A stretch of DNA of 64,000 nucleotides from Apostichopus japonicus (taxonomy: Eukaryota > Echinodermata > Holothuroidea > Aspidochirotida > Stichopodidae). Location of the stretch: positions 4,420,001-4,484,000 of the forward strand of contig NC_092572.1 of the NCBI RefSeq assembly GCF_037975245.1, in the 5' to 3' direction. Below, piece after piece: positions 1-64,000 of the stretch; the first letter of the stretch is position 1; each line of letters starts with the position of its first letter. The notes beneath the pieces were generated by a model. That model did not search any database and was not told where the DNA came from. It saw only the letters and a program-made list of their open reading frames with translations. Position numbers and translations under genes: made by a program.

Positions 1-760
1 CGGTGCCATTTCGGTTTGAATGCTTTTGAGCAGGCCGAAATGCACTCTTCGTTAGGGATATTTGTGTATAACGAAGACACATGCAAGGTAACTAACAGAG
101 AAGATAAGGGAAGATTTTTTATTTCCCCAATTTTCCGGATGAAATCCGTAGTGTCCTGCACATAGGACGGTAGGGCCGAAACGAGAGGTTGGATGAGGAG
201 ATCCACGAATTTGGAAATTTTTTTCAGTCGCTGTACCATTACCCGATATTATGGGCCTCCCGGGGTTGCCTTCTTTGTGAATTTTAGGCAGAAAATAAAA
301 GCGACCAGGTTTTGGGTCGTTTTCCAGGAGGTTTTGGCCTAACTTGCGGTCAATGGAACCGTTAGAGACTATCTTTTGGATGACTCTTTTCACGTTTTGT
401 GTGATTTCTTGAGTAGGATCAGAATCTAGGAGTTTGTAGGGTTGAGGGTTGCCGAGTAGTCTGTTGGCTTCCTTTCTGTAGAATTGTTTGCCCATAGCGT
501 CAATTGCAGAACCCTTGTCGGCTGGCTTGATGACAATGTCATCGCGCTTCTGGAGTTCATGAATGGCCTGTCTCTCAGTTTTGTTGCGATTGTCGCGGAA
601 GTCTGGGGCGGAGGTGTGTGTTTTAACATCCTCTTCAATGGCTGAAATAAATGATTCAAGAGGCACACAATGGGCCTTGGTTGATTCCACGAGCTTTTTG
701 GCTTAACATTGGAATGCAAGTCGTTGGTTTGTTGCGTGGTGTTATTGCCATTTTCGTCGG
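1..760 (-). pseudogene. Penelope-like retroelement, reverse transcriptase N-terminal part (edge fragment)
   Basis: Minus-strand reading gives the start of a Penelope-like reverse transcriptase. In order it has a charged upstream region with DIVIKPADKGSA, then PGRFYFLPKIHK and GRPIISGNG, both typical of the RT fingers of Penelope-like elements. Around 215-225 an extra base in an A run shifts the frame; the expected continuation (TEKISKFVDLLIQPLV) is present in the next frame. Near the window start a further frame change separates the remnant of the LYTNIPNEE motif. The copy is therefore dead and cut by the window edge. A second fragment of the same superfamily, holding the complementary C-terminal half, lies at 48240-49822. 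Family call is firm; clade within Penelope is not resolved. Confidence 0.8.
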
Positions 761-1859
761 CAAAAAATTCACGGAGACGTAATTTGGGATATTTAAGAAA
801 ATAAGAGTTTCTATTTTAACCCCTAATGCAGGATTGGGTCGATATCGACCCAAATAATCATTGAGTTTAAAAAAAAATAGTACTCAGCCACCTTACATCC
901 TACAACATTCATTAAGGTATTGAAATGTAGCTAAGACCATACGTTTGTGTATAAAACAAATAAAAGGGGGGTAACTGTGATTTTTTTTTTTAGTGGGTGG
1001 GGCTCAAGGTCAAAGTTCAATCTGAAAATGACGTAATTTGGCTAAAAATCGATGTTCGCTTCATAAAAATCGTGACAGAAAATAAGAGTTGAACAACCCC
1101 CCCCCCATTATATTTGGTATAAACCCTAACATGTTTTGAACATATTCTGAGCATTTCAGGAATATATCTATAGAGAGCTCTGAGAAAAATGCAAATGTCC
1201 TTGAAATTTCCTGTAATTTGACACCAAAATCGTCCAAATCCGTTCATTTTTGAGAAAAATCTCATTCCCGAACGCTTCAACCTACGTACGTGTTTTTTTT
1301 TCTTATTTGAGATGTTTAGGCCACTGCAACATTTGTAATTGATAGTTATGGCATAGCGCCCTCGCATTCCTTTGTAAGTCGATAGCAACCGCCATTCTTG
1401 CGCAATATTGTTTCATTGAATGTTTAGTGTACAGTCTCAATGGACTGTTTCGTACGGGTACACTTTCAAATAGGCCGTGGCCCAAATTTACGGCCCAATA
1501 GGCCCTAAAGATGTGGGACGATTGGTCAGATACCATGATGAGGTCCAGGACCTTCTGGTCGAACCAGTTTATCAAGGTTCGGTCCTTTTGAGGACCCAGA
1601 AATCGTAAGTCAATAGCGTTGTTTACAAAAAAAGGCTAGGCTAGGCCTAACGTTATGCCAACGTTAGGCTGTAATTTTCGAAAGTAAACAACTTTTGTAC
1701 TAATTGAAATCAGTCATAACTCTGTCAATCCTCAACAGATTTCAGAAAATAAGGTATCATCTGAAAGAGCAGAACCTTTATCATACAATTTGAAGTCAAT
1801 TTTGAAGTCATTAGTGATTTTATTGTATTTTGGTGTTTTCCAATTAAAACAAAAGTAGG
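761..1859. other. non-coding stretch, no gene recognised
   Basis: AT-rich sequence with short poly-T and poly-C runs (960-1000, 1098-1108). Reading frames here lack conserved motifs and splice support. Confidence 0.5.
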
Positions 1860-2347
1860 ATGGTGACTTCGAAGTTCGCCCACTTAAGACTTAAAACACC
1901 CCAAAACTAAATCTTCTGGTATAAATCATTTGAAAATATACTTCATATGGTGGGAGAATTTTGTTATAGTACGATACACGGCCAAACTTTCTTTCCTGCA
2001 AACTGTTTTCACGTTGTTTTCCAAGAAGATTCTTCGTGATTGTGGAACTGGTATTTCTTGCTAGAGTATTGCGAATTTCGGCCACGCAACCTACAGTGTG
2101 GGGCTGGTAAAAATTGGTGGCGCTGTTGCTCTTTCAGTAATTATAACAGACTTCATAGATCTTCGTCATTTTATTGACAAATATGTAAGTAATTTCTTGC
2201 ACACGGGTCATTTTGGAGAGAAAATAACTGTAGCTTCGTACTTTTTGGTGAAATTTGGCTCTTCCTGTAGGTTTTCATGGTGAAAATCGTGTATTTCTTA
2301 GGGTGCCCGAACTTCGCAGTATGGCGAACTTCGCAATACTGACTATA
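1860..2347 (-). mobile_element. MITE copy A, GAAGTTCGGACAC family
   Basis: A 0.48 kb segment matching 3064-3541 in reverse orientation over its whole length. Both ends carry inverted versions of a short motif (GAAGTTCG plus variable bases), and a third copy lies inside the unit. The distal end has a local duplication of the CTTCGCAGTATGGCGAA type. Short terminal inverted repeats and no coding capacity fit a non-autonomous DNA transposon; superfamily unknown, and no clean target duplication was found. Confidence 0.6.
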
Positions 2348-3022
2348 CATCCTAATTTGCATATTATAATTTGCAATTTTTATAAAATTATCAATTCCAA
2401 ATTTTGTTCTCTATTGATCTAAATCAACTTCCTAATAGAGAAGTTGTCCCTAACCTTTATAAGCCAGCCCTAACAAGATAAGTGTTAACTGGCAAATTTA
2501 CACGTAACGAAACAACGCCCCCATATATAAGCAGTTCTTTCTGTGTTCGGTGGCAGGGCAGTCGATCGGATCGTATCATTGCTATCCCAATAGCCTACAT
2601 TCAACGTTATTTTATGTGGGCCTAGCCATGTAGTCTACAAAGTAAAGTGCCGCAGGTTACCGTAAACGTTGCCCATTTGAAGTGGGCTTTTGGAACTTTG
2701 GTGGAGTATATGCATTGTAAGTAAATTCCTTAAAAGTGTTCCGGATATATTAATAAAATTTAGAGTAAATATCTTCATGCTGAACACAAATAAAGTAAGA
2801 CCATGGTTAGAGTTAGAGTAGACTAGGCTAGGCCTAACGTTAGCCCTAAATTGGACCTATCAGTATTACTGGCTATGGTAAATCACAGCTGCCTGCTACT
2901 GCCTTTGCTGATACTCGGAATATAAAATGTGATAAATAAATTTAAGTATATACTTGTAACAGACTGGTCAACCTACACATTTTGCAGCCTGGTGATCTTC
3001 CAGATCTTTTAAAGTAAAGGCT
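2348..3022. other. spacer between the two MITE copies, no gene recognised
   Basis: Single-copy-looking AT-rich DNA with TAGGCCTA-type words. No supported exon or RNA gene. Confidence 0.45.
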
Positions 3023-3920
3023 TAATAATTGACGCACCTCCAAATATTACTAGGCCTACTAGTATAGTCAGTATTGCGAAGTTCGGACACCCTAAGAAAT
3101 ACACGATTTCACCATGAAAATCTACAGGAAGAGTCAAATTTCACCAAAAAGTACGAAGCTACAGTTATTTTCTCTCCAAAATGACCCGTGTGCAAGAAAT
3201 TACTATATATATTTGTCAATAAAATGACGAAGATCTACAGTATGAAGTCTGTTATAATTACTGAAAGAGCAACTGCGCCACCAATTTTGTCACCAGCGCC
3301 ACACTGTGGGTTGCGTGTCCGAACTTTGCAATACTCTAGCAAAGAAATACCAGTTCCACAATCACGAAGAATCTTCTTGGAAAACAATGTGAAAACAGTT
3401 TGCAGGAAAGAAAGTTTGGCCGTGTATCGTACTATAACAAAATTCTCCCACCATATGAAGTGTATTTTCAAATGATTTATACCAGAAGATTTAGTTTTGG
3501 GGTGTTTTAAGTCTTAAGTGTCCGAACTTCGAAGTCACCATGCTACTACTATTACTACTATTACTATATTAGCCTACTAATACTGTAGCTACAGTAGTAC
3601 TAGCAACTATACAGCAGGCAACCATAACTTTTTGCAGCCAAGCAGAGTTAAATATTTCATGAGTTTGAATCCATTTCAGGTATATGCTGATCAACTTGTG
3701 TTTGTGCATGTTTTGGGCATTTGGAAATCTTACTCCCTGAAAATAACCAACATTACCTCAATATAATACCACTAATCTCTGGGACCTGACCTTTCTGAGG
3801 TTAGAGGCTCAGAGCATAGCAAACAGCATCCAAAGATAATGGATGTTTACTTAGGCCTTCACTACAGTAAGCTTATCGACAGATGTGTCAATTTAGGGGT
3901 ATGAAAGAACTTGCATTCGT
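3023..3920 (+). repeat. copy of the TGACGCAC-ended repeat, interrupted by a MITE
   Basis: Starts with TAATAATTGACGCACC, as does the element at 22072-22637. After the MITE at 3064-3541 it resumes at about 3590 with sequence closely matching 22110-22470, including the CTCTGGGACCTGACC and GAGGCTCAGAGCATAGC stretches. The right terminus is lost near 3920. The layout dates the MITE insertion after this repeat. Confidence 0.65.
3064..3541 (+). mobile_element. MITE copy B, GAAGTTCGGACAC family
   Basis: Inverted counterpart of 1860-2347. It begins near GCGAAGTTCGGACAC and ends with GTGTCCGAACTTCGAAG, with a third internal motif at about 3317 (GTGTCCGAACTTTGCAA). Open frames across it are shadows present in both copies. 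It sits inside an older repeat, which supports an independent insertion rather than one long hairpin. Confidence 0.65.
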
Positions 3921-6900
3921 GCGATGCAATTTTGAACCATTTCACGAAATATAAATCTTTGGGTATGTCTCAATCTCTCTGCCATAAAATAAGGCAGTCA
4001 GAAAGTCACAACTCCACAAAAACAGATACACAAGCAACGGAACACTACAGTAAAAGAAAGGGCCTGATAGATTCCATAAACGAGTTACAAAAGTAAAAAA
4101 TGTGAAAACGTTTGCCATCTCAGTACAATATTCATCCCCACAATATTCTCTATATGTGTTAGTGTGCATCACTTAGCCCTGTGCATACAGTAGTAGTGGT
4201 GTGTCATTGGTTCTGATTCAGAGAACTAAGTCACACAGGGCCTCAGTGTAGCAGTGTACAACAATTTTTTGTAACATGAGTTTTTTCCCCCTGCACCTAT
4301 GGGATGAATCATGGCTGAAGGTAAACAATTGAGTATTCATTTTAGAATAACAACGAAATCATGGCTAAGTAATTTAGGCATTTTGATATTAACGTTATGA
4401 TGTGAGTGGTGTTAATAGTGCTGAAGTAATAGCTTGATCAAAAGTATTCCTCAAAGTCCCACAATGCCTTCACAGGGTGACCTACTGTACAGTCACTTGA
4501 GCACTTAGGAGTTTTTGCGAAAAGAGCAAATTCCTTGTCCAAAATTGCTAGGTTTGATCCAGTTTTACGGAGTCCCATAACAAAAAAACACAGTCTGTGA
4601 TATATCAATGGAAAAGTGTAAAGATTCAATGTAACATATTTGAAAGGATTAGAGTATGTTGAAAAACCACCAGCTATGCATTTTAAGGAAATAAACAGTA
4701 CCTCATTGAACCTTGCATTGTGTTCACACTAATGAGTTATGAAATTGTTATCAGTGTCTTCATCATTAAAAGCTATTAATTAGGTTGATCAATGGTCTCA
4801 CATATTAGTGCAATCACAGAGGTTAAATTTCAATCAGGTTATAATGCCAAGGGAATCCAGACCTACTTCATAAAAATAAAAAAATTCATGACTCCTATAA
4901 AAATCATTCATGATAAAAACCAGCATACATACAGTATGTGCAACTAAAGTAGTTTCATATTGGGTATCATGTCCAAATAAAAGCTCTTGATTGTATTCAG
5001 TTTTCATACTTTTAAAAATGATCATCTGTGTGCAGTAATTTGGTGTTAGTAAGTAACATGAAAATGCACAAAACTAATGTTCAACAGGCACTAGATAGTT
5101 CTCATGTCCATAGCACAAACCAGGGAATTGTTCCATTACAACTCTCTGCACGAACAGGCTATTATGATCAGAGTTGTTATGGAACAAATAAAACTCCCTT
5201 GTATGATGTTAGCACTGTACTATGTGACAAAACACTTAAATGCATACATGTGGTAACATGTTGCTACTGTATGATCCGATACTAGCTGGTTGGGTGTATA
5301 AATAGATCACCATTATGCCAACTGCATTGCACATGGTTCCATTATGTAATAAGTTTCATTTTATGAATTTGTCAATCTGACATGTATGCTACTGCATATG
5401 TGTAGGCTGCATGTACAACTTATTGTATCTTAATAATATACAGTAAAAACTATTGAGAACAGTGATAAACAACATTTTCAAAGTGACAGTTGGGGATCTA
5501 AAAAGACCACTGAAAGCCTTCTGTAGCGATATAACATGATACTAAACATTATATATCTCTGCAAGCTAGTGTACCCTGCTTTGAGATGTATGGTTTAAAT
5601 AAGGTTTTCACAAGTTTGCCCTGTTGACCCAACCACTGGCCTAGACATACCAATAAATAGATCTATCCATGCTTCAAATTGAGTTTTCACAATTTGACCA
5701 TTTTAACCTAAATTATCTTTGACCTTCACCAAAAACAATAGGCTTCTTGTACTTGTGATGCATCTATACATACATACTGTACCAACTATGAGATCTGTCC
5801 AATAAAGGTTACTGTCATGAGAAACTGTGTTTACAAGCTAGGATCACAAACACAGTACTCCTACCAATGCACACGCACACATATGCCATCGTGAGTGGGA
5901 AGTTTCAACATAATTGAAACCAAACATTAAAAATGAACTCAGTCATAATGCCAAAGTCTGTGTACACGAGTAGTCCTGAGCTTAAACCCCAAATGATGCG
6001 TTGAGGGACTAAATGTACCGGTACACATAGTCTAGGGTGCATGCAATTTTTAAGTAAATGAACTGCATGCGGGATGAGGCATTGAACCATGCATGAATAC
6101 TCAGTCAATCTCTTGAAGTGATTGCATGCTAAATTCCTGGGTACAACTTACATACCAAATAATAGATCAATATTCAAACTTAGTAGTGTGGCATTTTTCT
6201 CAATTGTTGCATATGCGGTTTCCATGAAAAAAGTGATAGATAAATTAACTAAACTGACATGAATATTGGACAACATGTACACTAAGTATTGACATCAAAT
6301 AGGGAACTGCACTGTCAAGACTTCCACTTGCAATTTATGAAACAATTATCTGGACTTATTTATGTTCATTCTCTTGTCAGAAAAGATGGCTTAAATTTGG
6401 CACAATTTGAGGAATGCATGAATGCAGAGTGAGAACACCACAGCAGATATGCTCCACTTAATTGCAAGAAGTACAGGGCTGCAATTTCAAGGTCGACACA
6501 GGATATCAAAATACTGTAACTTTGAGCTGCTGGTTCATGCTGATCATGGGATGCAGCGAGAAATGGCTTATATGGAAATAAGGAGCTCCCACAAGCATAT
6601 ATTGCAAACATCCCCAGTTGTCTTTAATATTCAGTAAGTATTGACTGTGAGATATATTTTAAATCCCTATGACCTGAAGTTAGTTTTCTAAAGTCTTCCC
6701 TTTAATATCCTCTAAGTCTGATCAACACACGCTATACATAATATAAATTTACTGTACTAAGTTTCAACACGAACAAAGATGATGAAAATTTGCTGTTTAT
6801 TTTCAAAAACTGTAAACGATCTAAGGCAACGGCTAACAAAGTAATGTAAGAAAGACTTATCACTTCCCACCAAGTCCACTGCCAAACCTTTTGTTTTACT

Positions 6901-7485
6901 TTGCTACTTCCACCATCATAGAATGTTATCAGAATTGAAATGACTTTATGTGTAGTCTTTGAAAACCAAATGTACTGTAAATCTGCCATCTGGCAGGCTG
7001 GATGAATTGTAGGTAGGATTGTGAAGCAAAGACTTGAGGTGTTAACACACCATCACATTTTAACCTTGATTATGATGTGTTTATTTGTACCTTTTGCAAC
7101 AATGTCAATATCAAAATGTGAGGCTTTAAAAAAAATATTTACATGGAATGTACTTCAGTGAAACTTTGACATATGATTGAAATGTTGTTTTGGTTTGTTG
7201 TAGGTTAACAAGAGCTGGTGGAATTTCTCCACAAGAGAAGGAAGTACTGTCATCAATAAAATCTGCAGACAGAAGAATATTTTTACTGAAGATCAAAATT
7301 TTCAATGAAAGGAAAGGCTTTCGATTAAAATTGGACAAACAACTTCTGTAGATACAATGAGGACTAGATTTATATGTCATTGCTTGGAGCCAGGTACGGT
7401 GCATTCTATGAGTTTGAATTTTTCTTTTTAGTTTCTGGACAGGTATATGACATGCAGCATACAAATTAAAATTTGTTAATGAATT
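3921..7485. other. 3.5 kb without recognised gene
   Basis: AT-rich DNA on both strands. All open frames are under 90 codons and show no domain motif, codon bias or paired splice signals. No tRNA-like or terminal-inverted-repeat structure was recognised. Confidence 0.45.
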
Positions 7486-7636
7486 TTCTTCCTTCACAGC
7501 ATCATAAAATTCATTATTAATAATCCATTTATACAAATTCTTATGTTGCTGTATTTCAGAATAATTTTCGTTAGTAAAACAAAGATTTTAATCATATTCA
7601 TTGCATTAACTATTATTCATGTAACTCCCTTACTTC

Positions 7637-10613
7637 AGGGCAGGTCCAAGCTATTGTATCCCTACAAGCCAAATTTCAAACTTTACTGAAACACCCTAAA
7701 TGTGGTGTCATGTTAAAGCTGAATTATTGAAGTTTCAGATTTTAATAATTTTTTTGAATTTTTTTGCCTATTCAAACAATTACAGCCAGCTAATTTGCAT
7801 AAATTCAAATTGCAGTGTGACGTACGGGACATTTGGAATCCTATTTCGCTGCCAGCAATATGAACTTATTGAATATAAGTTATGTGGGACATGATACACC
7901 CTTCCTTCCAATAATTTTGACATATTATATGTGGGGGTTCATCAATTAAATATGCTAATTAGCTAGTGTCCAAATACTGATGTCCCGTACGTCACAATTT
8001 TCAGCACTTTTTTCAAGTTTTGATATGGAGGAACAATTTTTTTTTTGGTGATATTCTATAAAGTTCTGATTAAGAACATTGCTCAACAATATCCATCCCC
8101 AGAAAATTGAAATAATATTCACTGCAAATCTAATTATCAAATTTAAAAACGTGACGTACGGGACAAAATGTGACGTACGGGACATAGTGTGATGGAAACC
8201 CTGTATTTATACATAATAAACATGCATGGGCTCCATTGGGGACCTCTACTGGAAACCTTCCAATGCTTACAAGTTTATTTTGTTGAAAGCTGGTAGTTGC
8301 AACTTATAATCCCTGCATGCCTGAAGAGCACATCATGGCACCAAAAAAACTATTGACTGATGACCACCAACAGCCCGGGTGTTGTTTGACTATTGGAAAG
8401 TCAATTGTGCTTGTGGGGGATACAGAATCATCTACAATGCTATTCAACATTGACATTGAATGCATTCAATGTCCTCAAGGACGACTTCAAGAATGTTGAG
8501 TTTGCATTTCAAAATTTCGTAGGCCTATTGTGAAGTGTGACTATGATAATGTGCAACTATGTTCTTGTTCCTGAACTTAGATACTAGTAGACATTGAGAT
8601 TTTTAGTTACAAGTGTAGAGTTCGCTCGCCCAATTTTGCATAGGACAATCACTCATGAGTTTGTTCAATAACCAGTATTAGGTCTATAGAGTTTTCTTTG
8701 TTGTACTATGTAGTTTCATAGATGGACATTACATGGCATTACTGTGGACATTTTGGTATACAGGTACTTTGATTTTTGAATGGGATGAATCATGTTTCAA
8801 CTTCAGGGTCATTAGTGGGGAGTATGATACAGTGTTGTACAGTATATACCAATTTTTAACAGTTTTGCACCAAAACTTTGCATCTTGAATCATTTGTGGT
8901 CTAACAAAGCAAGAATTGATGTTCTGACTATTTGGTCTGGTAACCAGTATTAGGTCTTTAGAGTTTTCTTTGTTGTACTAGTTTCATAGATGGACATTAC
9001 GTGGCATTACTATGGACATTTTGGTATATTTTGAATGGGATGGATCATACTGTATTTCAACTTGAGGGTCAATAGTGGGGAGTATGATACAGTGTTGTAC
9101 AGTATACATACCAAAACAGTTTTGCACCAAAACTTTGCATCTTGAATCATTTGTGGTCTATTAAACAAAGCTAGAATTGATGTTATGAGTATTTGGTCTG
9201 GTAACCAGTATTAGGTCTATAGAGTTTTCTTTGTTGTACTAGTTTCATAGATTGACATTACGTGGCATTACTGTGGACATTTTGATATATTTGAATGGGA
9301 TGGATCATATTTCAACTTCAGGGTCAATAGTGGGGAGTATGATACAGTGTTGTACAGTATACATACCAAAACAGTTTTGCACCAAAACTTTGCATCTTGA
9401 ATCATTTGTGGTCTATTAAACAAAGCTAGAATTGATGTTATGAGTATTTGGTCTGGTAACCAGTATTAGGTCTATAGAGTTTTCTTTGTTGTACTAGTTT
9501 CATAGATGGACATTATGTGGCATTACTGTGGACATTTTGATATATTTGAATGGGATGGATCATATTTCAACTTCAGGGTCAATAGTGGGGAGTATGATAC
9601 AGTGTTGTACAGTATACATACCAAAACAGTTTTGCACCAAAACTTTGCATCTTGAATCATTTGTGGTCTATTAAACAAAGCTAGAATTGATGTTATGAGT
9701 ATTTGGTCTGGTAACCAGTATTAGGTCTATAGAGTTTTCTTTGTTGTACTAGTTTCATAGATGGACATTACGTGGCATTACTGTGGACATTTTGATATAT
9801 TTGAATGGGATGGATCATATTTCAACTTCAGGGTCAATAGCAGGGAGTATGATACAGTGTTGTACAGTATACATACCAAAACAGTTTTGCACCAAAACTT
9901 TGCATCGTGAATCATTTGTGGTCTAAAAAAGCTAGAATTAATGTTATGAGTACTTGATGTATGTGTAGAGTAGATAAATATTTTACGCATTCCATGTTTT
10001 ACGTGGAATGATCTCACAAGTACAGTCACTGCTCTTTTCCGTATCCCAGAAAGAAGGAAATATGGCATAAAATTACCAATGACATTGTTCTGGCATATCC
10101 AAATTAATGTTTTTATGTAGAAATCAGCTTGTTATGGTATATTCAGGAATGAAAATATGAGTTTTCATAGTCAATTTGTATATGGACAAATTGTCCCGTA
10201 CGTCACATGTCCCGTACGTCACAGGACAATTTTCATTTGTGTAACCACTGTACTGGAATGGCTTCATATTTTTTTTCTAATACGTTACAGCTTAGCCCTT
10301 GGAAGGTTAGGCTATTCACTAGTTATAACAGCTTGATCACTGCCCTCCTAATTTCAGAGCGATTTCAGCTTTGCTCTTTAGTAAAAAAAACACAAAATTC
10401 TCTGGTCCCGTACGTCACACTGTACATTAATTAAGATGGGACCTAATTAAAGCAAGTGTAGGAAATCTTCATGAGTTTGTAATAAAGAAGCAGCAATAAC
10501 AAATATGAAAACCTGAAAAAGTTTCTGGAAAATAGATTTTATATAACTTTTAGACAAATTTAAGTCTCTGAAATGTCCCGTACGTCACAGTTCAAATAGC
10601 TTGGACCTGCCCT
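7637..10613. mobile_element. 2,977-bp inverted-repeat DNA transposon with eight copies of a 16-nt motif
   Basis: The ends are perfect 19-bp inverted repeats, AGGGCAGGTCCAAGCTATT at 7637-7655 and its complement at 10595-10613. Inside, the motif TGTGACGTACGGGACA occurs at 7816-7831, 8151-8165 and 8169-8184 in forward orientation. It occurs in reverse at 7981-7996, 10192-10207, 10208-10223, 10405-10419 and 10574-10589. The motifs cluster in the outer thirds around a central satellite. Related sequences at about 10905 and 11575 look like empty targets and imply a 2-bp (TC) or 3-bp (TTC) target duplication. No transposase frame is visible, so it is non-autonomous. Dense subterminal motifs resemble transposase-binding arrays of CACTA-type elements, but the superfamily is unresolved. 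Confidence 0.75.
8671..9958 (+). repeat. five-unit satellite, period about 255-272 bp
   Basis: Units begin with ACCAGTATTAGGTCT at 8671, 8943, 9204, 9459 and 9714. The inner units are nearly identical; the first is the most diverged and the last lacks its end. The array sits in the middle of the inverted-repeat element at 7637-10613. Minus-strand frames here are repeat artefacts. Confidence 0.9.
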
Positions 10614-10652
10614 TCACTGTATCAAATAAAACATTGTTTCACCAATCCATTA

Positions 10653-12010
10653 TTCCAGTTGTTATACTGCTGGGAGGGGAGACACCAAGGTCTTTTAATA
10701 CTTCAGTTACACAATTAATGCTAACTAGATGCTCAATAATGCTTCCCACTATGGGGATGTTGGGTCTAGCAAAATTTAAGTCTAGTGGACCCTCAATGTA
10801 ATGAGCATCCTCCCCCCCCCCCCCCATGTTGGTACTATACTTTTGTTAGTGAAACTAAGAGTTTCATCCTAGTCATTACATTGAGGGATGCTCTTTATTA
10901 AACTCCCTTACTTAACTGCAGCGTATTGGTAATCAACTATTCTAGTTGTAATGTTGCTAGTACTGTATTTGAGAATCCTTTTGTTAGTGAAACGAAGAGT
11001 TTAATGCTATCCATTACATTTAGGAGTACTCTCTAAGTGTCTACCTTCACAACATCATAAAATAAATTATTAACAATCCATTATCTCTTTATATTTATGG
11101 CAGAGCTGTAGTCGAGTCCAATTAGCCAGAGCCCGATCCAAGTCCGAGTCCATCTGGTCTGAGCCAAATACAAGACCCCTCAAGTCCGAGCCGACTCCAG
11201 ATACCAAAGATCACCTTTGGTAAAAATTCTTGAACTGTTATGATAATTATGCACCCAGGAGGAAATTTACCTCATGCTATAATTTTTTCGAACCAGATAA
11301 GTGGCAGCAAGCTCTTCCTGGTTCATAAATGTTATAAAACTACTGGGAGGGGAGTCACCAAGGTCCTTCAATACTTTCAGTTACCCAATAAATGCTAACT
11401 AGACGCTCAATAATGCTTCCCACAATGGGGGTGTTGGGTCTAGCAAACCTTAAGTCTAGTGGACCCTCAATATAATGGGCATCCCTCTTGTTGGTACTGC
11501 ATGTGGTATCCTTTTGTTAGTGAAACTAAGAGTTTTATCCTAGTCATTACATTGAGGGATGCTCTTTATTAAACTCCCTTTCTTCACTGCATCGTATTGG
11601 TGATCCATTATTTCAGCTGTAATGTTGCTAGTACTGTATTTGAGAATCCTTTTGTTAGTGAAACGAAGAGTTTAATGCTATCCATTACATTAAGGAGTTA
11701 ACTTTCTAAGTCTCTACCTTCTCAACATCATATAATAAATTATTAACAATCCATTATCTTTTTATATTTATGGCAGAGCTGTAGTCGCGTCCAATTAGCC
11801 AGAGTCTGAGCCAAGTCCGAGCCCACTTGGTATGAGCCAAATCCAAGACCCTTCAAGTCCGAGCCGACTCCAGATATTCAAATATGATCACCTTTGGTAA
11901 AAATTCTTGAACTGTTATGATAATTATGCACCCAGGAGGAAATTTACCTCATGCTATAATTTTTTCGGACCAGATAAGTGGCAGCAAGCTTTTCCTGGTT
12001 CATAAATGTT
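10653..12010 (+). repeat. tandem duplication, two units of about 679 bp
   Basis: Unit one (10653-11331) and unit two (11332-12010) share in order the CTGGGAGGGGAG start, TTTTGTTAGTGAAAC blocks, a GAGTCCAA/GTCCGAG-rich stretch, and the end GCAGCAAGCT...CATAAATGTT. Within each unit a shorter sub-repeat (TTTTGTTAGTGAAACNAAGAGTTT) occurs twice. Sequence at 7486-7636 is a third partial copy, separated from the array by insertion of the 7637-10613 element. No coding content. Confidence 0.75.
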
Positions 12011-12333
12011 CAGCCCGGGCGCTCAACTTTCAAACCATGCAGGGAGAGGCAAAATCATTTTCAAACCACGACCACCGCCAGGTTAGAACGTGCTTGTGAG
12101 AACCCTGCTCTACTAAAAGTGATATTCTAGTTACATTTAGGATTGCTCATTAAGATTTTCAAATCATCATCATTGTCATGGTTGCTACTTTTTCTGATGT
12201 CATCATCATTTGTGAATTATTGTTATTGTTGCCATGTTACATTTGCCAGTATCAATTTTGCTTATTGTTCCCTCAAAATTGCAGAGTAGAAGGAAGAAAT
12301 GTTAGCTAATAGTTATTATACCATATGTTCTTG

Positions 12334-12694
12334 CAAGGGCGTAGGAACCGGGGGGGCGCCAGCCCCCCAGTGAAAAATATGGGGGGCGGAAGTATCGTTC
12401 CGTCCCCCCCCCCCGCTCCGCAAGTCAGAAAACCCCTTTTTCATTTCCAAATGAGAAAAAAAATCTCATTTGAAGCACCAAATTGCATCTAAGGCCAGGT
12501 GAAAATGCAAAATTCTTTACAAAATGGAGTGGGTGTTGAAGTGTGCTATATTGCACCAAATTGCATCTGAGGCCACCTGGAAATGCAAAAAAAAATCCAA
12601 AGGGGAGGGGGACACCCCCTCCCCTTAGACCCCTCCCCCAGGCCGGCCATCAGTCTTCAGCCCCCCCACTCAAAAGTACCTTCCTACGCCACTG
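12334..12694. mobile_element. hAT-like MITE, 361 bp, with 8-bp target duplication
   Basis: Begins CAAGGGCGTAGGAA and ends with the complement of CAGTGGCGTAGGAA. Both flanks carry the identical octamer TGTTCTTG (12326-12333 and 12695-12702). An 8-bp duplication with CAG-type ends is the hallmark of hAT transposons. The interior contains an imperfect duplication (CACCAAATTGCATCT twice) and G/C runs, with no transposase. Confidence 0.85.
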
Positions 12695-12702
12695 TGTTCT
12701 TG

Positions 12703-15261
12703 GTCTCTAAATTGTTTACGCTGAGGTCAGTATGAACGAAAGTGTTTGTAATAGTTTTCCTTTCTGTTAAAGTATTTTCTGAATCATTTCATTAATTTTA
12801 TATTTATACTGGAATTTTCAGTAGGTGTTGGCTTCATTGAGGGTCAAAGGCTACTCAAGGTCAGTAGAGTAACATAGAGCATCTAACTCAACAAGGAAAA
12901 GTTGGTAGTCATATGTAGTGCATATAGGTTTCTGACATTGAGTACTATTCTATAAATTTGTACAGTATAGCAGAAGCCCATGTGAGATAACTAGATATCT
13001 GAAACTGAAAGCCATGTTAACATGATAGTTCAATATTGGAATGATGAATGGAAATTTGTATGCAGGTGTACCATGTGCTGAGTGCTCTTAGCCAAGTCAA
13101 AGGTTATTTGAGGCCAATATAGGTAAAATTTGAAAACCTTCATGATCCCATACTATCTAGTATCTGACTAGTAGCTGCTTTAATAGCTGAGTCTTAGGGC
13201 AATTAATATATTTATCAGAACAAGTAATGTACCTCAAAAGACTTCTTAAGCTCTTTTGAGCCCCATTCAATATTTCAGTGTATTAACTTCATCATTCTTT
13301 TAACAAATTTACTCAAAATTGCTAGTTTCATGTTCTGGCAATGAACCTTTGTCATATCATGTTGCATGAGTGCTGTAACTGGTTTACAAGCTTGCAAAAG
13401 CCTTAAAAGGAGGATAGGGTGTTGGGATAAATAGTTCAAAATAATATTAACAAAATTGTACCATATTTTGCTTTTCTTTTTTCCCATATGTTGCCACTGC
13501 TTGAATAAGACTAGTTGATAGGACTTTTTGTGAGCTCCACCTTTGACAACAAGGTACAGTAGACTTCAACTGCATGTTGTTGGCAACATCCTAGGAAAGT
13601 TTCAATAAACACAGATGTTTCTATAAATGAGGAATCTGATGAACATTCCAATACTTCGAGTCTTTATTGGACATTTCAGCATGAGGCAATAACCAATTCT
13701 GCTATCGTTACATACTGTAGGTCCTTCATAAAATGCCACTTAAAGAACTGTATTACTTCCTTGAGAAGGTGAATTTTATTGTCAAATACAACATCTGTCA
13801 AATATTTAGTTTCCCAACCTGTCCACCCCCCCCCACCCCTCCATTTATCCGGAGTAGTTTACAGAAACTGGGACAGAACATTTTTTGTGGGAAACAAGGT
13901 TAAATAATGTTGTTTGAGGTATTGAGCATTTATCTATATGTCCCTTTCGAATCTAGATAGGAGGAAGTAGCAAACAATGCAAGGAAAACATGAAGTTCAA
14001 GTGGATGCTTTAATTGCTTTTACCCAAAACATTGCTATATTCATTGATAAATATAATCCACTTCAAATTCAGTACCGTTATACAACATGCAAAAGAGTTA
14101 TGATATTGATGTACTTTCTGAATTTAGACCATTGCAGGTGAACAAGTTTAACATTGGTTTTTAATTTGACTGTATGTAGAAAACAGCGGTTACATAATGA
14201 ACCTCAGATACAATGTCGTGTAAATACATTTTACTGCTAGGAGCTGTTTAACAAACAGTGAAAGAAAAATTTATTACTTGACTATCAAGAGATTCGCAGA
14301 ACTCCACTCCTTCAACAATATTTACAGTGGTGCAGACTTCAAAGCAGTGCAAGGGCAACAACTGCCTATCTCTTTAAGAAATTTCCAAGTGCTTTCATTT
14401 CTAGCATTTGCATATGTTCAAAAGCAAAATGACAAATTAAAAGATGTGGTCTTTTCAACATGTTACCACATCTCCCCCCCTCTCTCCCCCATCAAAAAAG
14501 TATTGCATGTACAGCAGTAACCCTTTTTGTACATGTGCAATATATGGGGCAGAGCCTTATTCATGACTTGACCAAGCCCTTTATCCATTTGAATAGCACA
14601 AGTTATGTCAGTGGTATTCACATCAATGCCTCATAGAAAATGTGCCTCATGGTAAATTTTCTAGCTTATAGCATGAATGTGAATGAGCTGAAGTTGTAAA
14701 GGTTGCTTTGTTTATATATTTCTGAAAGTAACATGAAATTTCATATTGATTTTTAATGAAAATATTTGCATTTATCAGTAATAAACAGAAAGAAGACAAT
14801 GATTTCTGCTATAGTGTCTTATCTCTGCCTCTTATGTTAAAATTGTGTTCATTGGTTGGTCCTTGTACTTCGAACATATTGCTCCCTAACTCAGCAAACC
14901 CATATTCGATCTGAAGATGCTAATTCAGACAGCTTACTGTTCTAGCAAGTTCTCGACCAATTATATTGATGAATTTGCATCATTTTGGGTGTCGAAAAAA
15001 TTACATGTGCGAAAAATATATCATTCATTGGTCTGCATGGTATCGAATCTCCATGATGACCACTCATGAACGACCCTTCGACCGCGGACCGGCAGTAGGC
15101 TATAGTTGCTGAAAAACCTGACGTGACATAGCGCATAGGCCGAGATATGTCATGATATTTCAAAGCAACTTACCAGATTGTCTTTTTTCTTCTATTTCCC
15201 TTAACTATTTGATGACCATATCAAGACATGGGGATCTCAAAATAAAGGATGTTGTGAAACT
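12703..15261. other. 2.5 kb without recognised gene
   Basis: AT-rich sequence. Frames at 13275-13487 and 14278-14520 are isolated, short and motif-free. Nothing else supported. Confidence 0.4.
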
Positions 15262-15370
15262 TTAGAGCAGCTTACAAGGCCTGGGAAGTGTTATTTCCAA
15301 CGATCTAGGAGGTCTTTATAGCTGAAAATTTCCCGTACGCTGAGCGCCAACCCATGGTGGCACTCCACTC
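15262..15370 (+). repeat. dispersed repeat, second copy at 27546-27665
   Basis: Shares TTACAAGGCCTGGGAAGTG, then GAGCGCCAACCCATGGTGGC-type sequence with the second copy. A related inverted piece (GGAGCGCCACCACAGGTTGG) lies at about 15730. Function unknown; probably transposon debris. Confidence 0.55.
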
Positions 15371-15819
15371 AGGTAGTAACAAGACGCCCTCCCAGGAATT
15401 GGTCAAGCCCCCCCCAAGCTCCCACCCCCTCCACTGGAACAATCCTGGCTACGTCACTGCATGTACCACAGGTTTATCTGATATCAAAGTGAAAGCGGCT
15501 TTCCACAAGAATAAAGAAAGCATATCTACATTTTTGTGTAACACCTACACAACTCAATCCCCACGCAAACAAGACTACCTACGTATAGTTTTCATTAAGG
15601 ATTCCAATAATTCCTGCAATTTCCTACCAATAACATATGGAAAGTCACTCCTGTTATCGTGGCGGAGCTAGGGGTATTGGTAAGAGGGGGTGAGAATGGT
15701 CTGTATGGGCGCTTTCGACTTTATCTAAGCGGAGCGCCACCACAGGTTGGCGCAGAGCGTACAGAAATCTTTTGAGTAAAGATACTCCCTATATGGCCGG
15801 AAATGACCCTTTCCGGGCC

Positions 15820-16800
15820 GCGAGTTTTTTTTATGCAGGTAGGTTCGTACTATTGTGTATATTGAATAGCCAATCACAGCCAAGTTCATTTTGACGTCAT
15901 CAAATATGACAAGGAAAGCATGAAACACTTAATATTTAAAGTCGATAAGTTCAACCTGATGTGCTAGCCTGAGCATGAAACACTTAATATTTAAAGTCGA
16001 TAAGTTCAACCTGACGTGCTAGCCTGATGCAACAACAATGCTGCAGTAATCTCTAGCGAAGCTATTCCTTTAGCTTTAGCCATACACCGACTAAATTTTT
16101 AGTTTTTTAATATGAAATCTGTGTTCGTTCCAAAATTTTGGAAACCTGGTAAGAATTCTTTGCCACAAATTTCCTATCTTAGTGATCTTCTTAACGTATC
16201 TTTGTGCATACGAATTGTTCAGGGTGTAGTTTTGCGAAATTTGCAGTTGACACAAAGTATTATTACTTAGACAGTCATTGAAAATTGAAATAATAACAGA
16301 CCTACAAATTGTATCATTAAAAGGCTGATAGGTTAGGCCTAATAATCATTATTCTAAGTTTTGCCTTCACAGCTTCAGTGACACACATTACAAAAGTCTC
16401 AAAGATCTAGCATTTATCTAAGAAAGAATCAGAGGAACATTTTTTCTTGTTGTATTTGATGTGTTGAAGACAATACTGTATTTGTATTGAGTTCACAGTA
16501 AAGGTTGCACTTAGGAAGTTATAAAAATGCGAAGAAATGAAAAAGATTTCTGAACAAAAAATGCTTGGTTTGGGAGAAAATAAAAGATAAAAACGAGCTA
16601 ATGACAACAACAAAAGTTTTCGGCAGATGTGAGATTCGAACTCACGATGCTCATACAGCATCAGATTGACATTGTTTACAAATCTTACTGCTTTAGAGCG
16701 AGTGACACGTGCATATCTGATGACGTCAAAATGAACTTGGCTGTGATTGGCTATTCAATATACACAATGGTACGAACCTACCTGCATAAAAAAAACTCGC
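15820..16800. mobile_element. 981-bp long-TIR element with 9-bp target duplication (MULE-like)
   Basis: Both ends are about 86-bp inverted repeats starting GCGAGTTTTTTT(T)ATGCAGG and running through a TGACGTCATC stretch, with only a few differences. The flanks are the identical nonamer TTCCGGGCC at 15811-15819 and 16801-16809. A 9-bp duplication with long TIRs is what Mutator-like elements make. The interior includes a 55-bp tandem duplication and, near 16620-16705, a degenerate tRNA-like stretch with a B-box-like GAGTTCGAATC on the minus strand. No transposase is present. It is inserted inside the hAT-like MITE copy 1. Confidence 0.8.
15917..16026 (+). repeat. 55-bp perfect-register tandem duplication
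   Basis: Units 15917-15971 and 15972-16026 begin AGCATGAAACACTTAAT and differ at one position (GATGTG versus GACGTG). Confidence 0.95.
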
Positions 16801-18450
16801 TTCCGGGCCTTGCTAATTTGCAGATAAACGAAGAATATATAGGTGTCATCGCCAACAAAATGTGACAAATGTCAATAGGTAGATGAGAGCGCCATAAAAA
16901 AGTCAATAATCGCGAATAAGTAAAAAAAGTGATAAATAGCTGAAAAGGGCGCCAGCAGTCCATATGAGTCCGTTTGGGGGGGGGGTGCATCCGCCCCCTG
17001 ACTGTATTGACGCCCCGCCACTGTTGGGAGCTCAGTGTAGGAAGAGAAGGGGGGAGAGGGACGGTATTTTTTAAGGTTTGGGTGAGCGTCTGCAATGATT
17101 CGCAGGGGCGTATCCAGGGGGGGGGGCGCAACAGGCGCGCCCCCTATTGGCCGTCACCCAAAAAAAAAAAAGTTTAGCAAAAAAAAAAAAAATTGATGAC
17201 GACCTTTATGTGAGATGTCGGTGATCGCTCAACCCCCCCCCCCCTCCCGTATGCTTTATTTTTTGTTTGCCAAAAAAAAAGTTTCTGGCGAAGTTCGGCG
17301 GCATATTAGTTTTAGAAACATAGATGGTAATTGTGTTTGTATTATCACTATAAACACTAAATGACATGCCAGCCATACTAAATTGTGCATTTTGTGTCCA
17401 TATTTACTGGAAATGTTGCTTATTATTAAGGTCGAAAAATGGATCACATATGGCCATGGGCGGCGATCCTGGGTGGAGGGGGGATATATCCCCCATGAAA
17501 ATGGGTGGAGGGGATGTAATGCACCATATCCCCCCCCCCCCACCAAATGCCAGGGATAAGAATATTTTCATGCCTACATTTATGCATCTTCGTTAATGTA
17601 CGGCTCTTTTTTAGCTTCATTTCTCGCCTACCATAAACGCAGTGCGATCTTTTCAAATAAAGCGTCTTTATAAAGCAAAAATAGTTGACTGTAGGCTTCA
17701 TTGGCCCTATAACAACAAAATGTATTATTGCGCCCACGGTATTGATATAGTACATATATGCACCCTCATAGTATTCATATAGGCCCTATAGTAGGCCTAC
17801 ACACGTACATGTTCCCTCGAACAGCTGAGAATCTGATGTAACCAGGGTAATGCTTAATACACGTTTCACCTGGATGCCCTAGCAATCGGTACCTAGGAAT
17901 GTAACTATGTGTAATTGTGTATTGCATGTGTATAGGCCTATAATAGCCTGCATGAGGCCATTTTCTTCATCGAATAATATAACAGAGCTCTCGAACATTC
18001 TAACGTTGCGCCTGAAACAAGATTGACAGGGGCAATTTTCCCAAAATAACACCCGAAATTAAAAAAAAAAAGTATTTTGGATCCTGATTATGAGATATTT
18101 CGGACATGACATCCCTATTTTAAAGTTGGGTATATGCCGCTTGGAAACCTCGGGAAGTGTCCCTACGGATGCCGTTTAGTGACATTTACATAATTTGTAT
18201 GTAGTAGGTTCCGTAGCTCTTTTGTGGAAAAAATTTGTAATATGCTTAAAGTTGGTAGTTCATCCATGCTTTAGATTAATGAGAGACATAGATCATCACG
18301 TTTATTTTTAAAAATCTGGGTAATAGGTACTGTAACTCTTTTCTTGGAGAAAGCTTGGAATATGCGGATAAGGAAGAAAGTTTCGAGTTCCTCCCACGCA
18401 TTAGATAAATGAGGGACCTAGTTCATCACGCTTTGCGAGGATATCTTCTT

Positions 18451-18691
18451 CCTTCTCTTTTCGAATAGTGCCCTGAAGTAACGAGGCAGGGGTGTGTAGT
18501 CCTGCTCCCGGGACCGCAATTTAACGTCCCCTCCGAAGGACGTGAGTACCGCTTCCCACGTGTAGCCACTTTCCTACCACGAGAAAGGAGCGGGGTGAAA
18601 ATTGGTGTCAGTGTCGACACCGAGGTTTGAACCAGGGACCTCAGGTACTGCAGACGTGCACTCTCCCGTTCTGCCACCTCACCGCTCCGAG
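18451..18691 (-). mobile_element. tRNA-derived SINE, copy 1
   Basis: On the minus strand the 5' head is tRNA-like: an A-box region GGTGGCAGAACGGGAGAGTG, then the B box GGTTCAAACCT about 50 bases on. A body of about 150 bp follows, including GGGGACGTTAAATTGCGG. The second copy is at 18822-19041. An 83-codon frame crossing it is non-coding. The tRNA part cannot fold as a functional tRNA without changes, so this is not called a tRNA gene. Confidence 0.75.
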
Positions 18692-18821
18692 GTTCATGAT
18701 ATGATATGATACACCTCGTATTACGCTTCCACCCGAAGGTGCTTCAGCAGACTAAGGAAATCCTTAGTCGGAAATTATTGAGGTTCCAAGTTTTTGTCGT
18801 GGAAGGACACCGGCGAAACTC

Positions 18822-19041
18822 GCCTTCTCTTTTCGAATAGTGCCCTGAAGTAACGAGGCAGGGGTGTGTAGTCCTGCTCCCGGGACCGCAATTTAACGTC
18901 CCCTCCGAAGGACGTGAGTACCGCTTTCCACGTGTAGCCACTTTCCTACCACGAGAAAGGAGCGGGGTGAAAATTGGTGTCAGTGTCGACACCGAGGTTT
19001 GAACCAGGGACCTCAGGTACTGCAGACGTGTACTCTCCCGT
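18822..19041 (-). mobile_element. tRNA-derived SINE, copy 2 (head truncated)
   Basis: Almost identical to 18451-18691 over the body and B-box side, but it stops within the A-box region at CTCTCCCGT. The two copies are in the same orientation about 370 bp apart, so local duplication is as likely as two insertions. Confidence 0.75.
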
Positions 19042-19547
19042 CATTCTCAAGTCATTTAATGGACCTGACAGAGAATACCCAAATCTGAGGACACTGATTG
19101 GTCAATTTTTGTGTGCCACAGTGTTGAGGCACAGAAGCTATGCCTTATGTGTGCTAGTTTATATAGTTCTTTTTTCATTTTAAAGGCTTTTAGGTTCTCC
19201 CTAATAATGAAAAAAGAATTAATTGTTGTCTCCTCTCAAATATATCAGGGATTCCATGAAGGAATTCTCTATGTATCTATCCTCTGCTTGTTTTTTTTTT
19301 AGGAAAAGAGATGCATACTATAACATATAAGAATAGCAGTTTGTCTCTCTTCTTTATTCAACTCATATCCACAGGTAATTTATATTGCCAACATTAAGAT
19401 ATGAATAGAACAAAAGGTTTGTCATATCAGTATTGCAAAAATCATGGGACAAAATCATGGAAAATTGCTGTAAATGTACCATCATGTTTCATAGTGTGAC
19501 CCATATATGTTCTACTGTGGTAAAATCATGGTACAATTATGGTAAAT

Positions 19548-20005
19548 TTACCATAGTATAATTGCACCATATAGTTTTACCCTATTTTTACTGTGGTTAA
19601 TCATGGCACAATTGTAGGAATTTCACATATGTAGTTTATGTACCATATAAACTTACCCTACTTTTGCTACAGTAATATCATGGTAAAACTATGGTAAATT
19701 TACCGTAGTAAATGTACCACGCTTTTACCCTACTTTTACAGCGGTAATACCATGGTAAAACTGTGGTTAATTTACCGTAGTAAATGTACCGCACTTTTAC
19801 CCTACTTATACCACCGTAATATCATGGTAAAACTGTGGTAAATTTACCATAGTAATGTACCACACTTTTACCGCGGTAATACCATGGTAAAACTGCGGTA
19901 AATGTACCGCGGTTGATTTTCCAACAATTTTACCACACATTTACCCTATTTACCACACATTTACTATAGTTTACCGCGGTAAAATTAGGGTACATTTTTT
20001 GCTGG
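19548..20005. repeat. degenerate 72-bp satellite built on GGTAAA/TTTACC
   Basis: Units with TTACCGTAGTAAATGTACC start at 19700, 19772 and 19844; more diverged units lie on both sides. Each unit contains mutually inverted GGTAAA and TTTACC words, giving many small palindromes (CATGGTAAAAC, TACCGCGGTA). The array ends in ATTTTTTGCTGGGTG, a sequence like a transposon terminus, but no matching left end was found. Confidence 0.75.
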
Positions 20006-20585
20006 GTGAAGAAGGGTAGGGCAGGATGGGGGAGGGATGATAAATGACGATGTAACCAGGGGGCTGATAATTCGTTCAATAAGAGATTTGAAAAAATATA
20101 TATATATGTAAGTTTATATCATTACTGCCTGCTCTCACTGATTTCTTTCAACCCTAAGTTACGCTTATCGGAAGACTATACGCCGATAATACAATTCTTT
20201 AACAAGGAGATGCTTCTAATTTATTAAACTGTGTAACTTTCACTAATCTATTTGGAAAAAGTATGCTTTTAAGTTGAAAGACTCAGGAAGGATCAATTAA
20301 GTAGAACAAAGATCGTTGCGTGCTGCGTGTAACGATGAAGTTTCCTACATTGGGATGGAAGAGTATCACTGTGTAAGATTGAGTGGGAAGTTAAATGACG
20401 GTGTAACTGAGAAATTTAAAAAAAAAATCTTAGTGATAAAATCATTATTGCTTGCTCTTTGCTGATTTAACATTAGAATAAGTGTCTCTAATCATTAGAT
20501 ATTCCTTTAACATACGAGGTTCGATTGGGGAAGGGGGGGGGGGAGGGGGATACTAGACGAATTGACGGGGAAGAAGATTGGGAGC

Positions 20586-20811
20586 CAGTGGCGGAGCTAG
20601 GGATATTGGTCAGAGGGGCGAGAAATGACCCTTAAGGTATAGGTGTCATCGCCAACAAAATGTGACAAATGTCAATCGGTAGATGAGAGCGCAATAAAAA
20701 AGTAAATAATCGCGAATAAGTAAAAAGTGGTGAATAGCTGAAAAGGGCGCCAGCTTCCCATTTGAGTCCGCCCCCCCCCCCCCGCCTGACTGTATGGACG
20801 CTCCGCCACTG
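20586..20811 (+). mobile_element. hAT-like MITE copy 2, 226 bp
   Basis: Starts CAGTGGCGGAGCTAGGG and ends GACGCTCCGCCACTG. Its interior matches the ends of copy 1 (15658-17023), including AGGTGTCATCGCCAAC. The left flank is TTGGGAGC (20578-20585) and the right flank CCTGTTAT (20812-20819), the reverse of copy 1. The middle is shorter, apparently by internal deletion. Confidence 0.85.
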
Positions 20812-21688
20812 CCTGTTATGACATTAGAAACAAATACTGATATGAGATGAGTGTGGTATATACCTACTGACGACTGATAACAGTATTATAGTGCATGTTC
20901 TAGCCTATTGACATCGTATGAATCTAGCAGACAACGTACAGGTACCGTCTGGTACCATTATCCGTTTTGAGTGCTATTTAGGGGTTCTAGGACAAAATCC
21001 CCCCAGACAATATCCCCCTGACCAGGTGCGTATCCAGGGGGGCGTTGGGGGCGCGCGCCCCCCGGGTAAGGAAAAGAGGAGAGAAAAAAAGAGAAGACAA
21101 AAGGGAAAAAGAGGGAGAAAAAAAAGGAGGAGAGGAAGGAAGGGAAAAGAAGAAAGAGAGAAAAAGGAGAAAAGGGGGAAGTAGAAGATAAACGCCAAGA
21201 CCTTGGGAAGAGAAAGAGGAACAGTCATAATTACAGCGCTGATCCCTATTATATACACAGGGTAGCCAGTGACAGATCGAAGATTACAGAGGGGACGTGC
21301 GCCTCACCCTACCCCTTACACCGACAACTCCATTTTTAGCTCATACCAGCATGCTGGTGTGAGCTATTGTTACAGTGCGGCGTCTATCACTCTATCCGTC
21401 AACAATTGGTAAAACCGCTCCCACTCACACAGTATTTAATGGAATTTCATGAAACTTGGACACAAGGACCATTGGGTATAGGGCCATTAGAGATGGTCCT
21501 AAATTTGGGGTCAATGGTCACCTGTGGGCCGTAATGGGCCATTTTGTGGAAATACGCAAAATGCTTCTTCTCCTACAGATTCCATGGTACAATGAGGGTT
21601 TGTCACGATAGTACTATGGAAGTTTTACCCTCAGGGTGTTCATGAATTTGAGATCAAAGATCAACTAGGGGTCTTTTGTGGCCCGGGC

Positions 21689-23023
21689 GCGATTTTTTTT
21701 TCCCAAACAGGTTTGCAATTACGGAGTTTTCCGCCAATCAGATTGCTCGTGACGTCAGCATCAATAATGGGCATCGCTTCGAAGTTCGAAGACATACACT
21801 GAGTTACACACTGACACTTAATTAAGTCTAGTTACGGGGTTTCCCATCAAACGCCCTACTTTACATTTAATGCTTGAATCACATGTTGACCTTACTTATG
21901 ATACATAGGGCCTACGCTACATTCTATTGGGTTCGTGTTTACGTTATTCAAGATTTGTGAGCCGTTCTACTGCAATCGGAATTCGTCGTGGAATGGGTAG
22001 GCCTTACACTAAAATCAACTTCACGAGTCTTGAATGAATATACGCAAACAGTTTAGTGTATAGTCAAGGCATCATAATTGACGCACCCCGTAATTGACGC
22101 ACCTTCAATTATTACTAGCAACGATACAGCAGGCCACCTAAACTTTTTGCAGTCAAGCAGAATTACATTTTTCATGAGTTTGAATCCATTACAGCTATTT
22201 GCTGACCAAATTGTGATATTTTTAAGCTTTTAACACCCTCCCCCCAGTTTTGCACGTTATTTGGGCATTTGGAAATCTTACATCCTAAAAATAACCAACA
22301 TAACCTCAATATGATAAGACTACTCTCTGGGACCTGACCTGTCTGCGCTAAGAGGCTCAGAGCATAGCAAACAGCATCTAAAGTCAATGGATGTATACTA
22401 AGACCTGGACTACAGTTAACTTATCGACGTGTGTAATGTGTCAATTTAGGGGTATGAAAGAACTTGACACGGCAGACATTTTGTGGTCAAATTCTGCTCA
22501 ATTGTACTGTGCATAAGCACAGAACCTTAAATATTTTGAGATAATAACATTTCTGAGGAACTACACATATGAAAAACACATAGAGTTGGGTGATTTGGAT
22601 TTTTCTTTGATCAAATCCTTAAGTGCGTCAATTATGAGCCCACCATGCTACAGTATGATATTTTCCCGTGACTGCACTGTGTACACAGTTATAATACATA
22701 TAGGCCACCAGCGCATGTGTGATGTACCCTGTGCGAACATTTCACTGTGCGTTGTTATCGACTAATGCCTTCACAGAAAACTTCGATCAAAGTAGATGAT
22801 CATACCATACTAGTGTGCTCAATATGTCTAAACCAATTCCAAAAACATCTACAACGAAAAGCTTCGGGTAATTTTGAACGGGTATATCTTCGTTGCAACG
22901 AATGGATGCAGACACTTTGGTTACCTGGAAGTGAAGGTTTCTATCGTGATGACGTAACTTTTCCGACCAATCATGAGCGCCTATTTACACGCAATTGCAA
23001 ACCTGTTTGGGAAAAAAGTTCGC
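21689..23023. mobile_element. 1,335-bp long-TIR element with 9-bp target duplication (MULE-like)
   Basis: The left end is GCGATTTTTTTTTCCCAAAC and the inverted right end GCGAACTTTTTTCCCAAAC. Both continue through CAGGTTTGCAATT and diverge gradually over about 75 bp, still sharing a TGACGTCA-like stretch. Flanks are the identical nonamer GGCCCGGGC at 21680-21688 and 23024-23032. End structure, duplication length and GGGCC-containing target parallel the element at 15820-16800, so the two probably belong to one superfamily. A further inverted-repeat element (22072-22637) is nested inside. The frame at 22747-23118 has no recognised domain. Confidence 0.75.
22072..22637. mobile_element. 566-bp MITE with TGACGCAC termini
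   Basis: Perfect 15-bp inverted ends TCATAATTGACGCAC at 22072-22086 and complement at 22623-22637. A further TAATTGACGCACC sits 15 bp inside the left end. Much of the interior matches 3590-3915. No coding frame and no clear target duplication. Confidence 0.65.
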
Positions 23024-24148
23024 GGCCCGGGCCGCCGCCCTATATTTTCAAATTGCTCCTGTTCGTACAGTGTATGGCCAGTTATAATGAAACTTGGTCA
23101 CAACGTTTCTCGGGATGAGGGTTATGAGGGGTGTTCGGAAAATTGAGGTCAAATGTCATTTAGGGGGTCATCAGGGGTCATTCTTTGTAATACTTTCAAA
23201 TATCTCAATCTCCTCAAGATTTTGATGGATCATATTCAAAGTTGAACTGATGATTGTTGAATTGTGAATGAATAAGATGATGCCTAATAATTTTTGGTCA
23301 AAAGTTAATTAATAACAATTAATCCCCATTTTTAAAAAAAATCTGAGCCTTCACCTTTTGCCAAAGCTCCTTTAATTTGTCTCCCAGTCTCTGCAGTGTT
23401 TGTTTACATTTGTGGTTAAGCTCTGCAGAGGATGTTAGTGGAATTAAAGCAGGACTGGGAGCTGTTATTAACTGTTGAACTGTAAGCGTGAGAGCCCTAT
23501 AGCCAATCAGCACTTGCCGATTCTTAGAAGTCTTTGAGCCTGATGTATGTAGGCAGCCAGCCAAAATTTCGGCAAGGAGTGCTTCAGTATGGAACGTGAA
23601 AAGGGCAACCATATTTCGTTGTCTAAACTAAGTTTGTTGCAGTCTAAACTAGAGTTGTTGCTGCTGTTTTACCACGTTGTTGCTCAAACTCAAGTTGTTA
23701 TTTTAACTTCCGTTGTCTAAACATACGTCGTTGTCTAAACTTACGTTGTTGCTATCGGCGCTGTTCAAAATTGCTCAACCGCGTATTGTAAACCAGAATG
23801 CAAAATGCATTGAGGTTTCGATGACTTCAGTACACTAGAAAGGTGTTAGTATAAGCAGAACAAGCTGTTACTATAGAAATGGCCCGAACCACCATTTTGA
23901 TACATTAAATAAACAAAGGTCAGTCTATTGTTCGTGGCTATACACACCTGCACCAAAAACAATAGGGGTCTTGGAGGTCCAAGTCCATTTGGAGTCACCA
24001 AACGCAAACTTGTGGAAACCTTGTTTCATAAGCTACCGTATCTCCCACAGCCAGCCTATCAGATAACATGCGCGTTAGTACAACTGATACGAATAGGAGG
24101 CTGCACGGTAAACAACTTTTAAAATGTTATACTTATCAATGTTATACA

Positions 24149-24400
24149 AATCAAGTACAACGTCGAGTGTCTAGACAAAGTACCAGCATAATAAAAAATA
24201 CTGCACTTTTAAACTGATTTCATTGAGCCCCTCCAACAGTGTGAAGAGATAATCTGGGAATGTCGGTAATCAAGTAAAACGAGTGTCGAGACAAAATGCC
24301 AGCATAAAATACTGTTCTTAAAATTGAATTATTGAACCATTACATGATGTCTGGATATGTTGTGAATGTCGGCATTCAAGTAAAACGAATGACAGTAATA
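24149..24400 (+). repeat. satellite units related to the array at 40723-42085
   Basis: Three diverged units, each with (A)ATCAAGTANAACG...GAGTGTC and GCCAGCATAA, starting at about 24149, 24268 and 24375. The same unit forms the array 16 kb away. Confidence 0.7.
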
Positions 24401-26231
24401 TTACTAAAGACAAATGTTTTCGTCCCGATCGAACACCAATTGCGTTTATTATATGACCTATACTTTTACTAGTGTTTATAGTTGAGAAGATGCGATCTTA
24501 TCACTGCCTGTACTTTGTGAATGCTCTACACAATATATATATATGGCGGATGCCATCCAGTGCCCTAGCTTCGCTGTTTTACAAGGGCGGCCGTCCGACC
24601 TTCATTTCGCCTGCCCTGCCACTCTTTCCTCTCCAACTCCGTATATAGTACCTCGATGCTTTGACCTGCAGCGATTTCACCAGCTACCCCAACTCTTCAA
24701 ATATCCCCGCAAATGTAGTGTGCATATCTCGCTAAATTCCACGCAATTTGTATTTGGCCTGTTCAAACTTCGGAGTTTCAACTGCACATGCGCATATCCT
24801 GAAAATTTGTGGAGAAATGATCATATCACCTTACCTACAACACATAGCCTTAGTCAAAACTAGAGTGTATCTTGGATGATTCGTTTCTTGCATAACATGT
24901 TAGCGGGTTTTTTGGTCTAAAATTCTTAACAATGCTGAGCGAGGTTTGTGTATATTCCATTTACAACACAATCCCTTTCGCAAATCGAAACTCCGAACTG
25001 GATTGGTGTTACGAATGAACTTGCTTGGCGGGTTTAGTAAACTAGTTCTGTGAGTCATATTGCCTACGTACTTCAATACTGTGCCCCTCTTGTTACTCAC
25101 GAAGCGCAGACTACATCCAACCATAGAGCAACTGATCCAACATTTACCCTGGATGCTTTTCAGTATTTGGAAACAACCAACTCCACGAAAATTATAGTAT
25201 TTAAATAACATTTTTACGCAATGTCGAAACTTCAATGCCTACTTTTGACGATGTATGACTGCAGTAGTTTATGCACACGAATTAGTGTTGCACCAGAATC
25301 ATGACTTGAAGCACGTGGTCAAAGGGACCGCAAAACTTTACGCAAGTTTGCAACGAAGAAATAACTGTGGTATAAATGTACATTTTACATTATCAACTCT
25401 CAAAAGGGAGAGAACATAACATACTGTGAGATTTAAAGTCCTTTTCAGTATCAGAGATGTTGTGGTAGCTTCCCGCAAAATTTATAGATTGTCTCAGCTC
25501 ATAACTTTCTGTGATAAAACAATTACTCAAATATGACATTAACAATATAAATGTAAATAACGTCCTCGGAGTTGTATCAACTATCATGTAAATATCGTTA
25601 ACAACTTGATTTTGTTCTACAAATCAGGTTGTTAAGGATATTTACATGGCTGTTGCTACAAATCCGGCATGACATTAACGATTACCCCCCCCCCCCCGGC
25701 CCCCCTTTTCGCGTTACATAGTTAAACCATCATACTTTGCGTTCATTGAGCACTGAAGATGCAAGCATGTTTGCAGACAATGGGTAAGGGACTATTAACC
25801 AAACAAATCTCGGGAAATTTGAGAAAACATCATTTGGCTGTATTTAGCATGAAAATCTCTGTAATAGATATGTTGTTAGCACTGCACGGAAGCAACTTGC
25901 GGTTGATTGTTATAATTTTTTTGAAAAGAAAGAATGATGTTCGTTCACAATGTGTTCACAACGGAACTTTAGATAGCAACGAAAGTGTAGACATCAAGGT
26001 GAGTTTAGACATCAACCGTAAGTTAACTTAGCAACGAAAGTTTTAGACATGAACGTGAGTTTAGACATCAACCGTAAGGTTTATAAATCAACGTGAGTTT
26101 AGACATTAAGGCGCGTTTAGTCGTCAACGTGACCCTCAGACATCAACGTAAGTTTAGACATCAACGAACAACAGCAACATGGTTAAACTAGCAGCAACAG
26201 CTTTAGTTTAGACAGCAACAAACTTAGTTTA

Positions 26232-26953
26232 CAGGGATGTAAGTCTTCCGTATTTTTACGGAAATCCGTTTTTTTTAATTCCAATAAGTCTTCCGTATTT
26301 TTACGGAAATCCGTTTTTTTTTTAATTCCAATAAAGTTCCACAAAATTGTACAAATATCAAAGACACAACGCGGCAAAAATGCCTGGCCCGTTGCAGCAA
26401 GCTAACTTCAATTTTCACTCATCGATCACTCAAAATACCATTTCCAGTTTCGCATCATCGCATTGCACTGTACAACATTGTGCCATGTGAATATCGTTGC
26501 GTACGTGCGAACTTCAAATCGCTATAGCTCATTTCTGTCGTTGAAAAACGTTGCCTAATTCATGTTGATTGGACTGCTAATTAATATCTTCGTAACTGCT
26601 GGTGCTCGACATAAGTTTTGGAATTAACGCTTGTGATATTTGTGAGCGGCGAAAATCTACGGGATACGCATATGAAAGTCGATATTTGTGATCGCATTCG
26701 AATGTGAGACTGTTTTTTATTCCGTAGTTCGCTGCGACGTATTCGTAACTTTGAACTAGCCTAACATAACGATAGTGTGTAAGTAGTAAGAACTAGGGGT
26801 AGGATGTGTTAGCGCTAATACTTCTGAGCTAGCCTAACATAACGATATTGTGTAAGTAGTCAGAGCTAGGAGTAGGATGTGTTAGGACGGCATTCACCTG
26901 GGGTCTCCGAATATTTTTCCGGTTTTTTTGGGGGGGTTGCACTTACATCCCTG
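26232..26953. mobile_element. 722-bp element, 13-bp TIRs, 6-bp target duplication
   Basis: Ends are CAGGGATGTAAGT and its complement. Flanks are AGTTTA on both sides (26226-26231, 26954-26959), and removing the element restores a normal minisatellite unit. The interior has two tandem duplications: a 46-bp unit with TTCCGTATTTTTACGGAAAT at 26241-26333, and a 72-bp-scale unit with CTAGCCTAACATAACGAT at about 26755-26890. A 6-bp duplication is unusual for hAT; Dada-type or other families are possible. Confidence 0.75.
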
Positions 26954-27545
26954 AGTTTAGGCAACGAAACAAACTTAGTTTAGGCAACGAAATACGGTTG
27001 CCCTTTGTGCGTTCCATACTTCAGGTCTGCTCAGGTAGAGGGGAGAAAGTTTAATAGGGTAGGTCAGTGGTAATGTTTGAGTAAAACAGGATTTAAAGGG
27101 GGGAAATAGGAATTATAGCCAGTGGTGTGGCCAGTATTCTGCTAACGGAGGGGGGGGGGTATCCCTCATGGGCCCAAAATTGGTGGAATCTGAAAAATGG
27201 CCTGAAATTTGGTGGGCCGTAAAGTTTTGTGGGCCCTACATTTTTAAGCTCGAAAAGGTATGAGCTTCTGCACCATTTGCTCTAGTGCTCTAGTTGACGT
27301 TTCCATTTTTCCTCTCTCACTAATGTATCTATATATATATACTATATATGGTCTAGCATAACGCGCATGTGTGTGTATGGACGCCTTGAACAATTGTTCA
27401 ATTGTGCAATGGAGCCAAATGTGGCTGGTCTTGAACTCGACCGAGTCGTCGGGGAACATGACGCATTTCGGGAAGGGGCGACCGCCCCCCCCCCCCCCGA
27501 GCAAATTTTCTCTATGATTTCGCTAGTAATTTAAAAATAGACAAT

Positions 27546-27665
27546 GCTTAGATGCAACTTACAAGGCCTGGGAAGTGTCATTTCCAGCGATCTGGGAGGC
27601 TTTTTCGGCCAAAATTTCCTTGTACGCCTCGCGCCAACCCATGGTGGCGCTTCGCTTAGATAGTT
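27546..27665 (+). repeat. dispersed repeat, partner of 15262-15370
   Basis: Shares TTACAAGGCCTGGGAAGTG and GCGCCAACCCATGGTGGCG with the partner copy. No coding content. Confidence 0.55.
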
Positions 27666-27922
27666 TGCCTACAGGCTTCGCCCTTCCGTTGGCAAATTAC
27701 TCGCTACACGCCTGTTCGAATTTGTAAAGCAAAGAGCAGACATCACATAATATCAGTGAGCATGAAAATGCATGTTCAAAAATGAACAGCCTCAAAACTG
27801 TCTATGTGTGTAGTCAAAGGTGTAGGAGCCCAATTGGATTTGGGGGCTGTAACGACTTGCCCGAAAAATATAACCAAAATTTTTCGCGCGCTAAGCGCCC
27901 GTTCAACATGTTAATGTCAATA

Positions 27923-28148
27923 GGCGGAGTGTATAGTCTAGTGGTTAACGCCGGCGTCTCCCAGTCATGAGATCCCCGGTTCGATTCCCCGCCGACAGCA
28001 AGGTGTGTCGTCTGGCAAGGGTGTTGTTCAATAACAACTTCCCGACATGGACGTTAAATGGATGTGTGCCGAGAGATTGGCTTCGGTCAGCTTGCAAGTC
28101 TATAAGCCTCCATGGCTTCTTACGCGAGTTCCTGCTTGCGGGAAGATC
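27923..28148 (+). mobile_element. tRNA-derived SINE with microsatellite tail
   Basis: A tRNA-like head carries A box TAGTCTAGTGG (27934-27944) and B box GGTTCGATTCC (27978-27988), about 34 bp apart as in Pol III type 2 promoters. A body of about 150 bp follows, with GACGTTAAATGG, a short motif also present in the SINEs at 18451-19041. The 3' end runs into a CATA microsatellite. The tRNA part does not close into a full cloverleaf, so it is not called a gene. Confidence 0.75.
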
Positions 28149-28218
28149 ACATATACATACATACATACATACATACATACATACATACATACATACATAC
28201 ATACATACATACATACAT

Positions 28219-28279
<61 letters not shown>

Positions 28280-28447
28280 TACATACATACATACATACAT
28301 ACATACATACATACATACATACATACATACATACATACATACATACATACATACATACATACATACATACATACATACATACATACATACATACATACAT
28401 ACATACATACATACATACATACATACATACATACATACATACATACA
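28149..28447. repeat. (CATA)n-(CA)n-(CATA)n microsatellite, about 300 bp
   Basis: An uninterrupted tetranucleotide run with a central CA dinucleotide block (about 28236-28275). All long Tyr-Ile-His-Thr and Cys-Met-Tyr-Val frames on both strands are translations of this repeat. Confidence 0.98.
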
Positions 28448-28512
28448 ATATCATATAAGCAAGCATAGGTCATTACATCGCATGGCATCGTGTACCGTAC
28501 GGTCCGTGAAAG

Positions 28513-29055
28513 TTGCGCAGTCATCTCTCTCAGTATTTCAGTATTTCTCGAGGTGTAAGACAGGGTGGTCCACTCAGTCCTTACCTCTTTATTTTATGTT
28601 CAGAATTTCTCACATTCATGGTTAAAACAAGCTGTCGTATCAAGGGTATATCTATTAATAACTCTGAAATAAGAATTTCACAATATGCCGATGATACTGT
28701 TTTATTTTTAGATGGTTCACGCGCTTCTCTTTTAGAGGTTGTAAACATTCTTAATAATTTCTCTGCCGCTTCGGGTTTAAAAGTTAATTTCAGCAAATCA
28801 TACTTTTTTCCATTGGGTGCTATGGCTTCAAGGGTTCCCTGGTATTTTCATGAGTATGGTTTTAATGTTAATCTTGGTCCCGTGAAATATCTTGGTGTCA
28901 CATTTACTACAAAGAATGAAGATTTCTTTTCGTTGAATTATCTTCCCAAATTATCCAGGCTCAAACAGTTACTTGGGATGTGGTCAAAACGTGACTTAAC
29001 ACCAACTGGTAAAATAACTATAATTAAGAGTTTGGCCATTTCACATGTATATATC
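28513..29055 (+). pseudogene. LINE reverse transcriptase fragment (L1/Tx1-like)
   Basis: A plus-strand frame carries the RT palm in order: SRGVRQGGPLSPYLF, then ISQYADDTVLFLDG with the catalytic Asp pair, then ASGLKVNFSKS, GPVKYLGVTF and TPTGKITIIKSLAISH. This is the central-to-thumb part of a non-LTR reverse transcriptase. The endonuclease and N-terminal RT are missing on the left, where the microsatellite begins. The right side stops exactly where the duplicated block starts. The remaining frame is intact, so the truncation is fairly young. Confidence 0.85.
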
Positions 29056-29093
29056 ATTCAAAACACACTGTTAGTAGATAGTTTTATCAGCTT

Positions 29094-29099
29094 TTTATT
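29094..29099 (-). terminator. polyadenylation signal of the secreted-peptide gene
   Basis: AATAAA on the minus strand about 340 bp past the stop codon, conserved in copy B (near 58894). It lies just inside the border of the duplicated block. Confidence 0.5.
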
Positions 29100-29435
29100 C
29101 AAATCCAATCATAAACATGATCTGAGGTCGTCAAATCAAATAGTGTGATACAATACGCACTTCCCACTACCATTAACCGTTGGAGTTTAAATTACGGGAA
29201 CATTGTTGACTGCATGCATGGTCTGTGTGATTTTTCGTTCACTTTCAGGTAGCTGGAAGTATGAAGAGATCACCATTTTGCAAGAGAGAAGAAAAAACAG
29301 ACAATTGTAACAGTTAAATATCTAACTCGATTACCAGTACTATAAGATGATAAGAAATAGACATGAAATCAATCATATAAGCCTATACACTGAATACACA
29401 TGGCACTTACTTAATAAGAACTTCCCTTGTATTAT

Positions 29436-31803
29436 TCAATAATAACGCATGTCGTAACCTGTTTAGCAAAATATGCTTGCTTTTATTAATAAGGGGAAGA
29501 CGGGGGTTGGGGATGTTGGAAGGTGGAGGATATTTGTTGAGTGAAGTTTTCATGTCGTTTACAAATATTAATTACTGCTTAAATCTCAATTGGATTCTTT
29601 CATATGTTTAATCGATACTTACCCTTAAGTCCTCCGCTGGTACAGGCAAGGGTCTTATCTCCGACAATAACCCTGTTAGAAAATGGTATGGCCCCTCCAT
29701 TCTCTAAAGCGCACCATAATTGGGCTTCTAATGGTTAAATGACAATAAATAATATATAGGAATCACAAAAGGACATTAAAGTACAAGAATATCATGTAAC
29801 ACAATCATGATAATTCCAACATTTTACTTTTATTTTATATGGTTGAGAGGGTTTGGATGGAGGTGGGAGCACAAATGACCACACTTTTATTTGAGTTGTT
29901 AGAAGTCGAGCCTTAAGATAAGTCGGGTCATGGAGAAATTGAATCTAAATGAATTCTCTTGCAATTTTATGTCGAACTAGGTCTTCCGAAATCGGATCGA
30001 GTCTTTTAGAGAATATATTGTTTAAAGACAAGTTACAAAGCAGTTTCGACAGATAATTTCACAAAACGTGTTTCGTAAGGAACAAGAAGGAGAAAATCCA
30101 CATTTACTGTTTATAATCAGTATAGTACAGTTCCTGTTATGACGGATATTTCGTGAATGCAATCTCCAAATCACTCCAAATACCCTTTAAACTTTCGTCT
30201 CACTTCATAGAAACTAATTTGTACGGACCATTCGAATATTTCGGAATTTTTAATGTACAATTAATAGTAAGGACCTACGTGATCGCTTTTGTTTAACTTA
30301 TGAAGAGCTAGAAAATGTGTTTAAAGTATGGTAGTTCCCATGCAGAGACGGGCTTAAAGTCAGGCATTGACATTCCTTCCGAAATACCATGTTCATTGGC
30401 TTAAACCAGGGTTGTCCAACCTTTTGCAGAGGAGGGTCACATGGAATGGTTATGATGAAGGAGGGGCCACATGAACCCTACGCTCTATCTTTTGCCCGAA
30501 GCCAAGGGCAACAAAATGTGAGCACTGCGCGCGGAGCGCACTGATTTATTTTCCTTCCTGATAAAACAGATGAATAAAGTACAGCCGCCCCGCCTCCCTC
30601 CTCCGCTGAGATTGCCACACAAACTGACCTGTATGCAGTTTTTTGGACCCAGAAGGCTCGAATGATTGATTATATAGCTTCAAATTGTTATCAATAAATC
30701 TGCTCACTAAAATTTCGCACCATCTCTGGCGGGCCGGACGCAACCCTGCGGCGGGCCGGACTGTGGCCCGCGGGCAGTAGGTTGGACAACCCTGGCTTAA
30801 ACTAATGAAATATGTCCCATGACAACAATGTATCACGGAAGCAATATATAAAAAAGGTAGTTATACTTTCAATGTAAACATTTTGTTACAAATGGGTGAA
30901 CAAATATGAGTGATGTTCCACTTTTAAGCCACGAGACCCATCCCCTCCCCAACCACCCCATAAAAACTCCGTACTCTGTTTTCTCACTAACACAAATATG
31001 TAAATACTTTGCGTTTCCGTCATCCGTAAAACTCCACCTTGCGATAACAGCGAACAACATTTGCACCACCTATAGGGTGTTAATCATTTTTTTTTTAGAT
31101 TCTTTTAACTACGATATGATAGGCAGATAAATATCAGTACTTTTCTATGTGCTTTTAACAGTAAACATGTAAGATTAATCGTGTACAATATTGTACAATA
31201 TTCTAATCATATTGATAAATGAGATAAATAATGACATTAGACACATTTGTTTTCGTAAATCCTTCTTTGTTTAACCCTTTCAACATCTGAGCTTAAACAA
31301 TACAATGATAATGACTACATAGTCTAACACTCAAGACCTACAAATCCTCCGATGCAACACAAAATGCAACCACGGGACCACATAAGACTTGGTCTAATAT
31401 GATATGTTTACAATGTAGTTCAAAATTTCAAATAACAAAGGTGCATATTGTCATCCAAACTTGCTCTATTGCATTATGTTAAGTTAAAGAAAACTTTCTA
31501 TTTAATATAATCTAATCAATGGATTAACAGAAACATTTATGTCTTCACTGAGCTGTCGACGTCGTCATTAATTCAGTTTTTGAGGGACATTCCAAAGATC
31601 TCGCATACTTTTAAGGTGAATATCTCAACAGCAACCTTTTCAATTTTATTTAATTTATCTTGCCTTGAATATGACATGTCCCTTTAACATTCTACATGTA
31701 AACGAGAACTGGAAGTTAGGAATGTAATTGTTGTGGCCATCTTACCTGAGAGTAGAGCACACAGTGCTACGATTAATAGGATGAGAAACACATTTGTAGC
31801 CAT
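29436..31803 (-). CDS. small secreted two-cysteine peptide, three coding exons (copy A)
   Basis: Spliced minus-strand gene, not matched to a known family. Exon 1 (31803-31746) encodes a 19-residue hydrophobic signal peptide with the run VFLILLIVALCALL and ends in a GTAAG donor after phase 1. Exon 2 (29727-29623, 105 bp) follows a TTAG acceptor, stays open and ends in GTAAGTAT, again phase 1. Exon 3 (29458-29436) follows AACAG and adds the C-terminal YDMRYY before TGA. The precursor is about 61 residues and the predicted mature peptide about 42, with WC near the start and one further Cys, enough for one disulfide. The model rests on matching phases, splice sites and an identical layout in copy B. 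A faint resemblance of exon 2 to half a DM9 repeat is too weak to name it. Confidence 0.7.
30407..30794. mobile_element. 388-bp hAT-like element with intact ends
   Basis: Ends are 16-bp inverted repeats starting CAGGGTTGTCCAACCT. The octamer GCTTAAAC flanks both sides (30399-30406 and 30795-30802). Copy B of the block has one GCTTAAAC and no element (near 59937), giving a natural empty site. GC-rich interior with no transposase. It lies in intron 1 of the secreted-peptide gene. Confidence 0.95.
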
Positions 31804-31831
31804 TTTATCGTTTTTACGTGTCGTTTTTTTT
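31746..31831 (-). other. signal-peptide exon with short 5' UTR
   Basis: A long pyrimidine tract ending TTCTAG precedes the exon on the minus strand, giving an exon start at 31831. A 28-bp leader (poly-A followed by ACGACACG) precedes the ATG at 31803. The strong acceptor means at least one non-coding exon lies upstream. The frame also stays open upstream to an earlier ATG, but that lies before the acceptor. Confidence 0.6.
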
Positions 31832-33591
31832 CTAGAAATAAGAACAAAAGCAAACAAAATTAACCACAAATCAAATGAAAATTACTAGGCGCTTCCAATC
31901 AAATAAAGCGAATAAACAATCACAAATCGCGTATCATCGGGACACATCCATGCCAAAGCATCACTTTTTGGAGGAATGATTGTTTTCCTAAGACAATTGT
32001 AAAAAGAACAATGTATTATTATATATTAAATTCCCGAGCTTCCTGGTTGACCAGCCACTGGACTGTAACCTCCCACGCACGCACGCACCCATACCCACAC
32101 GAACAACACTGTCCAACTTCCTGGTAAGGCTGATTTGAATAAAAACAAATAAAACTGTACTTACAAATATCTTAAATCCGAGAATCATTACTCTATCCTG
32201 TCAGAACTCTTGAATTACGACAGAAGTTGATTATTGAAAGTACTTAAGACCTAGGAAGGTTTACTCGCCATCGTAAATTGAAGATTACATTCTGTTGGGT
32301 CTCGTATATGTGACAATTACGGAAACATTATAGCCCACCGGTTTGATTTGAATGAAGCGAAATGTGAATGATACAGTGTGGAAAAATGCCATCCTACGCA
32401 TGTATGAGAGAACTGGAGTATCAACTTGTTATTTCAAAGTTTTTGATAGTAGATATATACATTAATTGCATAGAAACATATAAAAGCGAGAATCGTCATC
32501 GAATTGTGATATCATGATGCGATTCTTCATTTAATCTTTGTACAAGTCTCATTTATGTCAGTGAAGTCATAAACACTTTATTGGTAATATTATAGACATT
32601 ATGAAACTTTAGAAAACTTAAGCCGCGTCGCTCAGAAATTTTGACTTATTGGTGACTGCTCACTGTGCTTGATGGCTTGCATATACTTGTGTGACGAGTG
32701 ACGACATTACCGCACATCTAGACATAACAATATTTAAGAATTACTGAATTTGACAAACTATTGATATATCAGCATACATAACCGTTTACTTTACAAAGAG
32801 ACGGAAATTAATTAAGCACTTTAAGAATATTTTGAAGAAGGATGTTCAACGCCTTCGATCCGATATAATTGACATATGATGATACGTTAATGATACCAGA
32901 AAGTTCAATTTCATCATAATGTATGCACTTACTTCATGAAAACGTTACATCAAAATAAATGGACCTAATGGAAATAACTCCTCTACTTTAGTTCACGTTA
33001 ATAGATCGAAACGGGACATCTACTTGTCAACCGACAAAGCTTGGAGCATGTTAATAACACTAAAGAACAACATATTAAGGCGTAACGTGACATAATAAGT
33101 ATCTTTTCGTGAAAAGTTTTCAACTTGAGAAAAACTGACTGTTCGTGACATTTACCGATTTTTTTCAGCTTACTTTTTTTTTTATAGTTTACGTACCTTT
33201 ATGTGTTTATATACGATACTGCAGGCGCAAATGAGACCACATTGTATATGATATGATGAGACCACGTATAGAATTTGATGTATATGCGATGTAAATGTAA
33301 ATTGCAAGAACATTTTAGTGACTTATTTCGCTATTAAGCATCACGGGTTATGATACAATCTGCCCTAAATATGGCACAACGTTTCAGCATAATTTAAATG
33401 TTACATTTAAAAGATGCTAAGGATCATGCAAAGAATGCCAAAACCCAAATGGGTAGTAGAAGTCTCTACAATTTATGTAGAAGTAAACTTTCTTTAAATT
33501 GAAATTAAGATGAAAGACATTGACTGATCATGGTACAGCTGCAGTCTTTGAAATTCTTGCACCAACGGATATGATTTTACCTCCAACTTAC

Positions 33592-33660
33592 CTCTGATCT
33601 GGAAGTCTTCGCACTAGAAGTTTCTGGTAGAGAAATCATTTCAAACAGCTGCTTTTAAGG
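33592..33660 (-). promoter_or_regulatory. candidate first non-coding exon and promoter of the secreted-peptide gene
   Basis: A conserved donor (CAGAG followed by GTAAG) ends at 33592 on the minus strand. A TATA-like CCTTAAAAGC lies about 60 bp upstream (33651-33660). The same arrangement is kept in copy B (donor next to 62497). Transcription would run toward the signal-peptide exon. Inferred from sequence only; the exact start is unknown. Confidence 0.3.
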
Positions 33661-34353
33661 AATAGAACTACCAATGAGAGCTCTTTGAATTCCCATTGCC
33701 ACCAATCACAAGCTAGCACGCAACAAATTGAAGTATTCATCCACTAATATTTGAGCACATCAGGGTTTCGTGAAGCAGTAGACTAAGTGACGCAAACGCA
33801 AATAACAACAGAGAAATTGCTGGTATTAATTCAACTCTTCACTGGAATGAAAGCTAGAATTACAGATTGACATCTAGGCCTTGAAAAGAAAAGGACACGT
33901 GATGCGGAAAGGTTCACTTGGCAGATTCGTTGCACGTTCCACTGATGACGAAAACAACGTTCTACATAATATGCGGCATTGTGCCAAATCATAATATTTC
34001 TAATAAATCATCTCACCATAATTCTTTCTTCTTACTTCCTAGCCTGGTAAGTCATACCATAGAAACATTCCAATATGTAAACTGCTGAATATCTCATTGC
34101 ATTTGTGTGTTTTCTACAGTATTTTGTGAGTAAGAAAGTGTCCCATCAATTTGGGGGTTCTACTCCTTCTTTCCCGGATCCGCCGCACCTGTTAATGTCC
34201 CTTTCACCTGCTCATGTGAAATATATATAGTGTGAGAATGTAACACATTTTTCCTTTGAAGTCTTGGAAACGTTTAAAGAAGTTTACAACGTAACCGAGT
34301 CAATGCTAATAGAAACAATTAGTAATTTATCAAACACTTTTAGTCTCAAGCAA

Positions 34354-35092
34354 CAGGGACGTAGCCAAGGGGGGGGGGTAGGGGAAGCAACTTCTCCCCC
34401 CTTTCAGTATCGAAAAAATGTTAACAAATGTTTTTTTTTTCTCTTTAGCATGGTACTTTTTCAGTGCTCTTTTGAACTTGAATACTTGTCAGCTCAGTTT
34501 CTTCGATTATAATCGTAGTAACATTCAGGCCTACTGATTCAGCTACTTAGTTTGGCAGATGTAATCAGCTAAATTTAGACAGTTGGACACTGCGTAATAA
34601 AATACATATTGCCTACCTAACCGCACTCGATGGGGTGTTACAGACCGTTTACACAACGACGTCGACAACGTTCGTTCTCATCCTTTGTATGATTCGTCCT
34701 AAGTTGTTGCACGAACAGTATGTTATGAAGCTAAGCTAGCAATCGTACTTGATACGCACTTCCTATCAATAATTATTACACTGCTAATACACTGCGATAA
34801 CGATATTTGTGTTTAGGCCACTGCACATCTGGCTGTCTTACAAAATATGAAAGTTTATATTGTCCATCAGTTCGCCAAATGTATTTAAGTCCATATATTG
34901 GACAATAAACAAGAATCAACAACTTTAAAAGAGCACTATGTTTGCTTTCTGATATATGTTAAAGAGTTCAAACGGGGAACAAAATCTGCTGATCATATGA
35001 TATCATATGATAATGATGAAACTGGCAAAACATTGCACCAGAGCGCATCTAAGGACCTTCAATTGTTCAAAATATCTCAAAGAGAAGGGCAA
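34354..35092. mobile_element. GACGTAGCC-family repeat, right end lost (hAT-like)
   Basis: Begins CAGGGACGTAGCCAAGG with a following G run, and matches 63274-64000 and, inverted, the complete copy at 40802-41668. Homology to the complete copy stops near AATATCTCAAAG. The frames across it are shared by all copies but show no protein motif. Confidence 0.7.
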
Positions 35093-35390
35093 TTTTCTCA
35101 TGCTGTTCCTGGGAGACCTAAATTGAATGGTTCTAAATTTGGCTTAATTCACTCAATGTTTGCACTACATGTACTTCCATTCATGATCTTTAACATGCAA
35201 GCCACAATAAAAAAAACATGATTGATAGCATATCACAAAAGATGTTCTCAAATTGCTTTATTGTTGTTGGCACTTTTCCTGAAAGAGAACGGATTGATAT
35301 AGACTTTAATAGGAGTGAGCAACCTATATATATATAAATATATATATGTATGTATAAAAAAATAAACCCAAAAGTCGAAACATCGAATCG

Positions 35391-35557
35391 ACTACACTGG
35401 AATTACGACCTTCCTTACCAGTTTCGAACCTCTATACATATAATCAGTGGTTAGGGTATCCGCATATACTGCGGGAGTCCCGGATCGAATCCAGGTGGAG
35501 ACTGGAAGTTTATTCACTGTTCTGGATTCTACAACTCATTACGATTTCAATTATATA

Positions 35558-35560
<3 letters not shown>
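35391..35560 (+). mobile_element. TA-tailed tRNA-SINE, left arm of an inverted pair
   Basis: Carries GGAATTACGACCTTCCTTAC, part of the tRNA-like head (GTGGTTAGGGTATCCGC, then CCGGATCGAATCC), the body TCACTGTTCTGGATT and ACTCATTACGATT, then a (TA)n tail. The A-box side is partly deleted relative to the copy at 50445-50690. Confidence 0.7.

Positions 35561-35611
<51 letters not shown>
35561..35611. repeat. (TA)n microsatellite between inverted SINEs
   Basis: About 50 bp of alternating TA forming the shared tail region of two SINEs facing each other. Confidence 0.9.
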
Positions 35612-35614
<3 letters not shown>

Positions 35615-35800
35615 GAAAATCGTAATGAGTTGGAAAATCAAGAACAGTGAAAAAAACTTCCAGCCTCCAACGGGATTCGAACCACGGGCCTTGCGCTCTG
35701 TACGCGGACACCCTAACCATTAGGCTATGGACGCTGATTGTATGTCCAGAGGTTCGAAACCGGTAAGGAAGGTCGTAATTCCACTGTAGGCGTTTGTCAC
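35612..35800 (-). mobile_element. TA-tailed tRNA-SINE, right arm of the inverted pair
   Basis: Minus-strand copy with A box TAGCCTAATGG, B box GGTTCGAATCC and body TTTTTTTCACTGTTCTTGAT, ending at (TA)n. The outer side contains the same GGAATTACGACCTTCC sequence as the left arm. A further (TA)n lies at 35811-35850. Confidence 0.75.
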
Positions 35801-35809
35801 TTTATTTTG

Positions 35810-35851
<42 letters not shown>

Positions 35852-36306
35852 CATAATCATCACTCAAAAGATCCACCATAATATTCTTCTAAGGGAGTTC
35901 TTTTCCTCTTCTGTGCCAAAGCAGTCTGTCTCTGTTTGGAACCAAGAAAAACAAAACATGCTTGATCATAGAGTAACACACAGTGAAAATGTGGATTGTA
36001 TATTTGGTTTTGCCTTCAATCATTACATGCCATATTTGTAAGGCTTTCTTTATAATATGACATAGTACTTAAGCACTTTTCGTGCAACTGAAACAGAGAA
36101 AGTGGAAACACATTCTCCTGATCATATATGACCTTCGACCTATGCCAAAGAAAAAATGAGTCTATACAACCTTCCTCAATAATTTCTATTTGCTTTTGTT
36201 TCTTTCATTAACCTGTTTATAACTTCATGTAATTAACATCACTACTATCATCGCACTGCCGCCACTGCTTATGTTTGTTCTCCACCTCTATTGGATCAGA
36301 ACATAT

Positions 36307-36480
36307 TGTAGAGTACTTGTTGTTTCAAATAAGGACACAGTTCAAGGCATTCGTTTACAGTTGAATACAGTACGGATAACTCGTTTTATTGATAACTTCT
36401 GGTAACAGACTTCGACGCCATGTTTACTCTGACTCTCTGTCGAACGCCAAGTGTGCAACACATTTTATTACGACACTACA
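36307..36480 (-). repeat. 3' LTR of the Gypsy element
   Basis: 174 bp, TG...CA ends, one mismatch to the 5' LTR (CAGTACGG versus CAATACGG). Confidence 0.95.
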
Positions 36481-36711
36481 ATCCTCCTAACTTGTGGATT
36501 GAACTCAACAATACAAATGTTTGAATTGCTTTAAAGTATCAGAATAGGAACTGCATAAATAGCTTTTGTCGGTTACTGAAACAGTAATACTCTAGTATGT
36601 CAAATCTCAAGTCTAACAATATGGTAAATCTCAAAATGAACAATATGGTTAGTATATTGAACACATTGTGTCACTTGGAATGTCACAAAATGTGTTACAC
36701 AATAGGTTGCT

Positions 36712-39700
36712 TCAACTATGCAATACCATGAATACTGTCTGCTTATCAATTGTGCATATGTTCATGAAATATTCGCTATTGAAAGGTGGTCCGTTATCAG
36801 TACGGACTACTTCTGGAATACCGAACAATGCAAATATGCGATCCAAATGTGGGATAACCGCTTTACTAGAAGTGGATGTGAGAATTTCAACCACTGGGAA
36901 TCTGCTATAATCGTCGATGATGACAAGAAGATGCTCTCCGGTTGGAAGATCTGAGAAGTCTATGCTGACTTCTTTCCAAGGATGTGTTGGAAGTGCTGAC
37001 ATTTGGATAGGTTCACGTGTAGTTGAACTGCTTGTTGCTTGGCATGGAATACATTGACTGATCTTTTCCTCCACACGCTTGTCTATTCCAGGAAACCAAA
37101 CTTTTTCGCGAATCAGCTGTTTTGTGCGAACGACACCTTGGTGTCCTTGGTGTGCGATGGTGATGATGCGATCGCGAAGGATTGACGGAATCACAATTCT
37201 GTGATCACGGAGTAGCACTTTTCCATCTTTCGCTACGCTGAGCTCATTCTTTACGTTTTTGAAGCACTGCAGCTCTGGTGTAATGAAGTACCAGCTATTC
37301 CTTTCGACAGCTTTGATGCATGCTTGCAAGACAGGATCTGATGTGGTCGCTGCAACTATCTCATCCATGCTGATCGATTTGGGCACTGCGTTTTCAACGA
37401 TGAAGTTGATGTGCTCTTCTGCGTTTGGCTCAACGGTTGATGTGCTAGGTAACGGATGTCGCGACAAATAGTCGGCCGGGTTGGTTGCACCTGGTTGGTA
37501 TTCTAAAGAAAAATCATACTGCTGAAGGTGCAGCATCCATCTTTCTATTCTCGCTGGTGGAGATGAATTGGATCTGTTGAACAATGGCACTAGTGGCTTA
37601 TGGTCTGTGATGACCGTGAACTTGCTGCCATACAAGTACAGGTAGAAGTGTGTGATTCCCCACGTTACTGCCAGGGCTTCACGCTCGGTTTGTGAATACC
37701 GCTTCTCGACAGCTGTAAGTGAACGACTCGCTAATGCTACGATTTTGTTGCTTCGGTCACTGCCTTGTACTAGCATAGCACATAGCCCTACGGGACTAGC
37801 ATCTACAACGACTGTGGAATAAAGACGCGAGTCGAAGTATGCCATATGACAGTGCTGTGCTATTGCATGCTTGATGTCATTGAAGGATTTGGCATGACGC
37901 TCTTCCCATGACCATGGAACGCTCTGTCTGGTCAGATCACGAAGTGGTTCAGATAGTGATGCAAGGTTTGGAATGAATCTTGCACAGTAGTTTGCTAACC
38001 CAAGAAAGCTTCGGACTTCTTCCCGATTGCTAGGAGGTGGTGCCTCGATCAACGATTGGACTTTCGTGGGACTTGGTGATACGCCTGATGAGCTGAAGAT
38101 ATGCCCAAAGAATTCAACCGAAGATTTGTTGAACTCGCATTTATCGCCATTGAGAGTTAGGCTCTTCTCTCTTAGACGTTGCATGCACTTCACTAGCCGC
38201 TCGTTGTGTTCTTGTTGATTCTTGGCATATACCAATATGTCGTCGCTGATGTTAATCACGCCTTGAAGACCTGCCAGGGCTGACTGTATCAGATTTTGGA
38301 ACTGTTCCGCTCCGCTATTCACTCCGAAATTCAATCTCTTATACTGATACAAGCCAACATGGGTGGAGAAAACAGTGAGATAGCGTGATGCCTCGTCTAA
38401 TTCGATTTGGTGATATCCACTGTTTAGATCCAGCTTGGTGAATACTGTTGCCCCATTCAGCTTAGCTAATATGTCGTCAATGGTTGGAGTGACGTGCCGC
38501 TCTCTCGCGATAGCTTTGCTCACAGCTCGCATATCAACACAAATCCTGATTTTACCTGGTTGCTTTGGTTTAGGCACAACTCGAATTGGAGAGACCCATG
38601 GTGTAGGCGTACTATGCACAGGCTCGATGATATCCAATTCTTGTAAGCGTTTCAGTTCAGCTTCGACATGTTGTCTGACGTGGAAAGGTATCCTGCGATG
38701 CGGCTGAGTAACAGGAGTGACGGACTGATCCACGTGTAGTTTGCATGTGACGCCTGCTAGCTTGCCTAGTCCAACGAACCGATCACTGAATTCGTCGATG
38801 ACCGACGGTGCTGCATGAACATTGTATGTAACAGCGATCATGTGGAGCTCTTTCGCAGTGTTCAGACGTAGCAGAGTGGGACCACTGTGCTCCGTAATGA
38901 AGAATATATCTCTTAGCATCTGCGCTTTGTGACGTACAAGCAGAGAGATTTTTCCAAGAACCTCAATGGGACTGTTGGCACCAAATGCATAGACTTGTTT
39001 GCCTGTAGGTTCGAGTAGTGATTGTTCTGTACAGATTGTGTTCAGAGTTTCTCGACTCATTATGTTCACTGACGTACCTGTGTCAATGACAGCTGTAGTC
39101 TTAACATCATTGATAATCACGGATACCTTGAGTAGTTGATTACTCTCATCTGATGGACCTATGGCAAATAGATAGTCCTCGTTATTTGACTCACCTTGCA
39201 TTGCTTGGAGAGATGGTTGTGAGTGTGAGTGTTGTGTTGTCTGTTCTACAAGGTTAACCTCTGCTTGTTGTTTCAGCTTGGTTTTGCACACTTTTGCAAA
39301 GTGATTTTGCTTTTTGCAGAACAAGCAGGTTTTTCCTTGTGCTGGACATGGATGATCAGTATGAGGGTATTTGTCACCACAGTTACGGCAGATCTGTGAC
39401 TTTGAGTGCTGCTGTTGTTTGAATTTAGCAGGTTTCTGACGGTTTTGACGTTCGTGCTTGACGTAGTGCACGTCAGAAATGTCACTCATAGTGCTCTTTG
39501 CAATCTCACTGGCATGCGCAGTGGCTGCTTCAGCTGCTCGGACAATTGTGATGGCTTGAGTTAGGGTCAAGTGTGCTTCACGAAGGAGGCGTTGACGAAT
39601 GTTAGCATTTTTCATGCCTAGAATTATCCTGTCCCTTATGAGAGATTCTGTCAATGTGTCAAATTCACATGTTTCTGCTAATGACTTGAGAGATGTAACA

Positions 39701-40005
39701 AAGCTCTCAAACGATTCACCCTCTCTTTGTACTCTCGTGTTAAATATGTACCGTTCATATGTAGTATTAGCATGTCCCTTACAATGCACTTCAAACTGAT
39801 CGATTACCTTCTGATATGTCTTTGCGTCAGCTTCGTCAGCCCACGTAAACGTGTTGTATAGGTCGACCGCTGGCTTGTCTCGTGTGGCTATCCCCGTTGC
39901 AAGTTCGAAGTTTGTGAATGCCTGTTTAAATTTCTTGAAGCTTGTTGCAAGACTTGACGAATCTATCTCGAACGGTGGAGGCGGTGGAATCGTGAATGTG
40001 GCCAT
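36712..40005 (-). CDS. Gypsy gag-pol polyprotein, integrase truncated
   Basis: A single 1,097-residue frame fuses gag and pol. Order: gag with retroviral-type zinc knuckles at about residues 204-243 (CRNCGD, CLFCKK), aspartic protease VIDTGTSVN near 307, and RT with RICVDMRAV near 488 and the catalytic ISDDIL near 588. RNase H follows (VVVDAS near 735, TDHKPL near 801), then an integrase HHCC region (HQGHQG...CIPCQA near 955) and the first two acidic residues of the DDE triad (DFSDL near 1016, RTDNGPPF near 1068). The frame ends about 20 residues later, before the glutamate, and unrelated sequence leads to the LTR. Everything up to the break is intact, so protease, RT and RNase H could be made. 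It encodes no envelope. Confidence 0.93.
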   Translation of the reverse strand: MATFTIPPPPPFEIDSSSLATSFKKFKQAFTNFELATGIATRDKPAVDLYNTFTWADEADAKTYQKVIDQFEVHCKGHANTTYERYIFNTRVQREGESFESFVTSLKSLAETCEFDTLTESLIRDRIILGMKNANIRQRLLREAHLTLTQAITIVRAAEAATAHASEIAKSTMSDISDVHYVKHERQNRQKPAKFKQQQHSKSQICRNCGDKYPHTDHPCPAQGKTCLFCKKQNHFAKVCKTKLKQQAEVNLVEQTTQHSHSQPSLQAMQGESNNEDYLFAIGPSDESNQLLKVSVIINDVKTTAVIDTGTSVNIMSRETLNTICTEQSLLEPTGKQVYAFGANSPIEVLGKISLLVRHKAQMLRDIFFITEHSGPTLLRLNTAKELHMIAVTYNVHAAPSVIDEFSDRFVGLGKLAGVTCKLHVDQSVTPVTQPHRRIPFHVRQHVEAELKRLQELDIIEPVHSTPTPWVSPIRVVPKPKQPGKIRICVDMRAVSKAIARERHVTPTIDDILAKLNGATVFTKLDLNSGYHQIELDEASRYLTVFSTHVGLYQYKRLNFGVNSGAEQFQNLIQSALAGLQGVINISDDILVYAKNQQEHNERLVKCMQRLREKSLTLNGDKCEFNKSSVEFFGHIFSSSGVSPSPTKVQSLIEAPPPSNREEVRSFLGLANYCARFIPNLASLSEPLRDLTRQSVPWSWEERHAKSFNDIKHAIAQHCHMAYFDSRLYSTVVVDASPVGLCAMLVQGSDRSNKIVALASRSLTAVEKRYSQTEREALAVTWGITHFYLYLYGSKFTVITDHKPLVPLFNRSNSSPPARIERWMLHLQQYDFSLEYQPGATNPADYLSRHPLPSTSTVEPNAEEHINFIVENAVPKSISMDEIVAATTSDPVLQACIKAVERNSWYFITPELQCFKNVKNELSVAKDGKVLLRDHRIVIPSILRDRIITIAHQGHQGVVRTKQLIREKVWFPGIDKRVEEKISQCIPCQATSSSTTREPIQMSALPTHPWKEVSIDFSDLPTGEHLLVIIDDYSRFPVVEILTSTSSKAVIPHLDRIFALFGIPEVVRTDNGPPFNSEYFMNICTIDKQTVFMVLHS

Positions 40006-40015
40006 CGCAAATTAT

Positions 40016-40026
40016 CCTCGTCGCCA
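40016..40026 (-). promoter_or_regulatory. Gypsy primer-binding site (tRNA-Ser type)
   Basis: TGGCGACGAGG on the minus strand, one base inside the 5' LTR. It is complementary to a tRNA ending CCTCGTCG plus CCA, as in eukaryotic tRNA-Ser(GCT). Confidence 0.65.
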
Positions 40027-40027
40027 A

Positions 40028-40201
40028 TGTAGAGTACTTGTTGTTTCAAATAAGGACACAGTTCAAGGCATTCGTTTACAGTTGAATACAATACGGATAA
40101 CTCGTTTTATTGATAACTTCTGGTAACAGACTTCGACGCCATGTTTACTCTGACTCTCTGTCGAACGCCAAGTGTGCAACACATTTTATTACGACACTAC
40201 A
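40028..40201 (-). repeat. 5' LTR of the Gypsy element
   Basis: 174 bp; carries the promoter of the element on the minus strand by analogy with the family. Followed by the 5-bp target duplication CATAT. Confidence 0.95.
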
Positions 40202-40722
40202 CATATAAATATCCAATTTAGCTCTTAAACAGTTTTTACTACTACTAGATCTATTATGCAGGCCCATGGTTCGCATTAGCCACGAAATTGCGCGATTCGC
40301 GCAATTTGATCGCATTTGGAGTAAACATTTAGTTAAAAGCCACTTGCTATTATTATTTTTTAGTTATCCCGTCTATGATCCATTAGTAACATCTCGTAAA
40401 ATTCCTTGACAGTCTTTCCTTCTATGAAATAAACGAATGAATGAATAATAACTGTGAGAATTCTTTCAATTTCTTCCACATGGTAGCCTAACTCCACACT
40501 AAGTCAAATAGGAAAATCTAGCCTAACCGTCTGTTTATTTGTTGAAATTGTGAGGCAATTATGAGATATCAATGGCATACTTTCATTATTGCTGTTATCT
40601 TTGATCGCCTAACATCACACTAAGTCAATGGGTAAATCTCGAGTAACCATCGGTTTGCCAAAAAAAAAATAACACTTTGCGAAGGATTCGGGTAATAGAT
40701 TAGGAACCGGGTAGTATCGCGA

Positions 40723-42085
40723 AATCAAGTAAAACGAGTGTCTAGAAATAATGCCAGCATAAAATTACGGCAATAGTCAACTGATTTAAGTGAACCACTA
40801 ACAGCGACGCAGCCAGGAATTTGAAAGGTGGAGAGGGGGCGCATTTTGCGGTTGATGTGGGGGAGGGTTTAAGGGAGGGGTGTCCCCCTCCCTTTGAGAT
40901 ATTTTTGAACAATTGAAGGTCCTTAGATGCGATCTGGTGCAATGTTTTGCCAGTTTCATCATTATCATATGATATCATACTATCAGCAGATTTTGTTTCC
41001 TGTTTGAATTCTTTTATATGTTCTTTTACATATTATATCAGAAAGACAAACATAGTGCTTTATACATTCTTTTCCAGTAGGATGATTCTTGTTTATTGTC
41101 CAATGTCTGAACTTTAATGCATTTGACGAACTTAACTGGTGGACAATATAAACTTTCATAGTTTGTAAGACAGCCAGATGTGCAGTGGCTAAAAAAACAA
41201 ATATCGTTATCGCAATGTGTTAGCAGTGTAATCATTATTTATAGGAAGCGCGTATCACGTATACGATTGCTATCTTAGCTTCATAACATGCTGTTGCAAC
41301 AACTTAGGACGAATCATAGAAAGGATGAGAACGAACGATGTCGACATCATTCTGCATACGGTTCGTGACACTCCAATCGAGTGCCATTAGGTAGGCAACA
41401 TGTATTTTATTACGCAGTGGCCAACTGTAGGCTTGCAATAGGCTATATGCTAAATTAAGCTAAATGCATCTGCCAAACTAAGTTAGCGGAATCAGTAGGC
41501 CTGAATGTTACTACGATTATAATCAAGTTAAAGGAGCTGACGAGTATTCAAGATCAAAAGAGCAATGACCAAATACCATGCTAAAAAAAAAAACAGTTTT
41601 CAACATTTTGTTGTCACTGAAAGGGGGGCAGTCGCTCCCCTGCTCCAACCCCCCTGGCTACGTTCCTGACCATTGCATGTTGCGTGAATATACCGTGAAT
41701 GTCGAAATCAAGTACAACGAGTGTCTAGACATAATGGGAGCATAAAAACACTGCACTTGTCACTGATTACAGTAACCATTAAATTCTGTGTGCATATGCC
41801 ATGAATGTCGTAAATCAAGTAAAACGAGTGTCTAGAAAAAATGCCAGCATAAAAATACTGCACCTGTCAACTGATTTAAGTGAAGCATTAAATTCTGTGT
41901 GCATATGCCATGAACGTCGGAAATCAAGTAAAACGAGTGCCTAGAAAATATGCCAGCATAAACATACGGCACTAGTCACTGAATTAAGTGAACCGTTAAA
42001 TTCTGCCTGCATATGCCATGAATGTCGTAAATCAAGTAAAACGAGTGTCTAGTAATAATGCCAGCATAAAAATACTGCATAAACA
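40723..42085 (+). repeat. 107-bp satellite array interrupted by a hAT-like element
   Basis: Units with AATCAAGTAAAACGAGTG start at 40723, 41706, 41813, 41922 and 42030, spaced about 107-109 bp apart once the insertion at 40802-41668 is removed. Each also has ATGCCAGCATAAA and TGCATATGCCATGAA. The same unit occurs at 24149-24400. Confidence 0.85.
40802..41668. mobile_element. 867-bp GACGTAGCC-family element (hAT-like)
   Basis: Ends are CAGCGACGCAGCCAGG and, inverted, CAGGAACGTAGCCAGG. Flanking octamers ACCACTAA (40794-40801) and ACCATTGC (41669-41676) both align to the same place in the interrupted satellite unit, fitting a decayed 8-bp duplication. The interior matches 34354-35092 and 63274-64000 in reverse orientation. 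No transposase. Confidence 0.75.
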
Positions 42086-42985
42086 TACTGTATTTGTGTA
42101 CTTTTTAACTGTTCGACCAAACTTTATTGCCATTCCAGGACTCGCCTTTCTATGTTTAGCTATGTTTTGTTGTCTTGTAACTATTTTCTAACAGCTTTAC
42201 GTCTCAAAGTTTGATGAAGTATGAACGAGAAACAAAGAGACCAACAAAAAGGTGTTGTCATTCTTAAAAAAGAAAGTGCTGTGACCAAAAATCCCTCAAA
42301 GCTGACCTCATCGTGGTGTCAGAGTGGCAACCACTGTACTTTCAGTGGTGAACTATAGAGTTGTGCCTGGCCATTTTTTAAGCCAAATGACATCTCAGGT
42401 GTCATTTTTAATTGCCTGTTGTATAACCTGCATGTTTCCACAACACTAGCAATGTTTCAAAATATACCCAGTACAGAGGCTCCTGTCTCGATACCATCAG
42501 AGCTCCATTGGCTGAATACTAGTAACCCCATGTACAATTTCAGGAGGGTGGATTTTAAGAGGCACTGGCAGGGCTTGTAGTCTTTGCAGTCGGTGACAGG
42601 GCTTGTACTTAAAAGAGCACCGGCATCGGTCCATCTTCATGAGAGTTTCTAAATAAAAGTATTGCTGGTGATAAATGCAAAACAGTGTTGAATGTCTGAT
42701 TTCAGCAAGTAGTACTAACAGTAGCGATTGTTACGATATGACTTTGATTGAATTTATTGTTATGTGTGGATGTACCAAATCGATGTATTGGCAGTGAGTA
42801 TTTCATGATCTCCAGGAGTCCTTATGCCCCTATCCACACAGCTAAGAAAGGTCATTTTGCGGCCATGAAAAGTTCCTCTTATGATTCGATATAAGCACGA
42901 AGTTCCATGATACAAGCAATTCAATTCCATTGGTTTCATCACGCTTAGTTATAGCATTTCGCGCAATACGTACCATATGGACTAT
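42086..42985 (+). repeat. left arm of a long inverted repeat
   Basis: About 0.9 kb matching 46925-47838 in reverse complement at roughly 80% by eye. Shared landmarks include GTGGTGTCAGAGTGGCAACC, TATAACCTGCATGTTTCCAC and TTCGCGCAATACGTACC. Confidence 0.85.
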
Positions 42986-43378
42986 ATAACTTTATCTTCT
43001 CTTAACTTCACTTCAAGTTAATTTCGGTCTGAATTCTTGCATAATATGAACCATAAGCAGTTCAAACGGGCCGGTTTAGCGTAGTGGTAGGAGGGGGGGG
43101 GGGGCAGGAATTGTCACGCTAGGAGATTCATTGATCATTTGACATTCAAGGGTACTGTAGTTCAGTTGATCATTTAACTTTGTTTGATGGTATTTTTTGC
43201 TGATGTTGACAAGGTCTCTAAAAGGTGGCAAACAAGCACCTCTCTCAACCTACCACTGGCCAAAATGGAGTACTGAGCACTGTTGAAAACTGAAGAGAAA
43301 TTTTTTTGATGCATTGTGACTGATACAGGAGTGCTTTGTAGCAAAGTATTCAAATCTTGTCCTTTCTTATTGTTGTAG

Positions 43379-43621
43379 GAATAAACAACAGACCATTCTT
43401 TGAGGGTCAGACACACTCATCAATTGCCTTTGAAGAACCTACAGGTGTAATTTATGCATACAGCACACCAAGCTGCAAGGATGTGGAAGATGGTGTCCTT
43501 AGTGTATCCTGTATGCCATTGTCTGGTGTGTTAGTATATCAAGAATGCTAGTATGTTACCTGTTCATGTACTGATTCTGAAGGAGAGATGAGCAACTTAC
43601 AGATGAATGTTACAAAACATG
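43379..43621 (+). pseudogene. HYR (hyalin repeat) domain exon with in-frame stop
   Basis: A 243-bp segment between a TTATTGTTGTAG acceptor and a GTGAGT donor, with symmetrical phase 1-1 borders as usual for extracellular modules. The 81 codons give a HYR-like pattern in its second half: CKDVEDGVLSVSC, then PLSG, then YVTCSCTDSEG. This corresponds to the DNxDGxxxVTCxPxSG and TVTCTATDSxGN signatures. A TAG at 43549-43551 falls between these two motifs at a variable position of the domain. No neighbouring exons were found and the exon sits among transposon debris, so it is probably a displaced or dead exon of a HYR or sushi-type surface protein. It is short enough that the call rests on motif spacing and phase. 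Confidence 0.5.
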
Positions 43622-44145
43622 GTGAGTTATGCTTCTGTTGCTTTCTTGATATTTCTTCATTATTCAATCGTCGGAGGTAATAGGATTCTATGAGATGGTG
43701 ATGGTGTATGTTTGTGTGTGTGTGGACACCTGCTTGTAAACACAGTAATTCAAAAAGTTCATGGTGGATTAACTGTGTTTGTTGATCCATTATATTGAGT
43801 ACAAGAACCATTTCTTGTGAGGTCAACAGAGATAGTTGTGTGAAAACTTTGTTAAAACAAGAACTATGAAAGTATTTCTTTCATACTTGAAATGTAGATC
43901 CAGGTCTGTGAGTACAATAACCCTATTCTCATCTGTGAAAGTTAAAGATCAAAAGGGGTCAAAGTGTTTATACATTTGCAAGCATGCACCTCATAACTGA
44001 ATAGGGTATTTCTTGTAGAAATTTATTCTAGGTTCATATAGGTCTGAATTCTGAAAACCTTGTAGATATGATAAACACAAATGACATTAATTGAATAGAT
44101 GGTTCCAGTAGTAGGAACATCAACATGCTATTTTCCATTCTAGGG

Positions 44146-46440
44146 GGATAACATCTTGGATCTTGTTTTGAGTTCTGATCCAAGCAATGTTGTTGATTTG
44201 ACGGGTCTAGGAAAACTAGGAACTAGCGATCATGATAAACTAGCTTTTGATGTTGTTTGCAAAGTCCCAAATTCTGTTAGCAAGGAACAAGTTCCTGGTT
44301 TTTCGAGATCAGATTCAGAGGCAATTAAAACTTTACTAAAGGGTACAGATTGGATTAATTTGTTTAGAGATATGAGTGCTTCTCAATCTTGGATTTTTTT
44401 AGCTGATAAATTAAAGGTCATCATGGAAGATCATGTTCCGTGGAAGAATCGTCGTCGTAAAAGCAGTATGCCTCAATGGATGAATAAGAAAGTTAGATGT
44501 GTATTTAGGGAAAAACGTAGAATGTGAAAGTTGTTTAGGAGGACTAATTCTGAATCTCTTTTGGCCAAGTTTAAAATTCATCAGCTGAAGGTAGAATGCT
44601 TAGTCTCTGATGCAAAATTGAATTTCGAAAATAACATTGCCCTTAATATTAACGATAACACAAAGACGTTCTTTTCTTACGTCAGGTCAAAGCAGAAAGT
44701 TAAAGATGCAATTGTTTCTCTTAGGGTACCACAGGCTGATAACATAGTTACTGAAGGTCAGGATCTTGCAGATCTTTTCAACAACTATTTTGTGTCGTTT
44801 TTAACAAGGGAAGATATGAGTAATATTCCAGATTTTCAGGGGGAAGTGATAGTCCTAAACTGGATACGGTCTTATTTTCGGATGAGGTTGTCTTAAAGGA
44901 GCTGCTTCGTCTAAATGTTTCTAAAGCTTCTGAACCTGATGCAATCCATCCGTATTTGTTGAAGACTTTTGCACACCATTTCTGCGTTCCACTCTCATTG
45001 GTTTTTAGTAAATTTATGAATGTAGGTTATGTTCCTTAGGACTGGAGGTGTGCTTATATTACCCCAAATTTCAAGAAGGGTGATAAGTCTAAGCCCTGTA
45101 ATTATAGGCCCGTTAGTCTCATTAGTGTTGTTTGTAAGGTCATGGAGTATATTGTTAAAAAAGTCTATGGTCAGTCACTTCAGCAGTCAGTCTTTGATCA
45201 GAGATTCTCAACATGGCTTTTGTCAAAAAAGGTCTTGTCTCACTAATATTCTTGAGTTTATGGAAGAAGAAACAAGCACACTAAATAGGCAGAGGTCTGT
45301 AGATGATGTGTTCCTGGATTTCCAGAAAGCCTTTGATAAAGTTCCACCCAGCGTCTTTACTTAGGCTGAAGAGTAGGTGTCGATGGGAATTTACTGTCTT
45401 GGATTGAGAATTGGCTCTGTGATAGAAAAAGAGGGTGGTATTTAAAAGGCTGTGCTACTTCTTGGCAGTACGTTACTAGTAGCCGTGGGGTTCCACAACG
45501 GTCTGTTTGGGTCTCTTGTTGTTTGTTGCCTATATTAATGACATTTACGGATATATTTTGTGTACAGCTAAGAAGTTTGCTTATGACACCAATTTGTATT
45601 CTGAGGTCTCTTCCAAAAGCGATTCTGAGAAATTTTAAACGGATTGGATAATTTGTTTTCCTAGTCTCAGGGATGGCAAATGCTTTATAATATTGATAAA
45701 TGCAAGGTGATGCATATTGGTTGTAGTAACCAAAAGTATAACAACAATCTTAATTATGTGGAGTTACAGATCTGGAGGTCTCTCTTGAAAGAGACCTAGG
45801 TATCTACGTTGACTCATCTCTGCAACCATCTCAACATTGTCTTGAAGCTGCTAAAAGAGGTAATAGGATTTTAGGTATGATCAAGAGGAACTCCAGTTTT
45901 CTGAAAGAGGACATTGTAGTTAGGCTTTATAAGCAGTTGGTTAGGCCTCATCTGGAGTATGCTGTGCCGGCTTGGAACCCATATTTTGCTAAGCATAAGG
46001 AAGTACTCGAAAATGCCAGAGGAAGGCTTCTAGGATGATTAGTTCCTTAAAGAGTGTTCGTTATTATAGGCGGTTACAATTATTGAATCACACCACACTG
46101 GAGCTTAGGAGGTTACGTGGTGACTTGATTCAGGTTTTCAAGATTGTGTATGGTTTTGACATTAATTATCCTTCTCTGACTTTTTCACGTTTTCTAAATT
46201 AGTTGTACCAGAGGTCATTGTCTTAAACTCAAAAAGTCACAAAGTAGGATTAATATTCGGCATAACTTTTTTCTAATAGGGTTGTGAATGAGTGGAACGG
46301 TTTGCATGAGAAAGTTGTACTTGCAAGTACTGTGAATGGGTTTAAGAATGCTTTGGACAAGCATTGTCATCGGGTCTGAGTGTTTGTGTCTTCAGTTTTT
46401 TCCTCTTCTATAGGGTCCTTGATTGGGACTTGAGTGTACC
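44146..46440 (+). pseudogene. CR1-like LINE, 5' truncated and decayed
   Basis: Starts within the endonuclease C-terminus (LDLVLSSDPSN, then GTSDHDKLAF with the conserved SDH). It continues through the linker (WMNKKVRCVFREK, FFSYVRSKQK) into RT (NYRPVSLISVVCK, VFLDFQKAFDKVP, SRGVPQ). The catalytic FADD is altered to FAYDT, losing the first Asp. The thumb and C-terminal part follows (RNSSFLKEDIVVRLYKQLV, RPHLEYAVPAWNP, then LRRLRGDLIQVFKIVYG). Several frameshifts and stops break it. The order and motifs are those of CR1/Jockey-group LINEs. It lies between the arms of the long inverted repeat. Confidence 0.88.
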
Positions 46441-46924
46441 TCCTGATCGTTTTTTTTTTTCTACTAAACTATACTAATCGTTGAACGTATTGCTATCAAG
46501 TTCCTAATCCTATGGTATCACAATGCATAGGCTAGGCTACGTCATTTACAATAGCATTTATCTTACTTGGCTAAGCTGCCCTACATCTGCAGTACACTAT
46601 GGTGCGATACTCTCATTTCTCCATTTTCAATCCCGTGAGCAAAGTCTAATGAGGCTCAGAGCGGTTATTAGATGTACAATGATGTATGTGTAGAGCTCGG
46701 ATGTGCTGATAAAACTCTGTTCTTGAGAGCCACAACCGAATATGTTTGTTTGAGTTATTGATTTCCGATCAGTTCCTCTACACAGGGATAACTAACCAGG
46801 AACTGACTATGTTCCACCTCACGGGTTCCAATTTCGTATGCGATATAAATAATGATGACGAAATAACATCGCTATCGTTCAGGACGACTGAGTCACTCAT
46901 TGCCCAGTGAGGACTGCCCCGTTC

Positions 46925-47838
46925 CACGTTGGTACGTATTGCGCGAAATGTTATTAATAAGCGTGATAAAACTAATGGCATTAAATTGCTTATATCATGG
47001 AACTCAATGCATATATCAAATGATAAGAGGACCTATTCATGACAGTGAAATGTCTTTCTGTTTGAATAGGGGCATATATAAGGACGCCTGGAGATCATGA
47101 AATACTCACTGCCAATACATCGATTTGTAACATCCGGTATCTACACATTACAATACATGGAAGCAATGCCATATCGTAACAATCGATAATTTTAGTACTA
47201 CTCGCTGAAAACAGACACTCACTGGTTTGCATTTATCACCAGCAATAATTTTATTTAGAGACTCTCATGAAGATGGACCCATGCTGGGTGCTCTTCCAAG
47301 TACAAGCCCTGCCAATGCAAAAAGTCCAAGCCCTGTCACTGCCCCTTCAAATTCACCTTCCTGAAATTGTACTCGGGGTTGCTAGTAATAGGCTGATGGA
47401 GCCTTGATTGTATCGAGACATGGGCCTTTTCACTAAGTTATTTTCAAGCATTACTAGTTTTGTGGAAACATGCAGGTTATACAACAGGCAATTAAATATG
47501 ATACCTTAGAGGGCATTGTGGCTTAAACATAGCCAGACAAGACAGTGGTTGCCACTCTGACACCACGATGAGGTCAGCGTTGAGGGACGTTTGGTCACAG
47601 AACTTTCTTTTTTAAGAATGACCAAAAGAAATTGTTTTGTCTCTTTATTTCTCGTCCATAATTCATAAAACTTTGAGAAGTAAAACTGTTAGTGAATAGT
47701 AACAAGACAACAAAACATAGCGTTTAAACATTATGAAAAGACTTAAGGTAATTAGGAAGGAATGTTTAAATGAAAGGCAAGTCCAGAAATGGCAAGGAGG
47801 TTTGGTGCAACAATTAAAAAGTACATGAATACAATAAT
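46925..47838 (-). repeat. right arm of the long inverted repeat
   Basis: Reverse-complement partner of 42086-42985. The inner border is at GGTACGTATTGCGCGAA and the outer border near GTACATGAATACAATA. Frames across it are not conserved between arms. Confidence 0.85.
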
Positions 47839-48239
47839 ATATCACCCTGTATAAGATATAAGAAAAAAATATATGTGCTCCAAGCCAAAAATGTACCTTA
47901 GTCTTACAGCGGTAAAATGTGGTTAAATTGGAGTAACACATGGTGAATTTGCCACACTAGCCCAATAGAATAAACTTATGGCACATACTTATTTTACTTG
48001 ACAAAAACTGTACATGCCATAAACTGTAAGACTGTTTAATCTTTATATTGTTGCCATGCATGTATTGAATGCAGCATATAGACCAAATCTGGTGCATATA
48101 AAATAGTATGCTATAATATACATGCGACATCATGACATACAGTATGAGTTGCTTTGTTGCATGTTTCAACTAGCCCAATGATACAATCCACCAATGGGTG
48201 AAATTTAATGTAATTTGTGGTGTACTGATCAGAGTTAAA

Positions 48240-49822
48240 AACAAGTTGGGAAAACAACAAAAAAACTGGGTTTCACGCACGCATAGAGCGACGATCTTCA
48301 GGCCAGTGGATGGTCAAAACAGACTACTTCTTTTTCAACCGTTTACGGTTCAATGGCTTGGGGTTCCCATGGCGACACAAAGAGATAAGCTCGGATCTCC
48401 TATTGATTGTGTCACCTCTTGTGCGTAGGATTTCCAGTTTTTCTTCTATACAAAGGTTGCAGTTGCCCGATTCTCGCTGGTAAGTGTCGGACTGCCTAAT
48501 TATGCTCCATTTAACCGAATAATCTACCTTTTGTCTCTTCAATCCCCATATGTGTTTAGATAACTCAGACTCCTTCTCGTATTTACTATTTCTGAAAGAC
48601 TTAGTGTGGTTATTGTATCTAGATTTGAAATCCCCCCCGGTAAGCCCAACATATGACCTGGTGGTGCCATCGTCACCGGAAGTAACTGTGGCCTTATACA
48701 CCACGGCACTGACAAGGCACTCACCCTGTAGGGGGCAAGAGGCTCTATCTCTGCAGTTGCAGGTTCTTATGGGGGTTTCTTGGTTGAATTTTTTCATTAC
48801 TTTAGCATTATGGGATTTTATGATTGAATTCATATTTTTCATGCAACTGTAACTCACTTTTAAAGTGTTCCTGTTGAATATTTTCCTCAGCTTTGCCCCG
48901 GGAGGGAAGTGCTTGTCGACCAGTTTGAGAAACTGGGCGCCAACGTTAGATTTCACATTTTTACTGTAAGGTGGGTTGAACCATGTTATCTTCCTGCTCC
49001 GGTTCCTTCTTTTCCTCTTAGGCTGTTCCTTCTCACCCTCCTGGGGTTGGGTGTACGAAATGGTTGCGTCGAACCCGCTACTCTTCAATGCGTCATTATA
49101 CATGCGTGCGTTGTTGTTGAAGGCGTCCTGGTCTGACGAAAGCGATGATATCCGTTTCTCTATTGCAGGGGGATGTGCTTGATTATGGCTGGCGGGTGGT
49201 TTGACTTCACATTTATGTACAGTGGTTCGTCATTGGGTTTTCGGTAGGGCTGGTGCATTCCGGTGTCTAGGTTCAGGTTCACGTCAAGGAAGTTAACTGA
49301 TTTTTTGCCTGTTTCCACCGTGATTTTGAGTCCGCAAGCTTGGAATGCTTTGATGATCTCCTTTCTGGTGCGGTCCTCTTCGCTTCCGGAGTGGCTTTGC
49401 ATCACTGCGAGCCCGTCATCTCAATACAACCCAACGCTGTCCACGTTAAGTTTCGTTCTGAGCTCGTTCAAGATGAAGAGCCCAACGAGCTCACACACTT
49501 CCGCTCCATCGAACGCCCCCATCGAGACATCAAATTCTTTGTACGCCTCCCTTTTTACCCAAGGGGTGCCTTTGTTGTCATACAATAAAGATCTCCTCGC
49601 GTGTTTAATAGCGGCGTACTCAATGTCCCGGATGTTATCGTATGTTTTGGCCCATGTGAGGCATTTACTCAGCAAATCCTCTGAGATGGAAGGGTAAAAG
49701 TCCACTATGTCAAATATTAGAAATGTAAGCTTGCTTTTCTCGTTTAGGCCATTGAACCATTTGAGCACTGAGGCGGTATTTCTCCATTGGTTCACTGATA
49801 TTTTGGCTCTAATGTTATTATT
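48240..49822 (-). pseudogene. Penelope-like retroelement, RT C-terminal half plus GIY-YIG domain
   Basis: Reads leftward. The RT part (49795-49160) has FDIVDFYPSI, GAFDGAEVCELVGLFIL, then the active-site YxDD, in which the variable position is a TGA stop (49422 area; probably CGA to TGA). FLDVNLNLDTG and YRKPNDEPLYINVKSNHPP follow. After frame breaks near 49150 a 259-residue frame (49103-48324) holds the C-terminal region: a basic stretch, FNRNTLKVSYSCMKNM, a CNCRDRASCPLQGEC cysteine cluster and a GIY-YIG-type nuclease core with YVGLT, RYNNH and CNLCIEEKLEI. The 5' part is missing, as usual for truncated insertions. The fragment at 1-760 supplies the complementary half of the family. Confidence 0.88.
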
Positions 49823-49891
49823 TCACATATTTACATATATATATATATATGTAAATATATAAATATTTATATATATATTTTTATATATATA

Positions 49892-49936
<45 letters not shown>

Positions 49937-50204
49937 ATATTTATATTATTTATATATAAAGTATTTTTGCCAAGGAGAAATAAACAACTGTTCCATAATC
50001 AGAACGTCCAGGGAGCTTGTCAACTCGCTGTCTTCTCGTGTTGCAATTTATTACACAGTCACGAACAGAAATAGATGGCGTTGTTTAAGAACATTTTAAT
50101 ATCTACTGTGAAAATTCAACAAAGTCAGGGTTAGCTTTCAGTAGTTATATATATATATATATATATATATATAACTATATATAACTATTTTTTATATATA
50201 ACTA
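49823..50204. repeat. AT-rich tract with TA microsatellites
   Basis: (TA)n with interspersed TTTATATATA at 49827-49960, then a second (TA)n at 50145-50172. No gene. Confidence 0.85.
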
Positions 50205-50310
50205 ATTTTTTTTCACTGTTCTTGATTTTCCAACTCATTACGATTTTCATTTATATATATTCATTTGCCTTTGTCGTTTACCTCCATTGCATTTACATAA
50301 AGTCTGTTCA
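50205..50310 (+). mobile_element. TA-tailed SINE, 3' fragment
   Basis: Contains TTTTTTTCACTGTTCTTGAT, CAACTCATTACGATTTTCAT and the following CATTTGCCTTTGTCG, matching the end of the full copy at 50445-50690. No tRNA-like head. Confidence 0.7.
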
Positions 50311-50444
50311 AAGTATCTCTTGCGAGATCCGGCTTTAGGAATCACAAATGATTTTCGAGTTGGTTAGCATCATGAATTTGATCTCTAGAGTAAGGCAAAA
50401 TATGTCACCAAAAACAGAACTAGTATTGTTCGATACAGGTGACA

Positions 50445-50670
50445 AACGCCTACAGTGGAATTACGACCTTCCTTACCGGTTTCGAACCTCTGGACATACA
50501 ATCAGCGTCCATAGCCTAGTGGTTAGGGTGTCCGCGTACAGAGCGGAAGGCCCTTGGTTCGAATCCCGGTGGAGGCTGAAAGTTTTTTCACTGTTCTTGA
50601 TTTTCCAACTCATTACGATTTTCATTTATATATATTCATTTGCCTTTGTCGTGTACCTCCATTGCATTGC

Positions 50671-50728
<58 letters not shown>
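50445..50728 (+). mobile_element. TA-tailed tRNA-SINE, most complete copy
   Basis: A leader with GGAATTACGACCTTCCTTAC is followed by a tRNA-like part (50504-50578) with A box TAGCCTAGTGG and B box GGTTCGAATCC, the body TTTTTTCACTGTTCTTGAT and ACTCATTACGATTTTC, and a (TA)n tail. All copies keep the leader upstream of the tRNA part, so the mobile unit extends beyond a simple tRNA-headed SINE. Confidence 0.78.
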
Positions 50729-50730
<2 letters not shown>

Positions 50731-51471
50731 GATATGTTTTTCTTTATAATATTTAACTTACTATTCACAGAGGAATAACAAATTGTTACAAAAAAGTTGC
50801 ATTTTGATGAAATTCTTAATACAGAGAACATTGATAGTAAAGCAAACCATCCAAATATTTCCAGGATAAATAAACAAGAAAATTATAATTGAAAAATAAT
50901 GCTTTGAAGAACATATACCGTCATGACATCACATACCATCCACCGTGATCCACTGCAGGGAAGGATCCAAGCCAGAGTGAAATCAGTGAACCAAATATAT
51001 TGAGTTGGGGAAAAGATATCCAAGAAAAGATACGTGATTGCCAATTATATATACAATGAGGAATGTTTGTTTTGTTTGTTTAAGTTTCACATCGTCTGCC
51101 ACTTGTGTATAATTTATCGCCCTTGTATCGAGAGCGGATATGGCAGATTTTCGTTTTGTGTATAAAAATAAACATGGATGTATCAAGTTTTGCTGGAGAT
51201 TGATTGAGCAATGATAATTGTTTTATAATTATTGGTATTATTGCTTCGACTTTAGAATTGTCGTTTCGCAGAAAGGCACTCTCGGTGACGACGTTAAGAA
51301 TGCTCTTGACAATCGGGTCACAGCGTAGGAATTTGTTACCATTTTGTCAATAGTATAGGCTACTTAAATGACATGTAGGCCTTAATAAATTATATGAACT
51401 TTCAGTCTGTCTCCTATGATTTCATTTTTTGTTCTGGCCTACAAATTAATATGTACGGTAGTTACACGCGC
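50729..51471. other. 0.7 kb without recognised feature
   Basis: AT-rich sequence with no supported exon, RNA gene or terminal repeats. Confidence 0.4.
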
Positions 51472-51904
51472 TTAAAGGTCAAGTGACACGTAATAGATTT
51501 CCTTCAAACTTACACAAATTGAAAAGCTACATATCAAAACCCTATATTCCAAATTTGGAGTTCCACAATCGTTTCTTTGCTGTTTTAATTAAGTTAATAA
51601 CCAAGCTAATTCCGAAAGATAATGACGTCACGGGGGGAACCGCCAATGTTACCAAAACTAAGTATGCCTAATATGCTAACCGAGATCAAAGCCGTAAACA
51701 ATACGTCACGAACAGTAACAGTAAACAAAATATCAGATGAGAATGGGTGCACAACAGTACAAGAAAGTTTCGTGTTCGTCAAACACTGTAGACAGCGATA
51801 GCTTAGTACCAGTGCACTCAGCCAGCCTAGCTGCCTATAAGTAAAGATTGGCTTGGACCTTCGAGCGAATCTTGTGTGTGCAGTGCGCCCTTCACCAGTT
51901 AAAG

Positions 51905-52067
51905 TTTCGATTCCTATCGCCTATCCGCGCAACTTGGACTTGGAACACCAACAGCTCGCCGTCTACAAGACAATGCCGTTCCTTCTCTATTTGGAGAAAG
52001 TATCTTCAAATCTCGAGGAGATATAGAAACAAGTAGACCAGTAGTTGCGAAGCTGGATCGGAAAAGA
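51905..52067 (+). pseudogene. candidate exon: end of a THAP domain
   Basis: The frame reads QLGLGTPTARRLQDNAVPSLFGE. The RRL...NAVPSLF part fits the AVPTIF box that closes THAP zinc-finger domains. The exon ends in a strong donor (AAAAGA followed by GTAAGTG). The C2CH half of the domain was not found upstream, and the acceptor is uncertain because a stop lies just before 51903. Part of the Kolobok-like element. Confidence 0.4.
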
Positions 52068-53302
52068 GTAAGTGTATTTTCTGGCCTAGGCCTACTACAA
52101 CAATGACTAACTTGGTATTATTACTATCTTACAGTAGGCTAATTCTTATAATTACGTTAGGTTAGTTAGGCCCTAAATTAGGTACGGCGACGATAAAGTT
52201 AGGCGAAGGCTAGGGCTATATTAACTTTTATTTGTGGTACATCATGACAAATCCAGAATAACAAGCATAAGATGTTTACATGTCATTTTGCCCAATATTA
52301 TAATGTGCTCCCACCTATATCTATATACTCAGAGTCATAGCTCATATGTTTCACAGTAAATGACATCCTTATATTTTGCCATTTTTGTTGGTAGGGCTGC
52401 AATTTTTGTTGCAAGAGAAAACGCTTGTGACAGGTACTTTCAAACATATCAAACTGCTTTCTTAAATGAACTTTCATAACTTCCTTGTTATTTTCTTTCC
52501 CAATTTTCAATACTTAGATTAATCTAGAAGCTGTTCCCCAACCAACTGCAGTGAAAATAAAGGCAGGATTCTGCAGAATGTACATCTCCATCTAAAGGTA
52601 GCATGATCTTATAGACATGTGCTTGATATTACCGAAAAACAGTTGGGAAATGGGGGAGGGGAGGGTGGTGACAGGCATTAAAGATTTAAGTAGTCAGTTT
52701 TGAACGGGATACAAGGAATCTCCACCAGTAAAACATTGAGGCATGTATATGGGGGGGGGGGGCAAGCTACCAGACAAAAAGGAGGCAGGGGGGTTGGGGG
52801 GAGAAAATGTGGTAGAGAAGTGTAAGCTAGGGTACTGGAAGAATGGAAAACTTTCATACATCTATATAGTATTCTATAGCAGAAGTGAGTACAGGGGCCA
52901 AAATTTTAGAAACAGTACTCGTTGAAAGCAAAATAGCAATTAAAACTGCACATCGGGCAGGCTGACTAGGGGATAATATACATTGTATTTTATCCATCAT
53001 ATCCGCCTGCCTGACGAGAGTGGTTGAGGAGGCTATACCTGATGGCTTCACAGGAAAATATAAAGGCTACAGCTATAGTTACTGAGAGAAGGGAGATTAC
53101 ATTGTAGTTATACTATATGAAACCAAGCTGAAGTCATTTGCAATGCTCATGGTGTGAGTGGCCCATATTTTTGCAGCCACATAAAGCAGGAGGATATGCT
53201 CTCCTTCAGAAAAGATAAGTGAACCATCTAGGCAGCTGACCCCTGTCCAAGAGCAGCCTACTGTATGTGTGTGGTATAATAAGCGTTTATTATAATTTTC
53301 AG

Positions 53303-53540
53303 TGAATGTAACACATGTAGAAGTCCAGTGTTCACTGGTCCCCCTACCACCATTGAAGTTGCTGACTGGACCAACAGAGACAAGAACACCATCAAAGCAA
53401 CCAGGGCCATCTCACAGTGGCGATGATGGTCCGTCTGCTGCTGTGGCATCCACATCGAGATACACCGAAAAACCGCCAGGTAGTCCGGACTACACTCCAT
53501 CAGTTAACTCATCTGAACATGACAAAGATGACCCTTGAAG
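53303..53540 (+). pseudogene. candidate proline/serine-rich linker exon
   Basis: Preceded by TATAATTTTCAG and followed by GTAATT. The frame is rich in Pro, Ser and Thr (SPDYTPSVNSSEHDKDD near its end), like the low-complexity linker downstream of THAP domains. A TGA lies two bases before the donor, so the frame ends here or the copy is mutated. Its phase does not join directly to the exon at 51905-52067. Confidence 0.3.
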
Positions 53541-54227
53541 GTAATTTTCAAGATTGATAGTAGATTAGTCTGGAAAATCAATTGGTGCCATAACTTTCTG
53601 GAAAGAGGATCATTATTAATTTTGACACCAACACTGTGGGGCAGTCTGGAATGTGTGGTGAGGCCATCAGTCTTTACTTCAATTAGCATATACATACTGT
53701 ATCTGGTAGTTGTCACAGCTGTATGTGAACAAGAACTAAAGGCACAAACAAGTAGTTGGATTTAACAGAGTATATTATATCTTCACTTGGCTGGATATCT
53801 GCTACTGAATACAAATGGTGAAAGTTGCATCTTATACACTCTTTTACCATGGATTACAAGGGAATGGGACAGGATGTTACTCTGTCCACATGTTTACTTT
53901 ACTACATAAACAGTGGTTAAGCTACTGAGACAATGACCACACATCCTGCTGAAGATTACATAATCCATAATATTAGGTGCACAAACAGGTGTAGGGTTTT
54001 TGTTGTAATCAGTAAAAAATATATTGGAATTGTTCAGGCACAAGTTGCCATGTATCCACACCAATTGAGGTGTACTCAGCTGTCGCCTTAGTTGGGCATC
54101 CAAAGACTTGACCGACAACTGTGCCATGCCTACTGACTGAAATGGAGTGATTGGAATGCCTCTATCTAAATGGTATGTTTTTATGAACTATTATTATATT
54201 ATTCTTGATATCTTTACTATTCTACAG

Positions 54228-54404
54228 ATTATGTATGGGAACTTCTTGACTGCTTGCAACAACTTCTGCAGAAGTGGAACTCTGGGAGAGGAGTGTCCTG
54301 TTCCTGTCAGAAAAGAGCCCCCACCCCTTGCAAGCTCCTATGTTCATCCGAACAATGAGGATGCCATAAAACAACACCGAAGCAGATTTCAAAAGCTTTG
54401 CTGA
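54228..54404 (+). pseudogene. candidate last exon of the transposase
   Basis: Follows TTCTACAG. One frame gives DYVWELLDCLQQLLQKW, and the next frame continues with EEPPPLASSY-type sequence (PPPLASSYVHP) and DAIKQHRSRF before a stop. A helical segment followed by PPL...P...AI..H.SRF resembles the C-terminus I associate with THAP/Kolobok-type transposases. The frame change suggests a small indel. Family link from memory of the pattern, not from a search. Confidence 0.35.
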
Positions 54405-56780
54405 AGTACTGTTGTTGATGGCCTCCCAAGTTCTAATTTTGTTTCATTGTAGTGGGGAGCAATCGACTCTGTGAATCGTCTGTTCACATGGTGTATGGCA
54501 CAGCTGCAGAGCAGTGTTAATTAACAGGTCGCTGGAAGTTGCTAAAGTTTTACATTCAAGTTTTACTTACATCTGGTTTCCATTGTAACTAACTATTAGT
54601 AATGATAACATTATATTTAAAAAAAGTTCCAATGACAAGTATTCCTTTTTAGAGAGCTTAGACTTCATAAATATAAATTTCATGCTGACTTACTATTTGT
54701 ATGCAACTTTGGTGTTTCAAACATGTTGCCAATTTTTTTGTTTTTCTCGAAAAGAATTGACAGAAATTTGCTGTTTGTTCCCTGCATGGGATAAAATGTA
54801 ATTTTTTTTATCTCATTTATGATCAAGTAACCTTGATATTCCATGGATTAATGAACAATTTCAGATTGATTCTCATTACACTTTTATTAAAATGAAAGCC
54901 TAAGCTCTCCAGATCCCATTGACATAGTGGTTTAGGGTATTTTATTCAAACTATTCTTCTATTTTATCCTAGTATATTTGAGATTTCAATCATCCAGATT
55001 TTGTTGGCAGGCTACTAGAAGTGACAGCTTTGCTTACAAGAGAGAATACATACAAAAAATTAACTTGAGTTTTTATTATTTATTACTGTTATGTACTTCC
55101 CAAACTTGAAATGTAAACTTTCATCCAAGATTGTAGTTAATACCATGAACCTGAAAAATGTAAGCTGGAATTCCAAAATGTTCACCATTCAGCCACAAAA
55201 CAGACAGGACTGAACCCTGTTTCTATAAAACTTTGCAGAAATGATACTATGACTTGGCATAAACAGTCCACATTCTCACAGTCTTGATAATTTAAATCCT
55301 TCATACTGTTCAGATGGTAAAGCTTCTCTAATCCTCCTTACTGCATAGGATGGAAGAACAACACAAATCTCCTTCCCTAAAAACTGCTAGCTCATCCGTA
55401 CAAGTTGTCTGTATGCTGTGTGTCTGTATTTCCTGTAAAATAATCATATGAAAACCAGCTATAAAAGATGAAGACACACAAAAGCTTGGTAGCCATCTGG
55501 GGACGTCAATTTTAAAATAAATTTCTATATGATTTCCAGAATTTGTTTGGCCCCTAAATCTGCCTCCCCTAAAGTAAGCCTAGCTATGCCATTTATATAA
55601 ACTGATCATTGTATTTTGGGGACTAAAATTTGTAAATGGATCGTGCACAAGCATGGTGGACATTTTTTGTGTGGCATTTGGTTCCATGGCTCAGTGTTAA
55701 TGACTACTATGTCAGTCAGCATGATAAGGGTTAACCTCAAGGGCATTACACCAGTTTTTGGACAAAATGACCTAATCAGAAGCAGGTTTTGAACATGGTG
55801 CACAAATTTTCTTGATCAAATCTATATCTTAATGTTATTCCTTTAACAACGAAACAAAACTAAACTATGAATACACCCTCTGTATTGTTACATCTTTCAA
55901 CAGCAGGTCAGAGCAATGGATCAAGGTATACAACAAAAATAATGTATTCTATACTTACTCTTGGATCCTGTTTTCCTGTGCACGTCCACCATACTGTTGA
56001 CGGTACATGTAGTAGGCTGTCTGAAGAAACAATGGGTTCAGGCACATAGCTTCAAAACCTGGGTGTAAGGTGATGCATGCAGCACCTTCTTCATCCATCA
56101 CAGTCCTTACTTATCTATTTCGCTGCAGCATCTACACTCCCTTGCTGTAGGCATCACAGCACATTGGCCACAATGACACCTGTAAACAATACAAACCAGT
56201 TCAAATAATAAAGAGCCAATTCAATGACTTCATACCAACCTCAATTATTGGGGCATACTGTACTAACATGTCAAAATAGAAAAGGGGCACCTCTGAAGGG
56301 CAATCTACCGTTGAAGCTTCTTACAAGTAACATCACTAGTAAGGAGGGGGTAGCCTCTTCTTAGAAGTCTTGCCTCTGTTGGGACAATGCTGCAAAGGAA
56401 AATAAAACAGGCCGATGTTGCCTCGTTTCCAACTCTTTCCCACTTCTGAATCCATTCCCTAGATTGAGAAAATCTGGTTATGAAATTACAGTAGCTCAAG
56501 CGGAAATGACAAAAAGCTGGTGTGAGGTGCCACCTCTCCCCCACCCTTTCCCTGATTTGTGGTAATTTCACTAATTTGCCACTAGGAAGAAAATGCAAAG
56601 AATTTATGAAAAAAGAAGTCAATGGATGTTTTGTTCGATGTCTTATGTATCAATTTTTCATTTTTCATCTTAATCCAAATCTTAACTTTCTTGTCACAGA
56701 CTGCTGAAAAAGGTAATATTTTCGAGAAGTTTGAGATTTCTCCATACCCAATGCACTGCGCAGAACATATACAGTTTGCA
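54405..56780. other. interior of the Kolobok-like element without recognised coding sequence
   Basis: About 2.3 kb of AT-rich DNA. Frames at 55867-56049, 56305-56622 and 56522-56932 overlap each other on opposite strands and carry no motif. Confidence 0.4.
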
Positions 56781-57114
56781 CTCTTCTGCGCTGCCCCCCC
56801 CCGTGACGTCACTGAATCTATTACGTAATAGTACTTTTTACCGATTTCTACCCCTTTGGAGACGGAAAAAAATCGCGGTGTTGGGTTTTTGTTAATGTAA
56901 GAATTGTTAAGTTTAATATTATGTAAAGTCAAGTCTACGTGTCGCTTGACCTTTAAACGTATACCTCCCCCTTACCCTCATAACGACCGAAGAAGACAAA
57001 GGTGTCTTAGACAGGGGAGTGGTCCTTCCCCGGATATCGTCTTTACAAAATTTATATAATGTGGTTTGAGTTTTGTAACGCTGAAGTTTTGTAACGTTGT
57101 GTATATTTGTAACG

Positions 57115-57115
<1 letters not shown>

Positions 57116-57153
<38 letters not shown>
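57116..57153. repeat. (TA)n microsatellite
   Basis: Uninterrupted alternating TA, about 38 bp. Confidence 0.95.
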
Positions 57154-57154
<1 letters not shown>

Positions 57155-57437
57155 CTAACAAGCTTCTCCAGCTCATTGTTGACAGGGTGGCCATCACTGA
57201 TTCATGGGATCTATGTTTTCTACAATAAAACAATTTGTCAAACATCTGTTTTGTACTTTGTGGTTGAACCAGAAGGAAGCCGATCACAGCATTCTTTGCA
57301 ACTTTTCCATAGTAATGTGTATTGAGGAATGGAAAGACATAAACACAATGAACAAGTATATATCATTGCACTATCTACCCATTAAACTGTCAGAGCAGTC
57401 ACTACACAGTCACTACATATTGGCACCATCATCAACT

Positions 57438-57838
57438 ATCTATTGTATGATGGTTTGAGTAGCATGGCTGCCTAGTTTTACAAACGATTTACACTACAAG
57501 CGTCCTGGTAACTAGACGCACCTCGGCAACATAACAAATGTACTGTTGAGTTATTTCTCTGACCACTCTTAGATCAAGGTATGCGCCATACTGAGCGCAT
57601 GTCTAGGAGGCAGGGCCCTTGGTACAACACAATTCTATTGTATGATATATAGTTCGAAGAACTCCCACTGAACATTGTTACTAACATAACAAATTTCTAT
57701 TGTATGATGGTTTGAATAGCACGGCTGACCAGTATTACTAACGGTTTTCCCTATAAGCGACCTGGTAATAAGACGCACCTTGGCAACATAACAAATTTAT
57801 AATTGAATTATTTGGCTGACCACTCTTAGATCTCCACT
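57438..57838 (+). repeat. tandem duplication, period about 260 bp
   Basis: 57438-57580 and 57699-57838 share TATTGTATGATGGTTTGA, AGACGCACCTNGGCAACATA and CTGACCACTCTTAGATC. A (TA)n run (57844-57900) follows. No coding content. Confidence 0.75.
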
Positions 57839-57841
57839 CTT

Positions 57842-57843
<2 letters not shown>

Positions 57844-57900
<57 letters not shown>
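57844..57900. repeat. (TA)n microsatellite
   Basis: About 57 bp of alternating TA immediately after the tandem duplication. Confidence 0.95.
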
Positions 57901-57905
<5 letters not shown>

Positions 57906-58839
57906 GTATATAGCCTATATGCCTGTGCCGTAACTAAATCTTTCCACAATTCCTGTTGATTTATTAATATTAAGGTTGCTCAAACTTCTTGAATATTAGC
58001 TCTTACTTACCATGCAGTACGCCGATACTTGAAGATATATGAATTCGATATTAACATACGATCTCATTAACCGTTGTTAAATCTCGTTGAGTATTTAATC
58101 CAGCATTCCATTCTTAGGGATCATACACAGTTTCCCTTTACAATAACTTTCACTTTCAATTGGTTTATTTTTTTCACTTTTGTCAGTATTCATTAATGCT
58201 GAGTGTTTATTATTCATTCAACTTATGACGCGCCTGTAAATAACACACTGCAATATATTACTCTCGAACTCCAGCTACCAACAGAGTAGGTTTACTGATC
58301 GCCCAGTTCTTAATCAGAGCTGCAATTTTACTCAAATCAAAGGGTTCCACTATCAGCCCGATACGTCATATTTGAAGCAAACTTCGTCCGTGTCGATGCA
58401 TTTCATTATCCCAACGCTGTGAAGGCTTTTAAAGACGATAGTAGCTTATAATAACTGATTATTAATTATTAATAAAGTAACCTATTTTAGCATTTTGCTG
58501 TTAATCAATAAAATCAATTTTAAGAAGACCAAAACAGTTTTTTTTTTACGAAACACATTTCCCGAAGCATTACACAAATTCGACAAACATCCAAATATGA
58601 TCATGTACCTCAAGATATGTCAAGCACGAGCAATCCCCGTATTTAGCTATGGGCATGTTTGTGGAGGGAGCGGGCCTGGAAGTTGTTTGGAAACCTGTCA
58701 GCAGAATCTATCCGGGCAATGACATTACTTGTTGGTCAGCTAATGTAAGGCCACGTGCAATCACAAAGCCGTGGTGCTAGCTGTCAGACATAAGCATTCC
58801 GTATCTATGATTACATCTGAATGTCACGTGTATAGATCA
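57901..58839. other. 0.9 kb flank of block copy B, no gene recognised
   Basis: Unlike the sequence left of block copy A, which is a LINE fragment. The frame at 58495-58722 has no motif or splice support. Confidence 0.4.
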
Positions 58840-59215
58840 TTGAAAACACACTGTTAGTAGATAGTTTTATCAGCTTTATTCAAATCCAATCATAAACATG
58901 ATCAGAGGTCGTCAAATCAAATAGTGTGATACAATACGCACTTCCCACTACCATTAACCGTTGGAGTTTAAATAACGAGAACATTGTTCCCTGCATGCAT
59001 GGTCTGTATGATTTTTCGTTCACTTTTAGATAGCTGGAAGTATGAAGAGATCGCCATTTTGCAAGAGAGAAGAAAAACAGACAATTGTAACAGTTAAATA
59101 TCTAACTCGATTACCGGTGCTATCAGATGATAAGAAATAGACATGAAAACAAACATATAAGCCTATACACTGAATACACATGGCACTTACTTAATAAGAA
59201 CTTCTCTTGTATTAT

Positions 59216-60690
59216 TCAGTAATAACGCATGTCGTAACCTGTTTAGCAAAATATGCTTGCTTTTATTAATAAGGGGAAGACGGGGGGGGGGTGGGGATGT
59301 TGGAAGGTGGAGGATATTGGTTGAGTGAAGTTTTCATGTTGTTTACAAATATTAATTACTGCTTAAATCTCAATTGGATTCTTCCATATGTTAATCGATA
59401 CTTACCCGTAAGACCTGTGCTGGAACACGCATAGCGCAGATTTCCGACCAAAACAACGTCATTATTCGGTATGGCCCCTCCAGCCTCTAAAGCGCACCAG
59501 TAGACGGCTTCTAAAGGTTAAATTACAATAAATAATATACATGAATCACAAAAGGAGACAAGTTACAAAGCAATTTTACAGATAATTTCACAAAACGTGT
59601 TTCGTAAGGAACATGAAGGAGAAAATCCACCTTTACTGTTTATCATAAGTATATATATTATAGTACCTGTTATGACGGATATTTCTTGAATGCAATCTCC
59701 AAGTCAATCCAAATACCCTTTAAACTTTCGTCTCACTTCATAGAAACTAATTTGTACGGACCATTCGAATATTTCGGAATTCTTAATGTACAATAAATAG
59801 TATGGCGCTACGTGAACGCTTTTGTATAACTTATGAAGAGCTAGAAAATATGATTAAAGTATTGTAGTTCCCATGCAGAGACGGGCTTAAAGTCAGGCAT
59901 CGACAGTCCTTCCGAAATACCATGTCCATTGGCTTAAACTAATGAAATATGTCCCATGACAATATGTATCACGGAAGTAATATATAAAAAATGAAGTTAT
60001 ACTTTCAATGTAAACATTTTGTTACAAATGGGTGAACAAATATGAATGATGTTCCACTTTTAGGCCACGAGACCCATCCCCTCCCCAACCACCCCATAAA
60101 AACTATGTACTGTGTTTTCTCACTAACACAAATATGTAAACACTTTGCGTTTCCGTGATCCGTGATACTCCATCTTGCGATAACAGCGAACAACATTTGC
60201 AACACCTATAGTGTGTTAATCATTTTTTTTTCAGATTCTTTTAAACTATGATATGATAGGCAAAATGTAATTCTTCAAAATTTCAAATAACAAAGGTGCA
60301 TATTGTCATTCAAACTTGCTCTGTTGCATTATGTTAAGTTAAAGAAAACGTTTTAGTTAATTTTATCTAATCAATGGATTAACAGAAACATTTATGTCTT
60401 CACCGAGCTTCCGACGTCGTCATTAATTCAGTTTTTAAGGGACATTCCAAAGATCTAGCATACTTTTAAGGTGAATATCTCAACAGCAACTTTTTCAATT
60501 TTATTTCATTCATCTTGCATTGAATATGACATGTCCCTTTAACATTCTACATGTTAACGAGAATATACAACTGGAAGTTAGGTATGTAATTGTTGTGGCC
60601 ATCTTACCTGAGAGTAGAGCACACAGTGCTACGATTAATAGGATGAGAAACACATTTGTAGCCGTTTTTACGTGTCGTTTTTTTTCTAGA
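59216..60690 (-). pseudogene. secreted two-cysteine peptide gene, copy B, start codon lost
   Basis: Same exon layout as copy A. The signal exon from 60608 matches copy A except that an 8-bp deletion removes the ATG, leaving ACG. Exon 2 is 59510-59406, open and phase 1 at both ends. Exon 3 is 59238-59216, ending YDMRYY and TGA. Exon 2 keeps the WCALE and AC landmarks, but 15 of 34 codons change the amino acid relative to copy A and only 3 are silent. An in-frame ATG at 60707 lies upstream of the normal splice acceptor and would need an unspliced or different leader. It is either a recent pseudogene or uses another start; splice sites and frame are otherwise intact. Confidence 0.65.
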
Positions 60691-63273
60691 AATAAGAACA
60701 AAAGCAAACAAAATTAACCACAAATCAAATGAAAATTACTAGGCGCTTCCAATCAAATAAAGCGAATAAACAATCACAAAATATGACATCGCGTTTCATC
60801 GGGAGACATCCATGCGAAAGCATCACTTTTTGGAGGAATGATTGTTTTCCTAAGACAATTGTAAAAAGAACAATGTATTATTATATATTAAGTTCCCGAG
60901 CTTCCTGGTTGACCAGCCACTGGACTGTAACCTCCCACGCACGCACGCACCCATACCCACACGAACAACACTGTCCAACTTCCTGGTAAGGCTGTTTTGA
61001 ATAAAAACAAATAAAAATGTATCGAATAATGTCATGTAAGACATACTGCCATTTACTAATTACAAATATCTTCAATCCGAGAATCATTACTCTATCCTGC
61101 CAGAACTCTTGAATTACGACAGAAGTTGATTATTGAAAGTACTTAAGCCCTAGGAAGGTTTACTCGCCATCGTAAATTGAAGATTACATTCTGTTGGGTC
61201 TCGTATATGTGACCCTTACGGAAACATTATAGCCCACCGGTTTGATTTGAATGAAGCGAAATGTGAATGATACAGTGTGGAAAAATGCCATCCTACGCAT
61301 GTATGAGAGAACTGGAGTATCAACTTGTTATTTCAAAGTTTTTGATAGTAGATATATACATTAATTGCATAGAAACATATAAAAGCGAGAATCGTCATCG
61401 AATTGTGATATCATGATGCGATTCTTCATTCAATCTTTGTACAAGTCTCACCTATGTCATTGAAGTCATAAACACTTTATTGGTAATATTATAGACATTA
61501 TGAAATTTTAGAAAACTTTAGCCGCGTCGCTCAGAAATTTTGACTTATTGGTGACTGCTCACTGTACTTGATGGCTTGCACATACTTGTTTGACGAGTGA
61601 CGACATTACCGCACATCTAGACATAACACTATTTAAGAATTACTGAATTTGACAAACTATTGATATATCAGCATAAATAACCGTTTACTTTACAAAGACA
61701 CGGAAATTAATTAAGCACTTTAAGAATATTTTGAAGAAGGATGTTCAACGCCTTCGATCCGATATAATTGACATATGATGATACGTTAATGATACCAGAA
61801 AGTTCAATTTCATCATAATGTATGTACTTACTTCATGAAAACGTTACATCAAAATAAATGGACCTAATGGAAATAACTCCTCTACTTTAGTTCACGTTAA
61901 TAGATCGAAACGGGACATCTACTTGTCAACCGACAAAGCTTGGAGCAGGTTAATAACACTAAAGAACAACATATTAAGGCGTAACGTGACATAATAAGTA
62001 TCTTTTCGTGAAAAGTTTTCAACTTGAGAAAAACTGACTGTTCGTGACATTTACCGATTTTTTTCAGCTTACTTTTTTTTTTTATAGTTTACGTACCTTT
62101 ATGTGTTTATATACGATACTGCAGGCGCAAATGAGATCTCCTTGTACTTGATATGATGAGAACACGTATAGAATATGATGTATATGCGATGTAAATGTAA
62201 ATTGCAAGAAAATCAAATTTCAGTGAATTATTCTGCTACTAAGCATCACGGGTTATGATACAATCTGCCCTAAATATGGTACAACGTTTCAGCATAATTT
62301 AAATGTTACACTTAAAAGATGCTAAGGATCATGCAAAGAATGCCAAAACCCAATGGGTAGTAGACGTCTCTACTATTTATGTAGAAATAAACTTTCTTTA
62401 AATTTAAATTAAGATGAAAGACATTGACTGATCACCGGTACAGCTGCAGTCTTTGAAATTCTTGCACCAACGGATATGATTTAACCTCCACCTTACCTCT
62501 GATCTGGAAGTCTTCGCACTGGAAGTTTCTGGTAGAGAAATCATTTCAAACAGCTGCTTTTAAGGAATAGAACCACCAATAAGATCTCTTTGAATTCCCA
62601 TTGCCACCAATCACAAGCTAGCACGCAACAAATTGAAGTAATCATCCTCTAGTATTTGAGCACAGCAGGGTTTCTTGAAGCAGTAGACTAAGTGACGCCA
62701 ACGCAAATAACAACAGAGAAATTTGCTGGTATTAATTCAACTATTCATTGGAATGAAAGCTTGAATTACAGATTGACATCTAGGCCTTGAAAAGAAAAGG
62801 GCACGTGATGCGGAAAGATTCACTTGGCAGATTCTTTGCACTTTCCACTGATGACGAAAACAACGTTCTACTTAATATGTAAACCGCTGAATGTCGCATT
62901 GTGCCAAATCACAATATTTCTAATAAATCATCTCACCATAATTCTTTCTTCTTACTTCCTAGCCTGGTAAGTCATACCACAGAAAAATTCCAATATGTAA
63001 ACTGCTGAATGTCTCATTGCATTTGTGTGTTTTCTATGGTATTTTGTGAGTAAGAAAGTGTCACATCAGTTTGGGGGTTCTACTCCTTCTTTCCCGGATC
63101 CGCCGCACCTGTTAATGTCCCTTTCACCTGCTCATGTGAAATATATATAGTGTAAGAATGTAACACATTTTTCCCTTGATGTCCTGGAAACATTTAAAGA
63201 AGTTTACAACGTAACCAAGTCAATGTTAATAGAAACAATTAGAAATGTATCAAACTCTTTTAGTCTCAAGCAA

Positions 63274-64000
63274 CAGGGACGTAGCCAGGTGGGGGGGGGG
63301 GGCAGGGGGAGCAACTTCTCCCCCTTTCAGTATAATAACAATGTTAAAAACTGTTGTTTTTTCAGCATGGTATTTTTGGCAGTGCGCTTTTGATCTTGAA
63401 TACTCGTCAGCTCAGTTTATTCGATCATAATCGTAGTAACATTCAGGCCTACTGATTCAGCTACTAACTTAGTTTGGCAGATGCAATTAGCTAAATTTAT
63501 CCTTTAGCTTATTACAAGCCTACAGTTGGACACTGCGTAATAAAATACATATTGCCTACCTAACCGCACTCGATGGAGTGTCACAAATCGTATGCACAAC
63601 GACGTCGACAACGTTCGTTCTCATCCTTTCTATGTTTCATCCTAAGTTGTTGCACGAACAGCATGTTATGGAGCTAAGCTAGCAATCGTACTTGATACGC
63701 ACTTCCTATAAATAATTATTACACTGCTAGTACACTGCAATAACGATATTTGTGTTTAGACCACTGCACATCTGGCTGTCTTACAAAATATGAAAGTTTA
63801 TATTGTCCATCAGTTATTGGACAATAAACAAGAATCAAAAATGGTAAAAGAGCACTATGTTTGCTTTCTGATATAATATGTAAAAGAATTCAAACGGGGG
63901 AAAAAATCTGCTGACCAAATGATATCATATGATAATGATGAAACTGGCAAAACATTGCACCAGATCGCATCTAAGGACCTTCAATTGTTCAAAATTCTCA
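63274..64000. mobile_element. GACGTAGCC-family repeat in block copy B
   Basis: Starts CAGGGACGTAGCCAGG with a long G run; matches 34354-35092 and, inverted, 40802-41668. Continues beyond the window. Confidence 0.7.

Follow-up and report, generated by a model that had tools for sequence, protein, structure and literature searches.

A Duplicated Sea Cucumber Gene for a Putative Secreted Peptide in Which One 105-bp Exon Has Diverged Strongly

How do two neighboring copies of a small gene come to be nearly alike in their introns and strongly different in a single exon? The question is raised by a gene pair of the sea cucumber Apostichopus japonicus, found in a contiguous 64-kb stretch of DNA (the window) that an initial annotation had read as holding a duplicated gene for a diversifying secreted peptide.

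The Duplicated Block

Both gene copies, A and B, lie on the minus strand within a segmental duplication and are about 30 kb apart. Self-blastn delimited the copy A block to 29038–35079 and the copy B block to 58821–64000 (neither with an assigned strand), the right end of the latter being the end of the window. The pieces of the copy A block match 58821–64000 with 91–94% identity per piece and in shared orientation, and the similarity breaks off sharply at 29038 and 58821. In a base-level alignment of 29038–34360 with 58821–63300, the copies differ at 46 of 1698 aligned bases in intron 0 (97.3% identical), 73 of 1085 in intron 1 (93.3%) and 4 of 163 in intron 2 (97.5%). Substitution divergence outside exon 2 amounts to ∼4–5%. 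The introns had been judged by eye to be about 94–98% alike, which is close to the 93.3–97.5% identity of the aligned bases but overlooks several large indels, copy-specific insertions among them. By the exon coordinates intron 1 is 2018 nt long in copy A and 1097 nt in copy B. Part of this difference is a 388-bp non-autonomous element in copy A (30407–30794, no strand assigned) with inverted ends CAGGGTTGTCC and an 8-bp target duplication GCTTAAAC; copy B has no insert at this site. We take the element to be hAT-like.

Other elements were seen in the surrounding DNA. An open reading frame at 36712–40011 encodes reverse transcriptase and RNase H domains (searched with the stretch 37215–40011) and is flanked by 174-bp direct repeats of 99% identity (36307–36480 and 40028–40201), and is probably part of a young LTR retrotransposon. 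A second open reading frame (28510–29148) with a partial reverse transcriptase domain overlaps the copy A block at its left end. Rfam matches to tRNA at 35662–35734 and 50505–50577 lie inside mutually similar repeats, perhaps tRNA-derived short interspersed elements. Tandem arrays occur at 8768–9956 (255-bp unit, 4.7 copies, 94% matches) and, ∼600 bp to the left of the copy A block, at 28153–28447 (ATAC tetranucleotide, 74.2 copies).

Gene Structure of the Two Copies

The exons described below all belong to the minus strand. In copy A, exon 1 (31746–31831) has its ATG at 31803–31801, encodes the putative signal peptide MATNVFLILLIVALCALLS and ends in a phase 1 donor, its coding part being 58 nt (31803 to 31746). 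The mature peptide exon, exon 2 (EAQLWCALENGGAIPFSNRVIVGDKTLACTSGGLK, 29623–29727), is 105 nt long and differs from copy B at 31 of these 105 sites. The coding part of the predicted exon 3 (29411–29458) runs for 23 nt from 29458 to 29436 and reads GYDMRYY-stop, with a GTAAGT donor at 29410. A terminal exon 4 (29094–29252; AATAAA at 29099–29094) is predicted from its similarity to the terminal exon of the copy B model, and skipping of exon 3 would on the same grounds give copy A the ending ..GLKAT-stop. Upstream lies a putative exon 0 (33592–33639, coordinates from the first ATG), which has a strong internal donor, GAG/GTAAGT (the slash marks the splice site), and would carry a short upstream open reading frame. 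When it is spliced from this inner donor, the frame of its ATG stops before the ATG of exon 1. The inner donor GAG/GTAAG is strong and present in both copies, while the upstream region of copy A has an in-frame stop and lacks the GT donor that the public model of copy B uses.

That public model emerged when the copy A protein was used to query a protein database. There was a single match (one hit of one candidate), an 'uncharacterized protein isoform X2' of A. japonicus of 99 aa (here P0001). P0001 can be rebuilt exactly by joining 62544–62436, 60685–60608, 59510–59406 and 59033 onward: residues 1–36 are encoded at 62544–62437 (100% identity), and exons 1 and 2 and the final 'AI' supply the rest. 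By this exact match the window is DNA of A. japonicus or of a source that looks the same at this locus. Copy B accordingly has an exon 0 that is coding in the public model (MISLPETSSAKTSRSEVRWRLNHIRWCKNFKDCSCT, 62436–62544, 100% to P0001), an exon 1 (60608–60685) whose signal-like segment is identical to that of copy A apart from the lost start codon, and a 105-nt exon 2 (EAVYWCALEAGGAIPNNDVVLVGNLRYACSSTGLT, 59406–59510). In exon 4 (58875–59033; AATAAA at 58880–58875) G/CTATCTAA reads as the ..AI-stop of isoform X2. A pattern scan for splice-compatible endings gave six sites below exon 2 (the listing leaves out 29623 to 40000), and among these only AG/CTATCTAA at 59033 is near, 372 intron bases below copy B exon 2. 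Isoform X2 skips exon 3 of copy B (59191–59238; coding part 59238–59216 including the stop, GYDMRYY-stop). Since a GTAAGT donor directly follows exon 3 in both copies, this exon is presumably a cassette.

The upstream exon and the further terminal exon with its AATAAA belong to the copy B gene. The three-exon layout proposed initially, with all introns in phase 1, is thus right for exons 1–3, which have GT..AG introns in phase 1 in both copies, but incomplete, as the public model adds an exon upstream (62544–62436) and another downstream (from 59033). The last exon of that layout, exon 3, does differ at one silent position only (1 of 23 sites).

The start of the signal peptide also required correction. 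A start codon followed by identical signal bases had been noted for both copies, and the bases after the start are indeed identical, but copy B has no ATG: it carries an 8-bp gap relative to the start-codon region of copy A, and ACG (60665–60663) stands where copy A has ATG. In the contiguous DNA upstream of this ACG a stop is reached in the same frame with no intervening ATG. The identity of exon 1 is in itself unremarkable, being part of a substitution-free run of 203 nt, while intron 0 contains such runs of 215 and 187 nt (gaps ignored).

Translation of copy B needs either the upstream ATG, by way of the extra exon, or non-AUG initiation. As read from the sequence, three features of copy B in combination bring the upstream ATG into frame: the missing upstream stop, the additional donor and the 8-bp gap. 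The ACG, with A at −3 and G at +4, presumably has a context that permits initiation and could be an alternative start. The most hydrophobic segment of P0001 lies at residues 50–61, unlike a classical N-terminal signal peptide. Since its start codon is lost, copy B need not encode a working secreted peptide, and secretion of its product may be poor or absent. Copy A, with its own ATG in place, is the more promising of the two as the source of a working peptide.

Divergence of Exon 2

Exon 2 differs between the copies at 31 of 105 sites, with no indel and no stop in either copy, compared with 2.5–6.7% of sites in the aligned introns. Its description as hypervariable is therefore justified. Among 4273 windows of 105 alignment columns, the maximum of 31 differences was reached in windows overlapping exon 2, and windows wholly outside it had at most 15 (mean 4.4). 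Chance was rejected as the cause of the exon 2 difference on this comparison. Our recount of the 35 codons (including the split GAA) agrees with the count of 15 replacement and 3 silent codons made at first, and leaves 17 unchanged; 20 of 35 residues are kept. The W and both C are among them, as had been stated. The codons are bimodal, since 17 are unchanged and 11 carry two or three changes. These 11 are among the 15 codons with changed residues, are close to saturated and are interspersed with kept codons.

When 31 random changes were introduced into exon 2, 31% of the simulations remained free of stops, so the absence of stops alone is weak evidence. The joint outcome of no stop with W, C and C kept was obtained in 1.8% of the trials, and at least 20 residues were kept in 2.8%.

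The initial annotation had proposed that dN/dS of exon 2 be compared with intron divergence. The Nei–Gojobori method gave 27 replacement differences in 79.8 sites and 4 silent differences in 25.2 sites, corresponding to a dN of 0.45, a dS of 0.18 and a ratio of 2.5. That dN exceeds dS is borderline (bootstrap P(dN ≤ dS) 0.04, Fisher P 0.07), and two copies are too few for strong claims on selection. Relative to intron divergence (0.04–0.06) dN is raised 7.0-fold (introns 1–2) or 10.5-fold (introns 0–2), and the replacement excess over the intron rate is pronounced (Fisher P 3e-12 or less). Silent divergence is elevated too, with dS 2.8–4.2 times that of the introns (P 0.065 for introns 1–2, 0.019 for introns 0–2). 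Of the substitutions in exon 2, 7 are transitions and 24 transversions; elsewhere in the alignment, with the coding sequence of exons 1 and 3 excluded, the numbers are 83 and 99 (Fisher P 0.018).

The 3′ edge of the diverged tract is sharp. The last difference lies 2 nt inside the exon and is followed by one substitution in 59 aligned intron bases, where 16% would be expected if the exon tract continued (rejected, P 4e-4); a 1-nt gap lies 14 nt beyond the exon end. On the 5′ side, where 4 of 46 intron bases differ, neither the exon rate nor the intron rate is rejected (P 0.12 in each case).

Properties of the Peptide and Database Comparison

A signal-like hydrophobic segment is encoded on its own exon and conserved between the copies, the start ATG being present in copy A only. 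Signal peptidase cleavage follows the −3,−1 rule, by which the signal would be cut after SEA and the mature peptide would start with QLW... in copy A and VYW... in copy B. The first residue that differs between the copies is the first one after this predicted site. With the exon 3 ending, the mature peptide has 40 residues and two cysteines, and its charged residues are K+R 4 and D+E 3 in copy A and K+R 2 and D+E 3 in copy B. Neither peptide is strongly cationic, and this speaks against a classical antimicrobial peptide of the cationic type.

Pfam gave no family for four sequences even at E-values up to 10 (HMMER filters apply), nor for P0001 at E up to 0.001. A loose resemblance to DM9-type (DUF3421) domains in a W..GG..P...V..G spacing was seen by eye, and this candidate was dropped, as no Pfam match was obtained even at E 10 with the same filters. 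The protein alignment search found no relative besides P0001 among 236 candidates, a lengthened query made of repeated mature parts found nothing at E up to 10 among the 8000 best word-sharing candidates scored, and the copy A protein itself was not returned by any of the three protein searches. These searches reach proteins near the query length that share exact five-residue words, and distant relatives of the peptide may lie outside this reach.

A search of the PDB with the mature part of copy B only brought up no convincing relative. It yielded 18 sequences with E-values of at most 10, the lowest being 0.048; by name, sixteen are antibodies or nanobodies, one is '026' and one a protein glutaminase. 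A relation to immunoglobulins was rejected, as the matches shown center on ends of the 'AVYYCA' type and copy A has no AVY. The structure model of exon 2, built from two sequences, was too poor for a fold search (pLDDT 62.8, pTM 0.29). Literature searches on the family, its setting and its letters gave no entry about this gene among the open-access matches listed (for two of the searches, 15 of 55 and 8 of 265), and a scan of viral contigs gave 17 stretches that fit a pattern, none of which was confirmed. Within the 64-kb window the gene is represented by copies A and B only, and no paralogue that could have donated exon 2 was found there.

Comparison with Known Systems

Conotoxin genes and the phospholipase A2 genes of snake venoms combine conserved signals and introns with a fast-changing mature region between fixed cysteines. 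They concern other proteins, tissues and cysteine numbers, and a venom role is not suggested for the sea cucumber gene. The contrast between coding and non-coding parts of phospholipase A2 genes is mentioned in PMC2474615.

The viper three-finger toxins offer a parallel known as ASSET, accelerated segment switch in exons (PMC2474615, PMC2711939). As described in these papers, the toxin genes have near-identical signal peptides, highly similar introns, distinct exon segments and retained cysteines, by a mechanism that, according to the authors, still awaits explanation. The sea cucumber pair is alike in its conserved signal and introns, its divergent exon and its kept cysteines. The toxins, however, have mature parts of 64–68 residues with ten cysteines and a known fold, as opposed to ∼40 residues, two cysteines and two copies here. 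A three-finger toxin would have the three-finger fold and ten cysteines, the number in viper members (PMC2474615); the mature part of our peptide has two cysteines. This comparison is by description, with sequences compared through the Pfam, PDB and protein searches only.

The SpTransformer (185/333) genes of sea urchins are also echinoderm genes with a short leader exon, a separate exon for the rest, a diverse mature part and clustered copies (PMC1988830). According to the same paper they have two exons, with an exon 2 of 771–1431 nt built as a mosaic of elements, whereas the sea cucumber gene has more than three short exons and an exon 2 of 105 nt; the two-exon structure with a long element-mosaic exon 2 is thus absent here. 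Across the 185/333 family the intron is described as more than three times more diverse than exon 2, opposite to the sea cucumber pair, although within a set of genes that share one exon pattern, conservation of the intron equals or exceeds that of the exons (PMC1988830). By analogy, the gene would work like a diversifying secreted peptide in its evolutionary pattern, although the features by which the named sequence families are recognized were not found in it.

Origin of the Exon 2 Difference

The initial reading as a diversifying secreted peptide is borne out where it concerns the confinement of change to the mature exon, the replacements far above the introns and the retention of constrained codons. 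It is weakened by the borderline dN > dS, a dS above the introns and the lost start of copy B. The explanation we favor, with about an even chance of being correct, is a secreted peptide with two cysteines that is restricted to this lineage, in which selection diversifies the exposed residues and whose exon 2 versions probably predate the block. Diversifying selection with a contribution of older exon 2 versions is favored because of the saturated codons, the elevated dS and the sharp 3′ boundary taken together.

The main rival would need little or no positive selection after the duplication: exon 2 of one copy was replaced from an older, diverged paralogue by gene conversion or recombination, so that the block is young and exon 2 old. 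We regard this as possible but somewhat unlikely. It would account for the dS of 0.18 above the introns (P 0.02 for introns 0–2, 0.065 for introns 1–2), for the excess of transversions and for the two or three hits in 11 of the 15 changed-residue codons, and the 46 bases on the 5′ side with their 4 differences are compatible with an older tract (P 0.12 either way). Against it, the 3′ edge of the exchange would have to coincide nearly perfectly with the end of exon 2 (1 substitution in 59 bases, P 4e-4), and the 64-kb window holds no donor paralogue. Another rival starts from old duplicates whose introns, exon 1 and flanks are homogenized by conversion while selection rejects conversion in exon 2. 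Such concerted evolution would fit the substitution-free runs of 215, 203 and 187 nt beside more diverged stretches of the same block; but with several large indels, one of them the 388-bp intron 1 element of copy A, and with intron 1 diverged by 6.7%, the homogenization would have to be patchy, and we consider it improbable.

The loss of the copy B start codon through the 8-bp gap might instead mark copy B as a dying pseudogene and the pair as a case of ordinary decay. Decay leaves a 30% difference in exon 2 beside introns at 2.5–6.7% unexplained, and copy B retains its reading frame, its W and both C and its splice sites, and a public isoform model exists, which makes this very improbable as an account of the pair; the present copy B can be a pseudogene without this accounting for the exon 2 pattern. 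Least probable of all, in our judgement, is an assembly artefact in which two haplotypes of one locus stand side by side, as diverged alleles rather than paralogues. A divergence of ∼4–5% outside exon 2 might presumably suit the alleles of a very heterozygous animal, but the similarity ends sharply at 29038 and 58821, the copies are ∼30 kb apart, and large insertions occur in one copy only. On this reading exon 2 would be an exon that is hypervariable among alleles, and no less interesting.

On the favored explanation, selection on a secreted peptide, the gene product would be a signal peptide followed by ∼40 residues with one cysteine pair, and exon 2, which encodes nearly all of the mature peptide, would be the sole strongly diverged part. 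The kept residues W-C-A-L-E, G-G-A-I-P, V-x-V-G, A-C and G-L would hold a disulfide-tied scaffold, and the changed residues between them would be exposed contact positions diversified by selection. Because silent divergence also exceeds that of the introns, part of the exon 2 difference is probably older than the block, with older versions carried along or exchanged between copies. The pattern is what one would expect of a diversifying family if two of its members, separated for a long time, were compared within a duplicated block of more recent origin. A peptide released outside the cell for recognition or defense would be the likeliest role, judging from these sequence features.

A bolder extension, which we consider rather doubtful, is that A. 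japonicus has a family of secreted recognition peptides with two cysteines, confined to its taxon and so far overlooked, whose copies exchange or hyper-diversify one 105-bp exon within near-exact splice-site bounds. Copy B would then add a second step, in which the variable exon gained a new N-terminus through loss of the signal start and use of an upstream coding exon.

As it stands the finding concerns two copies of one orphan gene, and an exon-confined pattern is already known from fast-evolving defense, mating and venom peptides. The public gene model (isoform X2) hides the loss of the start codon in copy B. Because the contrast sits between two neighboring copies, the pair is a clean case for separating selection on point mutations from exon exchange, which the ASSET papers left open. 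If the pattern extends to more copies, echinoderms would provide a case in which diversification of a very small peptide is limited to one exon and the introns serve as a built-in neutral yardstick.
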